NCBI RefSeq assembly: GCF_003725545.1
Contig: NZ_RJLN01000004.1
Location: forward strand, 1-64,000
Source of the DNA: Micromonospora solifontis
GTDB lineage: Bacteria > Actinomycetota > Actinomycetes > Mycobacteriales > Micromonosporaceae
Direction: 5' to 3'
DNA length: 64,000 bases
Under the pieces are notes generated by a model. It searched no databases. It worked only from the letters and a program-made list of their open reading frames with translations, and was not told the origin of the DNA. Position numbers and translations under genes: made by a program. Of the stretch, positions 1-64,000 are shown in pieces. The stretch's first letter is position 1. The number at the start of each line of letters is the position of its first letter.

Positions 1-1068
1 GAGGGGTCGGGGTGACGCCGGCGCGGCGGGTCCGGAGACCGGCTCCGGGCGGCTGCGCCGGCCCACCGGTTCCGGCTCGACCGGCCGGACCGGTCGCAGG
101 CCGGTGCCGGTGTTGCGCAGGTCGGTCAGGTCACCGACCGGCTCGCCGCGCCGGGCGGCGGCCCGCCGGCCCGGGGCCGGCGTGGCGATCCGTGCGCTGA
201 GCGCGCCCACCAGTGCGTCGCAGCCGGCGTCGCAGGCCCGGACGGAGGCGACCGCCTGCCGTACGGTCTCGGCGACGGCGGCGGTGAGCGCCCGGTTGAC
301 GGTGGCGCGGCGCGGCGTCTCGGAGATGGCGACGCGCAGGGCGGTCACCGCCTCGTTGACCGTGTCGGGGTCGGCGACGCCCTCGGCCGCCAGGTGGGCG
401 GCGACGGCGTCCGCGGCGACCGCGACCTCGCGGCCGCCGGCCACCGTGCCGGCCAGCATCCCGGGCTCCGGGAGCGCGTCCAGCACGGCCAGGGAGACCG
501 GCTCGGCCGGGTCCGGGTACGCCCGGAGCGCGGCCGGGTAGAGCTCGCGGAGCACCTCGCGCAGGGCGACCGCGGCGGAGTGCCGCCCGCTGGTCAGCGC
601 GGCGTGCGCGGCGAGGACCTGCTTGTAGCCCGTGAGATCGCGCGGTGCCGGCAGGGTGACCGCCGAGAGCGCGCCGGCCTGGAGCGCCCGCGCCAGCCCG
701 ACCGCCCGGCGCTCGACCGGCGGCGACTGCATCTCCTCCAGCGAGTCGTCGTCGGCGAACCGCTCGGCGAAGTCGTCGACCGAGTCGTCGTCCGCGATCG
801 CCAGCGGCCGTCCGGCCGCGCTGAGCAGCGAGGTGACCGAGTGGTCGTCGCTGTCGGCGGCGATGGCCGCACCGCTCGGCCCGCCCGACCGCTCCACGAG
901 CAGCGCGACCAGCTGGGCGTAACCGGCCGGGTCGTCACTGATCTCGCAGACATGCAGCAGACGGCCTGCGTCGTCGACCACTGCGGACGTCAGCATCGAA
1001 CCGACCGAGGCCGGCCGGTCGGCCGGATCCGCCGAGGCCAGACCGCAGTACACGCGCACGAGCGCCAC
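1..1068 (-). CDS. IS110-like protein lacking the DEDD catalytic residues (3' end beyond window)
   Basis: About 356 residues are visible and no stop is reached before the window edge. The layout follows the N-terminal RuvC-like domain and the linker of IS110-family transposases: a beta-hairpin segment, a stretch ending AAGRPLAIADDD-VDDFAERF that matches the IS110 AAG-V-VVNP-VR-FA region, then LARALQAGAL and LTGYKQVL, a helical arm ending LRELYPAAL, and LAVLDALPEPG. The DEDD residues are missing: where IS110 has GVDVGK, VEATG and KTDRRDA, this protein has VRVYCGL, AADSD and PVERRAV. I infer a domesticated, non-transposing nucleic-acid-binding protein rather than an active element, and I saw no terminal repeats. 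The start chosen is GTG 1068, 8 bases after GGAGGAGG; GTG 1092 is an alternative. It follows the acidic protein gene on the same strand after 64 bases, so the two are probably co-transcribed. Family assignment rests on pattern recall, not an alignment. Confidence 0.6.
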   Translation of the reverse strand, partial: MALVRVYCGLASADPADRPASVGSMLTSAVVDDAGRLLHVCEISDDPAGYAQLVALLVERSGGPSGAAIAADSDDHSVTSLLSAAGRPLAIADDDSVDDFAERFADDDSLEEMQSPPVERRAVGLARALQAGALSAVTLPAPRDLTGYKQVLAAHAALTSGRHSAAVALREVLRELYPAALRAYPDPAEPVSLAVLDALPEPGMLAGTVAGGREVAVAADAVAAHLAAEGVADPDTVNEAVTALRVAISETPRRATVNRALTAAVAETVRQAVASVRACDAGCDALVGALSARIATPAPGRRAAARRGEPVGDLTDLRNTGTGLRPVRPVEPEPVGRRSRPEPVSGPAAPASPRPL

Positions 1069-1132
1069 GGCGTCGTCCTCCTCCCGGGACACAGGTCTTT
1101 CTCTGCCAGAGACTGATGCTCCCCGGTCGGGG

Positions 1133-2119
1133 TCAGTCGCGCCAGTCCACAACGGCAGAGATCTTGCCGACAATGGTGCGCCAACCCAAACTTGCGGTTT
1201 GTGCCCCGATTTTCTTCAGCCGGCGGCGACCCAGGAAACCACCGATTCCGCCGTTGACAGATGCCCGCAGCGCCTCGTCCAGGTCGTCCAGGCTGGAACC
1301 CGCCGAGAGCATGTCCAGCACGGCCGGTAGCCGCAGGGCGTACGCCAGGTCACGGGCGACCTCGCCGGCCTCGATCAGGAGCGTGGGATCCCACGCGTCG
1401 TGGCCACCGCGGAGGTTCTCGACGACCAGGTCGAGCTCGTAGGTGTCCTCGTCCAGCGGGGCGATGTCGGCCGGTTCCACCCGTTCGGACAGTTCATTCC
1501 AGCTGTCCAGTTGAGACAGGTCGTTGGGCGCGCCGGAACGGACGAAGCTGACCAACGACTCCGGGGTCTTGAACAGCAGCAGCTTGCCCCGGTGGGTGAG
1601 GAAGGCGGGCACCTCCTCGTCGCCCGCGGCGTCGTCCGCCTCGTCCTCGTCCTCGTCGTCCTCGTCGGCCTCGTCCTCGTCGGCCTCGTTGGCCTCGTCC
1701 TCGTCGGCGTCCGCCGCCTCGTCGGTCACGTCGGTCTTGCCGCGCCGACGCCTCGCGGGCCGCTCGTCCTCGTCCTCGTCCTCTTCCTCGGCGGTGAGGG
1801 CGGCGAACTCCTCGTCGAGGATCACCACCTCCTCGTCGTCCTCGGTCTCGACGACCTGACGACGGGCCAGGAAGGGGTCGTCCTGGTCGCGGTCGGCGAC
1901 GTCGGTCGGGGCCAGCTCCCGGGCCGGCCGGTACGCCCGCAGGGTGAAGCCGGTGCCGGCCGGCAAGGCGATCTCGACCGGGTCGATCCGCAGCTCGTCC
2001 CAGAGGGCCCGGTCCGCCGCCGGGCGGCTGGCCTCTACCTCGTCATCTGCGTTCGACGCCGTGGTGTCGTCGAGCTCGGGCTCGTCGGCGTCGGGCCGTT
2101 GGGGCGACTGGCGGGCCAC
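1133..2119 (-). CDS. Acidic conserved actinobacterial protein (often auto-annotated DNA primase or primosomal)
   Basis: A 328-residue protein in three parts. The N-terminus is variable. The middle (about residues 110-180) is extremely Asp/Glu-rich and contains short basic islands such as RPARRRRGK. The C-terminal 150 residues look conserved, starting FLTHRGKLLLFKTPESLV and ending ISAVVDWRD. I recognise this C-terminal block from Streptomyces and Micromonospora proteins labelled DNA primase, but I see no TOPRIM or zinc-finger primase motif, so that label is not supported. The start is GTG 2119, chosen because GGAGG lies 5 bases upstream; the upstream in-frame ATG at 2188 has no ribosome site. 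Role unknown. The acidic tract suggests interaction with basic proteins or nucleic-acid mimicry, which is inference. It probably forms an operon with the IS110-like gene downstream. Confidence 0.75.
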   Translation of the reverse strand: MARQSPQRPDADEPELDDTTASNADDEVEASRPAADRALWDELRIDPVEIALPAGTGFTLRAYRPARELAPTDVADRDQDDPFLARRQVVETEDDEEVVILDEEFAALTAEEEDEDEDERPARRRRGKTDVTDEAADADEDEANEADEDEADEDDEDEDEADDAAGDEEVPAFLTHRGKLLLFKTPESLVSFVRSGAPNDLSQLDSWNELSERVEPADIAPLDEDTYELDLVVENLRGGHDAWDPTLLIEAGEVARDLAYALRLPAVLDMLSAGSSLDDLDEALRASVNGGIGGFLGRRRLKKIGAQTASLGWRTIVGKISAVVDWRD

Positions 2120-2253
2120 GCTGACCTCCGTGTGCTGTCGGTTGCCCACCCGGCGACGCCTCCGGCCGCCGAGTGACTCTGCGCACATACCCTAGTGGGC
2201 GTCCCGCCGACGTCGGGAGCCGCACCCCGGTGGCGTCCCGACCGGCGGACAAG

Positions 2254-2268
2254 TAGCGTTGCTACGTA
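2254..2268 (+). promoter_or_regulatory. Leaderless promoter of PadR gene
   Basis: A TAGCGT -10 hexamer (2254-2259) ends 8 bases before the ATG, so transcription should begin at or next to the start codon. No Shine-Dalgarno sequence is present. Confidence 0.5.
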
Positions 2269-2609
2269 TGAAGGCGCAGGCGCTGCACGGGCATCTGGAC
2301 GCGCTGCTGCTGGCGGTGCTGGAGCAGGGCGAGCTGCACGGTTACGCGATCATCGAGGCGCTCCGGGCCCGCAGCGGCGGCGCCCTCGACCTGCCCACCG
2401 GCACCATCTATCCGGCGCTGCGCCGGCTGGAACGGGCCGGCTACGTGGCCAGCTCCTGGAGCACCGTCAACGGCCGGGAACGGCGTACCTACCGGGTGAC
2501 CGAGGCCGGCGGCCGGGCACTCGCCGGCGAACGGGCCGGCTGGCGCGAGTTCAGCGCGACGGTGGGCCGCTTCCTCGGCACCGAACCGCCGCCCGCCACC
2601 CCGGCCTGA
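2268..2609 (+). CDS. PadR-family transcriptional regulator
   Basis: A 113-residue winged-helix protein. The signature LHGYAIIEALRARSGG and PTGTIYPALRRLERAGYV (residues about 20-65) is the PadR DNA-binding core with its GTIYPAL recognition helix, followed by RRTYRVTEAGGRAL. It is a short, PadR-s1-like form with only a minimal C-terminal helix. These proteins usually repress a neighbouring membrane transport gene. Here the convergent permease-prefix membrane protein is the closest candidate partner, an arrangement common in actinobacteria. The start is ATG 2268, as a leaderless transcript. Family assignment is secure; target is inferred. Confidence 0.88.
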   Translation: MKAQALHGHLDALLLAVLEQGELHGYAIIEALRARSGGALDLPTGTIYPALRRLERAGYVASSWSTVNGRERRTYRVTEAGGRALAGERAGWREFSATVGRFLGTEPPPATPA

Positions 2610-2635
2610 CCGCCCCCGCACCCGGCCGGCGTTGA

Positions 2636-2790
2636 CCCACGCCGGTTGCGGCAGGTCGGGCTCGGCGCGGCCGGCGGGGCGGCGGGTTGCGGCAGCCCGG
2701 GGCCTGCTCGGCCGGCGCGAGCGGCGGGTTGCCGCAGCCCGGGCCGGAAGACGGCGGACTGCGGCGGCTCGCCTCGATCAGATCGGCCGC
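2636..2790. repeat. Imperfect direct repeats in PadR/permease intergenic region
   Basis: The motif GGCGGGTTGC(G/C)GCAGCCCGG occurs twice, near 2687 and 2723, with related GCGGCAG/GCGGCTC pieces around it. There is no ORF with good codon use. The region separates two converging genes and may act as a termination zone. Confidence 0.35.
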
Positions 2791-2800
2791 GAGGCTGCGG

Positions 2801-3472
2801 TCAGCAGGTGGCCTGGAGCCAGCAGCGGGCCGCTCGGGCCAGCGCGAACCAGCCGACGCTGACCAGCACCCCGCCGATGATCATCGGCGGCCAGGTCAGG
2901 GCCGCCTCCCAGAGGCTGATCGACCAGCCGAACAGGGCGCTCCCGGCGACCGCCCCACCCAGCAGGCCGCCGACCAGCCCGTAGCCCACCGCCCGGCCGA
3001 GCACGGGCAGCCGGGACGATCGGTAGCGGGCGGCGACGATCCCGAGCAGCAGCCCGGCGAGTGCCAGCGCGGCGACCAGCCCCCAGATCCCGTTCAGCGA
3101 GGCGGACAGGAGCCGGTAGCCCTCCGGCGGTCGGGGTCCCTCGGTCCAACTCGCCCCCCGCCAGGTCAGGTCGCCACCGGCCATCAGCGTCACCGCCACG
3201 GCGAGCGCCCGCACCGCCAGCCGGCGCAGCGCGCCGGCCGCCAGCTCGGCCTGGTAGCCCGGGGCGAGCTGGGCGGGGCTGCCGAACTCGGCCACCGCCC
3301 GCCGCTCGGCCTCCGCCCGCGACAGGCCCCCCTCCCGGTACGCCTCGACCGCGTCCTGCAACGAGTGCCGCGCCTCGGTCAGCAGGTCGGCCTTGAGGCC
3401 GGCCGGACCACGCAGCCGGCCGGCCAGCTCGCGCAGCCGCTCCTCGACGAGCACGTCCTGGTACGCCCGCAT
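2801..3472 (-). CDS. Permease-prefix-domain membrane protein
   Basis: A 223-residue protein. Residues 1-75 form the cytoplasmic helical permease prefix domain (MRAYQDVLVEERLRELAGRL, then EARHSLQDAVEAY, AEAERRAVAEFGSP), followed by four or five predicted membrane segments. In actinobacteria this prefix domain sits on small membrane proteins coupled to PadR regulators; the PadR gene converges on it here. The start at 3472 is where the conserved prefix begins. The in-frame sequence further upstream is a Gly/Trp low-complexity translation of a C-rich tract and is rejected. The Shine-Dalgarno is weak and the mRNA leader would be very G-rich, see the G-rich tract entry. Transport substrate unknown. 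Confidence 0.78.
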   Translation of the reverse strand: MRAYQDVLVEERLRELAGRLRGPAGLKADLLTEARHSLQDAVEAYREGGLSRAEAERRAVAEFGSPAQLAPGYQAELAAGALRRLAVRALAVAVTLMAGGDLTWRGASWTEGPRPPEGYRLLSASLNGIWGLVAALALAGLLLGIVAARYRSSRLPVLGRAVGYGLVGGLLGGAVAGSALFGWSISLWEAALTWPPMIIGGVLVSVGWFALARAARCWLQATC

Positions 3473-3499
3473 GCGACCCACCCTGCCATCCCGCCCGCC

Positions 3500-3715
3500 C
3501 CCCCCGCGTCCGGGAATTCCCCTGACCCCCCACCCCCCCCCACCACCCACCCCACCCCACCCCACCCACCCACCGCCCGGCCAGTGGGGTGGTGATCATG
3601 AGGTTAGCGGCGTCGGCTGCCCGATTTGTCGCCGCCAACTTCATGATCGACCAGCTGGTGGGGGGGAAGGGGGGGAAGGGGCAGGGGGAGGGGGTCAGGG
3701 GGTGGGGGTGAGGGC
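3500..3715. repeat. Strand-asymmetric C-rich and G-rich tracts flanking a palindrome
   Basis: Between 3500 and 3590 the plus strand is almost pure C with A/T interruptions. From 3655 to 3712 it is G runs of 4-7 separated by one or two bases. The two flank an inverted repeat at 3594-3648. The plus-strand right flank and the minus-strand left flank both meet the four-G-run criterion for quadruplexes, and the two flanks can also pair with each other. The right flank overlaps the 3' end of cydC. Confidence 0.6.
3594..3648. repeat. Inverted repeat, GATCATGAGGTTAGCGG family, copy 1
   Basis: Left arm 3594-3612 and right arm 3630-3648 match at 17 of 19 positions around a 17-base loop. The left arm shares its first 17 bases exactly with the element at 17687-17741. 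It lies 3' of cydC and upstream of the permease-prefix gene. Confidence 0.7.
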
Positions 3716-5671
3716 GAGGTAGCCGCGTTCCGCTGCCTCCTGGAGCAGCCACTGGTCGCGGTACCAGCCGGGCTGCGCGACCAGGTCGGCGTGCCGGCCG
3801 CGCTGGACCACCCGCCCGGCGTCGAGCACCACGATCTCGTCCAGCTCCGCCAGGCCGCTCAGCCGGTGGCTGATCAGCAGCACCGAGTGCCCGGCGGGGG
3901 TGGCGGCCAGCGCCGAGGCGAGCACCGCGTCCGCGGCCGCTGGGTCGAGGCCCTCGGTCGGCTCGTCGAGCACCAGCACCGCCGGGGCGGCCAGCAGCGC
4001 CCGGGCCAGCGCGAGGCGCTGGCGCTGCCCGCCGGAGAGCTGGCCGCCCTGCTCGCCGACCACGGTGTCCCAGCCCGCCGGCTGGTCGCGTACCCAGTCG
4101 AGCAGGCCGGCGGCACGGGTCGCGGCGGTCAGCTCCGCCTCGTCGGCCCCGGGCCGGCCGAGCAGCAGGTTCTCCCGGACCGAGGCGTGGAAGACGTACG
4201 CCTCGGCGAGCAGGCCGCCGATCATCCGGGGCAGCTCCTCGGGCGGGTACCCGGCCACGTCGGTGCCGTCCAGGGTGACCCGGCCGGCGTCGGGGCGTAC
4301 CGCGCCGGTGAGCACGCCCGCGAGGGTGCTCTTCCCGGCGCCGCTGGGCCCGACCACGGCGACCCGGCGGCCGGCGGGCAGGTCGAGGTCGACGCCGTCC
4401 AGGGCCGGTGCGGCACCCGCCCGGTACCGCACGGTCACCCCGTCGAACCGCACGTCGGGCCCGGCCGCCACCGCACCGGTTCGCCCGGCGGCGGCCGGCG
4501 TCCCGGCGGCGGGTGTCCCGGCGACCGGTCCGGCGGGCGCCGGACCGGGGCCGGTGAGCAGGGCGGCGACCCGGGCCAGGCCGGCCCGGAGCTGCGCGCG
4601 CTGCCGGGCGGCCCCGACCAGGGCGAGGGCGATTTCGACGGCGGCCAGCGTGCCGACGGCCAGCACGCCGACCAGCACCGCGCCGACGCCGGCGCGGAGC
4701 GCCACGGCCACCACGGCGGCGGCGGTGAGCCCGCTGATCAGCACCCCGGCCGCGTCGACGGCGAAGCCGGCCGCGGCCAGCCGGCGTTCCAGCCGGGCGA
4801 GCCGGCGGGCGCGCCCCTCGGCGCTGGCCGCGCCGAACGCGGCCAGGTCGGCGGCGCCGTGGGTGAGATCGACCGCGTCCACGGCGAGCGCGCCGCGCAG
4901 CGGGGCCACCTCGTCGGCGGCCCGCCGGGTGAGCCCGGTGGCCAGCGCGGGCAGGGCCACTCCGGCCACCAGCACCCCGACGGCGAGCACGCCGGCGGCC
5001 GGGGGCGAGATCAGCGCGGCCCCGCCGACCGCGAGCAGGCTCACCAGCGCGGCGGCCGCCCCCGGTACGAGCACCCGCAGCAGCAGGTCCTGCACCGCCT
5101 CCACGTCGGAGACCAGGCGGCTCAGCGCGTCCCCGGTGCGCTGGGCGGCGCCGTCACGCCGGGCGGCGAGGGTGGCGAAGACCCGGGCCCGGACGTCGGT
5201 GATCATCCGGAGCACGGCGTCGTGCCCGGCGAGCCGCTCGGTGTAGCGGAACACGCCCCGGCTGACCGCCAGGGCCCGGACCGCGACGATGGCCACGGTC
5301 AACCGGTCCAGCGTCGGCCGCCCGGCGGCGCTCATCAGCAGCCAGGTGGCGGTCGCCATCAGGGCCAGCCCGGCGAACTCGGTGGCCGCGGCGAGCAGCC
5401 CGGCGCCCACCAGCCGGCCCAGGTACGGCCGGGCCAGCCGGAGCACCGTCCGCTCGGCGCGGGCCCCGGTCGTGGCCCCGGTGGCCGGGACGGCGGCGGT
5501 CGGGGCGGGCCCACCGGGCAGCAGTTCGGCCGGGTTCGCCTCGGCCGGGGTCGGCGCGCCCGGGTCGCGACCGGCCGGGGTCGTTCCGTCCCGGGAGACG
5601 CCGCCGGGCACGGCCCGGACCGGCTGGTCCGGCCGCCCCTGGTCGTCGGGCCGGTCAAGCGCGTCGCTCAT
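3695..5671 (-). CDS. cydC: CydC: ABC transporter subunit for cytochrome bd assembly
   Basis: A 658-residue half-transporter. After a Pro/Ala-rich N-terminal extension of about 60 residues come six membrane segments and a nucleotide-binding domain with Walker A VGPSGAGKST, signature [16 protein letters not shown], Walker B VLVLDEPTEGLD and the H-loop ISHR. Position in the operon and pairing with CydD identify it as CydC. The CydDC heterodimer is known to be required for assembly of cytochrome bd, through export of reductant and heme-linked redox control of the periplasm. Its ATG overlaps the cydD stop by one base (TGATG), so translation is coupled. The 3' end runs into a G-rich tract. Confidence 0.92.
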   Translation of the reverse strand: MSDALDRPDDQGRPDQPVRAVPGGVSRDGTTPAGRDPGAPTPAEANPAELLPGGPAPTAAVPATGATTGARAERTVLRLARPYLGRLVGAGLLAAATEFAGLALMATATWLLMSAAGRPTLDRLTVAIVAVRALAVSRGVFRYTERLAGHDAVLRMITDVRARVFATLAARRDGAAQRTGDALSRLVSDVEAVQDLLLRVLVPGAAAALVSLLAVGGAALISPPAAGVLAVGVLVAGVALPALATGLTRRAADEVAPLRGALAVDAVDLTHGAADLAAFGAASAEGRARRLARLERRLAAAGFAVDAAGVLISGLTAAAVVAVALRAGVGAVLVGVLAVGTLAAVEIALALVGAARQRAQLRAGLARVAALLTGPGPAPAGPVAGTPAAGTPAAAGRTGAVAAGPDVRFDGVTVRYRAGAAPALDGVDLDLPAGRRVAVVGPSGAGKSTLAGVLTGAVRPDAGRVTLDGTDVAGYPPEELPRMIGGLLAEAYVFHASVRENLLLGRPGADEAELTAATRAAGLLDWVRDQPAGWDTVVGEQGGQLSGGQRQRLALARALLAAPAVLVLDEPTEGLDPAAADAVLASALAATPAGHSVLLISHRLSGLAELDEIVVLDAGRVVQRGRHADLVAQPGWYRDQWLLQEAAERGYLALTPTP

Positions 5672-7347
5672 CAGGAGGCCTTCCCGGCCGGCGTCGGGGT
5701 CAGCTCGGTGACCCGGCCGTCCTCGACCCGCAGGATCCGGTCGGCGTCCCCCAGCAGCGCGGGCCGGTGCGCGACCAGCAGCGCGGTCCGCCCGGCGACC
5801 AGCCGCCGGGTGGCGGCCAGCACGACCGCCTCGCTGGCGCTGTCCAGCCGGGCGGTCGGCTCGTCGAGCAGGACCAGCGGGGCGTCCCGGAGGAACGCCC
5901 GAGCCAGGGCCACCCGCTGCCGTTGCCCGCTGGACAGGCCGTGCCCGCGCTCGCCGAGCACGGTGGCCAGCCCGTCGGGCAGGGCCGCGACCACCTCGTC
6001 CAGCGCGGCGTCGCGGACCGCCCGGGCGAGCGTGGTGTCCGGGGCGTCCGGGACGCCGAGGCGGATGTTGTCGGCCAGCGAGCCGGCGAACAGGTGGGCC
6101 CGCTGCGGCACCCAGGCCAGCTGCCGGCGCCAGGCGTCCAGGTCGACCTCGGCGAGGTCCACGCCGTCGACGGTGACCCGGCCGGCGGTCGGCGCGACGA
6201 AGCCGAGCAGCAGGTTGAGCAGCGTGCTCTTGCCGGCGCCGCTGGGGCCGATGACGGCCACCCGCTCGCCGGGCCGGATGGTCAGCGTGACGTCCCGCAG
6301 GGCGGTGGTCCGCTCGTACTCGACGGTGACGCCCTCGAAGCGGATCTCGCCGCGGCCGTCCGGGGCCGGCAGCGGGGTGGCGGCCGTGGCGGCGGCCGCC
6401 GGGGTCGCCGAGAGGGTGAGCGCCTCGTCGAGCGCGGTGAGCCCCTCCATGCTGGCGTGGAAGCGGCTGCCCGCGGCCCGCAGCGGCAGGTACGCCTCCG
6501 GGGTGAGCAGCAGCACCAGCAGCGCGGTGGCGAGGGTGATCCCGCCGCCGAGCAGCCGGATGCCGACCGGCACCGCGACCAGGGCCACCGAGAGGGTGGC
6601 GACCAGTTCCAGGACGAGCGCGGAGAGGAACGCGATCCGCAGCGTCCGCATGGTGGCCTGCCGGTGCCCGTCGGCCATCCGGCGCACCACGTCGACCTGG
6701 GCCCGGGCCCGGCCGAACGCGCGCAGCGTGGGCAGCCCGGCGACCATGTCGAGGAAGTGCCCGCCGAGCAGCGACAGCCGCCGCCACTGCCGCTCGGTGG
6801 CGGCCTGCGCCTGCCAGCCGAGCAGCGCCCCGAAGACCGGGATGAGCGGGATGGTCAGCGCGATGATCAGCGCCGAGCTCCAGTCGGCCAGCACGATCCG
6901 GGCCAGCACCGCCAGCGGCACGGTCACGCTGAGCACCAGCTGGGGCAGGTAGCCGGTGAAGTAGGGGTCGAGCGCGTCCAGGCCGCGCCCGGTGAGGGTG
7001 GCGAGCTGCCCGGCCCGCTGCCCGGCGACCCAAGTGGGCCCGTGCCGGCCGACCGCGCGGAGCAGGTCGCCGCGCAGGGTCGCCTTGACGGTGGCCGCCG
7101 CCCGGGCCGCCACCGTGCCCTGCCCCCAGCTCACCAGCGCCCGGGCGGCCACCGCCGCCACGAAGCCGGCCAACGCCGGCCGGTGCAGCCGCCCGTCGAC
7201 CGCGGTCGCCAGCAGCGTGGCCAGTGCGGTGGCCTGCGCGACCACCAGCAGCGCGGTCAGCCCGCCCAACACCGCGAGCACGGCGAGGTCGCGCCGGGCC
7301 GCGGGGACCCGGCGCAGCAGACGCGGGTCGAACGGGCGGCGGTTCAC
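5671..7347 (-). CDS. cydD: CydD: ABC transporter subunit for cytochrome bd assembly
   Basis: A 558-residue half-transporter: six membrane segments over residues 1-290, with the CydD-like motif LDALDPYFTGYLPQL near residue 125, then a nucleotide-binding domain with Walker A IGPSGAGKST, signature LSSGQRQRVALARAFL, Walker B LVLLDEPTARLD and H-loop AHR. The start ATG overlaps the cydB stop by four bases. It partners with CydC as a heterodimeric exporter needed for bd oxidase maturation. The gene order cydA-cydB-cydD-cydC is the usual one in actinobacteria and Bacillus. Confidence 0.94.
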   Translation of the reverse strand: MNRRPFDPRLLRRVPAARRDLAVLAVLGGLTALLVVAQATALATLLATAVDGRLHRPALAGFVAAVAARALVSWGQGTVAARAAATVKATLRGDLLRAVGRHGPTWVAGQRAGQLATLTGRGLDALDPYFTGYLPQLVLSVTVPLAVLARIVLADWSSALIIALTIPLIPVFGALLGWQAQAATERQWRRLSLLGGHFLDMVAGLPTLRAFGRARAQVDVVRRMADGHRQATMRTLRIAFLSALVLELVATLSVALVAVPVGIRLLGGGITLATALLVLLLTPEAYLPLRAAGSRFHASMEGLTALDEALTLSATPAAAATAATPLPAPDGRGEIRFEGVTVEYERTTALRDVTLTIRPGERVAVIGPSGAGKSTLLNLLLGFVAPTAGRVTVDGVDLAEVDLDAWRRQLAWVPQRAHLFAGSLADNIRLGVPDAPDTTLARAVRDAALDEVVAALPDGLATVLGERGHGLSSGQRQRVALARAFLRDAPLVLLDEPTARLDSASEAVVLAATRRLVAGRTALLVAHRPALLGDADRILRVEDGRVTELTPTPAGKAS

Positions 7348-8351
7348 CAGTACACCGGTGCCCTGCCGTCAGTCCGTCCCCGGAACACCCACCAGCACAT
7401 CGCCTGAAAGCCTAGTAGGGCCGGCACCAGCGGCAGCACGAGCCAGCCCAGCAGTGACAGGGTGGGCTCGCTCGCCGCCCCGTCGGCCACGGTCAGCGAG
7501 GCGGCCGGGTCGACGGTGGAGAACAGCACCCGGGGCCAGAGCGCCGCGCCGACCAGCACCACCGGCAGCGCCAGCGCCGCGCTGGTCGCCGTGAAGGCCA
7601 CCCCGGACCGCCCCTGGCCGAGCGCCGCGCGGGCCACCAGCAGCGCCACCACCAGCGCCAACGGCAGCAGTACGGCGACCGCCGGTCGCGCCACGGCGGC
7701 GCGTACCCGGTCGGAGAGCAGGCCCAGGACGGTGGCCGCGGCGACCGCGGTGAGCGCCACCGGGACCAGCCGGCGGGCCACCCGGGCCAGCGAGGCGGCG
7801 CCGGCGGCCGGCAGGCGGAGGGTGAGGAACGTCGCACCCTGCACGGCGACCAGGGTCAGCATCGCCAGCGCGACGGCGGCCACGAACGGAGTGAACAGGT
7901 GTGCCACCCCGTCGACGTGCCCGTCGGCGTGCAGCGGCAGGCCCTGGAGCAGCCCGCCGAGCAGGGCGCCCCAGCCGAGCGCGGCGAGCAGGCTGCCGGC
8001 CACCACCACCCGGTCCCAGGCGGCCCGGGCCGACGCGCCATGCGGCCGGCTGCGCAGCTGCACCCCGGCGGTCACCAGCACCACCCCGACGAGGGCGCCG
8101 AACACGGCCGGGTAGAACCCGGAGAGCAACTCGCCCTCCAGGGTGGGGAAGGCGCCGAGCAGGGTGCCGGCGGCGGCCACCAGCCAGACCTCGTTGCCGA
8201 GGAAGAACGGCCCGAGGGCGGTGAGCGCGGCCCGCCGGCGCTCCTCGGTGGCGCCCCGGGCCAGCAGCAGCCCGACGCCGTAGTCGTAGCCGCCGAGAAC
8301 GAGGTAGGTGGCGAGGAAGAGGCCGAGCAGGGCGTACCAGACGAGTTCCAC
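7344..8351 (-). CDS. cydB: CydB: cytochrome bd ubiquinol/menaquinol oxidase subunit II
   Basis: A 335-residue membrane protein with eight or nine hydrophobic segments. It begins ELVWYALLGLFLATYLVLGGYDYGVG, the conserved CydB N-terminus. The GNEVWLVAAAG motif near residue 55 contains the conserved Asn/Glu/Trp of subunit II, and a WW-VFRG motif is near the C-terminus. It forms the quinol oxidase with CydA in the cytoplasmic membrane, reducing oxygen at low tension. The start is GTG 8351 with GGGAG upstream, 11 bases after the cydA stop; it overlaps cydD by four bases. Confidence 0.94.
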   Translation of the reverse strand: MELVWYALLGLFLATYLVLGGYDYGVGLLLARGATEERRRAALTALGPFFLGNEVWLVAAAGTLLGAFPTLEGELLSGFYPAVFGALVGVVLVTAGVQLRSRPHGASARAAWDRVVVAGSLLAALGWGALLGGLLQGLPLHADGHVDGVAHLFTPFVAAVALAMLTLVAVQGATFLTLRLPAAGAASLARVARRLVPVALTAVAAATVLGLLSDRVRAAVARPAVAVLLPLALVVALLVARAALGQGRSGVAFTATSAALALPVVLVGAALWPRVLFSTVDPAASLTVADGAASEPTLSLLGWLVLPLVPALLGFQAMCWWVFRGRTDGRAPVYW

Positions 8352-8362
8352 GGCGGGCTCCC

Positions 8363-9610
8363 TCAGGCGAACACGGGTTGCGGGTGGGTGTCGGTGTCGG
8401 GCGCGGGTGGCCGGCCGAGGGCGGGGTCGGCCGCGCCCCGGGCGGCGTGCCGGGCCAGCAGCACCCAGTTCGTGACGGCGAGGGCGCCGAGTAGCAGGGT
8501 GAAGCCGACCAGCGAGGTGAGCATCAGGCCGGAGCCGACCGGCGAGACGGCCCGGTCGACGGGGAGCAGGCCGTACACCGCCCAGGGCTGGCGGCCGACC
8601 TCCCGGGCGATCCAGCCGAGGATCACCGCGACGAAGGGGAACGGCAGGGCGAGCAGCACCACCCAGAGCGGGAAGCGGAGCCGGATCAGCCAGTCCCGCC
8701 AGAGCAGCGGCACGATCAGCAGGCCGAAGAAGAGGCCGAAGCCGATGAGGATCATGAAGCCGAGGCCGACGTTGGACAGGGTCGGCGGGACGTAGTCGCC
8801 GGGACCGAACTTCGCCGTCCACTCGGCGACCAGCGCGTCCCGGTCCGGCCCGCCGCCGAACTTCGTCGGCTGCACCTGACCGACCGGGCCGAACTGGGCG
8901 AAGCCGAAGCCGATCAGGAGGACCACCGCGGCCGCCGTGGTGAGCAGGCCTATCCGCAGGGACTTGCGGAACAGCGCGAAGTCCGGGGTACGCCGGATCA
9001 GGTGGAAGGCGCTCACCGCCGACATCAGCATCCCGCCGGTGACCAGGCTGGCCGCCACCACGTGACCGAAGGCGAAGCCGAGCGTGGGGTTGGTGAGCAG
9101 CGCCCCGAAGTCGGTGAGGTGGGCGACGCCGTCGCGGATCTCGTACCCGACCGGGTGCTGCAGCCAGGCGTTGCCGACCAGCACCCAGAACGCCGAGGCG
9201 TACGCGGTGAGCGCGACGCCCCACAGCAGGGCGAGGTGGACGCCCCGGCGCAGCCGGTGCCAGCCGAAGATCCACATGCCGAGGAAGGTGGACTCCAGCA
9301 CGAAGGCGACCAGCGTCTCGACGGCCAGCGGCGCGCCGAAGACGTTGCCGACGTAGCGCGACAGGCCGCTCCAGTTCAGCCCGAACTGGAACTCCATCAC
9401 CAGGCCGGTGGCGATGCCGAGCACGTAGTTGATCACGTAGAGCTGGCCCCAGAAGCGGGTCAGCCGCTCGTACACCGGCTTGCCGGTGACGAAGCCGGCG
9501 GTCTGCACCCCGACCAGCAGGGTGACCAGCCCGAGGGTGACCGCCACGAACAGGAAGTGGATCGACGTGGTGGCGGCGAACTGAAGGCGGGCGAGGAACA
9601 GGGTGTCCAT
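8363..9610 (-). CDS. cydA: CydA: cytochrome bd oxidase subunit I
   Basis: A 415-residue heme-bearing subunit. The conserved N-terminus has His18 in ATTSIHFLF, the heme b595/d ligand position. GHVVAAS carries the second His, GRQPWAVYGLLP is the quinol-binding-side signature, and the Q loop is short, as in CIO-type or actinobacterial enzymes. It oxidises menaquinol and reduces oxygen to water without pumping protons. The start is ATG 9610 with GGGAG nine bases upstream; the in-frame ATG at 9625 is less well placed. It is the first gene of cydABDC, and the upstream region carries a tandem 15-bp repeat that may be a regulator site. Confidence 0.95.
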   Translation of the reverse strand: MDTLFLARLQFAATTSIHFLFVAVTLGLVTLLVGVQTAGFVTGKPVYERLTRFWGQLYVINYVLGIATGLVMEFQFGLNWSGLSRYVGNVFGAPLAVETLVAFVLESTFLGMWIFGWHRLRRGVHLALLWGVALTAYASAFWVLVGNAWLQHPVGYEIRDGVAHLTDFGALLTNPTLGFAFGHVVAASLVTGGMLMSAVSAFHLIRRTPDFALFRKSLRIGLLTTAAAVVLLIGFGFAQFGPVGQVQPTKFGGGPDRDALVAEWTAKFGPGDYVPPTLSNVGLGFMILIGFGLFFGLLIVPLLWRDWLIRLRFPLWVVLLALPFPFVAVILGWIAREVGRQPWAVYGLLPVDRAVSPVGSGLMLTSLVGFTLLLGALAVTNWVLLARHAARGAADPALGRPPAPDTDTHPQPVFA

Positions 9611-9640
9611 GGCCGTGGCTCCCATGGGTCGGCTCGCTTG

Positions 9641-9670
9641 ACGTAGCGAGCCTACACGTAGAGCGCCTAC
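9641..9670. promoter_or_regulatory. Tandem 15-bp repeat upstream of cydA (candidate operator)
   Basis: ACGTAGCGAGCCTAC is followed immediately by ACGTAGAGCGCCTAC, giving alternating GTAG and CTAC words (GTAG-N5-CTAC twice, CTAC-N2-GTAG at the junction). It lies 31-60 bases upstream of the cydA start and just beyond the M56 gene end. A BlaI-type repressor gene whose own upstream region carries CTAC-N5-GTAG is in the same cluster, so BlaI binding is plausible but unproven. Confidence 0.5.
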
Positions 9671-9699
9671 TTATAGCGCCTTAGGGGTCAGGATCGGGG

Positions 9700-10605
9700 T
9701 CAGCTCAAGAAGAGCGAGATCGGCAGGGCGACCAGGGTGGTCGCCACCGCCAGCGCGGTGCCGCCGAGCAGCCGGGGCGGCCGGTCGGCGACCAACAGCC
9801 GCTGCACCCGTACGTCGAGGTCGCGGTCGCCGACGCCGAGAGCGCCGGCGGGGGTGACCCGGTGACCGGCGGCGGCGAACCGGCGCAGCGCCCCGGCCAG
9901 CGGCGCCTCGGCGTGCAGCTCCCGGGCCTTGTCGTCGGCGCGCATCTCGACCAGCAGCGCGACCTGCTCGTGCGCGTCCCGGACCCAGCCGAACCAGGGC
10001 AGTGCCCGGCACAGCGCGGTGAACGGCAGCAGCACCAGGTCGTGCCGTTCCTGGGCGTGCGTCCGCTCGTGGGTGAGCACGGCCGCCAGCTCGGCGCGGT
10101 CCAGCAGGCTCAGCGTGCCGGCGCTCACCACCACCCGGGGCCGCACCCCCGGCAGGCAGTACGCCGCCGCGCTCGGGTGGTCGAGCACCAGCGCGCCGGG
10201 GACGGTCGGATCGCGGCGGGCGACCAGGCTGAGCAGCTCCCGGTGCCGGCGCTGGGCCCGCACCGTGCCGTGGATGCTGCGCACGGTCGTGGTGAGCAGC
10301 ACCGCCCCGATCCCGAAGCCGATCCCGACCAGCCCCAGGTGCGCCGCGCCCACCCCGGCCGGCAGGGTGCCGTGGGCCAGGTCCTCGGCGAGGGCGAGCA
10401 GGGCGCTCCCGGTCGGCCGGTCGTACGCGGCCAGCCCGACCGCCATCGGCAGGCCCATCGCGGAGAGGCCGAGCGCCAGCCCCACCGCCTGCCAGCACAG
10501 GATGGCCACCCGGGGCGCCCGCCAGGTCCACTTCGAGACGGTGAGGACCTGCGCGGTCAGCCAGCAGGCCAGGATGGTCGCGGCGAAGTGCACGGCGTAC
10601 GCCAC
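9700..10605 (-). CDS. M56-family (BlaR1-like) membrane metallopeptidase
   Basis: A 301-residue protein with four predicted membrane segments and the zinc motif HERTH at residues 179-183, preceded by LDRAELAAVLT as in M56 sensors. It has no extracellular penicillin-binding domain, so the signal is not obviously a beta-lactam. In characterised systems M56 proteases cut their cognate BlaI/MecI repressor, and the BlaI gene is immediately upstream. The start is GTG 10605, 8 bases after the blaI stop and behind TAGGG; ATG 10650, inside blaI, is the alternative. Its position next to cydABDC suggests control of respiration, which is inference. Confidence 0.85.
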   Translation of the reverse strand: MAYAVHFAATILACWLTAQVLTVSKWTWRAPRVAILCWQAVGLALGLSAMGLPMAVGLAAYDRPTGSALLALAEDLAHGTLPAGVGAAHLGLVGIGFGIGAVLLTTTVRSIHGTVRAQRRHRELLSLVARRDPTVPGALVLDHPSAAAYCLPGVRPRVVVSAGTLSLLDRAELAAVLTHERTHAQERHDLVLLPFTALCRALPWFGWVRDAHEQVALLVEMRADDKARELHAEAPLAGALRRFAAAGHRVTPAGALGVGDRDLDVRVQRLLVADRPPRLLGGTALAVATTLVALPISLFLS

Positions 10606-10615
10606 GGCGGCCGCC

Positions 10616-11044
10616 CTACCGGTCCGTCGCCTCGTCGAGCGCCGGGCCACCCGCCCGCGGGTCGTCGACCCGGTCGGTCAGGCCCGCCTCGGCGCCGAGC
10701 GCGGCGCGCAGCACCTCCGCCTCGGTGCCGGTCACCGAGCGGGCGAAGCGCACCAGCACGGCGTCCCGGCTGCCGCCGAGGTCGAGGGCGTCGAGCATGA
10801 GCTGGGCGATGTGCGCCTCGCGGGTGGCCGCCGGCCGGTAACGCCAGGCCCGCCCCTCCCGCTCGCGCTGCACCATGCCCTTGCCGGCCAGCCGGTCGAG
10901 CACGGTCATCACCGTCGTGTACGCCAGCTCGCGCCCGTCCAGGGCGTCCGCGACCTCGCGTACGGTCACCCCGTCGGACGTGGCGGGGACCGAGTCCCAC
11001 AGCACGTCCATCACCGCACGTTCGAGATCACCGAGCCGAGTCAC
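10616..11044 (-). CDS. BlaI/MecI-family repressor
   Basis: A 142-residue winged-helix protein. GDLERAVMDVLWD (residues 5-17), REVADALDGRELAYTTVMTVLDRLAGKGMV with the recognition helix near residues 40-50, and WRYRPAATREAHIAQLMLD are family hallmarks, and a C-terminal helix serves for dimerisation. It is probably the repressor of its own operon and possibly of cydABDC. A mycobacterial BlaI homologue is known to regulate respiratory genes, which makes the link to cytochrome bd reasonable. A CTAC-N5-GTAG inverted repeat precedes the gene. The acidic C-terminal tail is unusual and may be the cleavage-sensitive end. Confidence 0.92.
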   Translation of the reverse strand: MTRLGDLERAVMDVLWDSVPATSDGVTVREVADALDGRELAYTTVMTVLDRLAGKGMVQREREGRAWRYRPAATREAHIAQLMLDALDLGGSRDAVLVRFARSVTGTEAEVLRAALGAEAGLTDRVDDPRAGGPALDEATDR

Positions 11045-11053
11045 CCTCGAATC

Positions 11054-11069
11054 CTACCCCCCGTAGTAG
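11054..11069. promoter_or_regulatory. Candidate BlaI autoregulatory operator
   Basis: CTAC CCCCC GTAG with a trailing TAG gives a GTAGTA half-site of the type bound by BlaI/MecI proteins. It sits about 10 bases upstream of the blaI ATG, where a bound repressor would block transcription. Confidence 0.45.
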
Positions 11070-11093
11070 ATCCACCCCACCAGCACCTCCGAC

Positions 11094-11112
11094 CGCCCTT
11101 CCGCGGAGGGCG
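11094..11112. terminator. Hairpin after the truncated aldehyde dehydrogenase gene
   Basis: CGCCCT and AGGGCG arms separated by 7 bases, followed on the minus strand by no clear U tract. It lies downstream of the deoC-aldehyde dehydrogenase operon. Weak. Confidence 0.3.
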
Positions 11113-11126
11113 TATCTTGGAGGGGG

Positions 11127-11951
11127 TCAGACGCCCTTGGGGTGCCAGACCGTCTTCGTCTCCAGCAGGACCGTCATCCGGGTCACGCCCGGGTCGGCGT
11201 ACCAGTCGTGGTCGGCCGGGGCCGGGCGGAGCACCCGCTTCAGGTTCTCCGCCGCCTTGACCTCCAGCTCCGCCGCCAGCTCGGCGTCGGTCACCCCGGT
11301 GAGGTCGATCGCGTTGACGTCCATGTGCGCGGCCAGCGTCGGCACCGTCTCCGTCAGCTTGCCGGTGAGGATGTTGACCACCCCGCCCGGCAGGTCGGAG
11401 GTGGCCAGCACCTCGGCCAGCGTCACGGCGGCCAGCGGCGCGGCCGGGGAGGCCGCCACCACCACGGTGTTGCCGGTGACGATCGCCGGGGCGATCACGC
11501 TGACTAGGCCGAGCAGCGCCGGGGCCGCGGGGGCCACCACGGCCACCACGCCGGTCGGCTCGGGCGCCGACAGGTTGAAGTACGGGCCGGCCACCGGGTT
11601 CGCCCCGCCGTACACCTGGGGGAGCTTGTCGGACCAGCCGGCGTACCAGACCCAGCGGTCGATCGCGGCGTCGACCTCGTCGGCGGACACGCCGAGCGCG
11701 ATGAACTGGTCGCGCCGGCCCTCCAGCATCTCGGCGACCCGGTAGAGGATCTGCCCCCGGTTGTACGCGGTCGCCCCGGCCCAGCCCTTCACGGCGGCCC
11801 GGGCGGCGACCACGGCGTCCCGCGCGTCCTTGCGGGAGGCCAGGGACACGTTGGAGTCCTGCACGATGTACGACCGTCCCGACTCGCTGCGCGGGAACTT
11901 CCCGCCGATGAAGAGCTTGTACGTCTTGCGTACCGCGACCCGCTCAGACAT
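11127..11951 (-). CDS. Half-length aldehyde dehydrogenase-like protein without catalytic residues
   Basis: A 274-residue protein aligning with the N-terminal coenzyme-binding half of aldehyde dehydrogenases (KLFIGGKFPRSESG, WVWYAGWSDKLPQ, TGVVAVVAPAAPALLGL, GNTVVVAASPAAPLAAV, LPGGVVNILTG). It stops around the point where the catalytic Glu and Cys would occur: there is no ELGGK, no FNQGQxC, and the APWNFP motif is replaced by APAAPA. The same shortened form beside a full aldehyde dehydrogenase and deoC is something I recall from other actinobacteria, which argues for a conserved subunit rather than a decaying gene. It overlaps the upstream full-length gene by 8 bases, so co-translation and complex formation are likely. 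A structural or regulatory role is inferred. Confidence 0.8.
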   Translation of the reverse strand: MSERVAVRKTYKLFIGGKFPRSESGRSYIVQDSNVSLASRKDARDAVVAARAAVKGWAGATAYNRGQILYRVAEMLEGRRDQFIALGVSADEVDAAIDRWVWYAGWSDKLPQVYGGANPVAGPYFNLSAPEPTGVVAVVAPAAPALLGLVSVIAPAIVTGNTVVVAASPAAPLAAVTLAEVLATSDLPGGVVNILTGKLTETVPTLAAHMDVNAIDLTGVTDAELAAELEVKAAENLKRVLRPAPADHDWYADPGVTRMTVLLETKTVWHPKGV

Positions 11952-13374
11952 TGAGGTACGCCTCCAGCCCGTGCCGGCCGCCCTCGCGGCCGTAGCCCGA
12001 CTCCTTGTAGCCGCCGAACGGCGAGGTGGGGTCGAACTTGTTGAACGTGTTGGCCCAGACCACGCCGGCGCGGAGCCGGTCGGCCACCCACAGGATCCGG
12101 GAGCCCTTGTCGGTCCAGATCCCGGCCGACAGCCCGTACGGCGTGTTGTTGGCCTTCTCCACGGCCTCGGCCGGGGTGCGGAAGGTCAGCACGGACAGCA
12201 CCGGGCCGAAGATCTCCTCGCGGGCGATCCGGTGCGCCTGGGTGACCCCGGTGAAGATGGTCGGCGCGAACCAGAAGCCCCGATCCGGCAGCTCGCACGG
12301 CGGCGACCAGCGCTCCGCGCCCTCGGCCGAGCCGGCATCGGACAGCTCCCGGATCCGGGCCAGCTGCTCGGCCGAGTTGATCGCGCCGATGTCGGTGTTC
12401 TTGTCCAGCGGGTCGCCGACCCGGAGCTGGGCCATCCGGCGCTTGAGCGACTCCAGCACCCGGTCGGCCACCGACTCCTGGACCAGCAGCCGCGAACCGG
12501 CGCAGCAGACGTGCCCCTGGTTGAAGAAGATGCCGTTGACGATGCCCTCGACGGCCTGGTCGATCGGGGCGTCGTCGAAGACGATGTTCGCGGCCTTGCC
12601 GCCCAGCTCCAGGGTGAGCTTCTTGCGGGTGCCGGCGACCGAGCGGGCGATGGCCCGGCCGACCTCGGTGGAGCCGGTGAACGCGACCTTGTCCACGCCC
12701 GGGTGCTCGACCAGCGCCCGGCCGGTGTCGCCGGCGCCGGTGACGATGTTGACCACGCCGGCCGGCAGGTCGGCCTGCTGGCAGATCTCGGCGAAGAGCA
12801 GCGCGGTCAGCGGGGTGGTCTCGGCCGGCTTGAGCACCACCGTGTTGCCCGCGGCCAGCGCCGGGGCGATCTTCCAGGCCAGCATGAGCAGCGGGAAGTT
12901 CCACGGGATGACCTGCGCCGCGACGCCGAGCGGGCGCGGATTGCCGCCGAAGCCGGCGTGCTCCAGCTTGTCGGCCCAGCCGGCGTAGTAGAAGAAGTGC
13001 GCGGCGACCAGGGGCAGGTCGACGTCCCGGGACTCCTTGATCGGCTTGCCGTTGTCCAGGGACTCCAGCACGGCCAGCTCGCGGGACCGCTCCTGGATCA
13101 GCCGGGCGATCCGGAACAGGTACTTGGCCCGGTCGCGGCCCGGCATCGGACCCCAGACCTTCTCGTACGCCTGCCGGGCGGCGCGGACCGCGCGGTCCAC
13201 GTCCTCGCTGCCGGCCTCGGCGATCTCGGCGAGCACCTCCTCGGAGGCCGGGTTGATCGACTTGAAGCTGCCGCCGTCGACCGGGTCGACGAACTTGCCG
13301 TCGACGAAGAGCCCGTACGAGGGCTTGATGTCCACCACCGAGCGCGACTCGGGGGCGGGGGCGTATTCGAACAT
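11944..13374 (-). CDS. NAD(P)-dependent aldehyde dehydrogenase
   Basis: A 476-residue enzyme with all family motifs: PWNFPLLML (residues 158-166), cofactor loop FTGSTEVGR, catalytic Glu256 in LELGGKAANIVF, and nucleophile Cys290 in FFNQGHVCCAGSR. It oxidises an aldehyde to the acid with NAD(P). Sitting 5 bases after deoC, its natural substrate is probably the acetaldehyde released from deoxyribose-5-phosphate (inference from operon context). The shortened paralogue follows with an overlap. Nothing looks disrupted. Confidence 0.92.
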   Translation of the reverse strand: MFEYAPAPESRSVVDIKPSYGLFVDGKFVDPVDGGSFKSINPASEEVLAEIAEAGSEDVDRAVRAARQAYEKVWGPMPGRDRAKYLFRIARLIQERSRELAVLESLDNGKPIKESRDVDLPLVAAHFFYYAGWADKLEHAGFGGNPRPLGVAAQVIPWNFPLLMLAWKIAPALAAGNTVVLKPAETTPLTALLFAEICQQADLPAGVVNIVTGAGDTGRALVEHPGVDKVAFTGSTEVGRAIARSVAGTRKKLTLELGGKAANIVFDDAPIDQAVEGIVNGIFFNQGHVCCAGSRLLVQESVADRVLESLKRRMAQLRVGDPLDKNTDIGAINSAEQLARIRELSDAGSAEGAERWSPPCELPDRGFWFAPTIFTGVTQAHRIAREEIFGPVLSVLTFRTPAEAVEKANNTPYGLSAGIWTDKGSRILWVADRLRAGVVWANTFNKFDPTSPFGGYKESGYGREGGRHGLEAYLNV

Positions 13375-13379
13375 CGCGC

Positions 13380-14339
13380 TCAGTCCAGGGTGAAGTAGTC
13401 GGGGCCGGCGTAGACGCCGGTCGTCAGCTTGGTGCGCTGCATCAGCAGGTCGTTCAGCAGGCTGGACGCGCCGAACCGGAACCAGTCCGGGTCCAGCCAG
13501 TCCGCGCCGACGGTCTCGTTGACCATGACCAGGTACTTGATCGCGTCCTTGGTGGTCTTGATGCCGCCGGCCGGCTTCACGCCGACCTGCCGTCCGGTGG
13601 CGGCGCGGAAGTCGCGGACCGCCTCCAGCATCACCAGGGTCACCGGCGGGGTGGCCGCGACCGGCACCTTGCCGGTGGAGGTCTTGATGAAGTCACCGCC
13701 GGCCAGCATGGCCAGCCAGGAGGCCCGGCGCACGTTGTCGTAGGTGGCCAGCTCGCCGGTCTCCAGGATCACCTTGAGGTGCGCGTCGCCGCAGGCCTCC
13801 TTGGTGGCCACGATCTCGTCGTAGACCTCCTGGTACCGGCCGGCCAGGAAGGCACCCCGGTTGATCACCATGTCGATCTCGTCGGCGCCGGCCTCGACCG
13901 CGGCCCGGGTGTCGGCGAGCTTGACGTCGAGGGGGGCCTGGCCGGACGGGAAGGCGGTCGCCACGCTGGCCAGGTGGACGCCGGACCCGCGGAGCACCTC
14001 GGCCACGTACGGGACCATCGCGGGGTAGACGCAGACCGCGCCGACGTGCGGGCAGCTCGGGTCGGCCGGGTCGGGGCGCAGCGCCTTGGTGGCGAGCGCG
14101 CGTACCTTGCCGGGGGTGTCGGCCCCTTCGAGGGTGGTCAGGTCGACCATCCGGATCGCCAGGTCGATGGCCTGGGCCTTGGCCGTGGTCTTGATGGAGC
14201 GGGTGCCGAGCTGTGCCGCCCGCTGCTCCGCGCCGACCTGGTCCACGCCGGGCAGGCCGTGCAGGAAGGTCCGCAGAGCGGTCTCGGATCGTCCCAGCTC
14301 GGAGAGGTCCGACCGGGCCGACGTCGCTGTCGCCGTCAT
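13380..14339 (-). CDS. deoC: Deoxyribose-phosphate aldolase
   Basis: A 319-residue DeoC of the longer actinobacterial/eukaryotic type. HLKVILETGEL, the Schiff-base lysine loop FIKTSTGKV and GVKPAGGIKT are present, as is EIDMVINRGAFLAG. It splits 2-deoxyribose-5-phosphate into glyceraldehyde-3-phosphate and acetaldehyde in nucleoside catabolism. It heads an operon with two aldehyde dehydrogenase genes and is divergent from upp. The start ATG 14339 has GGAG only one base upstream; GTG 14357 is possible, and a leaderless start cannot be excluded. Confidence 0.94.
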   Translation of the reverse strand: MTATATSARSDLSELGRSETALRTFLHGLPGVDQVGAEQRAAQLGTRSIKTTAKAQAIDLAIRMVDLTTLEGADTPGKVRALATKALRPDPADPSCPHVGAVCVYPAMVPYVAEVLRGSGVHLASVATAFPSGQAPLDVKLADTRAAVEAGADEIDMVINRGAFLAGRYQEVYDEIVATKEACGDAHLKVILETGELATYDNVRRASWLAMLAGGDFIKTSTGKVPVAATPPVTLVMLEAVRDFRAATGRQVGVKPAGGIKTTKDAIKYLVMVNETVGADWLDPDWFRFGASSLLNDLLMQRTKLTTGVYAGPDYFTLD

Positions 14340-14461
14340 GCTCCGAATACTACGCACCCGCGCGTCGGGTGATCTTGGTCACGCAGGGGTGGACGCGGGC
14401 GTCACACGTGAGCGGCGTCGCTGGTCAGCCGGCACCCGCAGTGCGCCGGGCCGGCGGGCGG

Positions 14462-14476
14462 TAGGTTGAGCGATCG
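14462..14476 (+). promoter_or_regulatory. Leaderless promoter of upp
   Basis: TAGGTT (14462-14467) ends 8 bases before the GTG start codon of upp. No Shine-Dalgarno sequence is present. Confidence 0.45.
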
Positions 14477-15108
14477 TGGACGTACACGTCATTGACCACC
14501 CGCTCGCCCAGGCCCGGCTGACCGCCATGCGGGACGCCCGGACCGACTCGGCGACCTTCCGGGCCGCGCTGCACGAACTCACCACGATGCTGGTGTACGA
14601 GGCCGCGCGCTCGTTCCCGGTCGAGAAGTACCCGATCCAGACTCCGGTCACCGCCGCCGAGGGCACCCGGCTGGCGAACCCGCCGCTGCTGGTTCCGGTG
14701 CTGCGGGCCGGTCTGGGCATGGCCGACGCCGCGCTCGGCCTGCTGCCCGAGTCGTCGATGGGCTTCGTCGGCCTGGCCCGCGACGAGCAGACGTACGAGC
14801 CGCGCGCGTACATGGAGTCGCTGCCCCGGGACCTGAGCGGCCTGCCGGTGCTGGTGCTCGACCCGATGCTGGCCACCGGCGGCTCGCTGGAGCACTGCTG
14901 CCGGCTGCTCGCCGACCGCGGCTGCACCGACATCACGGTGCTGTGCGTGCTCGCCGCGCCCGTCGGCATCGAGCGGCTGGAGCGGAGCGGCCTGCCGCTG
15001 CGCCTGGTCACCGCGTCCATCGACGAGGGCCTCAACGACCGGATGTTCATCGTCCCCGGCCTCGGCGACGCCGGCGACCGTCAGTTCGGCGGCATGCCCC
15101 GCTTCTGA
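14476..15108 (+). CDS. upp: Uracil phosphoribosyltransferase
   Basis: A 210-residue enzyme converting uracil and PRPP to [17 protein letters not shown], the PRPP loop [16 protein letters not shown] (residues about 128-143) and the C-terminal [13 protein letters not shown] are diagnostic of Upp. It uses a GTG start and appears leaderless. Divergent deoC and the nearby phospho-sugar mutase make this a pyrimidine and deoxynucleoside salvage block. A strong hairpin follows. Confidence 0.97.
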
Positions 15109-15124
15109 TCCTCCAGACGTGCCC

Positions 15125-15151
15125 ACCGCCCCGGCCCGTGGCCGGGGCGGT
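15125..15151 (+). terminator. Terminator hairpin after upp
   Basis: A perfect 12-bp stem (ACCGCCCCGGCC paired with GGCCGGGGCGGT) with a 3-base loop, 16 bases after the upp stop. There is no long U tract, as usual for actinobacterial terminators. Confidence 0.75.
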
Positions 15152-15252
15152 GCCGTTTCCGGACCCGTCCCGCGTCCGCCGGTAACGAACCGCCCCGCCC
15201 GCGACACATACCCGGTGTCCCTGTCAGGAACTCCGGTCGGGAGAGCGATCAG

Positions 15253-15792
15253 ATGAAACCCGAGGGTGAGCGGGGCGAGGCCTGGTTCACCAGCCTCTAC
15301 GCCGCGCACTACCCGGACATCGTCCGGTACGGCCTGCGGCGGCTGCCGGACGCCGACGCGGCCGCCGAGCTCGCCCAGGACGTCTTCGTCGTCGTCTGGC
15401 GGCGGCGCGGCGAGGTCCCCGAACACGCCCTCCCGTGGCTCTACGCCGTCGCCCGGCACACCGTGGCCAACCGGTGGCGGCACGGGCGCGCCGCGCCCGC
15501 CCTGCTTCCGCTCAGCGAGGCCGACCAGGTGCCGGCCGGTCCCGCCGGGCCCGACGCCCTGGCGCCGGTGCTCGACCTGCGCCGGGCGCTGCGCGCGCTG
15601 CCCGAGGCCGACCAGGAGATCCTCCGGCTGGTCGGGTGGGAGGACCTCAGCGTGGCGGACGCGGCCGCCGCGCTGGGCTGCACCCGGTCCGCCGCCGCGG
15701 TGCGGCTGTTCCGGGCCCGGCGACGACTCCGTTTCACGCTGGCCACCCGCCCGCCCCGCAACGACCCCCGGCCGGCGTCGGCCCATGTCTGA
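15253..15792 (+). CDS. ECF-type RNA polymerase sigma factor
   Basis: A 179-residue sigma-70 family protein. Region 2 is HYPDIVRYGLRRLPDADAAAELAQDVFVVVWRR followed by PWLYAVARHTVANRWR; region 4 is ALRALPEADQEILRLVGWEDLSVADAAAALGCTRSAAAVRLFRARRRL. It directs transcription of a small regulon. The next gene, 28 bases downstream, encodes a membrane-anchored protein of the CU044_5270 type that commonly accompanies such sigma factors and is a likely regulator. The start ATG 15253 has only a poor ribosome site (GAGAGCGATCAG). Confidence 0.93.
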   Translation: MKPEGERGEAWFTSLYAAHYPDIVRYGLRRLPDADAAAELAQDVFVVVWRRRGEVPEHALPWLYAVARHTVANRWRHGRAAPALLPLSEADQVPAGPAGPDALAPVLDLRRALRALPEADQEILRLVGWEDLSVADAAAALGCTRSAAAVRLFRARRRLRFTLATRPPRNDPRPASAHV

Positions 15793-15820
15793 GTGCCCGC
15801 TCACGTACGAAAGGAGCAGC

Positions 15821-16861
15821 ATGCACCCGCAGCAGCAGGTCCGGGACCTCCTGGGCCCGGCCGATCCGGCCCGTGGCGTGGACGTGCCGGCGGCGCCCCT
15901 CTCCGCGCACGACCTGATCCTCCGCGCCGAGAGCTCGGCGTCTTCCGCGGCGCTGCCGTCCCGTCGGCGGGCGAGCCGCCGGGCGGTCCTCGTCCGTGCG
16001 GCCGTCGCGGCGGCCGCGGTCGCGTCCGCCGGCCTGGTGCCGATCCTCCGGCGCGACCCGGCACCCACCCGACCGACGCAGCCGGCCGGCGGCGGGACCG
16101 TGCTCCAGCCGGTGGGCTACGAGATCGCCACCGACGGCGAACCGGCCGGCCCGCACCTGCGGGCGCTCGCCGGGCAGCTCACCGACGCGTCCTACGACCG
16201 CGACGGTGGCCGCTACGCCTACCAGCGGAGCAAGTCCTGGGGCGGCATGAGCGTGTTTTCGCCCGAAGGCTACGTGGCCAGCTACGTGGACGAGCGCCGC
16301 ACCTGGACGACAGCCGACGGGCGCCGGTGGTCCGACCGGACCGTGCTGGACATCGAGTTCCCCGACGAGGCGTCCCGGGACTACTGGACGAGGCAGACCC
16401 CCAGACCCGCCCCGTCGGGGTCCCGGCGCGCCGAAGGGCCCCGCGAGGAGCCCCGGGACCTGGCGCCCGGCCGGCGGCTGGCCTCCGGCCGGGCGGCGCT
16501 CGCCCGCCTGCTCGGGACCGACCGGCCGGCCGGTGACGTGGCCATGACGGTGTACGGCATCTACTCCGAGCACCTGGTCCCGCGGCGGACCCGCGCCGAC
16601 ATCCTCAGCATCCTGGCCGGCATCCGCGGCTTCGTGTGGCGGGGACGGGTCGTCGACCGGGCCGGCCGCGCCGGTGTCGGCGTCACCGCCGACCTCGTGC
16701 CGCCGGCGGGTGAGCGGCCCGAGCGGGCGCAGATGTTGCTGGTCTTCGACCCGGCCACCGGTGAGCTGCTCGCCCACGAGTACCTGGAGCTGGCCCCGCA
16801 GCACCGGGTGCTGCACTACGGACTGCTGCTCGAGGGCCGCCGCACCGACACGCTCGGCTGA
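15821..16861 (+). CDS. CU044_5270-family membrane protein, partner of sigma factor
   Basis: A 346-residue protein with a cytoplasmic N-terminus of about 50 residues, one membrane segment (about residues 55-75, VLVRAAVAAAAVASAGLVPIL) and a large extracytoplasmic domain including YAYQRSKSW, TYGIYSEHL-like VYGIYSEHLVPR and LVFDPATGELLAHEYL. This layout and the position directly behind a sigma gene fit the CU044_5270 family, thought to act like anti-sigma or sensor proteins, although no ZAS zinc motif is visible. The ATG has AAGGAG upstream at good spacing. Function as sigma regulator is inferred. Confidence 0.8.
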   Translation: MHPQQQVRDLLGPADPARGVDVPAAPLSAHDLILRAESSASSAALPSRRRASRRAVLVRAAVAAAAVASAGLVPILRRDPAPTRPTQPAGGGTVLQPVGYEIATDGEPAGPHLRALAGQLTDASYDRDGGRYAYQRSKSWGGMSVFSPEGYVASYVDERRTWTTADGRRWSDRTVLDIEFPDEASRDYWTRQTPRPAPSGSRRAEGPREEPRDLAPGRRLASGRAALARLLGTDRPAGDVAMTVYGIYSEHLVPRRTRADILSILAGIRGFVWRGRVVDRAGRAGVGVTADLVPPAGERPERAQMLLVFDPATGELLAHEYLELAPQHRVLHYGLLLEGRRTDTLG

Positions 16862-16955
16862 CGGTGACGCCGCGCGGGCGGGGCGCCTGTCCCGCCCGCG
16901 CCGCAGGTCGGCGCGTCATCGGTCGGGAGTTCGTGCGTGGGGTGCGCGCACCCGC

Positions 16956-16970
16956 TAGCGTCTGCGGCCA
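16956..16970 (+). promoter_or_regulatory. Leaderless promoter of GPP34 gene
   Basis: TAGCGT (16956-16961) ends 8 bases before the ATG, the same arrangement as at 2254. Confidence 0.5.
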
Positions 16971-17647
16971 TGACTGGTGTTGCGCTCGCCGAAGAGTTGC
17001 TGCTCCTCGCCTACGACGACGAAACCGGCAAGGCGACCATGCCGCGGATCAGCCTGGATCTCGGGATGGCCGCCGCGGTGCTGGTCGAGCTGGCCCTGGC
17101 CGGCCGGATCGCGTACGCCGAGGGTTCCCTGGCGGTGATCGACCCGGCCCCGACCGGCGAGCCCGTCGCCGACGCGGTCCTTGCCAAGATCGCCGCCGAC
17201 ACCCCGCACACCCCGTCGTCCTGGGTGCAGCGGCTGCGGCACGGCCTGCGCGACCGGATCCTCGGTGACCTGTGCGGGCGCGGTGTGGTGCGGGACGTCG
17301 ACGAGACCGAGCTGGGCTTCATCCACGTGCACCGGTACCCGGTCGCCGACGCCTCCGTCGAGGCCGACATCCGCCGCCGGCTGGCCGAGGCGCTGACCAG
17401 CGGGCAGCTCCCCGACGAGCGGACCGCCGCGCTCGCCACCCTGGTGGCGGTGCTGCGGATGGAGCCGGCGCTCGGGCTCACCGGGAACGCCGCCGACGAG
17501 GCCCGCACGCGGCTGGCGGAGATCGCCAGCGGCGCCGGCTTCTCCGGCGAGGTGAGCCTGGACGACAGCGTCGTCCGCCCCTCCATCAGCCTGGTCATCG
17601 CCGCCCTCGCCGAGGCCGTCGACGCCGCCCTAGGCAAGCGCCCCTGA
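16970..17647 (+). CDS. GPP34 (GOLPH3/Vps74-like) family protein
   Basis: A 225-residue protein matching the bacterial GPP34 family: LAEELLLLAYDDETGKATM at the N-terminus, LDLGMAAAVLVELALAGRI, and repeated helical segments with DLCGRGVVRDVD. In eukaryotes this fold binds phosphatidylinositol-4-phosphate and Golgi enzymes; in actinobacteria its role is not established. I see no signal peptide or membrane segment. It converges on the phospho-sugar mutase gene across a long inverted repeat and appears to be a stand-alone, leaderless gene. Confidence 0.88.
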   Translation: MTGVALAEELLLLAYDDETGKATMPRISLDLGMAAAVLVELALAGRIAYAEGSLAVIDPAPTGEPVADAVLAKIAADTPHTPSSWVQRLRHGLRDRILGDLCGRGVVRDVDETELGFIHVHRYPVADASVEADIRRRLAEALTSGQLPDERTAALATLVAVLRMEPALGLTGNAADEARTRLAEIASGAGFSGEVSLDDSVVRPSISLVIAALAEAVDAALGKRP

Positions 17648-17686
17648 CACCCCCCCACCCGACCCGACCCCGCCCCAAGCAGGATC

Positions 17687-17741
17687 GATCATGAGGTTAG
17701 CGGTGCGGAGAGCGGTTTCCGATGCCGCTAACCTCATGATC
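17687..17741. repeat. Inverted repeat, GATCATGAGGTTAGCGG family, copy 2
   Basis: Perfect 17-base arms, GATCATGAGGTTAGCGG at 17687-17703 and its complement at 17725-17741, with a 21-base loop. It lies between two converging genes and can terminate either transcript. The arm is identical to the left arm at 3594. Confidence 0.85.
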
Positions 17742-17752
17742 ACCCGGTCGGG

Positions 17753-19426
17753 TCAGCGGCCGAGGGCCTGGGCGATCTCGGTGCGGAGGGTGGAGGCGGC
17801 GGCGGCCGCGCGGGTGCGGGCGGCGGGGACGTCGCCGTCCGTGACCGGCTCCACCACCTCGAGGTACGCCTTGAGCTTCGGCTCGGTGCCGGACGGGCGG
17901 ATCACCACCCGGGCGGCGTCGGTGCGCAGGATCACCACGTCCGCCCCGGGCAGCAGGTCGGCGGCCTCGGTCACCGGGTGTCCGAGCAGCGAGGTGGGGG
18001 TGGCCGCCCGGATCCGGGCCATCATGTCCGCGATCACCCGCAGGTCGTCCACTCGGACGGAGAGCTGGTCGGTGTGGTGCACGCCGAACTCGGCGGCCAG
18101 CTCGTCCAGCCGGTCGGTGAGCGTCCGGCCCTGGGCCTTCAGGCCGGCGGCCAGTTCGGCGACGGTCAGCGCCGCCGTGATGCCGTCCTTGTCGCGGACG
18201 TGCTCCGGGGCGACGCAGTAGCCGAGCGCCTCCTCGTAGCCGAAGACCAGCGGCTGGGCCCCGCCACCGGCCCGGACGATCCACTTGAATCCGGTCAGCG
18301 TCTCGTCGTACGGCAGGCCCCGGGCGGCGCACATCGCCCGCAGCAGGGACGACGACACGATGGTGGTGGCGTACAGGCCGGTGACACCGCGCCGCATCAG
18401 GTGGTCGGCGAGCAGGGCGCCCACCTCGTCCCCGCGCAGCATCCGCCAGCCGCTGGCGCTCGCCGCGTCGGGGACGGCCACCGCGCAGCGGTCCGCGTCC
18501 GGGTCGTTGGCGATGGCGAGGTCCGCCCCGGTCGTACCGGCGAGCGCGACGAGCCGGTCGACCGCGCCCGGCTCCTCCGGGTTGGGGAAGCTCACGGTCG
18601 GGAAGGCCGGATCCGGCTCGGCCTGCTCGGGCACCACGCCCGGGACGGCGAACCCGGCCCGGGCGAAGGCGGCGGTCAGCACCGCGGCCCCGACGCCGTG
18701 CAGCGGGGTGTACGCCACCTTCAGGTCGCGCGGGCCGGTCGGGTCGACCACCTCGGCGGCCCGGTCCACGTACGCGGCCACCAGGTCGTCGCCGAGCACC
18801 TCGCCGGCCGGGCCGAGCGGCACCCGGGCCAGCGGCCCGACCGCCCGGATGGCGGCCTCGATGCCGGCGTCGGCCGGCGGCACGATCTGCGCGCCCGCCC
18901 CGAGTTCCCCGCCGAGCCCGGCGCCCAGGTAGACCTTGTAGCCGTTGTCCTGGGGAGGGTTGTGGCTGGCGGTGACCATCACGCCGGCCACCGCGCCGAG
19001 GTGCCGCACCGCGTACGCGAGCACCGGGGTGGGCAGCGGGCGGGGCAGCAGCAGGGCCGGGCGGCCCGCGCCGGTGGCGACCTGGGCGGTGCGCTCGGCG
19101 AAGGCCCGGGAGCCGTGCCGGGCGTCGTACCCGATCACCAGCGGGCCGTCACCGCCCTGCTCGGCGAGCCAGCCGACCAGTCCGGCGGCGGCCTGGGTGA
19201 CCACCGCGAGGTTCATGCCGTTCGGGCCGGCGCGCAGCGGGCCGCGCAGCCCGGCCGTGCCGAAGGTCAGCGGCCCGGCGAACCGGTCGGCCAGCTCGGG
19301 TCCGCTGCCCGGCAGGCCCTCCAGGACGGCGCGCAGCTCGTCGCGGCTGGCCGGGTCGGGGTCGTCGTCGAGCCACCGCCGGGCCTGTTCGCGAAGTTCG
19401 TCGAGATCGGTGATGTCCGCCGCCAT
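17753..19426 (-). CDS. Phospho-sugar mutase (phosphopentomutase/phosphoglucomutase type)
   Basis: A 557-residue alpha-D-phosphohexomutase superfamily enzyme. The phosphoserine loop MVTASHNPPQDNGYKVY (about residues 143-160), metal loop NDPDADRCA, sugar-binding loop GYEEALGY and phosphate-binding RPSGTEPKLKAYLE are all intact. Length and loop sequence fit the PGM2-like group, which includes phosphopentomutases. Next to deoC and upp, converting (deoxy)ribose-1-phosphate to the 5-phosphate is the likeliest job, though genomes often annotate it as phosphomannomutase. The start ATG 19426 has AAGGGG upstream. Confidence 0.92.
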   Translation of the reverse strand: MAADITDLDELREQARRWLDDDPDPASRDELRAVLEGLPGSGPELADRFAGPLTFGTAGLRGPLRAGPNGMNLAVVTQAAAGLVGWLAEQGGDGPLVIGYDARHGSRAFAERTAQVATGAGRPALLLPRPLPTPVLAYAVRHLGAVAGVMVTASHNPPQDNGYKVYLGAGLGGELGAGAQIVPPADAGIEAAIRAVGPLARVPLGPAGEVLGDDLVAAYVDRAAEVVDPTGPRDLKVAYTPLHGVGAAVLTAAFARAGFAVPGVVPEQAEPDPAFPTVSFPNPEEPGAVDRLVALAGTTGADLAIANDPDADRCAVAVPDAASASGWRMLRGDEVGALLADHLMRRGVTGLYATTIVSSSLLRAMCAARGLPYDETLTGFKWIVRAGGGAQPLVFGYEEALGYCVAPEHVRDKDGITAALTVAELAAGLKAQGRTLTDRLDELAAEFGVHHTDQLSVRVDDLRVIADMMARIRAATPTSLLGHPVTEAADLLPGADVVILRTDAARVVIRPSGTEPKLKAYLEVVEPVTDGDVPAARTRAAAAASTLRTEIAQALGR

Positions 19427-19475
19427 TGCCCCTTGATAGCACGGCGGCGGATCACCACTGCCCGTCGGCCTCGAC

Positions 19476-21527
19476 TCAGTTGTCCTCGCCGAACTTGAAC
19501 GAGCTCGCCATCGCGTCGAAGATCGGCCTGCTGGCGGCGAAGTCGGCGTCGTTGGCGGTCAGGTAGAACGAGTAGACCTTGCCGTCCTGCACGACGCCCC
19601 GCCACACCCCGTGCCGCTTGCTGTCGCCGTCACCGCAGGTGTACTCGAACTCGGCGGCCGGCTTGTCGGCCAGCTTCGTCTCGGTCATGGCGAGCTGCTC
19701 GTACGGCTTGGCGCAGGACTTGCTCTTGTCCCGCAGATTGCGCGAGGCGAACTCGGCCCAGCTGGTCGAGGTGCCGCCCCACTTCTCGGCGAGGACGCGC
19801 ACCTTCCGGCCGTCCTGCTTCGGGTCGACGAAGTCGACGAAGACGCCGCCGGTGTTCTTGTCCCAGCCCTTCGGGACCTGGAGGGTGACGCCCTTGACCG
19901 ACTGCTCCTCCATGTCCACCGGGGGCGCGGCCGGCGCGGACCCGGTGGGCAGCGAGGTCACGATCGGCGGTGGGCTGTCGTCGCCGCCACCGGCGAGGGC
20001 GATCACGCCGACCAGCAGCAGCACGGCCACGCCCCCGGCCGTCGCGAGCTGGACCTTGCGCGGCCAGCCCTTGACCGTGTCGACGAGCTGGCCGAGGCCC
20101 CTGCCCTTGCCGGGACGGCCGGCCGGAGCCGGGGCCGCCCACGGTTGCCCGGTGCCGGGAACCGACCACTGGTTGCCCCCGTACACCGCTTGGGTGGCCT
20201 CGACGCCGCGGCCGTAGACCGGCTGGGTCGCATCCGGGTGGCCGGTGCTGATCCGCTGGGTGGCTTCCGGCCGGACGCCCGGCGTGAGCCGCTGGATCGC
20301 GTCCGGCGCGCCGCCGACCCCCAGCCGCTGGGTGGCGTCCGGCGAGATGCGCTGGGTCGCCTCCGGCGCGCCGGACGGCATCGCGCCGGTGGGGGTGTGC
20401 AGCGGGCCGGCCAGCGCGTCGGCGCTGGTCTCGTCGAGCGCGGCGCCGGCGGCCCCCGCCGGCGCGGGACGCTCGCCCCGGCGCAGGGCGGCGAGGCGGT
20501 CGGTCAGCGACTCACCGGGGCCGATCATCGCCCGGCCGCCGATCTGCCCGGTCGGCTTTGGCTCGGGAGCGGCCGGCGGCGGCGCGGACGGGCGCTGCAC
20601 CGGCACTACCGCGTACGGGTCGGTGACCGAGTTGACCGCGGTGTTGTTGCTGGTCAGCGGGCCGGCGAGGAGTTCGCGGAGCATGCCGCGGGCGGTGTGC
20701 ACGTCCAGCCGGCGGGCCGGGTCCTTCTCCAGCAGGCCCATCAGCACCCGGGTCAGCGGGCCGCTGCGCTGCGGGGTGGCCGGCGGGTCCTCGACCACGG
20801 CGTGCATGGTCTCGATCGGGTCGCCCTTGTCGAACGGGGGACGCCCCTCGACCGCGGTGTAGAGGGTGACGCCGAGCGAGAAGAGGTCGCTGGGCGGGCC
20901 GAAGTCCTGGCCCATGGCCCGCTCGGGCGAGATGAAGTGTGGCGAGCCGAGCACCATGCCGGGGGTGGTGAGCTGCACATCGGTCGGCATCCGGGCGACG
21001 CCGAAGTCGGTCAGCACGCAGCGGCCGTCGGTGCAGATCAGCACGTTGGCCGGCTTGACGTCACGGTGCAGCACGCCGATCGCGTGCGCCACCTCCAGGG
21101 CGCCGAGCAGCGCGATGCCGATCTTGGCGACCGCCCGGGGCGCCACCGGCCCGTCCTCGATCACCATGTCGGCGAGGCTGCGGGCGTCCAGCAGCTCCAT
21201 CACGATCCACGGGCGGCCGCCCTCGGTCACCACGTCGTACACCTGGACCACGGCCGGGTGCTGGATCGCGGCCGCGGCGCGGGCCTCGCGCAGGGTCCGC
21301 TCGTACATCGCGTCGCGGTCGCTGGGCGCCAGGCCGGGCGGGAGGACGACCTCCTTCACCGCCACGTCACGGCGCAGCAGGGTGTCTGTCGCGCGCCAGA
21401 CCGTGCCCATGCCGCCGTTGCCCACCGGCGAGCGCAGCGAGTAGCGACCACCGATGGTGGTGCCGGGTGCCGCGCGTCCAGTGGGGGGACTGACCGGTCC
21501 GCCGCTCCACGTCGGGATCTGAGTCAC
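19476..21527 (-). CDS. Transmembrane Ser/Thr protein kinase with Thr-Gln repeat linker
   Basis: A 683-residue protein. The kinase domain (residues about 28-290) has the glycine loop GNGGMGTVW, Lys58 in [14 protein letters not shown] with Asp156, DFG at 174-176 and [10 protein letters not shown] long disordered linker (about 380-470) repeats EATQRI, DATQRL, DAIQRL, EATQRI, DATQPV and EATQAV. A membrane helix (about 495-515) is followed by an extracytoplasmic domain of about 165 residues resembling a lipoprotein-like sensor rather than PASTA. GTG 21527, behind GGTGG, is chosen; TTG 21566 would add 13 residues. The repeats look like autophosphorylation or FHA-docking sites (inference). Expected to be an envelope sensor. 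Confidence 0.9.
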
Positions 21528-21723
21528 AGAAAAGCCACCGGGGATATCGAGGGGGCTGGGACACAACCCCCCTATCTTGCTGGTTCCGACGGCCGATGCG
21601 AAACCCGACGCGGCGGAGCTTTACCTACTCGACCGTACGTGGCCGGCTACTCACCGGCCGGCCGCCCCCGGTGCCATCCCCGAATGTGCGGAATCCCTCA
21701 CTCATCGATGTCCTCCCGCGTCC

Positions 21724-21735
21724 TACCATCCGGGG

Positions 21736-21736
<1 letters not shown>
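21724..21736 (+). promoter_or_regulatory. Leaderless promoter of the mutase gene
   Basis: TACCAT (21724-21729) ends 6 bases before the ATG. The GGGG just before the ATG is too close to act as a ribosome site. Confidence 0.45.
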
Positions 21737-23319
<1,583 letters not shown>

Positions 23320-23326
23320 CCTGCTC

Positions 23327-23379
23327 CGGCGGCGGCCCGTGCCGGCACCTTCCCCGGTGCCCGGCGCGGGCCGCCGCCG
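23327..23379 (+). terminator. Terminator hairpin after mutase gene
   Basis: Long stem: CGGCGGCGGCCCG pairs perfectly with CGGGCCGCCGCCG, with further pairing of GGTGCC around a TTCCCC loop. It starts 8 bases after the stop codon. Confidence 0.75.
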
Positions 23380-23399
23380 TCGTTAGGGGTGACCCCTGA

Positions 23400-23740
23400 G
23401 CTGGGCGGATGCTCTCGCCAGGAGGCTCCGCGCGGGCGTACAGTCGATGGTCTCCCCACGTGCGGGCGGCGCTGCGAGGGTGCCGGCCGGCCCGCCCGTC
23501 GGCACCTTCGGTGCGGACCCCCGGGCGACGCCGCCCGGCCCGACCCCGGGTCGCAGCGGTGCGGCCCGCCGCCGGGGCACGGGTGCGGACGACCGCTGCG
23601 GATCGGGGCGTGCCGACAGACACGCCGAGCCGGAGTGGTCGGTCGGAATGTGGGTAACCCGATCGGGTGATCGGGACGGACAGCGTGTGCGGTCGCGGTT
23701 CGGTCCGGCATGTCACCGTCGGGAGTCGCCCGGCGGCGGA
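23400..23740. other. Intergenic region without a convincing gene
   Basis: Several short open frames exist on both strands but none has a ribosome site or consistent third-position GC. A short hairpin (GGTGCCG with CGGCACC) lies near 23478-23505. Nothing else is recognisable. Confidence 0.5.
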
Positions 23741-23741
23741 C

Positions 23742-23846
23742 CGTTGTCGCGCAATTGTCGGAGCGGCAGTTAATTGCCGCGACTAATGCGACAATTCGGA
23801 ACGGCGGCCGGAAATTTGTGACCGCTGAATCGGTTACGCGTTGTAG
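23742..23846 (+). promoter_or_regulatory. AT-rich promoter/operator zone with nested inverted repeats
   Basis: It contains the outer repeat AATTGTCG ... CGACAATT enclosing CGGCA-GTTAAT-TGCCG, and a drop in GC against the surroundings. It precedes an AGGAGG at about 23846. Probably the promoter of the M20 hydrolase with a regulator site. Confidence 0.45.
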
Positions 23847-23860
23847 GAGGTGTGGGACAG

Positions 23861-24046
23861 ATGACGGCGCTCAACCCCGATCTACCTGCTGTCCCGCAGA
23901 TATTCGAGCCCTCCCACCAGGGCATTCGTGACGCTGTGCGCTCCGACCGCTACGCGAAAGATGTTGCACAGCGTCACCGCCGAAGGTCTAGGCTGTCTGC
24001 TGTTCTCCCCGAAGATCCATCCATCTCTAGTGATCGAGAATTCGAC
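23861..24046 (+). other. Structured leader or N-terminal extension of the M20 hydrolase
   Basis: An ATG at 23861 with AGGAGG 10 bases upstream opens a frame continuous with the hydrolase, but its 62 codons are unlike the rest: many end in A or T (ATA, CTA, GAT, AAA, GTT, GCA, TCT, AGT). It contains a perfect 12-bp inverted repeat, GTGACGCTGTGC at 23928-23939 and its complement at 23966-23977, with a 26-base loop. Either a leader peptide and RNA switch or a poorly conserved extension. Confidence 0.5.
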
Positions 24047-25306
24047 GTGACGAGTGCGTTGACGCTGCCTTCCGGCAGCACACTGGCGTCGTCCTGGCCG
24101 GAGACGCCATCCGGGTCCCAACCGTTGCCCTTCGAGCTGGACCACCTGCTCGCCCTCCGGGTACCCGGGCTCATCGCCACCCGCCGTCACATTCACTCCC
24201 ACCCGGAGCTGTCGGGCGAGGAGTTCGAGACGGCCGCCCTGATCCACCGGGAACTCTCGCTCGCCGGGCTCAACCCGCGACTGCTCCCCAAGGGCAACGG
24301 CGTCATCTGCGACATCGACGGGCGGCCGGACGGCCCGGTGATCGCGCTTCGCGCCGACATCGACGCGCTGCCGCTGACCGACCCGAAGGACGTGCCGTAC
24401 CGGTCCACCGTGGACGGGGTCTGCCACGCCTGCGGGCACGACGTGCACACCACGGTGATGCTCGGGGTCGGCATGCTGCTGGCCCAGCTCGCCGACCTCG
24501 GCCAGCTCGACGGCCGGGTCCGGCTCATCTTCCAGCCGGCCGAGGAGATCCTGCCCTGCGGCTCGCTGGAGGTCATCGAGGCCGGTGGCCTGGACGACGT
24601 CGTGCAGATCTTCGCCGTGCACTGCGATCCGAACCTGCCGGTCGGCAAGGTCGGCCTGCGGGTCGGCCCGATCACCGCCGCCGCCGACAACGTGACCGTC
24701 CGGCTCACCGGCCCCGGCGGGCACACCGCCCGGCCGCACCTGACGGTCGACCTGGTCGACGCGCTCGGCCGGCTGGTCACCGAGGTGCCGACCCTGGTCA
24801 GCCGCCGGGTGCCGGCCAACAGCGGGCTGCTGCTGGTGTTCGGCCACGCCTCGGCCGGCACCCGCTACAACGTCATCCCGTCCGAGGCGTGCGCCGCCGG
24901 CACCCTGCGGGTGATGGACCGCGACACCTGGGACCAGGCCCCGAAGATCGTGGCTCAGGTGGTCCGCGACGTCATCGCGCCGACCGGGGCCACCGTGGAC
25001 CTGGAGTACCTGCGTGGCCGGCCGCCGGTGACCAACGACGCCCGGGCGATCGGTGTGCTCACCGCCGCCACCGCCGCCGCCCTCGGCCCCGAGGGGATCG
25101 CGGAGACCCCGCAGAGCATGGGCGGCGAGGACTTCTCCTGGTACCTGGAGCACGTGCCGGGCGCGCTCGCCCGCCTCGGGGTCGGCCGGAACGGGCCCAA
25201 CGTGGACCTGCACCGGGCCTCGTTCGACGTGGACGAGCGCGCCATCGGAGTCGGCGTACGCCTCATGGTGCAGACCGCGTTGCGGGCACTGGCGGCGGCC
25301 CGCTAG
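24047..25306 (+). CDS. M20-family metallohydrolase (amidohydrolase/aminoacylase type)
   Basis: A 419-residue di-zinc hydrolase. RRHIHSHPELSGEEFETA near the start, DIDALPL, VCHACGHDVHTTVMLG with metal ligands, IFQPAEE, GPGGHTARPH in the dimerisation lid, and SMGGEDFSWYLE near the C-terminus identify the M20D group, which cleaves N-acyl amino acids or small amides. The start is uncertain. GTG 24047 is chosen because normal codon use begins there; ATG 23861 with a strong AGGAGG would add 62 residues. The last 44 bases overlap the convergent DUF4349 gene. Substrate unknown. Confidence 0.85.
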   Translation: MTSALTLPSGSTLASSWPETPSGSQPLPFELDHLLALRVPGLIATRRHIHSHPELSGEEFETAALIHRELSLAGLNPRLLPKGNGVICDIDGRPDGPVIALRADIDALPLTDPKDVPYRSTVDGVCHACGHDVHTTVMLGVGMLLAQLADLGQLDGRVRLIFQPAEEILPCGSLEVIEAGGLDDVVQIFAVHCDPNLPVGKVGLRVGPITAAADNVTVRLTGPGGHTARPHLTVDLVDALGRLVTEVPTLVSRRVPANSGLLLVFGHASAGTRYNVIPSEACAAGTLRVMDRDTWDQAPKIVAQVVRDVIAPTGATVDLEYLRGRPPVTNDARAIGVLTAATAAALGPEGIAETPQSMGGEDFSWYLEHVPGALARLGVGRNGPNVDLHRASFDVDERAIGVGVRLMVQTALRALAAAR

Positions 25307-26279
25307 GCGCCGGACCACCCACCGGACCGGCCGGTCCCGGCACCATCGGGGCCGGTCCGGCCGGCGGCCCGCGCCGGGCCCGCCGGCGGCGGGCCCGCCG
25401 GACCAGCAGCACCACCGGTACGCCGATCACCAGCGCGAACGGCAGCAGCGCGCCCAGCACGGTGAGCAGCACGAAGAACGTGGTGACGAAGACGTCCCAG
25501 CCGCCCTTCAACCCCACCAGGAAGCCGAGTTCGGGCCCCTCGTCGGCGGTGGTCTGGTCCGGGCCGAGGAAGGTGACCGTGATCGTGGAGAGCGCGGTCA
25601 GGTCGGACAGCCGGCGCTTCTTCGCCTCCAGCGACGCCAGGTCGGCCTCCCGCCGGCCCACCTCGTTCTCCAGCGAGACCAGCTCGTTGATCGTGGTGGC
25701 CCGGGCCAGCAGCTTCCGGGCGCTGTCCACCCGGGCGCGCTGGGTGGCGATCCGGGCGTCCAGGTCCACGGTCTCCTCGGTGACGTCCTGGGTGTGGATC
25801 TCGCGCCGCTCCTGTTTGCCGAGCCCGGCCAGCTGGTCGATGACCGTGGTGAACCGGTCCGCCGGCACCCGCAGGGTCAGCTCGGCCCGGGCGTCTGAGG
25901 ACTCGCTGCTGCGCTGGTCACCGCCGACGAATCCGCCGGCCGCCCGCACCCGGTCGGTCGCCTCCCGGGCCGCCCGGTCCACATCCTCCACCCGGACCTG
26001 CATGGTCCCGGTGTAGATGATGGACCGTTGGTCCACCCGCAGGTCCGCCCCGCCCGAGCCGGTCGCGGCGGGCGCTGCCTTCTCCGGGGCTCCACCCGCG
26101 CCCGCGTCCGCGGCGCCACCCGCGGCCGGCGCCCGCCCGGAATCCGACGCGCTGTTTCCGCCGTCGGCGCCGCAACCCGCCGTGACCAGCACCGCGGCCA
26201 GTCCCAGCACGGCCAGCAGCACCCCGCGGCGGCGTCTCACCCGTCCACTCGGGCCGTGATTTCGGTGACGCTCGCTCAT
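25263..26279 (-). CDS. DUF4349-family lipoprotein with C-terminal membrane segment
   Basis: A 338-residue protein. A signal sequence ends in the lipobox LVTAGCGADGG (Cys near residue 40). An Ala/Gly-rich spacer, then the DUF4349 domain: RSIIYTGTMQVRVEDV, coiled-coil helices (LASLEAKKRRLSDLTALSTITVTF) and a membrane helix FVTTFFVLLTVLGALLPFALVIG, followed by a basic Pro-rich cytoplasmic tail. DUF4349 proteins are envelope proteins of unknown role. ATG 26279 has GGGGAG upstream. It overlaps the M20 hydrolase at the 3' end and is divergent from the MBL hydrolase. Confidence 0.88.
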   Translation of the reverse strand: MSERHRNHGPSGRVRRRRGVLLAVLGLAAVLVTAGCGADGGNSASDSGRAPAAGGAADAGAGGAPEKAAPAATGSGGADLRVDQRSIIYTGTMQVRVEDVDRAAREATDRVRAAGGFVGGDQRSSESSDARAELTLRVPADRFTTVIDQLAGLGKQERREIHTQDVTEETVDLDARIATQRARVDSARKLLARATTINELVSLENEVGRREADLASLEAKKRRLSDLTALSTITVTFLGPDQTTADEGPELGFLVGLKGGWDVFVTTFFVLLTVLGALLPFALVIGVPVVLLVRRARRRRARRGPPAGPAPMVPGPAGPVGGPAPSGPPPVPATRSAP

Positions 26280-26400
26280 CTCCCCGCTCCGCTCCTCGAC
26301 GGCCCCGCGCCGGGGCCGATACCTCGGACGCGACGCGCCATCGCGCCGGTTCCGGCAGACTGCGCTCAGGACGTCACGATTCGATAATCGAGGAGTCACG

Positions 26401-27030
26401 ATGCAGGTCACCAAGTACGCCCACTCCTGCCTCCGGATCGAGCACGACGGGGGAGTGCTCGTGGTGGACCCCGGCGTCTACAGCGAGCCGGCGGCGCTGG
26501 ACGGGGCGGACGCGGTGCTGATCACGCACGAGCACCCGGACCACGTGAACGTCGAGGCGCTGACCCGCGCGCTGGAGCGCCGGCCGATGCCGGTCCGCGG
26601 CCCGGCCTCGCTCGCCGGTGTCCTCGGCGACGCGGCCGAGGCGCTGACCGTGGTCGCGCCGGGCGAGTCGTTCACCGCGGCCGGCGTGCCGGTCCGGGCG
26701 TACGGCGGCCGGCACGCGGTGATCCACCCGGACATCCCGGTGATCCCGAACCTGGGCTACCTCGTCAACGACGTGGTCTATCACCCGGGCGACTCGCTGG
26801 TCGTCCCGGACGACGTCCAGGTGGACACCCTCTTCGCCCCGATCCACGCGCCCTGGAACAAGTTCTCCGAGGTGGTCGACTTCATCCGGGCGGTCGCCCC
26901 GCGGCGGGCGTACGCGCTGCACGACGGGCTGCTCAACGCCAACGGCTTAGGCGTGCTGAACCGGCAGTACACGGCTATGTCCAACACCGACTACCGCCGT
27001 CTCGAGCCGGGCACCCGGATCGACGCCTGA
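26401..27030 (+). CDS. MBL-fold metal-dependent hydrolase
   Basis: A 209-residue UlaG/UPF0173-like metallo-beta-lactamase fold protein. It begins VTKYAHSCLRIEHDG, has the metal motif ITHEHPDHVN (residues about 40-50), GGRHAVIHPDIP, YHPGDSLVVP and a C-terminal ALHDG. Substrate unknown; relatives act as lactonases, phosphodiesterases or nucleases. The start ATG follows GAGGAG. The next gene begins 5 bases after its stop, suggesting an operon. Confidence 0.88.
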   Translation: MQVTKYAHSCLRIEHDGGVLVVDPGVYSEPAALDGADAVLITHEHPDHVNVEALTRALERRPMPVRGPASLAGVLGDAAEALTVVAPGESFTAAGVPVRAYGGRHAVIHPDIPVIPNLGYLVNDVVYHPGDSLVVPDDVQVDTLFAPIHAPWNKFSEVVDFIRAVAPRRAYALHDGLLNANGLGVLNRQYTAMSNTDYRRLEPGTRIDA

Positions 27031-27035
27031 CCGCC

Positions 27036-27974
27036 GTGCCCGGACCCACCCCCGACCTGGTCCAGCGGCTCTACGCGACGCCACCGGACCGGTTCGTCGC
27101 GGCCCGGGACGCCGCGGTGACCGAGGCGCGCCGGTCCGGTGACCCGAAGGCCGCCCGGGAGATCGGCCGGCTGCGCCGGCCCACCGTCGCCGCCTGGCTG
27201 GTCAACCTGCTCGCCATCCGTCGCCCCGAGCTGGTCGCCGACCTGGCCCAGCTCGCCGAGTCGCTGCGGACCGCCCAGCGCGAGCTGCGCGGCGCCCGAC
27301 TGCGCGAGCTGTCCGCGCAGCGCCGGGCCGTGGTCGGCGCCCTCGTCGCCGAGGTACGCAAGCTGGCCGCCGCGGAGCCCGGCGCCCCGCCGGCCGGGAA
27401 GCTGCCGCTGGGAGAGGTGGAGGCGACCCTCAACGCCGCGCTCTCCGACACCGAGGTGGCCGAGCAGGTACGCGCCGGCCGGCTGCTCCGGTCCGTGCAC
27501 TACGCCGGCTTCGGCGAGGTGCCCCGGCCGCAGCTGCGGCTGGTCACCGGGGGCGGCGAGGAGCCACCCGTACCGGACCGGGCGGCCGAGCGGGCCGAGA
27601 GCCGGCGGGCGCGCGACGAGCGTGCCGCCGAGCGCGCCGCCCGGGCCGAACGGGCGAAACGCCGCCGGGCGCTGGAACGCGAACTCGCCAAGGCCCGCGA
27701 CGAGCAGGGCCGGGCCGAGCGGGAGCTGACCGACGCCACCCGGTCCGAGCAGGACGGAGCCGCCACCCTGGACCGGATCGAGACCGAGCTGGCGGAGCTG
27801 GAGCGCCGCCGGGCCGTCGCCGAGCAGGAGCTGAGCCGCGCCAAGCTGGCCCGCCGGGGGGCGGAACGGGCGGTCACCGCGGCCCGCCGACGGGCCGGGG
27901 AGGTGGAGGGCGCGCTGGAGGCGCTGGACACCGAAGAGGGGGATGCCGCAGACGGTGGTCACCGGGCAGACTGA
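27036..27974 (+). CDS. Conserved actinobacterial coiled-coil protein, unknown function
   Basis: A 312-residue protein. The N-terminal third is helical and looks conserved (LYATPPDRFVAARDAAV, RLRRPTVAAWLVNLLA). Residues about 180-300 are a long highly charged coiled coil rich in Arg, Glu and Ala. There is no membrane segment or signal peptide. I recognise the N-terminal pattern from unannotated proteins in Streptomyces and Micromonospora but know no function. GTG start. It probably shares an operon with the MBL hydrolase upstream and the SCO6745-family gene downstream. Confidence 0.8.
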   Translation: MPGPTPDLVQRLYATPPDRFVAARDAAVTEARRSGDPKAAREIGRLRRPTVAAWLVNLLAIRRPELVADLAQLAESLRTAQRELRGARLRELSAQRRAVVGALVAEVRKLAAAEPGAPPAGKLPLGEVEATLNAALSDTEVAEQVRAGRLLRSVHYAGFGEVPRPQLRLVTGGGEEPPVPDRAAERAESRRARDERAAERAARAERAKRRRALERELAKARDEQGRAERELTDATRSEQDGAATLDRIETELAELERRRAVAEQELSRAKLARRGAERAVTAARRRAGEVEGALEALDTEEGDAADGGHRAD

Positions 27975-28017
27975 GCGTGATGGACGACCATGGTGGACGG
28001 ACGGCGGGGCCGCGCCG

Positions 28018-28758
28018 GTGACGCCGGAACAGGTCGCCGCCGCCAGCAAGCCCCTGGTGCTGGAGCTGGGGGAGGCGTTCGCCCGCTGCCCGGCGACGCT
28101 GCGCCGGGCCCGGCTGCTGGGCATCTCCGGTTGGGCCTTCTACATCACCGGGCGGGCCGGCGCGCTCGGCGACGTACGGGCCGAGACGGCCGCCGCCGCA
28201 CTCGGCTTCATCGCCCCCGACGCGGTCGCCGACGGCTGGGACGCCGCCGCGCGTACCGTCCGGCCCCTGGAGGTGGCGGGCGCGAACCTGGCCGAGTGCT
28301 GCCGCTGGGGTGCCGCACGGCTCGGTGACGCCCCCGAGGCGCCCCGCCTGGCCGCCCTGCTCGGACGGACGGTCGACGCGGCCGACGGCAGCGGGATGCC
28401 GCTCTTCGCGGCCTGGCGGGCCATGCCGGTCCCGGACCGCTCGCCGGGGGCCCGGGTGGCGGTCGGGCTGCTGCTGCTCCGCGAGCACTTCGCCGGGGCC
28501 CACCTGCTCGCCGTGCGGGCCGCCGGGATGACCCCGCTGGAGGCGGTGCTGGCCGGCCCGGAGGGGGAGGCGGGGGCCGCGGCCTGCGGCTGGTCGCCGC
28601 CGTACCCGCCGGTGGGGCCGCTGGTCCGGCGGCGGCTCTGGGCCGAGGCGGTGACCGACCGGCTCGCCTCGACCGCGTTCCGGGCGCTCGGTCCCGGCGA
28701 GGGAGCGGAACTGCTCAACCTGCTCACCGCCGCGCGCCTCCACGTGCGCGGCCGATAA
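28018..28758 (+). CDS. SCO6745-family (helix-turn-helix-like) protein
   Basis: A 246-residue all-alpha protein. VTPEQVAAASKPLVLELGEAF, LLGISGWAFYITGRAGALGDV, AALGFIAPDAV and the C-terminal LLNLLTAARLHVRGR match the SCO6745 family of actinobacterial proteins with no established function. The start GTG 28018 has CGGGG 8 bases upstream; an in-frame ATG at 27943 would overlap the previous gene by 32 bases. It lies downstream of the coiled-coil gene. Confidence 0.78.
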   Translation: MTPEQVAAASKPLVLELGEAFARCPATLRRARLLGISGWAFYITGRAGALGDVRAETAAAALGFIAPDAVADGWDAAARTVRPLEVAGANLAECCRWGAARLGDAPEAPRLAALLGRTVDAADGSGMPLFAAWRAMPVPDRSPGARVAVGLLLLREHFAGAHLLAVRAAGMTPLEAVLAGPEGEAGAAACGWSPPYPPVGPLVRRRLWAEAVTDRLASTAFRALGPGEGAELLNLLTAARLHVRGR

Positions 28759-28799
28759 ATCAGCGGCGCCGTCGCGGACGGCCTGCCAGGATCGCCGAC

Positions 28800-29762
28800 G
28801 TGACGCTTCCCGCCGGCTGGACCGCCCGCCGCCCCACCCTCGATGACGTACCGGCGATCCTGGCGGTGGTGCACGCCGCCGACACCTTCGCCGTCGGCTA
28901 TCCGGACTTCGACGCCGAGGACGTCCGCGACGCGCTGACCGCCCCCTTCGTCGACATGACCCGCGACTCGTGGCTGGTCACCGACCCGGACGGGGTCGCG
29001 GCCGGCTGGACGATCCTGAGCAACCCGACCGGGGTGGGCCGGGAGTTCGTCGAGGTCTACGTCGACCCGGAGCGCGGGGCCGAGCTGCGCGCCCCGCTGC
29101 TGGCGCGGCTGCTCGACCGGGTCGCCGAGCGGGCCGCCGAACGTGGCCTGCCCGCGCTCACCGCCCGTACCGCCGCCTTCGCCCCGGAGACCCGGTGGGC
29201 GGGCGAGCTGGCCGAGGCGGGCTTCACCCTGGTCAAGCGGTACCTGCGGATGACCCGCTCGCTGGCCGACCTGCCCGCCGAACCGTCGCCCCCGGCCGGG
29301 GTGACCGTCCGGCCGTTGCGTCCCGACGACGAGGCGGACCTGCGCGAGTTCCACCGGATCTTCGACACCGCGTTCCGGGACACCCCGGACTACGAGCCGC
29401 TCGGCTTCGACCAGTGGCGGGAGATGCTCCCGTCGTACGGCAAGGTCTGGGACGAGTGGTTCATCGCCGAGGTGGACGGGGTCCCCGCCGGTGCCCTGCA
29501 ATCCTCCGACCAGGCGGTGGACCAGGACATGGGCTGGGTCCGCACGCTCTCGGTGCTGCCGACGTACCGGCGGCGCGGGGTGGGGGCGGCGCTGCTGCGG
29601 CGGGCCTTCGCGGTCTTCGCGGCGAAGGGCCGCAGCGGTGCCGGGCTCGGGGTCGACCTGGCCAACCCGACCGTCCCGGTGACCCTCTACCGCTCCGTCG
29701 GGCTGCGCGAGGGGCGCTGGACCGACATGTACGAGCGGGTGGTCACCGCCACGGCGGTGTGA
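28800..29762 (+). CDS. Double-domain GNAT N-acetyltransferase
   Basis: A 320-residue protein made of two GNAT folds. The N-terminal one (residues 1-150) lacks a clear acetyl-CoA loop and looks degenerate. The C-terminal one (about 160-320) has VRTLSVLPTYRRRGVGAALLRRAF, the pyrophosphate-binding loop, and a final VTLYRSVGLREGRW. This resembles MshD-like or aminoglycoside-modifying tandem GNATs, but the acceptor cannot be read from the sequence. GTG start. A strong hairpin follows the stop. Confidence 0.85.
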   Translation: MTLPAGWTARRPTLDDVPAILAVVHAADTFAVGYPDFDAEDVRDALTAPFVDMTRDSWLVTDPDGVAAGWTILSNPTGVGREFVEVYVDPERGAELRAPLLARLLDRVAERAAERGLPALTARTAAFAPETRWAGELAEAGFTLVKRYLRMTRSLADLPAEPSPPAGVTVRPLRPDDEADLREFHRIFDTAFRDTPDYEPLGFDQWREMLPSYGKVWDEWFIAEVDGVPAGALQSSDQAVDQDMGWVRTLSVLPTYRRRGVGAALLRRAFAVFAAKGRSGAGLGVDLANPTVPVTLYRSVGLREGRWTDMYERVVTATAV

Positions 29763-29787
29763 CCCGCGACCCGCGCTCCGGGGTCGA

Positions 29788-29813
29788 CCCCCGGCCGGTG
29801 AGCCGGCCGGGGG
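29788..29813. terminator. Bidirectional terminator hairpin
   Basis: Perfect 11-bp stem CCCCCGGCCGG/CCGGCCGGGGG with a 4-base loop between two converging genes. Confidence 0.7.
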
Positions 29814-29836
29814 AGACTTGGGGTGTGGAACAGCGG

Positions 29837-30292
29837 CTAGGCCGACGCGGTGCCGGTGGGGCGGGACCGCAGCTCGGTGACGTAGTCGTCCGGCGCGCCC
29901 GCCTTCTCCGCCGCGTTGGCGATCTCCGACAGGTACCACGACGTCGGCAGGCCGCCCTCGTATCCGTCGAAGACGTAGACCCACGCGGTCACGTCCCCGT
30001 CCAGCGTCGAGACGCGCACGGTGAGCTTCCGGTACGTCCCGGCCGTCACGCCTTCGATCTCGTCGAGCTGCGCGGCGTCGTACGGGTCGATGTCGTAGAG
30101 CGCCACGAAGACCCGGTCGCCCGGGGACTCGACCACGGTGCTGACCGAGCCCTCCCAGCCGATGACGCCCTCGCCCGCGAAGGTGAGGCGCCACCCCTCC
30201 AGCCAGCCGGTGCCCACCATCGGCGAATGCGGGCAGTAGGCGCGCATGCGGGCGGGGTCCAGGTTCGAGCCGTAAGCGGCGTACAGACGCAC
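29837..30292 (-). CDS. Gamma-glutamylcyclotransferase-like protein
   Basis: A 151-residue protein of the GGCT/AIG2 fold: the N-terminal YAAYGSNLDPARM is the substrate-binding YGSNL loop, followed by LTFAGEGVIGWEGS, VFVALYDIDPYDAAQLDEIEG and YRKLTVRVST. The family releases 5-oxoproline from gamma-glutamyl compounds; the exact substrate is open. GTG start; no clear ribosome site. Divergent from the quinone reductase gene. Confidence 0.88.
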   Translation of the reverse strand: MRLYAAYGSNLDPARMRAYCPHSPMVGTGWLEGWRLTFAGEGVIGWEGSVSTVVESPGDRVFVALYDIDPYDAAQLDEIEGVTAGTYRKLTVRVSTLDGDVTAWVYVFDGYEGGLPTSWYLSEIANAAEKAGAPDDYVTELRSRPTGTASA

Positions 30293-30372
30293 GGCGATGA
30301 CGATAGTCCGGTGTGCGGGTGGGGGAGAATACGACGGAGCGTGTCGAGCGCGCCGGGGAGAAGAAAGTCACT

Positions 30373-30461
30373 GTGAGCATCGGTCGGGGGCGAGCACGGT
30401 GAGCGCGAGGAGTGCGGCGGAGCGGAGCCCCGCAGCCGCGAACGAAAGGATGGCCCTGTGA
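30373..30461 (+). other. Two overlapping mini-ORFs leading into the quinone reductase gene
   Basis: A 9-codon frame (GTG 30373 to TGA 30402) overlaps by GTGA with a 20-codon frame (GTG 30399 to TGA 30461). That frame in turn overlaps by GTGA with the lpdA-like start at 30458. The encoded peptides are MSIGRGRAR and MSARSAAERSPAAANERMAL. GAAAGGA, 6-12 bases before the reductase start, lies inside the second frame. Confidence 0.4.
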
Positions 30462-31861
30462 GCCAGATCGTGATCATCGGCGGGGGGCCGGCCGGGTACG
30501 AGGCGGCGCTGGTCGCCGCCCAGCTGGACGCTGATGTCACCGTGGTCGAGGCGGAGGGGGCCGGCGGTGCCTGCGTGCTCTCCGACTGTGTCCCGTCCAA
30601 GACCTTCATCGCCAGCTCCCAGGTGGTCACCGGCTACCGGGACACCGAGGAGTTCGGCGTGCACTCCGACGGGCTGGAGGCGGTGACCGTCGACGCCCGC
30701 GCGGTGCACGAGCGGGTGAAGCGGCTCGCCCTGGCCCAGTCCGCCGACATCCACGACAAGCTGGTCAAGGCCGGGGTCGAGTTCGTCGCGGGCACCGCCC
30801 GGCTGGGTGACGACACGCTCGGCCACACCCACCGGGTGATCGTGACCCCGGCCGACGGCCGCCCCGAGTACCGGATCGACGCGTCCACCGTCCTGGTCGC
30901 CACCGGCGCCACCCCGCGGCAGCTCCCCACCGCCCCGCCGGACGGCGAGCGCATCCTCACCTGGCGGCAGGTGTACGACCTGCCCGCGCTGCCCCAGCAC
31001 CTGATCGTGGTCGGCTCCGGCGTCACCGGCGCCGAGTTCGCCAGCGCGTACCTGGCGATGGGCATCGAGGTCACCCTGGTCTCCAGCCGGGACCGGGTCA
31101 TGCCGCACGAGGACCCCGACGCCGCGATGGCGATCGAGCGGGTGTTCCGCAACCGGGGCATGACCATCCTCAACAACTCCCGGGCCGAGGCGGTCCGCCG
31201 GATCGGCGACGGCGTCGAGGTGGTGCTCTCCGACGGCCGGGTGGTGGTCGGCTCGCACGCCCTGATCACCGTCGGCTCGATCCCCAACACCGCCGGCCTG
31301 GGCCTCGCCGAGTACGGCGTCGAGCTGGCCCGGGGCGGGTACGTCAGCGTCGACCGGGTGTCCCGGACCAACGTCCCCGGCATCTACGCCGCCGGCGACT
31401 GCACCGGCGTCCTGGCCCTGGCCAGCGTCGCCGCCATGCAGGGCCGGATCGCGATGTGGCACGCGCTCGGCGAGGCGGTCCGGCCGCTGCGGCTGCGTAC
31501 CGTCGCGGCGAACGTCTTCACCGACCCCGAGCTGGCCACCGTCGGCGTCTCGCAGAACGAGGTGGACGCCGGCAAGATCCCGGCCCGCCAGGTGATGCTG
31601 CCGCTCGCCGGCAACGCCCGGGCGAAGATGGACGACTTGGCCGACGGCTTCGTGAAGCTCTTCTGCCGGCCGGCCAGCGGGCAGGTGATCGGCGGCGTGG
31701 TGGTGGCGCCGAAGGCCAGCGAGCTGATCCTGCCGATCACCATGGCGGTGGAGAACAACCTCACGGTCAACGAGCTGGCGCAGACCATCACGATCTACCC
31801 GAGCCTCTCGGGCTCGATCACCGAGGCCGCCCGCCAGCTCATGCTCCACGAGCTGGAGTGA
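30458..31861 (+). CDS. lpdA: LpdA-type NAD(P)H quinone dehydrogenase
   Basis: A 467-residue flavoprotein of the pyridine nucleotide-disulfide oxidoreductase family. FAD site IGGGPAGYEAALVAAQL, the CX4C motif GGACVLSDCVPSKTF, NAD site VVGSGVTGAEFASAYLAMG, and GIYAAGDCTGVLAL. The C-terminal His-Glu pair of lipoamide dehydrogenases (AHPTLSE) is replaced by IYPSLSG, as in mycobacterial LpdA (Rv3303c), which acts as a quinone reductase rather than a lipoamide dehydrogenase. Protects against oxidative stress by inference. The GTG start overlaps a mini-ORF. Its last 23 bases overlap the convergent DUF998 gene. Confidence 0.9.
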   Translation: MSQIVIIGGGPAGYEAALVAAQLDADVTVVEAEGAGGACVLSDCVPSKTFIASSQVVTGYRDTEEFGVHSDGLEAVTVDARAVHERVKRLALAQSADIHDKLVKAGVEFVAGTARLGDDTLGHTHRVIVTPADGRPEYRIDASTVLVATGATPRQLPTAPPDGERILTWRQVYDLPALPQHLIVVGSGVTGAEFASAYLAMGIEVTLVSSRDRVMPHEDPDAAMAIERVFRNRGMTILNNSRAEAVRRIGDGVEVVLSDGRVVVGSHALITVGSIPNTAGLGLAEYGVELARGGYVSVDRVSRTNVPGIYAAGDCTGVLALASVAAMQGRIAMWHALGEAVRPLRLRTVAANVFTDPELATVGVSQNEVDAGKIPARQVMLPLAGNARAKMDDLADGFVKLFCRPASGQVIGGVVVAPKASELILPITMAVENNLTVNELAQTITIYPSLSGSITEAARQLMLHELE

Positions 31862-32528
31862 CCCGCCGCGCCCGGCCGGTGCCGGGCGCCACCTCGGCGA
31901 GCTGGCGGTGTCCCGGGCCCGGGAAGGCCGCCACCTCGCCGGTCCCGTGCCGGCGGACCAGGGTTGCCGCGACCACGGTGAGCAGCGCGACCTCGGCGAG
32001 GATGAGCAGCCGTTCGACCAGGCCGATGAGCACCCGGTCACCCGGGTACGCCGACCAGACCATCGCCCCGGCCAGCACCAGGCTGGTCAGGGCGAGGACG
32101 CGCAGCCAGCCGGCGGCCCGCCCGCCCAGCGGGCCGGCGAGCAGCCAGCCAGCGACCGGCAGGACGAGGAAGGCCACCACCGAGGCGTACCGGTGCAGGT
32201 AGGCGCCCGTGCCCATGGCCGTACCGGGGTCGTTGGTGGGGACCAGGGCGGCGACCAGCAGGCCGGCGGACCAGGCCAGCAGCAGCGCCCGCGCCGGCCC
32301 CCGCGCCCCGGCGCGGCGCAGCGGCGCCAGCAGTACGACGGTGGCCGCGGCGAGCACCACCATGGCCCCGTCGATGACGCCGCCCCGGTCGGAGACGGCG
32401 AAGTCGCTGACGGTCAGCGACCAGGGATTCAGATCGTCGTTCACCTCGAGGTGACCGAGCACGGCGAGCACCGCCGCCAAGGCGATCCCACCGAGGGCCA
32501 GCAGGCCGCTTCGTTGGATTCCGGGCAT
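31839..32528 (-). CDS. DUF998-family membrane protein
   Basis: A 229-residue integral membrane protein with about six hydrophobic segments. GHLEVNDDLNPWSLTVSDFAVSDRGG and ALVPTNDPGTAMGTGAYLHRYASVVAFLVLP (loops following membrane segments 1 and 3) are typical of DUF998 proteins. No function is known; the conserved Asp residues in the first loop may matter. ATG start. It converges on lpdA. Confidence 0.85.
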   Translation of the reverse strand: MPGIQRSGLLALGGIALAAVLAVLGHLEVNDDLNPWSLTVSDFAVSDRGGVIDGAMVVLAAATVVLLAPLRRAGARGPARALLLAWSAGLLVAALVPTNDPGTAMGTGAYLHRYASVVAFLVLPVAGWLLAGPLGGRAAGWLRVLALTSLVLAGAMVWSAYPGDRVLIGLVERLLILAEVALLTVVAATLVRRHGTGEVAAFPGPGHRQLAEVAPGTGRARRVTPARGA

Positions 32529-32640
32529 GGACTGAGCCTGCTGCCGGAACCACCCGAAACGGATCCGGGCCGGCCACCCACTTCGATCCCCGGGTAGCCC
32601 CCTAGATGCCGTTCCTTCCGGAGTCGACCCGGGTGCCCTC

Positions 32641-32973
32641 TCAGGCGACGTTCAGCTGGATGTTCCCGATGCGGGCGACGACGTCGAGGTGTCCGCCGAG
32701 CCCGGTCACGTATGCCCTCAGGGTCTCCAGGCTGGTGCTCTCCCCGTTCTCGATTTGACTGATCCTCGCCTGGGACAGCCCTGCGGCCTCGGCCAGTTGG
32801 GTCTGGGTCATGCCCAGCTGCTTCCGAATCTCGGCGAGTTGAGCACCGCTGACGGCGGCGAGCATCTGGTCCCGCATGCGTCCCCGTCGAGCCACGCGGG
32901 CGGGGTCGTCCCAGGCGGGATCGATCTTCCTGGCCTTGGCCTTGACGTCTCGCCAGTTCACTCCGTCCGTCAT
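32641..32973 (-). CDS. XRE-family antitoxin (HigA-like)
   Basis: A 110-residue protein. The C-terminal half holds the helix-turn-helix LAEIRKQLGMTQTQLAEAAGLSQARISQIENGE followed by TSLETLRAYVTGLGGHLDVVARIG, the standard HigA/XRE antitoxin pattern of RelE/HigB-type loci. Its ATG overlaps the toxin stop (ATGA), so it is translated by coupling. As antitoxin and DNA-binding protein it should repress the locus through the palindrome upstream of the toxin. Codon use is less GC-biased than in neighbours, consistent with acquisition. Confidence 0.9.
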   Translation of the reverse strand: MTDGVNWRDVKAKARKIDPAWDDPARVARRGRMRDQMLAAVSGAQLAEIRKQLGMTQTQLAEAAGLSQARISQIENGESTSLETLRAYVTGLGGHLDVVARIGNIQLNVA

Positions 32974-33340
32974 TGCTGGGCTTCCTTCAGGCTGATCAGA
33001 TGCTCCTGAAACCGTGCGTCTGCCAAGGGTATGGCCGTTCGGTACCAACTTCGCCATTGTCCGGCCTTGTCTCCTGCCACCAGGAAGACGGCCTCCCTCA
33101 GTGGGTCGAAGGCGAAGATCATCCGCACCTCCGTCGAGCCGGCCGAGCCGGGCCGTAGTTCCTTCATGTGGTGGAACGTGCTGCCCTTGAGGCGATCGAC
33201 CAAGGGGGGCGCCCGAGCGCGGGCCCATGTTCCCCGAGCAGGTCGACCGCTTCGCTGACCAGGTCGGCCGAGGCGGGATCACTTCTGCACAGGTCGAGAA
33301 ACCATCTTTCGACCTCGGGATGCAGTCTGATCTCCCACAT
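32970..33340 (-). pseudogene. HigB/RelE-type toxin, frameshifted in a C6 run
   Basis: Two frames make up one RelE-like toxin of about 123 residues. The first part is MWEIRLHPEVERWF...LLGEHGPALGRP, read from ATG 33340. The second is LVDRLKGSTFHHMKELRPGS...RMIFAFDPLREAVFLVAGDK. The break is at a run of six C on the coding strand (G at 33204-33209 on the plus strand): four or seven C would restore the frame. Without correction the first frame ends within about 10 residues. It could be a sequencing error, an inactivated toxin or a slippage-controlled gene. The second frame ends overlapping the antitoxin start. Confidence 0.8.
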
Positions 33341-33348
33341 GCTGTCAA

Positions 33349-33365
33349 TATAAGTCGAGCTTATA
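33349..33365. promoter_or_regulatory. Palindromic operator of the toxin-antitoxin locus
   Basis: TATAAG-N5-CTTATA, perfect arms, ends 9 bases upstream of the toxin ATG in an otherwise GC-rich region. Typical position and form for a HigA/XRE autorepression site. Confidence 0.65.
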
Positions 33366-33421
33366 CCGCGCTTCACTCGACACGCGACGGATCAGCGCCC
33401 TTCGCGCGGGATCTCCGCGCT

Positions 33422-34042
33422 TCAGTCGGCCGGGACCTTGACCGGGGTCTCGGTGCGGCTGTTGCGGGCGCTGATCGCGGTCATCGCCCAGCCGGCCGCG
33501 GCGAACCCGGCCGCCGCCACCGCGCCGATCAGCACGAGCCGCCACGCCGACTGGGTGAGCGCCGTGCCGCCCAGGTGGCCGACCAGCGTCCCGTAGCTGG
33601 CCCAACCGGTGGCGGCGGCGGCCTCGTAGAGCAGGAAGAGGCGGTACGGGTAGCGGCTGCGGCCGGCCGAGAAGCAGGCGGCCATCCGGCCACCGGGCAC
33701 GAAGCGGCAGAGCAGGATCACCAGCGGTCCCGGTTCCCGCAGCCCGCGGGTGACCCGGGCGGCGGCCCGGCGGGCCCGGCTCGGCGTGACGTGTCGGGCC
33801 TGCCGGCGGTCCGGGGCGGTCCGGCCCAGCAGGTAGCAGGCGAGGTCGCCGGCGAACACGCCGAGCGCGCCGACCGCGATGGTGAGCGGCAGGCTCAGTC
33901 CGCCGTAGACGGTCAGCGCGCCACTGGTGATCATGACGATCTGGGTCGGCACCACCGGCACGAACGCGTCGGCGGCCAGCAGCGCCAGCAGCACGAGGTA
34001 CGCCCACGTCGGCGACGCGACGTCAGAGATGAGTTCGGGCAT
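33422..34042 (-). CDS. DedA-family membrane protein
   Basis: A 206-residue protein of the DedA/SNARE-associated (VTT) family with the conserved FVPVVPTQIVM re-entrant segment, the GVFAGDLACYLLGR loop, and the ILLCRFVPGGRMAACFSAG motif with the essential Arg and Gly residues. These proteins act as undecaprenyl-phosphate or phospholipid flippases, or maintain proton-motive force. ATG 34042 has GAGG 8 bases upstream. Five hydrophobic segments. No linked genes on its strand. Confidence 0.9.
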   Translation of the reverse strand: MPELISDVASPTWAYLVLLALLAADAFVPVVPTQIVMITSGALTVYGGLSLPLTIAVGALGVFAGDLACYLLGRTAPDRRQARHVTPSRARRAAARVTRGLREPGPLVILLCRFVPGGRMAACFSAGRSRYPYRLFLLYEAAAATGWASYGTLVGHLGGTALTQSAWRLVLIGAVAAAGFAAAGWAMTAISARNSRTETPVKVPAD

Positions 34043-34051
34043 GACCGCCAC

Positions 34052-34399
34052 CTCGCCGGATTCCCCCGATGAACCGTTCCGAGCCTGCCCGGGTGTCCGG
34101 CGTCACCGCGGACAGCCCCGGCCGGTGGTGACCGCTGACACGGCAGAGCCTCCGATGGACAACGAAACGGGACCGCCGGATGTGACGCCCCGGGGCGGGC
34201 GGCGGAACATCGATCCGCGGCGTACCGTTGGCGGGACGCGACCGCGTGGACGCCGGGTCCCCCGTTCCTGGCGACCGGGTCGCGGCGGGTCGCCGGCAGG
34301 TCCCGAGCCGGCGACCCGCACCCTCTCCGCCGGCGTGCCACCTCCGCCGGCGTGCCTCCGCTCCCCGAAATCCGGGTGCGCCCGTCGAGCCGGCGGGCG
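34052..34399. other. Non-coding region upstream of the threonine leader
   Basis: No gene is visible. It contains two direct copies of CTCCGCCGGCGTGCC (34325-34339 and 34342-34356, 17-base period); GGCGTGCC recurs inside the leader ORF at 34451-34458. These could be an activator or repressor site for the ThrRS transcription unit. Confidence 0.4.
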
Positions 34400-34411
34400 T
34401 ACCGTCGCCGC
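34400..34411 (+). promoter_or_regulatory. Leaderless promoter of the threonine leader peptide
   Basis: TACCGT (34400-34405) ends 6 bases before the leader ATG, placing the transcript start at the start codon. No Shine-Dalgarno is present before the leader ORF. Confidence 0.55.
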
Positions 34412-34465
34412 ATGCGCAGCGCGGTGGTGACCACGACGCCGGGAATCCCCGGCGTGCCGCACTGA
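34412..34465 (+). CDS. Threonine-rich leader peptide of the ThrRS attenuator
   Basis: A 17-codon ORF, MRSAVVTTTPGIPGVPH, with three consecutive threonine codons (ACC ACG ACG at 34430-34438). It has the size and position of attenuator leader peptides: leaderless start, stop 12 bases before a terminator hairpin, and a threonyl-tRNA synthetase gene 97 bases downstream. The product itself is presumably unimportant; ribosome speed over the Thr codons would be sensed. The assignment is inference from the arrangement. Confidence 0.7.
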   Translation: MRSAVVTTTPGIPGVPH

Positions 34466-34510
34466 CGTATCCGTCGACGAGGCCCCGGGGCGAACCGCCC
34501 CGGGGCCTCG
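34436..34510 (+). promoter_or_regulatory. Attenuator: alternative hairpins and terminator before ThrRS
   Basis: Hairpin A pairs ACGCCGGG (34436-34443) with CCCGGCGT (34448-34455). The terminator stem pairs CGAGGCCCCGGGGCG (34478-34492) with CGCCCCGGGGCCTCG (34496-34510), 15 perfect pairs around an AAC loop. A third pairing, CCCCGG (34447-34452) with CCGGGG (34485-34490), would exclude both hairpin A and the terminator. A ribosome stalled on the Thr codons covers the 5' arm of hairpin A and would free its 3' arm for that antiterminator. No U tract follows the stem. Confidence 0.65.
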
Positions 34511-34562
34511 CGGCGTTCCGGGCCAGCTCGCCTCCGGGTCGTACCCGATCAAGGAGAGCGAC

Positions 34563-35777
34563 ATGATCGACCACCGCAGGCTCGGCCGGGAGCTGGAGCT
34601 GTTCGTCTCCGATCCCCTCGCGGGCGCCGGGCTGCCCATCTGGCTGCCGGCCGGCGCCGCCGCCCGGCACGCCGTCGAGGAGTACGTGCGGGACCTGGAG
34701 CGCCGGGCCGGCTACCGGCACGTCTATTCGCCGCCGCTGGGCAAGCGGGAGCTGTTCGAGATCTCCGGTCATCTCGGCTACTTCGCCGACGACATGTTCC
34801 CGCCTATGCGACTGAGCGCCGACGACGAGTTCGTGCTGCGTCCGGCGCTCTGCCCGCACCACGCGCTGGTCTACCGGGCCCGCGGCCGCTCCTACCGGGA
34901 GCTGCCGCTGCGGGTGGCCGAGATCGGCGGAATGTACCGGGCGGAACGGTCCGGGGTGCTCGGTGGACTGTCCCGGGTCCGCGCCATCTCGCTGAACGAC
35001 TCGCACAACTTCTGCGCGCTGGAGCAGGTCGGTGACGAGGTACGCGAGATCCTCCGGCTGATCCGCGCGGCGCACGCGGCGCTCGGGGTTCGGCCGGCGG
35101 GGTTCCGGCTGTCGCTGCGCGGGCCGGGGGAGAAGTACGTCGGCGACGACGCCCAGTGGGCGCGGGCCGAGGAGCTGCTCCGCGCCGCCCTCGACGGGGT
35201 CGACTTCGCCGAGGCTCCCGGCGAGGCGGCGTTCTACGGCCCGAAGATCGACATCCAGATCGTCGACGCGGCCGGCCGGGAGTCGACCATCTCCACCATC
35301 CAGCTCGACTTCGACAAGCCGGAGAAGTTCGACCTGTCGTACACCGACGCGGACGGAAGCCGGAAGCGGCCGGTGATGGTGCACCGGAGCCTGGTGGGCA
35401 GCATGGAACGGCTCTTCGCCTACCTGATCGAGGTGCACGCGGGCGCCTTCCCGGCCTGGTACGCCCCGGTGCAGCTGGTGCTCCTGCCGGTCGACGGCGG
35501 CCAGGCGGACGCCGCCGACGCGCTGGCCCGCCGGGCCGAGGCGGCCGGGCTGCGGGTCGAGGTCGACCACGCCGGTTCGCTGGGTGCCCGGATCCGCGAC
35601 GCGGCCCGGCGCAGGGTGCCGTACGTCGGCGTGGTCGGCGCCCGGGAGGCCGCCGACGGCTCGGTCTCCCTGCGCCTGCGCGACGGGCGCGGGCTCGACC
35701 CGATGCCGGCGGCCGACGCGCTGGGGCTGATCGGCGCGGTGGTGGCCGCCCGCTCGGCCGACCTGCTCCCGGGCTGA
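34563..35777 (+). CDS. Short threonyl-tRNA synthetase lacking TGS and editing domains
   Basis: A 404-residue ThrRS containing only the class II catalytic core and the anticodon-binding domain. Motif 2 region FVLRPALCPHHALVY, SYRELPLRVAEIGGMYR, FYGPKIDIQI and motif 3 VMVHRSLVGSMERLFAYL are present. The zinc ligands correspond to Cys97, His148 (NDSHNFC) and His274. The roughly 240-residue N-terminal TGS and editing domains of standard bacterial ThrRS are missing, so mischarged Ser-tRNA-Thr would not be corrected in cis. Probably a secondary synthetase beside a full-length one elsewhere. ATG follows AAGGAGAGCGAC. Controlled by the attenuator just upstream. Confidence 0.88.
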   Translation: MIDHRRLGRELELFVSDPLAGAGLPIWLPAGAAARHAVEEYVRDLERRAGYRHVYSPPLGKRELFEISGHLGYFADDMFPPMRLSADDEFVLRPALCPHHALVYRARGRSYRELPLRVAEIGGMYRAERSGVLGGLSRVRAISLNDSHNFCALEQVGDEVREILRLIRAAHAALGVRPAGFRLSLRGPGEKYVGDDAQWARAEELLRAALDGVDFAEAPGEAAFYGPKIDIQIVDAAGRESTISTIQLDFDKPEKFDLSYTDADGSRKRPVMVHRSLVGSMERLFAYLIEVHAGAFPAWYAPVQLVLLPVDGGQADAADALARRAEAAGLRVEVDHAGSLGARIRDAARRRVPYVGVVGAREAADGSVSLRLRDGRGLDPMPAADALGLIGAVVAARSADLLPG

Positions 35778-35799
35778 CCTCTCGTCGCCGCCGCGGACT

Positions 35800-35847
35800 G
35801 CGGCATGTCGCGGTCTCGCCGGTGCGGGAGGCCGCGACATGCCGCAA
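35800..35847. terminator. Bidirectional hairpin, TGCGGCATGTCGCGG repeat
   Basis: Perfect 15-bp arms, TGCGGCATGTCGCGG at 35800-35814 and its complement at 35833-35847, between two converging genes. CGACATGCCGCA from the right arm recurs at 50884-50895 in another convergent gap. Confidence 0.7.
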
Positions 35848-35875
35848 ACCCGGATGGCGGTCGGTGGGGGCATGG

Positions 35876-37912
35876 TCAGGGACGGGCCGGGGTGACGGCG
35901 GGGCGGGGGCCGGTCGGCGTGACGCCCGGCACCGCCGGAACCTCGTCGGTGAGCACCGCACCGGTGAACTGGGACCGGTAGAGCCGGGCGTACGCGCCGT
36001 CGGCGGCGAGCAGCTCGTCGTGGGTGCCCTGCTCCACGATCCGGCCCCGCTCCATCATCAGGATCAGGTCGGCATCGCGGATGGTGGACAGCCGGTGCGC
36101 GATCACGAAGCTGGTCCGGTCCGAGCGCAGGGCCGCCATCGCCCGCTGCAGCAGCACCTCGGTCCGGGTGTCCACCGAGCTGGTCGCCTCGTCGAGGATC
36201 AGCAGCGACGGCTCGGCGAGGAACGCCCGGGCGATGGTGATCAGCTGCTTCTCGCCGGCGCTGACGTTGCTGCCCTCCTCGTCGATCACGGTGTCGTACC
36301 CGTCGGGGAGGCTGCGCACGAAACGATCCACGAAGGTGGCCCGGGCCGCGGCGAGGATCTCCTCCTCGGTGGCGTCCGGCCGCCCGTAGGCGATGTTGTC
36401 CCGGATGGTGCCGCCGAAGAGCCAGGTGTCCTGGAGCACCATGCCGATCCGGCCCCGCAGCTCGTCCCGGCGCATGGTGGTGATGTCCACCCCGTCCAGG
36501 GTGATCCGGCCGGCGTCCAGCTCGTAGAACCGCATGATCAGGTTGACCAGGGTGGTCTTGCCGGCGCCGGTGGGGCCGACGATGGCCACCGTGTGGCCGG
36601 GCTCGGCCACCAGCGAGAGGTCGTCGATCAGCGGCTTGTCCGGCGTGTACCGGAAGGAGACGCGCTCGAACTCGACCCGGCCGTGCGGCTCGGCGTTCCG
36701 CGCCGGCCGGGCCGGCTCCGGGCTCTGCTCCTCGGCGTCCAGCACCGCGAAGACCCGCTCGGCGGAGGCCACCCCGGACTGGAGCAGGTTGGCCATCGAG
36801 GCGACCTGGGTGAGCGGCTGGGTGAACTGCCGGGAGTACTGGATGAAGGCCTGCACGTCGCCGAGGCTCATCGAGCCCGACGCCACCCGCAGGCCGCCGA
36901 CCACGGCGATCGCCACGTAGCTGAGGTTCCCGATGAAGAACATCGCCGGCATGATGATCCCGGAGACGAACTGCGCCCCGAAGCTGGCCTGGAACAGCTC
37001 CTCGTTCTTGGCGTGGAAGGCGGCCTCCACCTCCTTCTGCCGGCCGAAGACCTTGACCAGCTCGTGGCCGGTGTACGCCTCCTCGATCTGGCCGTTCAGC
37101 TCGCCGGTGTGCGCCCACTGGGCGATGAACTTGCGCTGGGACCGCTTGGCGATCTGGCTGGTCACCAGCACCGACATCGGCACCGCCACCAGCGCGACCA
37201 CGGCCAGCAGCGGCGAGATCCAGACCATCATGGCCAGCACGCCGACCACGGTGAGCAGCGCGGTGAGCAGCTGGCTCAGCGTCTGCTGGAGGGTCTGCGA
37301 GATGTTGTCGATGTCGTTGGTGACGCGGCTCAGCAGCTCGCCCCGCGGCTGCCGGTCGAAGTACGGCAGCGGCAGCCGGTTGAGCTTGTCCTCCACGTCG
37401 GCGCGCAGCCGCAGCACGGTCCGCTGCACCACCCCGTTGAGCAGCCAACCCTGCGCCCACATCAGCAGGCTGGCGCCCACGTACAGGGCGAGGGCCAGGG
37501 CCAGCACCCGGCCCAGCCGGTCGAAGTCGATGCCCAGGCCGGGCACCACGTCCATCCGGGCCAGCATGTCGGCGAACCGGTCGTTGCCCGACGCCCGCGC
37601 CGCGGCCACCGCCTGGTCGACGGTGGTCCCGGCGGGCAGCCGGCGGCCGATCACCCCGCTGAAGATGATGTCCGTGGCGTGGCCGAGCACCTTCGGCCCG
37701 GTCACGCTCAGCCCGACGCTGAGCAGCGCCAGCCCGAGCACCGCGCCCAGCTCCAGTCGGTGCGGCCGCAGCCGTCGCAGCATCCGTCGCGCCGAGGGCC
37801 CGAAGTTCATCGCCTTCTCGGCGGGCATGCCCATGTTCATGTGCGGCGGGCCGCCGCGCCGGCCGCCGGGTGGCAGCCGCTTCGGCGTCTCCTTCTCCTC
37901 CACGGCCGTCAT
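35876..37912 (-). CDS. ABC exporter half-transporter (multidrug/lipid type), second subunit
   Basis: A 678-residue fused membrane and ATPase protein. An N-terminal cytoplasmic extension (about 40 residues, Gly/Pro-rich with MNMGMP) precedes six membrane segments, the intracellular loop [21 protein letters not shown], Walker [14 protein letters not shown], signature [16 protein letters not shown] (an AGEKQ variant) and a canonical Walker [15 protein letters not shown] with catalytic Glu. Pairs with the upstream half-transporter to form a heterodimeric exporter; the start overlaps that gene by four bases. The full-activity ATPase site is on this subunit. Drug or lipid export is inferred from the MarR gene heading the operon. 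Confidence 0.92.
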
Positions 37913-39642
37913 GCCGGCACCTCCGCGGTCTGCTGGGACGCCACGATCTCGGCGTACGTCGGGCAGGTTTCGAGCAGTTCCCCGTGTCGTCCCATCCCGA
38001 CGACTCCTCCGTCCTCGAGCACGATGATCTGGTCGGCGTCGACGATCGTGGAGACCCGCTGGGCCACGATCACCACCGCCGCGTCCGCGGTGACCGGCTT
38101 CAACGCCGCCCGCAGCCGGGCGTCGGTGCCGAGGTCGAGCGCGGAGAACGAGTCGTCGAAGAGGTAGATCTCCGGCTTGCGGACCAGCGCGCGGGCGATC
38201 GCGAGCCGCTGCCGCTGGCCGCCGGAGACGTTGGTGCCGCCCTGGGCGATGGGCGCGTCCAGCCCGCCCGGCATCTCGGCGACGAAGTCCCGGGCCTGGG
38301 CGATCTCCAGCGCCGCCCACAGGTCCGCGTCCGTGGCGTCCGGATTGCCGTACCGGAGGTTGCTGGCCACGGTGCCGCTGAACAGGTACGGCCGCTGCGG
38401 CACCAGACCGATCCGCCGCCACAGCTCGTCGGGGGCAAGTTCCCGGACGTCCACCCCGTCGACCAGCACCGCGCCGGCGGTCGGGTCGACCAGTCGGGGG
38501 ATCAGCGTGAGCAGGGTGGTCTTGCCGGCGCCGGTGGCGCCGATGATCGCGGTGGTGCGGCCGGGTACGGCGCGGAAGGTGATGTCGTGCAGCACCGGGG
38601 CGCTGGCGCCCGGGTACTGGAAGCCGACCCCGCGCAGCTCCAACTCGCCCCGGCCGGCGACCTCGGTCACCGGTCGCTCGGCCGGCACCACCGAGGACTC
38701 GGTGTCCAGCACCTCCCCGATGCGCTCGGCGCAGACCGCCGCCCGGGGCACCATCATCAGCATGAAGGTGGCCATCATGACCGCCATCAGGATCTGCATC
38801 AGGTACTGGAGGAACGCGGTCAGCGCGCCGATCTCGATCTGACCGGAGTCGACGCGGCCCGCGCCGAACCAGAGCACCGCCACGCTGGAGACGTTCAGCA
38901 CCAGCATGACCACCGGGAAGATCAGCGCCTGTAGCCGGCCGATGCGCAGGGCGGTCGCGGTCAGGTCCGCGTTCGCCACCCCGAAGCGGTCCGTCTCGTA
39001 CGGCTCGCGGACGAAGGCCCGGACCACCCGGATGCCGGTGATCTGCTCGCGCAGCACCCGGTTGACCGTGTCGATCCGGGTCTGCATGAGCCGGAAGCCC
39101 GGCACCATCCGGCTGGTGAGCAGGCCCAGCAGGATGGCCAGCACCGGCACGCTGACCAGCAGCAGCCAGGAGAGTCCGACGTCCTCGCGCAGCGCCATCA
39201 CCACGCCGCCGATGCTCATGATCGGCGCGGCGACCAGCATCGTGCAGCTCAGCAGCACGAGCATCTGCACCTGCTGCACGTCGTTGGTGTTGCGGGTGAT
39301 CAGCGAGGGTGCCCCGAACCGGCCCACCTCGCGGGCGGAGAAGCTGTTGACGTGGCTGAAGATGGCGGCCCGGACGTCCCGGCCGAATCCCATGGCGGTC
39401 TTGGCGCCGAAGTACACGGCGGCGATCGAGCAGGCGATCTGGAGCAGGCTGACGAGCAGCATCCAGCCGCCCGTACGCAGGATCTGGCCGGTGTCGCCGA
39501 CGGCGACGCCCTTGTCGATGATGTCGGCGTTGAGGCTGGGCAGGTAGAGCGACGCCAGCGTGCCGACGAACTGGAAGGCCACCACGGCGGCCAGCAGTCG
39601 TCGGTACGGGCGTAGCTGGGTGCGGAGCAGGCGGATCAGCAC
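37909..39642 (-). CDS. ABC exporter half-transporter, first subunit with Asp in place of catalytic Glu
   Basis: A 577-residue half-transporter: six membrane segments, Walker [14 protein letters not shown], signature [15 protein letters not shown], and Walker [13 protein letters not shown], in which the usual catalytic Glu is Asp. That is the hallmark of the degenerate half of heterodimeric exporters such as TM287/288 or BmrCD. The H-loop residue is also changed (VAQRVST). It overlaps the MarR gene upstream by 7 bases and its partner downstream by 4, giving a tightly coupled three-gene operon. Confidence 0.92.
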
Positions 39643-40166
39643 GGACGGAGCCCCCGTGTCGTCTCGTCGGTGGTTTCCTGGTCTGGGTTCAACTGCCCGA
39701 CGTCGCCGTCGGACATGTTGGTGATGAGTTCGATGAGGAACTCCCGGATCACCGCCTTCTTCGCCGGGTCGGCGTCGACGGAGGTGAGCGGCGCGTCGGT
39801 GTGGATGCGGTCGATCAGGGCCTGGGAGTGCTCGCGGCCCTTGTCGGTGAGGGTGAGTTGGATGCTGCGCCGGTCGTTCGGGTCGCGGCGACGCTCGACG
39901 AATCCGTCCCGTTCGAGGGTGTCGACGATGCCGGTGAGGGTGGCCGGCCGGACGAAGCAGCGCTCCGCCACCTCCCGGTGGGTGCTGTCACCCTCCGCCC
40001 GGTGGAGGATCATGAGCACCCGCATGCCGGCCGTGGTGAGGCCGTGGTGCTCGGCGAGATGGCGCCCCCACCGTTGCCCCATCAGGTGTCCGGCCACGCC
40101 GAGGAGGCGGCCGAGCGGCGCGTGCTGCAGCACGTCGGGGAAGCGCACGAGAGGATCGATCTGCAC
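39636..40166 (-). CDS. MarR-family regulator of the ABC exporter operon
   Basis: A 176-residue winged-helix protein: [74 protein letters not shown], the full MarR core with the conserved DRR wing. It heads the exporter operon and probably represses it, with ligand binding releasing it. GTG 40166 is chosen; the palindrome CTAACGTTAG lies just upstream of it. An upstream TTG at 40202 is possible but less likely. Confidence 0.9.
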
Positions 40167-40170
40167 GGGC

Positions 40171-40180
40171 CTAACGTTAG
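40171..40180. promoter_or_regulatory. Palindrome at the MarR/ABC operon start
   Basis: CTAACGTTAG, a perfect 10-base palindrome ending 5 bases before the GTG. An AT-rich word in GC-rich DNA at the right place for autorepression. Confidence 0.5.
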
Positions 40181-40245
40181 CCTCCCGATCGTCAGGGGCC
40201 AAACTAATTTCCGACAGAAGTTGACGGGCCGGCCTTCGCCGCAGG

Positions 40246-40770
40246 TCAGCGGGGTGTCACGCCGCGCGCGGTGCCCGGGTCGTCGGGTGCGGTGGCGATG
40301 TACTCGCGCATCACATCGGCCACCTCGCGCAGGAACGCGGTCGTCGCCGCCGCCTGCTCGGGGGTGAGTCGGGCGACCGCGCGTTCGACGCCGGCCAGCA
40401 TCGGCCGCAGCGCGTCCACCACCTCGCTCACGGCGTGCTCGGTCACCCGAAGGCAGAGCCGGCGGCGGTCGTACGGGTGCGGCGTGCGCTCGACGTGCCC
40501 GGCCTGGACCAGGCGGTCGACCAGGGTGGTGGCGGAGGCGGAGCGGATGCCGAGCCGGTTGCCCAGCTCCACCGGGCCGAGCGGCTCGGCGCTGGAGACG
40601 AGGTGGTCGATGGCGGCGGCGTCGGTGGCCCCGATGCCCAGCCGGCGGGCCAGTGCCGACCGGGTGTCCCCGGCGACCCGGAGCACCTCGCGCAGCGCGC
40701 GGGCGGCCTCGCTGGTCGCGGGCGCCTGCCCTGGGTCGAACGGTGCTCCGGTTGACGACACCCCCTCCAT
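40246..40770 (-). CDS. MarR-family regulator, divergent to MFS exporter
   Basis: A 174-residue MarR protein: DAAAIDHLVSSAEPLGPVELGNRLGIRSASATTLVDRLVQAGHVERTPHPYDRRRLCLRVTEHA. Wing residues DRRR are conserved. No Shine-Dalgarno precedes ATG 40770; TAGCTT ends 6 bases before it, so it is probably leaderless. It is divergent from an MFS exporter with a strong palindrome between the two and is the likely repressor of both. Confidence 0.88.
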   Translation of the reverse strand: MEGVSSTGAPFDPGQAPATSEAARALREVLRVAGDTRSALARRLGIGATDAAAIDHLVSSAEPLGPVELGNRLGIRSASATTLVDRLVQAGHVERTPHPYDRRRLCLRVTEHAVSEVVDALRPMLAGVERAVARLTPEQAAATTAFLREVADVMREYIATAPDDPGTARGVTPR

Positions 40771-40792
40771 GGGTAAAAGCTAGCAGCTCAGG

Positions 40793-40811
40793 TAGCTAGA
40801 AAATCTAGCTA
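40793..40811. promoter_or_regulatory. Operator between MarR and MFS genes
   Basis: TAGCTAGA-AAA-TCTAGCTA, 8-base perfect arms, directly in front of the MFS gene and about 23 bases from the MarR start. Classic size for a MarR dimer site. Confidence 0.7.
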
Positions 40812-40826
40812 ATGAGGGAGGTCGTG

Positions 40827-42449
40827 ATGCGCAGCGACGGGCGCGGGCGCTGGTGGGGACTGCTCGCCCTCAGCCTCGGCGTGGCGATGATCATCGTGGA
40901 CGCCACGATCGTGAACGTCGCCGTACCGCAGATCATCCGCGACCTGGAGATCACCTCCACCGACGCGCAGTGGGTGCAGGAGGCGTACACCCTGGTCTTC
41001 GCGGCCCTGCTGCTGGTCGCCGGGCGCTTCGCCGACCGGTCCGGCCGCCGCCGGATGTTCGTCGCCGGGGTGACCGTCTTCGTGGTCGCCAGCGTGCTCG
41101 CCGCCCTCGCCGGCTCCGGCGTGGCGCTGATCGGCGCCCGGGTGCTGCAGGGCATCGGCGGCGCGATGATGCTGCCCACCTCGCTCTCCCTGCTCAACGC
41201 GAACTTCCGCGGCCGGGAGAAGGGCATCGCCTTCGCCGTCTGGGGCTCCACCATCGGCGGCGCGGCGGCCCTCGGCCCGCTGCTCGGCGGCTGGCTGACC
41301 ACCACATACTCCTGGCGGTGGGCGTTCGGCATCAACATCCCGGTCAGCCTGGCGGTGATCGTCGTGACCCTCGTCCTGGTCGCCGAGTCGCGGGACGAAC
41401 GGGCCGAACGCGCGGTCGACCTGCTCGGCGCGCTGCTCTCGGTGATCGGCATGACCGGCGTGGTCTTCGCCCTGATCGAGGGCCGCACGTACGGCTGGTG
41501 GGCGCGGGAGAAGCCGTTCAACCTCTTCGGCCTGGACTGGACCGCCTCGGTCTCCCCGGTGCCGGTCGCCGGGGCCGTCGGCCTGGCCGCGCTCGGCGTG
41601 TTCCTGGCCCAGCAGCTCCGCCGCAACCGGGCCGGCCGGCCGGCGCTGCTCGACCTGTCCCTGTTCGGCATCGGCTCGTTCCGCAACGGCATCCTGGCCG
41701 CCGCGATCGTCAGTCTGGGCGAGTTCGGGCTGCTCTTCGCCCTGCCGCTGTGGTTCCAGAACGTGCTCGGCTACAGCGCCTTCCGGACCGGTCTCGCGCT
41801 GCTGCCCCTCGCCGTCGGCAGCTTCCTGGCCAGCGGCCTCGGCGCCCCGCTGACCCAGCGCTGGGGCGCGGCCCGGGTGGTCCAGCTCGGCGTGGCCGCC
41901 GAGCTGGTCGGGGTGGCCGGGCTCGGCCTCGTGGTCGCCCCGGACACCGCCTGGTGGGCGCCGCTGGGCTTCCTTTTCGTGTACGGGGTGGGCGTCGGCC
42001 TGGCCACCGCCCAGCTCACCGGCGTCTCCCTGTCCGAGGTGCCGGTGCAGCGCAGCGGCCAGGGTTCCGGGTTGCAGAGCACCGCCCGCCAGGTCGGCTC
42101 GGCGCTCGGCATCGCGGTGCTCGGCACGGTGCTCTTCGCCGGTCTCGGCGGCATCCTGTCCGACCGGATCGCCGACCAGCCCGGGCTCGCTCCGGCCCAG
42201 CGGGATCAGGTGGTGACGGCGGTCAAGGAGAGCGCCGGGGCGGCGATCGCCGGGCTGGCGGCGGACCCGCGTACGGCGCCGATCGCCGCGGAGGCGAAGG
42301 TCGCCTTCTCCGACGCCACCCGATACGCGGCCTTCGCGGCGGCCGGTTTCCTGCTGGTCGGCCTGCTCGCCTGCCTGCGCCTGCCCCCGGTGCGCCCCGA
42401 GGCCGCCGGGGACGCGCCTCCGGCGGCGGCCGAACCCGCCCAGGTGTGA
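40827..42449 (+). CDS. MFS drug exporter, DHA2 (14-TM) family
   Basis: A 540-residue transporter with about 14 membrane segments. Motif A (GRFADRSGRRRMFV near residue 75), motif C region (LGPLLGGWLTTTYSWRWAFGINIP) and TIVNVAVPQI near the start are typical of EmrB/QacA exporters. It probably extrudes drugs or an endogenous metabolite with proton antiport. ATG 40827 with GGAGG five bases upstream is chosen; ATG 40812, abutting the operator, would suit a leaderless transcript. A 12-bp hairpin follows the gene. Confidence 0.93.
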   Translation: MRSDGRGRWWGLLALSLGVAMIIVDATIVNVAVPQIIRDLEITSTDAQWVQEAYTLVFAALLLVAGRFADRSGRRRMFVAGVTVFVVASVLAALAGSGVALIGARVLQGIGGAMMLPTSLSLLNANFRGREKGIAFAVWGSTIGGAAALGPLLGGWLTTTYSWRWAFGINIPVSLAVIVVTLVLVAESRDERAERAVDLLGALLSVIGMTGVVFALIEGRTYGWWAREKPFNLFGLDWTASVSPVPVAGAVGLAALGVFLAQQLRRNRAGRPALLDLSLFGIGSFRNGILAAAIVSLGEFGLLFALPLWFQNVLGYSAFRTGLALLPLAVGSFLASGLGAPLTQRWGAARVVQLGVAAELVGVAGLGLVVAPDTAWWAPLGFLFVYGVGVGLATAQLTGVSLSEVPVQRSGQGSGLQSTARQVGSALGIAVLGTVLFAGLGGILSDRIADQPGLAPAQRDQVVTAVKESAGAAIAGLAADPRTAPIAAEAKVAFSDATRYAAFAAAGFLLVGLLACLRLPPVRPEAAGDAPPAAAEPAQV

Positions 42450-42451
42450 GC

Positions 42452-42484
42452 CGGGGTCCCCGGTCGGAGGGGCCGGGGACCCCG
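42452..42484. terminator. Bidirectional terminator hairpin
   Basis: Perfect 12-bp arms CGGGGTCCCCGG/CCGGGGACCCCG with a 9-base loop between two converging genes. Confidence 0.7.
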
Positions 42485-42490
42485 ATCGGG

Positions 42491-42934
42491 TCAGCCGCCG
42501 AAGGCGATCGCGAGCGCGGCGGCCACGAAGACGATCTGCAGCACCGTCCGGGCGCCCAGCGGGGTCACCGGCCGACCGGCGAGCGTCAGCCTGCGCCGCG
42601 CGGCCGAGACGTTGGCCGGGAACATGGCCAGCATCAGCAGCGCCAGGCCGGCCGCCGCCCAGCGTGCCGTGGCCGGGGCCAGCAGGGCGAGCGCGCCGCC
42701 GAGCTCCAGCACGCCGGTGACCGTGACCAGCAGGTCGGGCCGGGGCAGGGCCGGCGGGACCATCGCGATCAGGTCCGCCCGCCGCGACGCGAAGTGGGCC
42801 ACGCCGGTCAGCACGAACATCAGCGCCAGGCCGATCCGGAGGGCGGGCAGCCAACCGTCGAGGGCGTCCACGCCGAGCAGGCCGGCGATCCGGGCCACGG
42901 CGGTGCCGGTGAGAAGGGCGATCAGGGGTGCCAT
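42491..42934 (-). CDS. DoxX-family membrane protein
   Basis: A 147-residue protein with four membrane segments: LRIGLALMFVLTGVAHFASRRADLIAMVPPALPRPDLLVTVTGVLELGGALALL is the DoxX signature region. Mycobacterial DoxX works with superoxide dismutase in a membrane oxidoreductase complex, but function here is open. Divergent from a TetR gene across two operator-like repeats, so TetR probably represses it. Confidence 0.88.
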   Translation of the reverse strand: MAPLIALLTGTAVARIAGLLGVDALDGWLPALRIGLALMFVLTGVAHFASRRADLIAMVPPALPRPDLLVTVTGVLELGGALALLAPATARWAAAGLALLMLAMFPANVSAARRRLTLAGRPVTPLGARTVLQIVFVAAALAIAFGG

Positions 42935-42944
42935 GGGTCTTCCC

Positions 42945-42987
42945 TCCGAGGGAGCAATCTTGTCATTGGCAAGATTGCTCCCTCGGA
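42945..42987. promoter_or_regulatory. 18-bp inverted repeat containing TetR site 1
   Basis: TCCGAGGGAGCAATCTTG and its exact complement flank a 7-base loop. Its centre is CTTGTCATTGGCAAG (42959-42973), the same 15-mer as site 2 with two changes. The left arm also covers the ribosome site of the DoxX gene, so the hairpin could form in that mRNA. Confidence 0.65.
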
Positions 42988-42993
42988 TGCCAT

Positions 42994-43008
42994 CTTGTCA
43001 ATGACAAG
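42994..43008. promoter_or_regulatory. TetR operator site 2
   Basis: CTTGTCA-A-TGACAAG, perfect 7-base arms, 14 bases before the TetR start codon. Centre-to-centre distance to site 1 is 35 bases. Confidence 0.65.
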
Positions 43009-43022
43009 TTAGGGTTGACCGC

Positions 43023-43571
43023 ATGACCTCGACCCGCTCGTACCACCACGGCGACCTCCGCCGCGCCCTGCTGGCGGCCGCGGCGGACGCGATGGCCGAG
43101 TCCGGACCGGCCGCGCTGAGCCTGCGCGACCTGGCCCGCCGGGCCGGCGTCTCGCACGCGGCGCCCGCCCACCACTTCGGCGACAAGGCGGGCCTGCTCA
43201 CCGCCCTCGCCACCCAGGGCTTCGAGCTGCTGGGCGAGGCGCTGCGGGCAGCCGGCGACGACCTCCGGGAGAGCGGCGTCGCGTACGTCGGCTTCGCGGT
43301 CCGACACCGCGCGCACTTCGAGGTGATGTTCCGCCCCGACCTCTACCGGGCGGACGACCCGGACCTGGTGGCGGCCCGGGAGCGGGCCGGGGAGCTGCTG
43401 CGCAGCGGGGTGGCCCGACACACCGGGCGGGAGCCCGACGTCGACTCGTTGGCGGCCTGGTCGATCGTGCACGGCTTCGCCACGCTCTGGCTGGCCGGTG
43501 CCCTGCCCGCCCGGGTCGGCCCCGATCCCGAGGCGGCCGCCCGTACGGTGATCGGCCGGCTGTTCCCCTGA
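43023..43571 (+). CDS. TetR/AcrR-family regulator (WHG domain)
   Basis: A 182-residue repressor. N-terminal helix-turn-helix YHHGDLRRALLAAAADAMAESGPAALSLRDLARRAGVSHAAPAHHFGDKAGLLTALA; C-terminal WHG-type ligand domain ending WSIVHGFATLWLAGALP. Two near-identical 15-base operators sit between it and the divergent DoxX gene. Inducer unknown. ATG start; no strong ribosome site, with AGGGTTGACC just upstream. Confidence 0.92.
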   Translation: MTSTRSYHHGDLRRALLAAAADAMAESGPAALSLRDLARRAGVSHAAPAHHFGDKAGLLTALATQGFELLGEALRAAGDDLRESGVAYVGFAVRHRAHFEVMFRPDLYRADDPDLVAARERAGELLRSGVARHTGREPDVDSLAAWSIVHGFATLWLAGALPARVGPDPEAAARTVIGRLFP

Positions 43572-43590
43572 CCGTCGAGCCTTCCCGGGG

Positions 43591-46876
<3,286 letters not shown>

Positions 46877-46965
46877 CTTGGTGGCTCCTCCCGGGAGGTC
46901 GATTCCGGGAGTGTATCGGCCGGGGTCCTCGCCCTAACGATCGCTCAGTGTGGCATCGAGCACTG

Positions 46966-46981
46966 TAGTCAAATTTGGCTA
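46966..46981. promoter_or_regulatory. Near-palindrome at PadR promoter
   Basis: TAGTCAAATTTGGCTA is palindromic except for one base pair and is AT-rich. A TACGCT -10 follows, 6 bases before the GTG of the PadR gene. Candidate autoregulatory site. Confidence 0.45.
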
Positions 46982-46994
46982 TTACGCTTGTCCG

Positions 46995-47621
46995 GTGTCG
47001 GCAACGCGGATGATGATTCTGGGCCTGGTCAGGTGGATGCAGCCGGTGCACGGCTACGACGTACGCCGTGAGCTGCTGAGCTGGAGCGCGGACAAGTGGG
47101 CCAACGTGCAGCCGGGCTCGATCTACCACGCGCTGCGCAAGCTCACCGACGAGGGGCTGCTGCGTACCGTCTCCGTCGAGCAGGTCGGCGCGCGCCCCGC
47201 CCGCACCACCTACGAGGTGACCGCGAAGGGTGAGGAGGAGTTCGAGACCCTGCTGCGGGCGCAGTGGTGGCAGCTCAACGAGACGCCGGACCCGTTCGTG
47301 GCGGCCTTCTCCTTCCTGCCCGCCATGCCGCGCGACGAGGCGGCGGCGGCGCTGCGCAACCGGGCCAACCTGATCCGCGCGGGCATCGAGTCGATGCGCG
47401 CCTCGCTGGACTCGGACTGGGTGCGCAACCGCAAGCCGGTGCACGTCGGGTGGATGTTCGAGCTCTGGCTGGCCCGGGCCGAGGCGGACATGGGCTGGTG
47501 CCTGCGGATCGCGGAGCGGATCGAGTCAGGAGTGTCGTACCTGCCCGCTGGAATGGAGCGGGCCGAGGGGTGGTCGGGGTGGCAGGACGGCGGCCCGCCC
47601 TGCGGTGAAGACGCGGATTAA
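46995..47621 (+). CDS. PadR-family regulator (long form)
   Basis: A 208-residue regulator: MMILGLVRWMQPVHGYDVRRELLSWSADKWANVQPGSIYHALRKLTDEGLL is the PadR winged helix, followed by a C-terminal alpha-helical domain (Vir_act_alpha_C type) with PVHVGWMFELWLARAEADMGWCLRI. It immediately precedes an ABC-2 exporter operon and is its probable repressor. GTG 46995 chosen; it appears leaderless. Confidence 0.9.
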   Translation: MSATRMMILGLVRWMQPVHGYDVRRELLSWSADKWANVQPGSIYHALRKLTDEGLLRTVSVEQVGARPARTTYEVTAKGEEEFETLLRAQWWQLNETPDPFVAAFSFLPAMPRDEAAAALRNRANLIRAGIESMRASLDSDWVRNRKPVHVGWMFELWLARAEADMGWCLRIAERIESGVSYLPAGMERAEGWSGWQDGGPPCGEDAD

Positions 47622-47627
47622 TCAACG

Positions 47628-47656
47628 TTGACCATAAGAGCTATATCGCGATAGCC
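47628..47656 (+). promoter_or_regulatory. Promoter and operator of the ABC-2 exporter operon
   Basis: A TTGACC -35 (47628-47633) and GATAGC -10 (47650-47655) at 16-base spacing. The perfect palindrome TATCGCGATA (47644-47653) overlaps the -10, where a bound PadR would block polymerase. Confidence 0.5.
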
Positions 47657-47742
47657 TCGGCGCGAGCCGCGCGGGAGAGGTGCGTCCCCGTCGCGGACGA
47701 TCGGCGGCCGGTCACGTCCGGCCCGGACGACCAGGAGCAGAC

Positions 47743-48702
<960 letters not shown>

Positions 48703-48719
48703 CCCCCGGAGAAGCTGTC

Positions 48720-49475
48720 ATGAAACTCGCCCGCGACACCTGGCTCATCTTCCAGCGCCAGATCCAGTTGCTGCTGCGCAACCCGGTCTGGGTCTTCGTC
48801 GGTGTCTTCCAGCCGGTGATGTACCTGCTGCTCTTCGCCCCGCTGCTCAAGCCCGCGCTGAACGCGCCCACCCAGGCCGCCGCGTACAAGATCTTCGTGC
48901 CCGGCCTGCTGGTGCTGCTGGCCATCTTCGGTGGCCTGTTCCAGGGGTTCGGCCTGATCGCCGAGCTGCGCGCCGGGGTGATCGAGCGGTCCCGGGTCAC
49001 CCCGGTCAGCCGGCTCGCCCTGCTGCTCGGCCGCTCGCTGCGGGACGTGATCTCGCTGATCGCGCAGGCGGTCATCATCACCCTGCTGGCGCTCCTGTTC
49101 GACCTGCGCGTCTTCATCGGCTACCTGCTCCTGGCGTACCTGATGCTGGCCCTGATCGCGCTGATGACCTCGGCCGTCTCGTACGGCGTCGCGCTCAAGG
49201 TCAAGAGCGAGGACGCGCTCGCCCCGCTGATGAACACCGTGGCCCAGCCGGTGCTGCTGCTCTCCGGCATCCTGCTGCCGCTCACCTTCGCCCCCGGCTG
49301 GCTGCAGGGCGTCGCCAAGTGGAACCCGTTCTCCTGGGCGGTCGACGGCACCCGCGCGCTCTTCGCCGGCGACCTGAGCAACGATCGGGTGTGGCAGGGC
49401 CTCTCGATCATCGCGGTGCTCGCCGTCGCCGGGGTGGTCTGGGCCGCGCGGCAGTTCGCCCGCAGCGTCCGCTGA
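48720..49475 (+). CDS. ABC-2 type transporter permease
   Basis: A 251-residue membrane protein with six predicted segments. NPVWVFVGVFQPVMYLLLFAPLL, LIAELRAGVIERSRVTPVSRLALLLGRSLRD (the ABC-2 cytoplasmic coupling helix) and SGILLPLTFAPGWLQGVAKWNPFSWAVDGTRALFAGD are diagnostic of DrrB-like permeases. It forms the exporter with the preceding ATPase. ATG start with GGAGAAG upstream. Confidence 0.93.
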   Translation: MKLARDTWLIFQRQIQLLLRNPVWVFVGVFQPVMYLLLFAPLLKPALNAPTQAAAYKIFVPGLLVLLAIFGGLFQGFGLIAELRAGVIERSRVTPVSRLALLLGRSLRDVISLIAQAVIITLLALLFDLRVFIGYLLLAYLMLALIALMTSAVSYGVALKVKSEDALAPLMNTVAQPVLLLSGILLPLTFAPGWLQGVAKWNPFSWAVDGTRALFAGDLSNDRVWQGLSIIAVLAVAGVVWAARQFARSVR

Positions 49476-49525
49476 TCCGACGAGAGCTGCCTCTCACCTG
49501 CGGCGGGGCGCCGGGCATGCGCGCG

Positions 49526-49539
49526 TAGCGTAAGGCCGG
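49526..49539 (+). promoter_or_regulatory. Leaderless promoter of MFS gene
   Basis: TAGCGT (49526-49531) ends 7 bases before the GTG start codon. Confidence 0.45.
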
Positions 49540-50801
49540 TGCCCCGCCTCACCCGTGACAGGACCACCTGGCTGACCTACGCCCAGCTGGGGCTGTGGGG
49601 CTTCTTCCTCTACGGGTTCGGCCCCGTCGTACCGCTGCTCCGCGACGAACAGGGCACCAGCGCCGCCGTCGCCGGCCTGCACAGCACCGGCATCGCGGTC
49701 GGCGCGGTGGCCGGCGGCGCGCTCTTCGCGCCGGTCGCCCGCCGCCTCGGCCGCGGCCCGGCCATCTGGCTCGGCCTCGCCGGCGTGGCCGCCGGCGTCG
49801 CCGCCCTCGGCCTGCTCCACCCGCTGCCGGCCACCATCGCCGCCGTCGCGGTGATCGCCACCTTCGGCATGATGGTGATCAGCGGCGTGAACGTCGTGCT
49901 CGTCGCCCACCACGGACCGGCCGCACCCGCCGCGCTCGCCGAGGCCAACGCCGCCTGCGCCGGCATGGGCATCCTCGCGCCGCTGGTCATCGGCGCCGCC
50001 GTCGGCGCCGGCCTCGGCTGGCGACCGGTGATGGCCGCCGAGGTCGGCCTGATCACGCTGGTCGCCCTCGCCGCCCTGACCTTCCGGGTACGCCTGCCGA
50101 AGGCCACCCCCTACGACGACTCCAGCTCCGCGCGTCTGATGCCGCGCAGTGACCTGGAGCCGTCGGCTCCCGCTCACCCCGTCGGGGCCACCGCTGGCGC
50201 CTCGGCGCGGCTGCCGAGGGCGTACTGGATCGCCTGGGTGCTGATGTCGGTGACCGGCTCGATCGAGGTCTGCCTGTCCCTGTGGACCGCCGACGTGCTG
50301 CGTACCCATGCCGGGCTCAGCGCCGGCGGAGCCTCGGCCGCCGTCGCGGCGATCGTCTGCGGCATGTTCGCCGGCCGGGCCGCCGGCGGCCGGTTCGCCC
50401 TGCGCCTGCCGCCCGTCCCGCTGCTGCTCGGGGCGCTGAGCGTCTCCCTGGTCGGGTTCGCGCTCTTCTGGTCCGCCCAGGTCGGCTGGCTCGCCGTCAC
50501 CGGCCTGGTCGTGCTCGGGCTGGGCAACGCCCTGCACTACCCGCTGGCGATCTCCATCGCCCTCACCGTGGCCGGGCCGGCCGCCGACAAGGCGGCCGGC
50601 TGGTCCTCGTACTCGATGGGGGTGGGCTTCGGAATCGCGCCGGTCGCGCTCGGCTGGGTGGCTGACGGCGTCGGCCCCCACCTGGCCTTCCTGCTGCTGC
50701 CCGGCTTCATCGCGGCGGGCCTGCTGCTCACCGCCCGACTCGGCCGCGTCCTGCGCACCCCGCACCCCACCGCCGACGACCTGGTCCGGCTCCCCGCCTG
50801 A
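49539..50801 (+). CDS. MFS transporter (12-TM)
   Basis: A 420-residue transporter with about 12 hydrophobic segments in two halves joined by a charged loop (residues about 185-225). YAQLGLWGFFLYGFGPVVPLLRDEQG near the start and WSSYSMGVGFGIAPVALGWVADGVGPHLAFLLLPG near the end fit sugar/drug MFS exporters. No substrate evidence. GTG start and apparently leaderless. Followed by inverted repeats in the gap to the converging methyltransferase gene. Confidence 0.88.
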   Translation: MPRLTRDRTTWLTYAQLGLWGFFLYGFGPVVPLLRDEQGTSAAVAGLHSTGIAVGAVAGGALFAPVARRLGRGPAIWLGLAGVAAGVAALGLLHPLPATIAAVAVIATFGMMVISGVNVVLVAHHGPAAPAALAEANAACAGMGILAPLVIGAAVGAGLGWRPVMAAEVGLITLVALAALTFRVRLPKATPYDDSSSARLMPRSDLEPSAPAHPVGATAGASARLPRAYWIAWVLMSVTGSIEVCLSLWTADVLRTHAGLSAGGASAAVAAIVCGMFAGRAAGGRFALRLPPVPLLLGALSVSLVGFALFWSAQVGWLAVTGLVVLGLGNALHYPLAISIALTVAGPAADKAAGWSSYSMGVGFGIAPVALGWVADGVGPHLAFLLLPGFIAAGLLLTARLGRVLRTPHPTADDLVRLPA

Positions 50802-50845
50802 CCACCGCCCGCCCGCGGCCCGCGGCCCGCGCTTGATCGACTCGC

Positions 50846-50977
50846 TCTGCGGCAAAGCGGGCCATCCCGTCCACGCGATGCCCCGACATGCCGCAACCGG
50901 AGTGGACCATGACGGTTGGCGGGCGCAAGACCGCCGATATGGCGGTGTCCCAGTGCCGCGGATGCCGCCATATCGGC
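50846..50977. repeat. Two hairpins in a convergent intergenic region
   Basis: First, a degenerate copy of the 35800 element: TGCGGCA near 50848 and CGACATGCCGCA at 50884-50895. Second, perfect 13-bp arms GCCGATATGGCGG (50933-50945) and complement (50965-50977) around a 19-base loop. Likely bidirectional terminators. Confidence 0.65.
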
Positions 50978-50985
50978 GAGCTGGC

Positions 50986-51639
50986 TCAGCGCACCCGGGC
51001 GAGCGTCACACCGTCCGCGATGGAAAGCATGACCACGTCGACGCGGACGTCGGCGAGGACCTCGTCGTTGAACGCGGCGATCGCCCGGTCGTCGGCGTCC
51101 TGCGGGGCGAGCACCCGGCCGCCACGCAGCGTGTTGTCCACCGCGATCACCGCGCCCGACCGCATCCGGGGCACCAACTCGTCCCAGTACACCGGGTACC
51201 CCACCTTGTCGGCGTCGATGAACGCGAAGTCCAGATGCCGCTCCCGGGGCAGTTCCCGCAGCGTCTCCGCGGCCGGTCCGATCCGCAGCTCGATCCGATC
51301 CTGCACGCCGGCCCGCGTCCAGTACCGCCGGGCGATCCCGGTGTACTCCTCGGAGATGTCGAAGCAGGTCAGCCGGCCGCCGTCGGCCAGCCCGCGGGCG
51401 ATCGCCAGCGAGGAGAGCCCGGTGAACGTACCCACCTCGACGGCCTGCCGGACGCCGAGCAGCCGGGTGAGAAAGGTCAGGAACGCGGCCTGCTCCGGCG
51501 CGACCTGCATGCCCGCCTCGGCGGGCAGGGCGGCGCGGGTCTCCTCGGTCAACTCCCGGACGATCTCGTCCGGCGCCGATCCGTGCGCGACGAGGTAGGC
51601 GTGCAGTTCCGGGGTCAGCGGCAGCGGCTTCGTGGTCAT
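50986..51639 (-). CDS. SAM-dependent O-methyltransferase
   Basis: A 217-residue class I methyltransferase of the catechol/caffeoyl-CoA O-methyltransferase family: VGTFTGLSSLAIARGL (SAM loop), LTCFDISEEYTGIARRYW, FAFIDADKVGYPVYWDELVPRMRSGAVIAVDNTLRGGRV (divalent metal and catalytic region). Substrate unknown. The ATG lies 9 bases before the end of Maf, so the two are probably co-transcribed. Confidence 0.92.
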   Translation of the reverse strand: MTTKPLPLTPELHAYLVAHGSAPDEIVRELTEETRAALPAEAGMQVAPEQAAFLTFLTRLLGVRQAVEVGTFTGLSSLAIARGLADGGRLTCFDISEEYTGIARRYWTRAGVQDRIELRIGPAAETLRELPRERHLDFAFIDADKVGYPVYWDELVPRMRSGAVIAVDNTLRGGRVLAPQDADDRAIAAFNDEVLADVRVDVVMLSIADGVTLARVR

Positions 51640-51648
51640 GACCGGACG

Positions 51649-52305
51649 CTAGCCCAGATGCTCGATCTCCTGGCCCCCCGGCGCGACCTTCGTCCACAGG
51701 TCCGTGATGCTCAGTTCCAGCTCGCCGAGCAGGCCGCGCAGCAGCGGCAGGCTCAACCCCACCACCGTCCCCGGATCACCGTCGATGCCGGTCAGGAACG
51801 CCCCGCCCAGCCCGTCGATGGTGAACGCCCCGGCCACCGCCAGCGGCTCACCCGTCGCCACGTACGCGGCGATCTCCTCGTCGCTGATGTCGGCGAAGTG
51901 CACCGTCGTCGAGGCGACCCCCTCCGCCCGCGACTCGTGGACCACGTCGATCAGGCAGTGCCCGGTGTGCAGCACCCCGCTACGGCCCCGCATCCGCTCC
52001 CACCGCCGGGTGGCGTCCGCCGCATCGGCCGGCTTGCCCAGGATCTCCCCGTCGAAGGCCAGCACCGAGTCACAGCCCAACACCAACGTCCGCTCGTCCG
52101 GCGTGGCACGCAGCCGGCCCAGCACCGCCTGCGCCTTCAGCCGGGCCAACTCCAGGCACAACTCCTCCGCCCGGTCACTGACCACCTGCGACTCGTCAAC
52201 GCCGCTGACCAGCACATCCGGTTCGATTCCGGCAGCCTGGAGCAGTTTGCGGCGGGCGGGACTCTGCGAGGCGAGCACGAGGCGCAGCGGTACGGAGGTC
52301 AACAC
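51649..52305 (-). CDS. maf: Maf-family nucleoside triphosphate pyrophosphatase
   Basis: A 218-residue house-cleaning pyrophosphatase. LVLASQSPARRKLLQAAGI at the N-terminus, LGCDSVLAFDGEILGKPADA, HTGHCLIDV and AGAFTIDGLGGAFLTGIDGDPGTVVGLSLP are the Maf signature blocks. It hydrolyses non-canonical or modified pyrimidine triphosphates. GTG 52305 is chosen: TAGCGT ends 7 bases upstream, a leaderless arrangement like those of neighbouring genes. Maf is usually adjacent to acyl-CoA carboxylase genes in actinobacteria; here the mycosin locus intervenes. Confidence 0.93.
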   Translation of the reverse strand: MLTSVPLRLVLASQSPARRKLLQAAGIEPDVLVSGVDESQVVSDRAEELCLELARLKAQAVLGRLRATPDERTLVLGCDSVLAFDGEILGKPADAADATRRWERMRGRSGVLHTGHCLIDVVHESRAEGVASTTVHFADISDEEIAAYVATGEPLAVAGAFTIDGLGGAFLTGIDGDPGTVVGLSLPLLRGLLGELELSITDLWTKVAPGGQEIEHLG

Positions 52306-52315
52306 CCCACCGACG

Positions 52316-53461
52316 CTACCGGCTGATCCGCGGCGGGTCGGCGGCACGGCGACGCCGTCGCCAAACGAGATAACCCCCACCGGCCGCCACCAGCACGCCC
52401 AAGGTCGCCAGCCCGCGCCCGGTCGCCCCGTCGTCACCACCGTCGTCCGCCTGCCCCGCTGCGGTCGGTGCGGGTGCGGTCACGTTCGAGGATTCAAAGC
52501 CCAGCGGGGGTACGTCAGCGGTCAGCGCGGCGACCAGGTCGATGACCCCATAGCCGTACTCGTCGTCGCGGCCGGGCGGGCCCTTGTCGATGGCGGTGGC
52601 GGTGAGGCGGTGCGCGACCTCTTGAGCGGGCAGGTCGGGGAATTTGGAGCGGATGAGGGCAGCAGCGCCGGCCACAATCGCCGTGGCGTCGGAGGTTCCG
52701 GTCCCTTTACGGTAACTTCCGCCGAGACCGGTGCTGTATATGTCAGTAGCTGGGGCAACTAGATCGACTTGAGGGCCGGTGACAGATATGGGTGCATGAA
52801 CTCCGGCACGATCTATTCCCCCTACGGCGATGACTCCTTCCTCGCGTGCCGGGTAAGCGACGAAGGGATCTGCTGGCCGATTGCCTACCCCTGCGACGAT
52901 CACGATGTCGGACGATATTGCATACCGGATTGCCTGAGTTAGCCGACTGCTCGTCCCGCCGCCGCTCGATATGCTGATGACATCGGCACCTTGGGTGATT
53001 GAATACTCGATACCCTCCGCCAATTTGTCCGGGTCTCCATCCCCGTCAGGCGGTGACACGAGGAGCGGTAGTATTCGTGCCTTCGGTGCGATCCCGAGGG
53101 CACCTAAGTTTCCTCCGCGGCCGTGTGCAGCGATAAGCCCGGCCATTCCGGTGCCGTGGCTGTTCAGATCCTGCCTGCCATCGCCTCGTCCGCCGGGGAT
53201 GAAGTCTTTGCCAGGGAGCAGGTTGCCCCGCAGGTCTGGGTGAGGGTCGACGCCGGTGTCCGGGAGGGCGACTATTACCCCTTCTCCCTGGCATAACGTG
53301 TGGGCCTTGTCGACATTTAGGTATTGGAGAAACCATTGGTTGCGCCGAATTATCTGGGATTCATCACGGGAATGTGTAGCCTGGGCTGGTATGGGAGCGG
53401 TGGTTATTGAGCCGAGGGCGAGGGCTGCGCCAATCGCGAGTCGTCGAATCTTTCGGCTCAT
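52316..53461 (-). CDS. Mycosin (MycP-like subtilisin protease of type VII secretion)
   Basis: A 381-residue S8 protease. Signal peptide (residues 1-28), the MycP-type N-terminal segment QIIRRNQWFLQYLNVDKAHTLCQGEGV, catalytic Asp68 (ALPDTGVD), His102 (NSHGTGMAG), oxyanion Asn194 (GVGN), Ser257 (GTGTSDATA), and a C-terminal membrane anchor with a basic tail. Mycosins are membrane-anchored periplasmic components needed for ESX secretion. No EccB, EccC, EccD or EccE lies in this window. The 5' two-thirds has unusually relaxed third-codon positions. Start overlaps the preceding gene by 4 bases (ATGA). Confidence 0.92.
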   Translation of the reverse strand: MSRKIRRLAIGAALALGSITTAPIPAQATHSRDESQIIRRNQWFLQYLNVDKAHTLCQGEGVIVALPDTGVDPHPDLRGNLLPGKDFIPGGRGDGRQDLNSHGTGMAGLIAAHGRGGNLGALGIAPKARILPLLVSPPDGDGDPDKLAEGIEYSITQGADVISISSGGGTSSRLTQAIRYAISSDIVIVAGVGNRPADPFVAYPAREEGVIAVGGIDRAGVHAPISVTGPQVDLVAPATDIYSTGLGGSYRKGTGTSDATAIVAGAAALIRSKFPDLPAQEVAHRLTATAIDKGPPGRDDEYGYGVIDLVAALTADVPPLGFESSNVTAPAPTAAGQADDGGDDGATGRGLATLGVLVAAGGGYLVWRRRRRAADPPRISR

Positions 53462-54840
53462 CTATCAAGGCCAATTGCGGGACCAGGGTCGATGGGTCCC
53501 TCCTCGTCAGGAGGGCGCATTACGGGAGCTATGCCTCGGTCGGTTTCCCATGGGTGATCCGGATCCCATTGCCGAGATTTGTCGCCCGATTGGCTTAAGG
53601 GGTTGATCTGTCCAGGCCTGTTGCCCGCGTATGGCGCACCCCCGTAGGGAGTCGCACTATGCGATCCAGTGAGGTGCGAGGAACGTGCTCCCCCGGGGCG
53701 GGAACCTGCGCTACCGCTGGGTGCCGTACCGGCTCCACCGCCGCCAATGACGCCTCCTATCGGGTTCACCCGACGAGGGGTAGTAGGCCCAGTCGTCGGA
53801 CCAACCCCTATCCCCGGCGGACCGCCAATTAGGCCCCCGGGCGGCATTGGCTTCGGTGGCGCCACCGGTGTCAGGCCTTTCGAAATGCCAGGCTGGAGGT
53901 GGCCTGGCATCCCGTCCCCGCCGATTTTGCCGACCCCGCCTGGCCGGAGTGCTCGATCGGGGACTTGTGGAAGTGCTGGTGGCAGTGGCAGACCGTTAGT
54001 CGGTGTAAGCGACGTGCTTGGTGAGACGGCAGGCTGAACTGGCGGTGGAGTCGGAGGCGTTAGGAGGCTCGATTCGGCACCTCCGAGGATGGGACCGGGG
54101 CTTGTAGGTGCAGCCTGTGTCGGAGTCCTCGTCGCGCCAGCTACTGGCTGGCTCATTCGAGCGGCAGTCGTTGTGGGGATCGGCATCGCAACGATCGGTG
54201 GGATGATCGGGGCCGGCACTCCAGCATTGGCGTAAGGCTGCGGCTCGCCGTCATCGATCCGCGGGCGAACGACAGGTGGCCGTTGGAGCATGGCTTGGGC
54301 TTGTTGGAGTTCGCCGCTCAGCCCTGACATCAACCCGCGCGCCCGCACGTTCAACCGCTCCAGCTCCGCGTCCGTCACCGGCGACGTCGCAGGCAGCCGG
54401 CTACCCGCCACCGCCTTCGGGTCGGCGGCGATCTCCTCGTACGCCTGCTTCTGCTTGAACTTGGCCACGTACTCGTCGTGGATCGGCTTGAGTTCGGCGC
54501 GGGTGCTGCCGATGGCTCGGGTGGCGGCGGCGAGCGCGTCGTAGTTCGCGGCGGCCGCGTCGTGGGTGCGTTGCACCTTGTCGATGAGCTGGTCCAACTC
54601 GCCGATGTAGGCCCGAGCGGCGGCGTTGGTCTCTGGCGGCCACGCCTCGGCGAGTCCGCGCCGGTACTCCCGCAGGCGGCCGAGGTGGGCGAGGGCGAGG
54701 TCGCAGATCTTGCGCCAGCCGGCGACCTGCTTCCACTGCCCGCTGGTGTCCTGGTCCTGGAGGCACGCCCACATGCTGTGGACGTCCATCAGCTGCCAGT
54801 CGGTGAGTCCGCGGGTGCGGCCGCTGCCCCTTTCGATCAC
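53458..54840 (-). CDS. Type VII secretion-associated protein with Pro/Gly-rich C-terminus
   Basis: A 460-residue protein in two parts. Residues 1-180 are helical and charged (WQLMDVHSMWACLQDQDTSG, LGRLREYRRGLAEAWPPETN, YIGELDQLIDKVQ), reminiscent of WXG100/PPE-type helical domains. Residues about 190-460 are Pro/Gly/Ser/Thr-rich and disordered. No signal peptide. The C-terminal half is encoded in AT-richer DNA, as is the adjoining part of the mycosin gene. GTG start overlaps the upstream gene (GTGA) and the stop overlaps the mycosin start, a coupled three-gene operon. A secreted substrate or chaperone for ESX secretion is inference. Confidence 0.75.
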   Translation of the reverse strand: MIERGSGRTRGLTDWQLMDVHSMWACLQDQDTSGQWKQVAGWRKICDLALAHLGRLREYRRGLAEAWPPETNAAARAYIGELDQLIDKVQRTHDAAAANYDALAAATRAIGSTRAELKPIHDEYVAKFKQKQAYEEIAADPKAVAGSRLPATSPVTDAELERLNVRARGLMSGLSGELQQAQAMLQRPPVVRPRIDDGEPQPYANAGVPAPIIPPIVAMPIPTTTAARMSQPVAGATRTPTQAAPTSPGPILGGAESSLLTPPTPPPVQPAVSPSTSLTPTNGLPLPPALPQVPDRALRPGGVGKIGGDGMPGHLQPGISKGLTPVAPPKPMPPGGLIGGPPGIGVGPTTGPTTPRRVNPIGGVIGGGGAGTAPSGSAGSRPGGARSSHLTGSHSATPYGGAPYAGNRPGQINPLSQSGDKSRQWDPDHPWETDRGIAPVMRPPDEEGPIDPGPAIGLDR

Positions 54841-55289
54841 GGCAGCACCACCGGCCCGTTGTCGGGCCCGGTGGGGTCGTGCAGCGGCGGGGTGGGGCGT
54901 GGCACGGTCGTGGTCGGTCGGGCGAGCGCCCGTTCGACGTCGGCGACGCGGGCCGCGGTGAAGGCGTCGGAGTGCTGGTACTTGCTGGCGATCAGGCCGG
55001 CGGCTTCGGCGAGATGCCCGGTGGCGGGGACCATGCCCCAGACCACCTGGGCGGCCGCCGTCTGGGTTTCGTGGTGCGCCTGGAGGAACTGCACCAGCTC
55101 GACGAACGCGTCGGCCGGGTTGGGGATCTCCGCTTTCAGGTCGTCGGCGATGTACGACAGGTGCGGGGCATAGTTGCGCGTCACCTCGTCCTGGAGCCGG
55201 TCGGCGAACTCTCGCATCTGTCGGATGTCGGCCTCGATGCCGCCGTAACCACGCAGCCAACCCGCCGGCTGGTTCTCCTCGGGGATCAT
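54837..55289 (-). CDS. Small helical protein, first gene of the mycosin operon
   Basis: A 150-residue protein: helices in residues 15-125 (GYGGIEADIRQMREFADRLQDEV, AFVELVQFLQAHHETQTAAAQVVWGMV) and a Pro/Thr-rich tail. Size, helical heptads and position recall ESX/WXG100-superfamily proteins, although a clean WXG motif is missing (GWLRGYG near residue 10 and VVWGM near residue 84 are the closest). Start ATG with GAGGGTCG upstream. Role unknown; probably a secretion substrate or its partner. Confidence 0.72.
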   Translation of the reverse strand: MIPEENQPAGWLRGYGGIEADIRQMREFADRLQDEVTRNYAPHLSYIADDLKAEIPNPADAFVELVQFLQAHHETQTAAAQVVWGMVPATGHLAEAAGLIASKYQHSDAFTAARVADVERALARPTTTVPRPTPPLHDPTGPDNGPVVLP

Positions 55290-55379
55290 CGACCCTCCCT
55301 GCCCGTCACCACGCCGTTTCCCTGAGTGAGGTTAATGGCTCCAGGCAGATCCCGGCAGGGGGGCGTACCCGGGGAAGGG

Positions 55380-55592
55380 TCAGCGGGGGAGGCCGGAGGC
55401 GCGCCACGCGCCCGGACCGGCGGCGGGCGCCGCGCCCGCCGGACGGGCGCTGCGCGCCCACTGCGAGACGGGGGCCGGCGCGGGGGCGGCGGCCGGGCGG
55501 GTCCGCACGACGATCGCGCCGACCAGCGCGGCCAGCTCCTCGGCGGTGGGCACCCCGCGGACGATCCGGAACAGCGGCTCTTCGGCAGACAT
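55380..55592 (-). CDS. Acyl-CoA carboxylase epsilon subunit
   Basis: A 70-residue protein. LFRIVRGVPTAEELAALVGAIVVR near the N-terminus is the conserved epsilon-subunit sequence of actinobacterial acyl-CoA carboxylases (AccE/PccE), followed by an Ala/Pro-rich tail ending GAWRASGLPR. Epsilon stabilises the alpha-beta complex and raises activity. Normally it sits next to the beta subunit gene; here that gene is 7.7 kb away. Confidence 0.88.
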   Translation of the reverse strand: MSAEEPLFRIVRGVPTAEELAALVGAIVVRTRPAAAPAPAPVSQWARSARPAGAAPAAGPGAWRASGLPR

Positions 55593-55670
55593 GACCTCAG
55601 GGTACGCGTCGAGAACTTGACCTTCGCCGCACAGTGGCGTGCCGGCGGTGTGCGCGTCAGGGCTGCCGGG

Positions 55671-55684
55671 TACCGTCTCAGCGA
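55671..55684 (+). promoter_or_regulatory. Leaderless promoter of the second Ser/Thr kinase
   Basis: TACCGT (55671-55676) ends 7 bases before the ATG, matching the promoter of the threonine leader. Confidence 0.45.
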
Positions 55685-57639
55685 TGTCCAACGCGCTTCC
55701 CCAACTCGTCGCCGACCGGTACCGGCTCATTTCGCCGCTCGGCCAGGGCGGCATGGGTCGGGTGTGGAAGGCGCGTGACGAGGTACTGCACCGGGACGTG
55801 GCGATCAAGGAACTGGTCCCGCCGCCCAGCCTCACGCCGGAGGAGCGCCGCGAGATGCGCGAGCGCTCGCTGCGGGAGGCGCGGGCCATCGCCCGCCTCA
55901 ACAACGTCAACGTGGTCCGCATCTTCGACGTGCTGCGTACCGACGGCGATCCGTGGATCGTGATGGAGTACGTGCCGTCCAAGTCCTTGCAGGACACCAT
56001 CGCCGAGGACGGGCCGGTGTCGCCGGCGAAGGCCGTCGAGATCGGCCTCGGGGTGCTGGGCGCGTTGAAGGCCGCGCACAAGGCCGGCATCATGCACCGC
56101 GACGTGAAGCCGGGCAATGTGCTGCTGGGCAACGACGGCCGGGTGGTGCTCACCGACTTCGGCCTGGCCACCATCCCGGGCGACCCGAACGTCACCCGGA
56201 CCGGCATGGTGCTCGGCTCGCCCGCGTACATCGCGCCGGAGCGGGCGCGGGACGGCACGGCGGGTCCGGAGGCCGACCTCTGGTCACTGGGTGCCACCCT
56301 CTACGCCGCCTTGGAGGGCAAGTCGCCGTACGCCCGGCCGTCGGCGATCGCCACCCTGGCCGCGCTGGCCACCGAGCCGTTGCCGCCGCCGAAGAACGCC
56401 GGGCCGCTGAAGCCGGTGCTCCAGGGGTTGCTGCGCAAGGACCCCGAGGAGCGGATCACCGCCGAGGTCGCGGAGCGGATGCTGCGCAAGGCCGCCGGCC
56501 GGCGGGCCAAGTCGATCTCGCTGCTGGACGGCGTACGCCGGCCGGGGCCGAACGGTCCGCGCGAGCCGCGCCCACCGCTGGTGCCGGCGCCCCGCCCGGC
56601 CGACGGCCGCGCCGGTCGGTCGTCCGGTCCGCGCGCGTTCGCCCCGGGCACGGCGGCTGCCGCCGGCGCCGCGGCTGCCGCGGACGCCACCGCCACGGTT
56701 CCCGCCGACACCGCGCCGACCGCCAAGGTCGGCGCGCCGCCGGCCGATCCGACCACCAAGCTCGACGCGTCGCCGCCGGTCGCCGACGAGACCCGGGTGG
56801 ACGACGCCGCCGCGCTCGACGAGACGCGGGTGGACGGCCCGCCGGCCGTCCAGGAGCCGCCGGTGGAACCACCGCGCCCGACGTCGGTCCCGGCCGCGCC
56901 GGTGAGTCCGGCCCCGTCGGCCGGCCGGGCCGCGGTGATTCCGGGTACGAAGCCGGAGCGCAACCGCCGCAACCTGCTGATCGGCGCGGTGGCTGCGCTG
57001 CTGCTGATCGCCCTGGTGGTGGCGGTGTGGCTGCTGAACAGCGGCGACGACGGGGGCGGTGACGAGGGGCAGCCGACGGCGGCGACCTCGGCCGCCCCGG
57101 CCCCGACCAGCGCCGCGCCCAGCACGGCCGCGCCGAGCAGCGCCGCGCCCAGCCCGACGCCGTCGGCGACGCCCTCGCCGACCGGGTTCGTGCTGCCGGC
57201 GGGCTGGACCATGTACACCGGGTCGAACGGCTTCAAGGTGCCCGTGCCGCCCGGCATGAAGGCCAAGGTCAGCTCCAGCACTTCGGTCGTGGTCTACGAC
57301 ACGACGGGCGGCAAGCGCGAGCTGTTCATCCAGTGGACCAACAGGCCGGAGAAGGACGCGGTCGCGGACTGGCACCGGCAGGAGCCCTACCGCAAGAACA
57401 TCGTCCACCAGTACCAGTACATCGGCATCAAGGCGTGCGACTGGTACCGCACCTGCGCGGACTGGGACTGGCTGGAGAGCCGGGACGGCGCCCGGATCCA
57501 CGTCCGAAACCGGGGTGTGGCCACCGCCAGCAACCGGGGCTTCGCGCTGCGCTGGGAGGTTCCGGTGAGCGACTGGGACGCCAACCTGACCAACTGGGAG
57601 ATCATCACCAAGGGCTTCAAGCCCGACCGGGCGAACTGA
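55684..57639 (+). CDS. Transmembrane Ser/Thr protein kinase with ETRVD repeats
   Basis: A 651-residue kinase. Glycine loop GQGGMGRVW, Lys42 in VAIKEL, HRDVKPGN with Asp140, DFGLA, and SPAYIAPER. The juxtamembrane linker (about 300-430) is Ala/Pro-rich with DPTTKLDAS and a duplicated DETRVD. One membrane helix (about 438-458), then a Ser/Pro/Thr spacer and an extracytoplasmic domain of about 150 residues with WTMYTGSNGFKVPVPPG and two Cys (KACDWYRTCADW), possibly a disulfide. No PASTA repeats. Sister in design to the kinase at 19.5 kb. An RNA hairpin follows the gene. Confidence 0.92.
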   Translation: MSNALPQLVADRYRLISPLGQGGMGRVWKARDEVLHRDVAIKELVPPPSLTPEERREMRERSLREARAIARLNNVNVVRIFDVLRTDGDPWIVMEYVPSKSLQDTIAEDGPVSPAKAVEIGLGVLGALKAAHKAGIMHRDVKPGNVLLGNDGRVVLTDFGLATIPGDPNVTRTGMVLGSPAYIAPERARDGTAGPEADLWSLGATLYAALEGKSPYARPSAIATLAALATEPLPPPKNAGPLKPVLQGLLRKDPEERITAEVAERMLRKAAGRRAKSISLLDGVRRPGPNGPREPRPPLVPAPRPADGRAGRSSGPRAFAPGTAAAAGAAAAADATATVPADTAPTAKVGAPPADPTTKLDASPPVADETRVDDAAALDETRVDGPPAVQEPPVEPPRPTSVPAAPVSPAPSAGRAAVIPGTKPERNRRNLLIGAVAALLLIALVVAVWLLNSGDDGGGDEGQPTAATSAAPAPTSAAPSTAAPSSAAPSPTPSATPSPTGFVLPAGWTMYTGSNGFKVPVPPGMKAKVSSSTSVVVYDTTGGKRELFIQWTNRPEKDAVADWHRQEPYRKNIVHQYQYIGIKACDWYRTCADWDWLESRDGARIHVRNRGVATASNRGFALRWEVPVSDWDANLTNWEIITKGFKPDRAN

Positions 57640-57676
57640 GGCGGGAATTCCACCCTCTCGAAACTGATTCGCATGG

Positions 57677-57717
57677 CCTTCCGTCGTCGGGGGTACTGAA
57701 CCCGCGACGACGGAAGG
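57677..57717 (+). promoter_or_regulatory. Hairpin partly sequestering a ribosome binding site
   Basis: CCTTCCGTCGTCG (57677-57689) pairs perfectly with CGACGACGGAAGG (57705-57717). The last four bases of the right arm are the first part of the AAGGAGG ribosome site (57714-57720) of the next gene. It may also terminate the kinase transcript. Confidence 0.6.
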
Positions 57718-57726
57718 AGGTACGAC

Positions 57727-57957
57727 ATGAGTCACCGACACAAGGACACCGGGCCCCGGCTGGCACTGTGGATGCTGGTCGCGCTCGGCGATGTCGTCCT
57801 GCTGCTGGTGAGCGCCGGCCTCTCCGCGCCGGTCGCGGTGCTCGGTGTCGTGGCCCTCGTCGTCGCGGGGGTGGCGACGTGGCGGCTGGCCCGGCGGACC
57901 ACCCTGGCCGGTCGGGGTGCCGTCCCCGTACCGGTCGCCACGCGACGCAGGGCCTGA
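57727..57957 (+). CDS. Small two-helix membrane protein
   Basis: A 76-residue protein: a short basic N-terminus (MSHRHKDTGPR), two hydrophobic helices (LALWMLVALGDVVLLLVSAGL and VAVLGVVALVVAGVATW) and a basic tail. Strong AAGGAGG with 6-base spacing, partly within a hairpin. Not recognised as a named family. Its position after a kinase gene and its regulated-looking ribosome site make it a candidate small stress or modulator protein, which is speculation. Confidence 0.75.
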   Translation: MSHRHKDTGPRLALWMLVALGDVVLLLVSAGLSAPVAVLGVVALVVAGVATWRLARRTTLAGRGAVPVPVATRRRA

Positions 57958-57977
57958 ACGGGCGGCACAGACGACGA

Positions 57978-58011
57978 CGGCGGCAGCCGGACCGAGGTCC
58001 CGCTGCCGCCG
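57978..58011. terminator. Bidirectional terminator hairpin
   Basis: CGGCGGCAGC at 57978-57987 and complement at 58002-58011, with an internal GGACC/GGTCC extending the stem. Between converging genes. Confidence 0.65.
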
Positions 58012-58022
58012 ACGCGACGCGG

Positions 58023-58772
58023 TCAGGTGTTGTTGGCCAGGGCGATCAGCCGGGTGCGGTCCCCGTTCCAGTAGTTGCGGTCCACGTTGCCGCTGATCCC
58101 GGAGACGCTGCCGCTGCTGGTGTACTGCCAGAAGCTCCAGACCGAGGCGCCGGCCGGCAGCGCGCCCGGCGTGCTCGACCAGCGGGCGAGCCACAGCGGG
58201 TGGTTGGCCCACGGGCCGGTCCAGCTGCCGGTGCACTGGTTCCACCAGCTGGTGGTGGTGTAGATGACCGCGTACCGCCCGGTGCGGGACTTGTAGCGGT
58301 TGAGGAAGTCCTGGATCCAGGTCCGCATGCCGGAGGTGCTCAGGCCGTAGCAGTAGCCGCCGCTGTACGGGTTCGCCTCGATGTCCAGGGCGGCGGGCAG
58401 GGTACGGCTGTCGGCGGACCAGGCGCCCCCGTTGCTGGCGAGGTAGTCGGCCTGGGCCGCGCCGCCGGAGATGTTGGGCCGGGCGAAGTGGTACGCCCCT
58501 CGGATGACACCGGCGTAGTACGCGTTGGTGTAGTTGCTGTTGAAGTTCGCGTCCTTGTAGCTGGTGCCCTCGGTGGCCTTGATGAAGGCGAACTGGATGC
58601 CGGCGTTGCGCACGCTGGTCCAGTTGATGGTCCCCTGGTAGCGGGACACGTCGATGCCGGGGGTGGTGGCGGCCGCCGCGGGGCCGGCGGTGGCGACGAG
58701 GGCGGCCGCCGCGGTGGCGACGACGGTGAGACCGGTGGCGAACAGCCGGCGTACGGACAGTCTGCGGACCAT
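58023..58772 (-). CDS. Secreted GH25 lysozyme-type muramidase
   Basis: A 249-residue secreted enzyme: signal peptide (residues 1-35, AAALVATAGPAAAA), then GIDVSRYQGTINW, FAFIKATEG, GAYHFARPN, ALDIEANP with the catalytic acid pair, YAVIYTTTSWWNQC, and FWQYTSSGSVSGISGNVDRNYW. Cleaves peptidoglycan between MurNAc and GlcNAc. ATG 58772 has GGAGG five bases upstream. The 5' region is AT-rich with CGTCAA-TTGA-TTGACG. Confidence 0.94.
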   Translation of the reverse strand: MVRRLSVRRLFATGLTVVATAAAALVATAGPAAAATTPGIDVSRYQGTINWTSVRNAGIQFAFIKATEGTSYKDANFNSNYTNAYYAGVIRGAYHFARPNISGGAAQADYLASNGGAWSADSRTLPAALDIEANPYSGGYCYGLSTSGMRTWIQDFLNRYKSRTGRYAVIYTTTSWWNQCTGSWTGPWANHPLWLARWSSTPGALPAGASVWSFWQYTSSGSVSGISGNVDRNYWNGDRTRLIALANNT

Positions 58773-58787
58773 TGATGCCTCCATGGA

Positions 58788-58870
58788 CGTCAATTGATTG
58801 ACGACTATCCTTGGAGTTAACTGCCCAAGATCACAAGAGGGGTTAAAGAAATTTTCATCGACGATCGTCG
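58788..58870 (-). promoter_or_regulatory. AT-rich promoter region of the lysozyme gene
   Basis: Contains the inverted repeat CGTCAA-TTGA-TTGACG (58788-58803) close to the start and the perfect palindrome CGACGATCGTCG (58859-58870) farther up. Marked GC drop. Probable regulated promoter; regulator unknown. Confidence 0.45.
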
Positions 58871-58896
58871 TCATCTCCGCGGGGCGCGATGGCCGT

Positions 58897-59287
58897 TCAG
58901 CGAGGCGTGGCCGGGTCCAGAGCCCAGCGGAACGGCTCCGTGAGGCTCAGCGTCTCCCCGGCCTTCGCGACCCGGTCCTCGACGTAGTGCCCGCCGTCCA
59001 GCCGGTGCAGCCGGAGCGAGCGGCTGTCCCCGTCCTGCTCCACGAGCAGGCACCAGGGGATCCGGGCGATCGCGTAGAGCTGCATCTTGACCAGGCGGCC
59101 GGCAGCGGCGTTGCCGGGCGACACAATCTCGCCGACCAGGCGCACCTCGCCCGCCTCGATGACGGTCCCGTCGTCGTCGGTCTCCGCCACCACGAGGTCC
59201 GGAATCACGATCGAAGTAGTCGGCCTCGGTCCACGGACCGACGTGCTGGCCTGTGGGCTCGAAGGGCTCAAGGGGGGCCGCGCTCAC
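58897..59287 (-). pseudogene. Uma2-family endonuclease with internal deletion
   Basis: The N-terminus [25 protein letters not shown] is the Uma2 start (GPWTEADY). It runs directly and out of frame into [23 protein letters not shown] and [23 protein letters not shown], the conserved Uma2 C-terminal half. About 60 residues, including the first catalytic Asp/Glu region, are missing at the junction near 59210, which also shifts the frame. The C-terminal frame reaches a normal stop. Remnant of a gene typically about 190 residues long. Confidence 0.75.
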
Positions 59288-59387
59288 CGGCGTCCACCTC
59301 CCGCAACGTCCGCCGCCCGATCGGTCTCACACGATACGAGGCCGCGCCCTACGGGCGACACAGTTCGGCGCGGTAGGCTCCCCGCCC

Positions 59388-60131
59388 ATGCCCCTGATCG
59401 ACGGCCTGACGACCATCTGGGACAAGCTGATGAGCGCGCAGCCGGACCCGCCGCCCCTGCTGGTCCTGCTCACCGCCGTCGTCGCGGTCGCGGTGGTCGC
59501 CACCCGGCTGCCCTGGCGGATCTCCCGCAACGCGGTGACCATCGCCCACGAGGGCGGCCACGCGCTGGCGGCGCTGCTCACCGGCCGCAAGCTGCGCGGC
59601 ATCCGGCTGCACTCGGACACCTCGGGACTCACCCTGTCGGTCGGGCGGCCCACCGGCCCGGGCATGATTCTCACCCTGCTCGCCGGGTACGTCGCTCCGT
59701 CGCTGATCGGCCTCGCCGGGGCGTGGCTGCTCACCGGCAACCGGATCACCCTGCTGCTCTGGCTCGCCGTGGCGCTCCTGCTGGCCATGCTGGTGCGGAT
59801 CCGCAACGTCTTCGGCGTGCTGTCGCTGCTGGTCACCGGCGGCGTGGTGCTCGCCGTCTCCTGGTACGCGTCACCGCAGGTGCAGGCCGCCTTCGCCTGG
59901 ACCTCGGTGTGGTTCCTGCTGTTCGGCGGCGTACGGCCGGTGTGGGAGTTGCAGCAGCTGCGCAGCCGGGGTCGGATGCCCGAGTCCGACGCCGACCAGC
60001 TCGCCCGGCTCACCCCCTTCCCGCCGCTGTTCTGGGTGGGCGTCTTCCTGCTGGTCAGCCTGGCCGCGCTCGCGGCCGGCGCGCTGCTGCTCGCCGGCCC
60101 GATCCTCACCGACTGGGGCCTCACCGGCTGA
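59388..60131 (+). CDS. M50-family membrane metalloprotease
   Basis: A 247-residue protein with about six membrane segments and the zinc motif HEGGH (residues 54-58, AHEGGHALAALLTGRK), followed by GMILTLLAGYVAPSLIGL. Resembles the actinobacterial M50 group distantly related to site-2 proteases. Substrate unknown. A TAGGCT -10 ends 8 bases before the ATG, so probably leaderless; no ribosome site. Confidence 0.87.
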   Translation: MPLIDGLTTIWDKLMSAQPDPPPLLVLLTAVVAVAVVATRLPWRISRNAVTIAHEGGHALAALLTGRKLRGIRLHSDTSGLTLSVGRPTGPGMILTLLAGYVAPSLIGLAGAWLLTGNRITLLLWLAVALLLAMLVRIRNVFGVLSLLVTGGVVLAVSWYASPQVQAAFAWTSVWFLLFGGVRPVWELQQLRSRGRMPESDADQLARLTPFPPLFWVGVFLLVSLAALAAGALLLAGPILTDWGLTG

Positions 60132-60231
60132 GGGCCGCCGGACAGGCTGCGGCCGGGCGCGCTCCGCGCCGTTCGGGCAGGGCAGCGCGCCGTCGGACGG
60201 GTTGCGGGCCGCCGGGGAGACGCGGCCCGGC

Positions 60232-60246
60232 TAGGCTGCGCCGGCA
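60232..60246 (+). promoter_or_regulatory. Leaderless promoter of methyltransferase gene
   Basis: TAGGCT (60232-60237) ends 8 bases before the ATG. The same hexamer and spacing precede the M50 gene (59374-59379). Confidence 0.45.
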
Positions 60247-60851
60247 TGGACGAGGTGATCGCCCGGAACCGGGCCGCGTACGACCGGATCGCGGAGGAGT
60301 TCGCCGCGCGTAACCCCGAGGTGCCCGCGCCCTACCTGGCGATGGCCGACGAGTTCCAGCGCCGCGCGGACGGACCGCTGCTCGACCTTGGCTGCGGTCC
60401 GGGGCGCGACCTCGCCTACTGGGCCGCCCGCGGGGCGGCGGGTGTCGGACTGGATCTGTCGGCGGCCATGCTGCGGGCCGCCCGCGTCCGGGTCGCGGTG
60501 CCGCTGGTGCAGGGCGACCTGCTGCGGCTGCCGTTCCGGGCCGGCGTCTTCGGCGGGGTGTGGTGTTCGGCATCGCTGCTGCACCTGCCGAAGGCAGCCG
60601 CTCCGGTGGCGCTGGCGGAGGTTCGCCGGGTGCTGCGCCCGGGCGGTCCGTTGCTGCTCAGCCTGCAAGCGGGCGATCGCGAGGGCTGGGAGCAATGGCC
60701 CGGTGAGGAGGCGGCCCGGTTCTTCGCCCGGTACCGGCCGGCGGAGGCGGAGGCGTTGCTGATCGCGGCGGGCTTCCGCGTGCTCCGCCGGGAACGGGAC
60801 GCCACCCCGACGGGCAAGGAATGGCTCTGCCACCTCGCCGAGGTGGCCTGA
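60246..60851 (+). CDS. Class I SAM-dependent methyltransferase
   Basis: A 201-residue enzyme: LLDLGCGPGRDLAYWA (SAM loop, residues about 45-60), GVGLDLSAAMLRAA, VVQGDLLRLPF-like VQGDLLRLPFRAG, then LRPGGPLLLSLQAG. A generic Methyltransf_11/25 fold; substrate unknown. It is followed 25 bases later by the ketopantoate-reductase-like gene. Confidence 0.9.
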   Translation: MDEVIARNRAAYDRIAEEFAARNPEVPAPYLAMADEFQRRADGPLLDLGCGPGRDLAYWAARGAAGVGLDLSAAMLRAARVRVAVPLVQGDLLRLPFRAGVFGGVWCSASLLHLPKAAAPVALAEVRRVLRPGGPLLLSLQAGDREGWEQWPGEEAARFFARYRPAEAEALLIAAGFRVLRRERDATPTGKEWLCHLAEVA

Positions 60852-60876
60852 CCTGGGGCGCGGCAGAATCGGACGG

Positions 60877-61860
60877 ATGCGGTACCTGATCATCGGAGCG
60901 GGCGCGGTCGGCGGCACCATCGGCGTACGGATGGGGGAGGCCGGCCGGGACGTGACGCTGGTGGCCCGCGGCGCGCAGCTGGCCGCGCTCCAGGAGCGGA
61001 GCCTGACCCTGCGGACGCCGGACGGCACGGTGACCACCCGGCTGCCTGCGGTGGCCGGGCCCGGCGAGCAGCCCCTGCCCGCCGACACGGTGCTGGTGCT
61101 GACAGTGAAGTCGCAGGACACCGGGGCGGCGCTGGGCACCTGGGTGGACGCCCCGGTCGAGGGCGGCGGCACGGCGGGTGAGCGGTTGCCGATCGTGCTC
61201 GCCCAGAACGGCGTCGCCAACGAGCGCGCCGCGCTGCGACTCTTCGCCCGGGTGCACCCGGTCTGCGTCTGGCTGCCGGCCACCCACCTGGAACCGGGCG
61301 TGGTCGTCGCCAACGGGCACCCCCACCCGGGGATGCTCCACCTCGGCCGCTACCCGTCCGGATCGGACGACACCAGCCGGGCGGTCGCCGCCGACCTGAC
61401 CGCCGCCGGGTTCGTCGTGCCGGTCCGCGAGGACGTGATGCGCTGGAAGTACGGCAAGCTGCTCGGCAACCTCGGCAACGGCCTCCAGGCGCTGCTCGGC
61501 CGGGACATCCCCGAGCCGCTGGCCGCCCGGGTGCGCGCCGAGGGGGAGGCGGCCCTCGCCGCCGCCGGCATCGCGCACACGACGCCGGAGGAGGAGGCCG
61601 CCGAGCGGGGCGACCGGGTGCGGCACCGGCCGGTCGACGGCGAGGAGCGGGCCGGCGGCTCCACCTGGCAGAGCCTGGCCCGGGGCACCGGGTCCGCCGA
61701 GGCCGACCACCTCAACGGCGAGATCGTGCTGCTCGGCCGGCTGCACGGCGTACCCACGCCGGTGAACGCCGCCGTCCAGGCCGCCGTCCGGCGGGCGGTC
61801 CGGGAACGGATCCCGGCCGGCGGCTTCCCCGTCGGCGAACTGGAGAAAATGGTCGGCTGA
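60877..61860 (+). CDS. Ketopantoate reductase family protein
   Basis: A 327-residue NADP-dependent dehydrogenase: YLIIGAGAVGGTIGVRM (Rossmann loop at the start), LTVKSQDTGAAL, LAQNGVANERAAL, and the C-terminal KYGKLLGNLGNGLQALLG carrying the catalytic Lys. ApbA/PanE fold. Whether it makes pantoate or reduces another 2-oxoacid is open, since no other pantothenate genes are nearby and the middle of the C-terminal domain (about 245-270) carries an unusual Glu/Arg-rich insert. Confidence 0.88.
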   Translation: MRYLIIGAGAVGGTIGVRMGEAGRDVTLVARGAQLAALQERSLTLRTPDGTVTTRLPAVAGPGEQPLPADTVLVLTVKSQDTGAALGTWVDAPVEGGGTAGERLPIVLAQNGVANERAALRLFARVHPVCVWLPATHLEPGVVVANGHPHPGMLHLGRYPSGSDDTSRAVAADLTAAGFVVPVREDVMRWKYGKLLGNLGNGLQALLGRDIPEPLAARVRAEGEAALAAAGIAHTTPEEEAAERGDRVRHRPVDGEERAGGSTWQSLARGTGSAEADHLNGEIVLLGRLHGVPTPVNAAVQAAVRRAVRERIPAGGFPVGELEKMVG

Positions 61861-61923
61861 CCCGGCAACCGCGCCCCACGCGCCAGGCGTGTCCCCTGCG
61901 ACCGTCACGGGGGAGGTAGGAGC

Positions 61924-62421
61924 GTGTCGGACGTCGACGGGTTCGACGAGTTCTACCGGGGCAGCCGGCAACGGCTGCTCGGCTTCGTGTACGTGCTCAC
62001 CGGCAATCTGGCCGAGGCCCAGGACGCCGTGCAGGAGGCGTACATCCGGGCCTGGCAGCGCTGGTCGACGGTGTCCGGGTACGACGACCCGGAGGCCTGG
62101 GTCCGGGTGGTGGCGAGCCGGATCGCGGTGAGCCGCTGGCGCAGCCTGCGCAGCCGGGCCCGGGCGTACCTGCGGCACGGGGCACAGGAGAGCGTGCCGG
62201 GGCCGGGCATCGACACGGTGGAGGTGGTGGCCGCGCTGCGCCGGCTGCCCGAGGAGCAGCGCACCGCGATCGCCCTCTACTACCTGCTCGGCATGCCGGT
62301 CGCGGAGGTCGCCCGGCAGACGGCGGCACCGGTCGGCACGGTCAAGGCACGGCTCTCCCGGGGGCGGGCGGCGCTCGCCGGGCTGCTCGCGGTGGATCTG
62401 GAGGAGGCTGCCGATGCGTGA
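61924..62421 (+). CDS. SigE-type ECF RNA polymerase sigma factor
   Basis: A 165-residue SigE-group sigma factor: FDEFYRGSRQRLLGFVYVLTGNLAEAQDAVQEAYIRAWQRW (region 2), PEAWVRVVASRIAVSRWRS, ALRRLPEEQRTAIALYYLLGMPVAEVARQTAAPVGTVKARLSRGRAAL (region 4). GTG start behind GGGGGAGGTAGGAGC. The downstream membrane protein gene overlaps by 8 bases, pointing to a sigma/regulator pair. Confidence 0.93.
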   Translation: MSDVDGFDEFYRGSRQRLLGFVYVLTGNLAEAQDAVQEAYIRAWQRWSTVSGYDDPEAWVRVVASRIAVSRWRSLRSRARAYLRHGAQESVPGPGIDTVEVVAALRRLPEEQRTAIALYYLLGMPVAEVARQTAAPVGTVKARLSRGRAALAGLLAVDLEEAADA

Positions 62422-63286
62422 CGAGGACCTGACGTTCGTCGAACTGGTGCAGCGGGACCTGCAAACCGTCCGTTGGCTCGACGCCGCCGAGCTGCGCGCC
62501 CGCGCGCGGCGTCGCGGCCGGCACCAGGCGGTGGGAGCCGCGGTCGTCGTACTCGTGCTGCTGTCCGCCTCCGCGGCGGCCGCCGCCGGGCTGCCCGGGT
62601 GGCCGGGCCGGCCCACCGTGGCCGGGCCGGCCGCGTCCCCGACGAGCCGGGCGGAGATTCCGCGCGACGCGCTGCTGCAACCCGAGGACCTGCCGGAACA
62701 GGTGGCTACCCCGTTCACCGAGACCGGTCTGGGCGAGCCGATCGTCATCGATCCGGAGTGGACGCGGTGCCTCAAGGAGCGGAAGGTGTCGCCCACCTGG
62801 GAGATGTCCCGCTACTCCCGGTCCGAGTCGTTCTGGCGGGGGCCGCGGGAGAACCGGGACATGCAGCTCAGCCAGGACGTCTACCGCATCGGTCCGGAGC
62901 TGGTGGCGACGCTCTCCGCCGGCATCGACCGTCGGGTCCGTTCCTGCCTGGACTGGGAGGACGCCCAGACGGGTCCGCTCGGGTACGGTTCGACCCCCGG
63001 GGAGCTGGTCACGAGGTTCACGCGCCATCGCTGGGAGGTGGTGGCCCGGGGGTTCGCCGGCGACGAGGCGATGCTGATCCGGCATACCACGGGTGAAACC
63101 CGGCGCGAAGACGCCGCCGGGGAGGTGCTCGCCGGGGCGCCCGAACCGCAGACCGTCGCGGTGGTGCGGGTCGGGGATCTGGTCACCGTCTTCGAGCTGG
63201 GCGACTGGGCGAGCGAGCCCGATTTCCGTCGGCTGGCGACGGTGGCCGCCCGGCGGATGTGCGTCGCCGCCAATCCGCCCTGCTGA
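62414..63286 (+). CDS. Membrane-anchored partner of the SigE-type sigma factor
   Basis: A 290-residue protein: cytoplasmic N-terminus of about 40 residues (LTFVELVQRDLQTVRWLDAAELRARARRR), one membrane helix (about 45-62) and an extracytoplasmic domain with three Cys. Not a known catalytic family. It overlaps the sigma gene by 8 bases, so co-translation and sigma regulation are likely. No HxxxCxxC zinc motif is seen, so it is not a classical ZAS anti-sigma factor. Confidence 0.8.
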   Translation: MRDEDLTFVELVQRDLQTVRWLDAAELRARARRRGRHQAVGAAVVVLVLLSASAAAAAGLPGWPGRPTVAGPAASPTSRAEIPRDALLQPEDLPEQVATPFTETGLGEPIVIDPEWTRCLKERKVSPTWEMSRYSRSESFWRGPRENRDMQLSQDVYRIGPELVATLSAGIDRRVRSCLDWEDAQTGPLGYGSTPGELVTRFTRHRWEVVARGFAGDEAMLIRHTTGETRREDAAGEVLAGAPEPQTVAVVRVGDLVTVFELGDWASEPDFRRLATVAARRMCVAANPPC

Positions 63287-63311
63287 CCCGGGTCCTGCGA
63301 CGGACCCGGGT
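63286..63311. terminator. Bidirectional terminator hairpin
   Basis: Perfect 10-bp arms ACCCGGGTCC/GGACCCGGGT with a 6-base loop, starting at the last base of the stop codon, between converging genes. Confidence 0.7.
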
Positions 63312-63334
63312 GGGCCCGCCGCAGGACAGCGGCG

Positions 63335-64000
63335 TCAGAGCGGGATGTTGCCGTGCTTCTTCGGCGGCAGCGTCTCGCGCTTGGTGCGCAGCACCCGCAG
63401 CGCCCGGACGATCTGGGTACGCGTCTCGTGCGGCGGGATCACCCCGTCGACGTACCCGCGCTCGGCGGCGATGTACGGGTTGGCCAGCGTGTCCTCGTAC
63501 TCGGCGATCTTCTCGGCCCGGACGGCCGCCGGGTCCTCGGCGCTGGCCAGCTCGGAACGGTAGAGGATGTTCACCGCACCCTGCGCGCCCATCACCGCGA
63601 TCTGCGCGGTCGGCCAGGCGAAGTTCAGGTCGGCGCCGAGGTGCTTGGAGCCCATCACGTCGTACGCGCCGCCGTAGGCCTTGCGGGTGATCACGGTGAC
63701 CTTCGGGACGGTGGCCTCGGCGTACGCGTAGATGAGCTTGGCGCCCCGGCGGATGATGCCGTCCCACTCCTGCCCGGTGCCGGGAAGGAAGCCGGGCACG
63801 TCCACGAAGGTCAGCACCGGGACGTTGAACGCGTCGCAGGTCCGCACGAACCGGGCGGCCTTCTCCGAGGCGGCGATGTCCAGGGTGCCGGCGAACTGCA
63901 TCGGCTGGTTGGCGACCACGCCCACCGGGCGCCCCTCGACCCGGCCGAAGCCGACCACCATGTTCTGCGCGTAGAGCGGCTGCACCTCGAGGAACTCGCC
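63335..64000 (-). CDS. Acyl-CoA carboxylase beta subunit (carboxyltransferase), partial
   Basis: The C-terminal 221 residues of a carboxyltransferase beta chain; the 5' part is beyond the window. [126 protein letters not shown] are standard PccB/AccD sequence, with the acyl-CoA and biotin oxyanion Gly pairs. The Asp in [15 protein letters not shown] is the position reported to bias towards propionyl-CoA. Acts with the alpha chain at 45 kb and epsilon at 55 kb. Confidence 0.94.

What the first reader, a model, noticed from the sequence alone, without database searches (positions are those of the whole stretch)
34400..34562. Threonine leader-peptide attenuator in front of a threonyl-tRNA synthetase
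A leaderless 17-codon ORF with Thr-Thr-Thr codons, an early hairpin, a 15-bp perfect terminator stem and a mutually exclusive antiterminator pairing lie in a 163-base leader directly before a ThrRS gene. In actinobacteria, ribosome-mediated attenuation is described for trp, ilv and leu genes and T-boxes for ileS. I know of no described threonine attenuator for a ThrRS in this group. Predicted behaviour: low charged tRNA-Thr stalls the ribosome and lets transcription continue into the synthetase.
Basis: partly seen in the sequence, partly recalled or inferred. Interest (0 to 1): 0.88.

Follow-up and report, generated by a model that had tools for sequence, protein, structure and literature searches.

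The report
Threonine switch before spare tRNA-charging enzyme
In front of a second, shortened gene for the enzyme that loads threonine onto tRNA, a soil bacterium carries a tiny reading frame with three threonine codons and two competing RNA folds, likely a switch that would turn the gene on when threonine-loaded tRNA runs short; relatives in nine bacterial families carry the same arrangement, and their genes almost never use ACG, the threonine codon that dominates the switch.

Summary
Window 34412-34465 encodes MRSAVVTTTPGIPGVPH* with a -10 box (TACCGT) 6 nt before the ATG, then a 15-bp hairpin (34478-34510), then a 404-aa ThrRS without the editing half (34563-35777), a second copy beside a full-length ThrRS. 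The leader precedes this gene (thrS2) in 81 of 81 loci compared first and in 144 of 144 further usable regions, from nine family labels. The terminator stem covaries. Region 2 can pair with the terminator's 5' arm in 102 of 105 leaders, but this pairing shows no covariation. Beyond what my searches found in print: the family-wide architecture, a WblC-type GAAAWY box in a quarter of the promoters, and a codon purge. Leader Thr codons are mostly ACG, while thrS2 genes use ACG for 4 of 878 Thr codons against 240 of 908 in the main ThrRS of 30 genomes; thrC and thrB are not purged, nor are other NNG codons. Response to tRNA charging is untested.

The parts
34367..34372 (+). GAAATC, matches the published WblC/WhiB7 box GAAAWY, 33 nt before the -10 start
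   Evidence: sequence; family scan; consensus from PMC7157823
34376..34381 (+). -35-like GTGCGC, 3 nt after the GAAAWY box (published TKGMNN met except its first base)
   Evidence: sequence; consensus
34400..34405 (+). -10 box TACCGT (TAnnnT), 6 nt before the leader ATG
34412..34465 (+). leader ORF MRSAVVTTTPGIPGVPH*, predicted leaderless
34430..34438 (+). regulatory Thr codons ACC ACG ACG
34437..34443 (+). region 1, pairs with region 2 (1:2 hairpin)
34447..34454 (+). region 2 CCCCGGCG, pairs with region 1 or with region 3
34463..34476 (+). predicted apical hairpin of the antiterminator (UGACG/CGUCG)
   Evidence: pairs in only 51.6% of cells on the alignment
34478..34492 (+). region 3, 5' arm of the terminator
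34496..34510 (+). region 4, 3' arm of the terminator
34551..34556 (+). Shine-Dalgarno AAGGAG of thrS2
34563..35777 (+). thrS2, 404-aa threonyl-tRNA synthetase, catalytic and anticodon-binding domains only; its three Thr codons are all ACC

Best explanation
This leader is likely a ribosome-mediated transcription attenuator: a ribosome stalled at the Thr codons of a predicted leaderless 17-codon ORF would let an antiterminator form and transcription run on into thrS2, a second threonyl-tRNA synthetase gene that lacks the editing half. Shown by sequence: ORF, Thr codons, 1:2 hairpin, covarying 3:4 stem, region 2 complementary to region 3, constant association with thrS2. Inferred: with charged tRNA-Thr the ribosome reaches the stop codon, covers region 2, and the 3:4 hairpin ends transcription; without it, the ribosome halts with its front edge between region 1 and region 2, region 2 pairs with region 3 as it emerges, and the terminator is pre-empted. 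Because leader codons are mostly ACG and thrS2 genes almost lack ACG, the signal read is probably shortage of charged tRNA-Thr that reads ACG (tRNAs with anticodons CGU and UGU are both in the genome), and the mRNA seems built to be translated while that tRNA is uncharged. A WblC-type box suggests that the promoter is fired during translation stress in part of the family, this window included.
For: Leader before thrS2 in 81 of 81 loci (80 by script; L014, TTTS, by eye) and in 144 of 144 usable further regions of 146 fetched (143 by script; L210 by eye, without a clear -10; left out: L145, contig end, and L087, a full-length ThrRS). Not found in 12 of 12 main-ThrRS upstream regions. Terminator: 13 of 15 pairs change on both sides in 99 sequences; all five measures of the 1:2 plus 3:4 structure exceed all 500 shuffles. 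T in the 8 nt after the stem 2.63 against 0.94 background, 99 of 106 above their own background. Region 2 pairs with region 3 by 5 bp or more in 102 of 105 nonredundant leaders, mean 9.7 pairs against 4.4 in shuffles, mean z -2.1; shuffling region 2 alone or the spacer alone weakens the fold (mean z -1.75 and -0.75). The codon before Pro-Ala-Arg changes (GTC, CCC, GCC, CTC, CCA) but ends in C in 71 of 72, redundant set; column 26 has no partner in the 1:2 stem in 51 of 99 leaders but pairs with the terminator arm in 96 of 99. Region 1 CCGG starts 9 nt after Thr1 in 103 of 104, region 2 CCGG 17-23 nt after it. ACG: second Thr codon ACG in 103 of 105 nonredundant leaders; thrS2 4 of 878 Thr codons ACG, 141 of 145 genes without any; main ThrRS 240 of 908, thrC 209 of 579, thrB 127 of 404.
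Against: No expression or 3'-end data for any member here. In S. lividans the authors call thrL termination unclear for lack of a U tract (PMC8079986), and the window has none. On the alignment the antiterminator does not covary beyond shuffles (pairs with both sides changed 4 against 5.6; covariation score 141 of 500 as high), and outside its 6-bp core its helices pair in only 51.6-61.5% of cells; the core CCGG is nearly invariant and palindromic, so region 2 could owe it to the 1:2 stem. The complete terminator is more stable than the antiterminator (means -29.0 and -20.7 kcal/mol), and the full RNA below a stalled ribosome still folds with the terminator, so the switch must be kinetic. Leader starts were picked by a script that asks for a -10 box 5-8 nt upstream, so that spacing is partly built in. 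thrB and thrC, which threonine hunger should also call on, do not avoid ACG. The window's first Thr codon is ACC.
Confidence: 0.82

Rival explanations
1. The leader responds to slowed ribosomes in general (translation-targeting antibiotics), as described for the uORF of wblC itself, and the Thr codons matter little.
For: thrS2 is listed as WblC-activated and wblC has uORF-mediated attenuation (PMC7157823, passages); GAAAWY box in 27 of 106 nonredundant promoters against 0.4 expected.
Against: Two or three adjacent Thr codons in each of the 224 leaders collected while flanking codons vary; ACG almost fixed at the second Thr codon, which lies outside the 1:2 stem; ACG purge of the gene.
Confidence: 0.1
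2. A Thr-rich nascent peptide is stalled by a drug on the ribosome (arrest-peptide sensor) rather than by uncharged tRNA.
For: Thr-Thr-Thr-Pro is conserved as peptide; preference of some peptidyl-transferase drugs for Thr in the nascent chain is recalled, from no call.
Against: A peptide sensor does not fix the wobble base; the second Thr codon is ACG in 103 of 105, and in-frame ACG alone is purged from the gene.
Confidence: 0.04
3. The hairpin is a translation or mRNA-stability element, or ThrRS2 binds its own leader, without transcription attenuation.
For: No U run in the window; ThrRS autoregulation in E. coli is mentioned in PMC2965389.
Against: The stem ends about 40 nt before the Shine-Dalgarno; the ORF with Thr codons and its near-fixed distance to regions 1 and 2 would be unexplained; T enrichment after the stem.
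Confidence: 0.04

Closest known systems
thrL upstream of thrS (SLIV_19410) in Streptomyces lividans TK24 (PMC8079986)
   Same: Leaderless short ORF, Thr-Thr-Pro and VPAR-stop peptide, one hairpin without U tract, before a thrS gene (passages)
   Different: Peptide MKRVRPFLETTPGFVPAR against MRSAVVTTTPGIPGVPH; the passages read give no antiterminator, family survey or codon pattern for it; whether SLIV_19410 is the short form was not checked here
trpRS1 of Streptomyces coelicolor (Vecchione and Sello 2010; only its title was seen, in a reference list)
   Same: Auxiliary synthetase gene under ribosome-mediated transcription attenuation
   Different: Trp has one codon, so no codon purge is possible; TrpRS1 is resistant to indolmycin (PMC9437257, passage), while resistance of ThrRS2 to any inhibitor is unknown
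WblC/WhiB7 regulon (PMC7157823)
   Same: thrS2 is listed; GAAAWY box and TAnnnT -10, start site 7-8 bp on (passages)
   Different: Box strictly matched in 27 of 106 nonredundant promoters, and with the published -35 (N3-TKGM) in 1 of 106
Duplicated ThrRS T1/T2 of Anabaena (PMC4787780)
   Same: Second ThrRS for stress, with impaired editing (passages)
   Different: T2 keeps a degenerate editing domain and is induced by low zinc; no leader peptide named in the passages read
E. coli thr operon attenuator
   Same: Thr codons in the leader; terminator and antiterminator (recalled)
   Different: Eight ACC codons (PMC1183508, passage) and a biosynthetic operon; here ACG and a synthetase

Membership tests
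Ribosome-mediated (leader-peptide) attenuator | Short ORF with a run of cognate codons before the gene | tested here: met
Ribosome-mediated (leader-peptide) attenuator | Conserved terminator hairpin between ORF and gene | tested here: met
   T enrichment, though no U run in the window
Ribosome-mediated (leader-peptide) attenuator | Mutually exclusive antiterminator freed by a stalled ribosome | tested here: inconclusive
   pairing in 102 of 105 and shuffles favour it; no covariation on the alignment
Ribosome-mediated (leader-peptide) attenuator | Read-through depends on charging of the cognate tRNA | not testable with these tools
   needs RNA data
thrL of S. lividans | Leaderless TTP...VPAR peptide before thrS | tested here: inconclusive
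   Streptomyces-type relatives match, e.g. MKRAQPFLTTTPDSVPAR against the published peptide; the window peptide ends in VPH, and the S. lividans gene itself was not fetched
T-box | Match to the Rfam T-box model | tested here: not met
   no Rfam family at gathering score in the window; weaker thresholds were not tried
WblC/WhiB7 promoter | GAAAWY box 3 nt before a TKGMNN -35, 16-19 nt spacer, TAnnnT | tested here: inconclusive
   window 34367-34405 fits except the first base of the -35; family: GAAAWY 27 of 106, with N3-TKGM 1 of 106
WblC/WhiB7 promoter | WblC binding and activation | not testable with these tools
   thrS2 listed as WblC-activated in S. coelicolor in PMC7157823, nothing seen for Micromonospora

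The most novel reading that the evidence does not exclude
Actinobacteria keep an editing-less emergency ThrRS whose whole mRNA is built around one isoacceptor: a WblC-fired, leaderless leader reads ACG to sense loss of charged tRNA-Thr(CGU), and the rescue gene has been purged of ACG so that it stays translatable exactly while that tRNA is empty. Sensor codon and forbidden codon are the same, across families, and biosynthetic thr genes do not share the purge.
Probability: 0.55. Interest if true: 0.8.

Novelty: new variant of a known kind. Interest (0 to 1): 0.64.

Why it matters
It turns a short note on one Streptomyces into a family of switches found with thrS2 in nine family labels, and gives a strong natural case for the idea that attenuator codons and the codons of the controlled gene are under opposite selection (selective charging of isoacceptors; PMC1183508 for the leader side). 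It makes a clear test possible: exchange ACG and ACC in leader and gene. It may also tie an amino-acid-specific sensor to the WblC antibiotic response.

Tried and rejected
Rfam: no family in the window at gathering score. Covariation of the antiterminator: tested and not found. Depletion of Thr itself in ThrRS2 as a starvation signature: dropped, because Lys and Asn are depleted more, probably composition; only the ACG wobble is specific. General avoidance of G-ending codons: rejected; of seven other boxes Gly and Arg rise strongly, Val and Leu slightly, Ala, Pro and Ser do not change significantly. Avoidance of the triplet ACG as such: rejected, out-of-frame ACG is not purged. A starvation-wide ACG avoidance: rejected by thrC and thrB. 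First -35 test used KTGM, not the published TKGM; repeated with TKGM (1 of 106). Outer stem between start and stop of the ORF: seen by eye, not counted, not claimed. 33 places match ACSACSACGCCGG in the own genome, against 8 for the reversed pattern; they were not examined for further leaders. No RNA model was built and no structure predicted.

Rows dropped: 13 of 15 same-genus matches were not fetched; 224 leaders were cut to 107 (mis-called terminators, overlong segments and more than 88% identity), 105 used, 99 of 107 given to the alignment (the eight left out by me are L091, L117, L129, L133, L171, L191, L196, L224). The loci and the genomes overlap in species. In some searches a few terminators are still mis-called (for instance L091, L129, L196). 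Literature claims rest on ten searches of openly licensed papers, of which I read listings and passages, no whole paper; Lopatovskaya 2010, Neshat 2014 and Wolf 2017 were seen only as references and may hold related predictions.

Full report
What is there. The window holds, on the + strand, a -10-like TACCGT (34400-34405), an ATG six bases later (34412), a 17-codon ORF with ACC ACG ACG, a first hairpin, a 15-bp second hairpin (34478-34510), a Shine-Dalgarno and a 404-aa ThrRS gene (34563-35777). Pfam finds only the class II core and the anticodon-binding domain; NCBIfam names it thrS above cut-off. The genome has a full-length ThrRS elsewhere (42% identical; ORF 717 aa), so the window gene is an auxiliary copy; I call it thrS2 after the usage in PMC7157823. 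The closest named loci are Micromonospora, so the window is from that genus (inferred).

Conservation. Of 80 related loci and the window, 80 of 81 show a short ORF with Thr-Thr-Thr-Pro and a TAnnnT box before its start by script, and the last (L014, TTTS) by eye. In whole genomes thrS2-like matches occur in 64 of 393 of the class, 95 of 150 of the family and 9 of 197 of the phylum at more than 410 bits, one of which (G140) is taken for a full-length ThrRS because its 500 bases upstream read on as ThrRS (by eye; frame 628 aa). I fetched 146 of these with up to 500 bases upstream. 143 have the leader by script, L210 by eye without a clear -10, L145 ends at the contig edge, and L087 is G140. So 144 of 144 usable regions carry it, from nine family labels (f1, f2, f4, f18, f29, f45, f69, f70, f71). 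Three of the 224 collected leaders have two Thr codons instead of three. The spacing from the -10 box to the start codon is 6 or 7 nt in 223 of 224, though the script asked for 5-8; PMC7157823 reports start sites 7-8 bp after the -10 in S. coelicolor (passage), so a leaderless transcript is likely but predicted. The same scan gives 0 of 145 on the reverse complement and 0 of 12 in main-ThrRS upstream regions.

Structure. On 99 diverse leaders the 1:2 and 3:4 helices pair in 88.4% of cells, with both-side changes at 15 of 22 pairs (2 of 7 in the 1:2 stem, 13 of 15 in the terminator), above all 500 shuffles and all slid versions. The alternative 2:3 core pairs in 92.9% of cells but does not covary, and the rest of the antiterminator drawn from the window pairs in only 51.6-61.5% of cells there. 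Tests that do not need variation favour a 2:3 pairing: with the Thr codons covered, region 2 pairs with the terminator's 5' arm by at least 5 bp in 102 of 105 leaders, about twice as many pairs as in shuffles; shuffling region 2 alone (99 of 105 natives more stable than the shuffle mean) or the spacer alone (78 of 105) weakens it; and the wobble base of the codon before Pro-Ala-Arg is C in 71 of 72 although the amino acid changes (redundant set). Column 26 of the alignment has no 1:2 partner in 51 of 99 leaders but pairs with the terminator arm in 96 of 99. The terminator is thermodynamically stronger than the antiterminator, so the order of synthesis must decide; this is inferred. T is enriched in the 8 nt after the stem (2.63 against 0.94, 106 leaders), but the window has no U run.

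Codon purge. Leader Thr codons are ACG in 94, 103 and 105 of 105 nonredundant leaders at the three places; the third lies in the 1:2 stem and the second does not. In thrS2 genes ACG is 4 of 878 Thr codons, and 141 of 145 genes have none; the window gene has three Thr codons, all ACC. In the same 30 genomes it is 2 of 235 in thrS2, 240 of 908 in the main ThrRS and 209 of 579 in thrC, and in 28 of them 127 of 404 in thrB; 29 of 30 thrS2/main pairs go the same way. In the 80 named loci it is 4 of 422, against 1402 of 5270 in 187 flanking ORFs picked by length and GC pattern. Sixty-four representatives under 75% identity give 3 of 390. None of seven other NNG boxes is significantly depleted, and ACG out of frame is not purged. 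The genome has tRNA-Thr with anticodons CGU, UGU and GGU among the 30 of 49 tRNA hits looked at. The selective-charging theory (PMC1183508, passages) says that leader codons should be those whose tRNA is most sensitive to starvation; that it also explains the purge is my inference.

Promoter. Both groups show an A-rich, GAAA-like stretch about 33 to 29 nt before the -10 start. The strict WblC box GAAAWY lies in the 37 to 20 nt before the -10 in 61 of 221 promoters (0.8 expected), 47 of them starting exactly at -33, and in 27 of 106 nonredundant ones (0.4 expected); plain GAAA is in 44 of 106, so 62 of 106 lack even that. With the published -35 at the published distance it is 1 of 106. PMC7157823 (passages) lists thrS2 among WblC-activated genes and gives the consensus; SCO3778 as threonyl-tRNA synthetase is named in PMC10771440 as a sigma-E site under ethanol stress; that thrS2 is SCO3778 is inferred. 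PMC7157823 also names alaS2, trpS and lysS as WblC-activated, and PMC8079986 finds leader peptides before alaS and trpS: spare synthetases with cognate leaders may be a general design (inference).

Verdict. What goes beyond print, within my ten searches of openly licensed papers, is the family-wide anatomy and the codon purge.

Noticed in passing
window 34563-35777 and relatives: In 30 genomes thrS2 genes are poorer in Lys and Asn as well as Thr than the main ThrRS (Lys 1.06 against 4.59%), probably GC-driven drift.
   Followed up: partly
window 34563-35777: The best solved-structure match by sequence is threonyl-tRNA synthetase 1 of entry 1nyq (367 bits; S. aureus by PMC7916415 for its sister entry 1nyr), better than the E. 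coli entry 1qf6 (264 bits) (that 1qf6 is E. coli is recalled); the gene may have come from outside the phylum.
   Followed up: no
G507:C6:207193-209178: A third ThrRS-like match (54% to the main one, frame 681 aa) in a genome that also has thrS2; could be a self-resistance copy.
   Followed up: no
G192, G669, G705: Three genomes of the same genus show no thrS2 match, so the gene seems dispensable.
   Followed up: no
L021, L023, L026 and relatives: A Micromonospora subgroup has a terminator stem interrupted by a bulge, which the simple stem finder-7 bp.
   Followed up: partly
window 34412-34465: The start and end of the leader ORF look complementary (CAGCGCGG with CCGCACTG), a possible outer stem around the whole ORF.
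   Followed up: no
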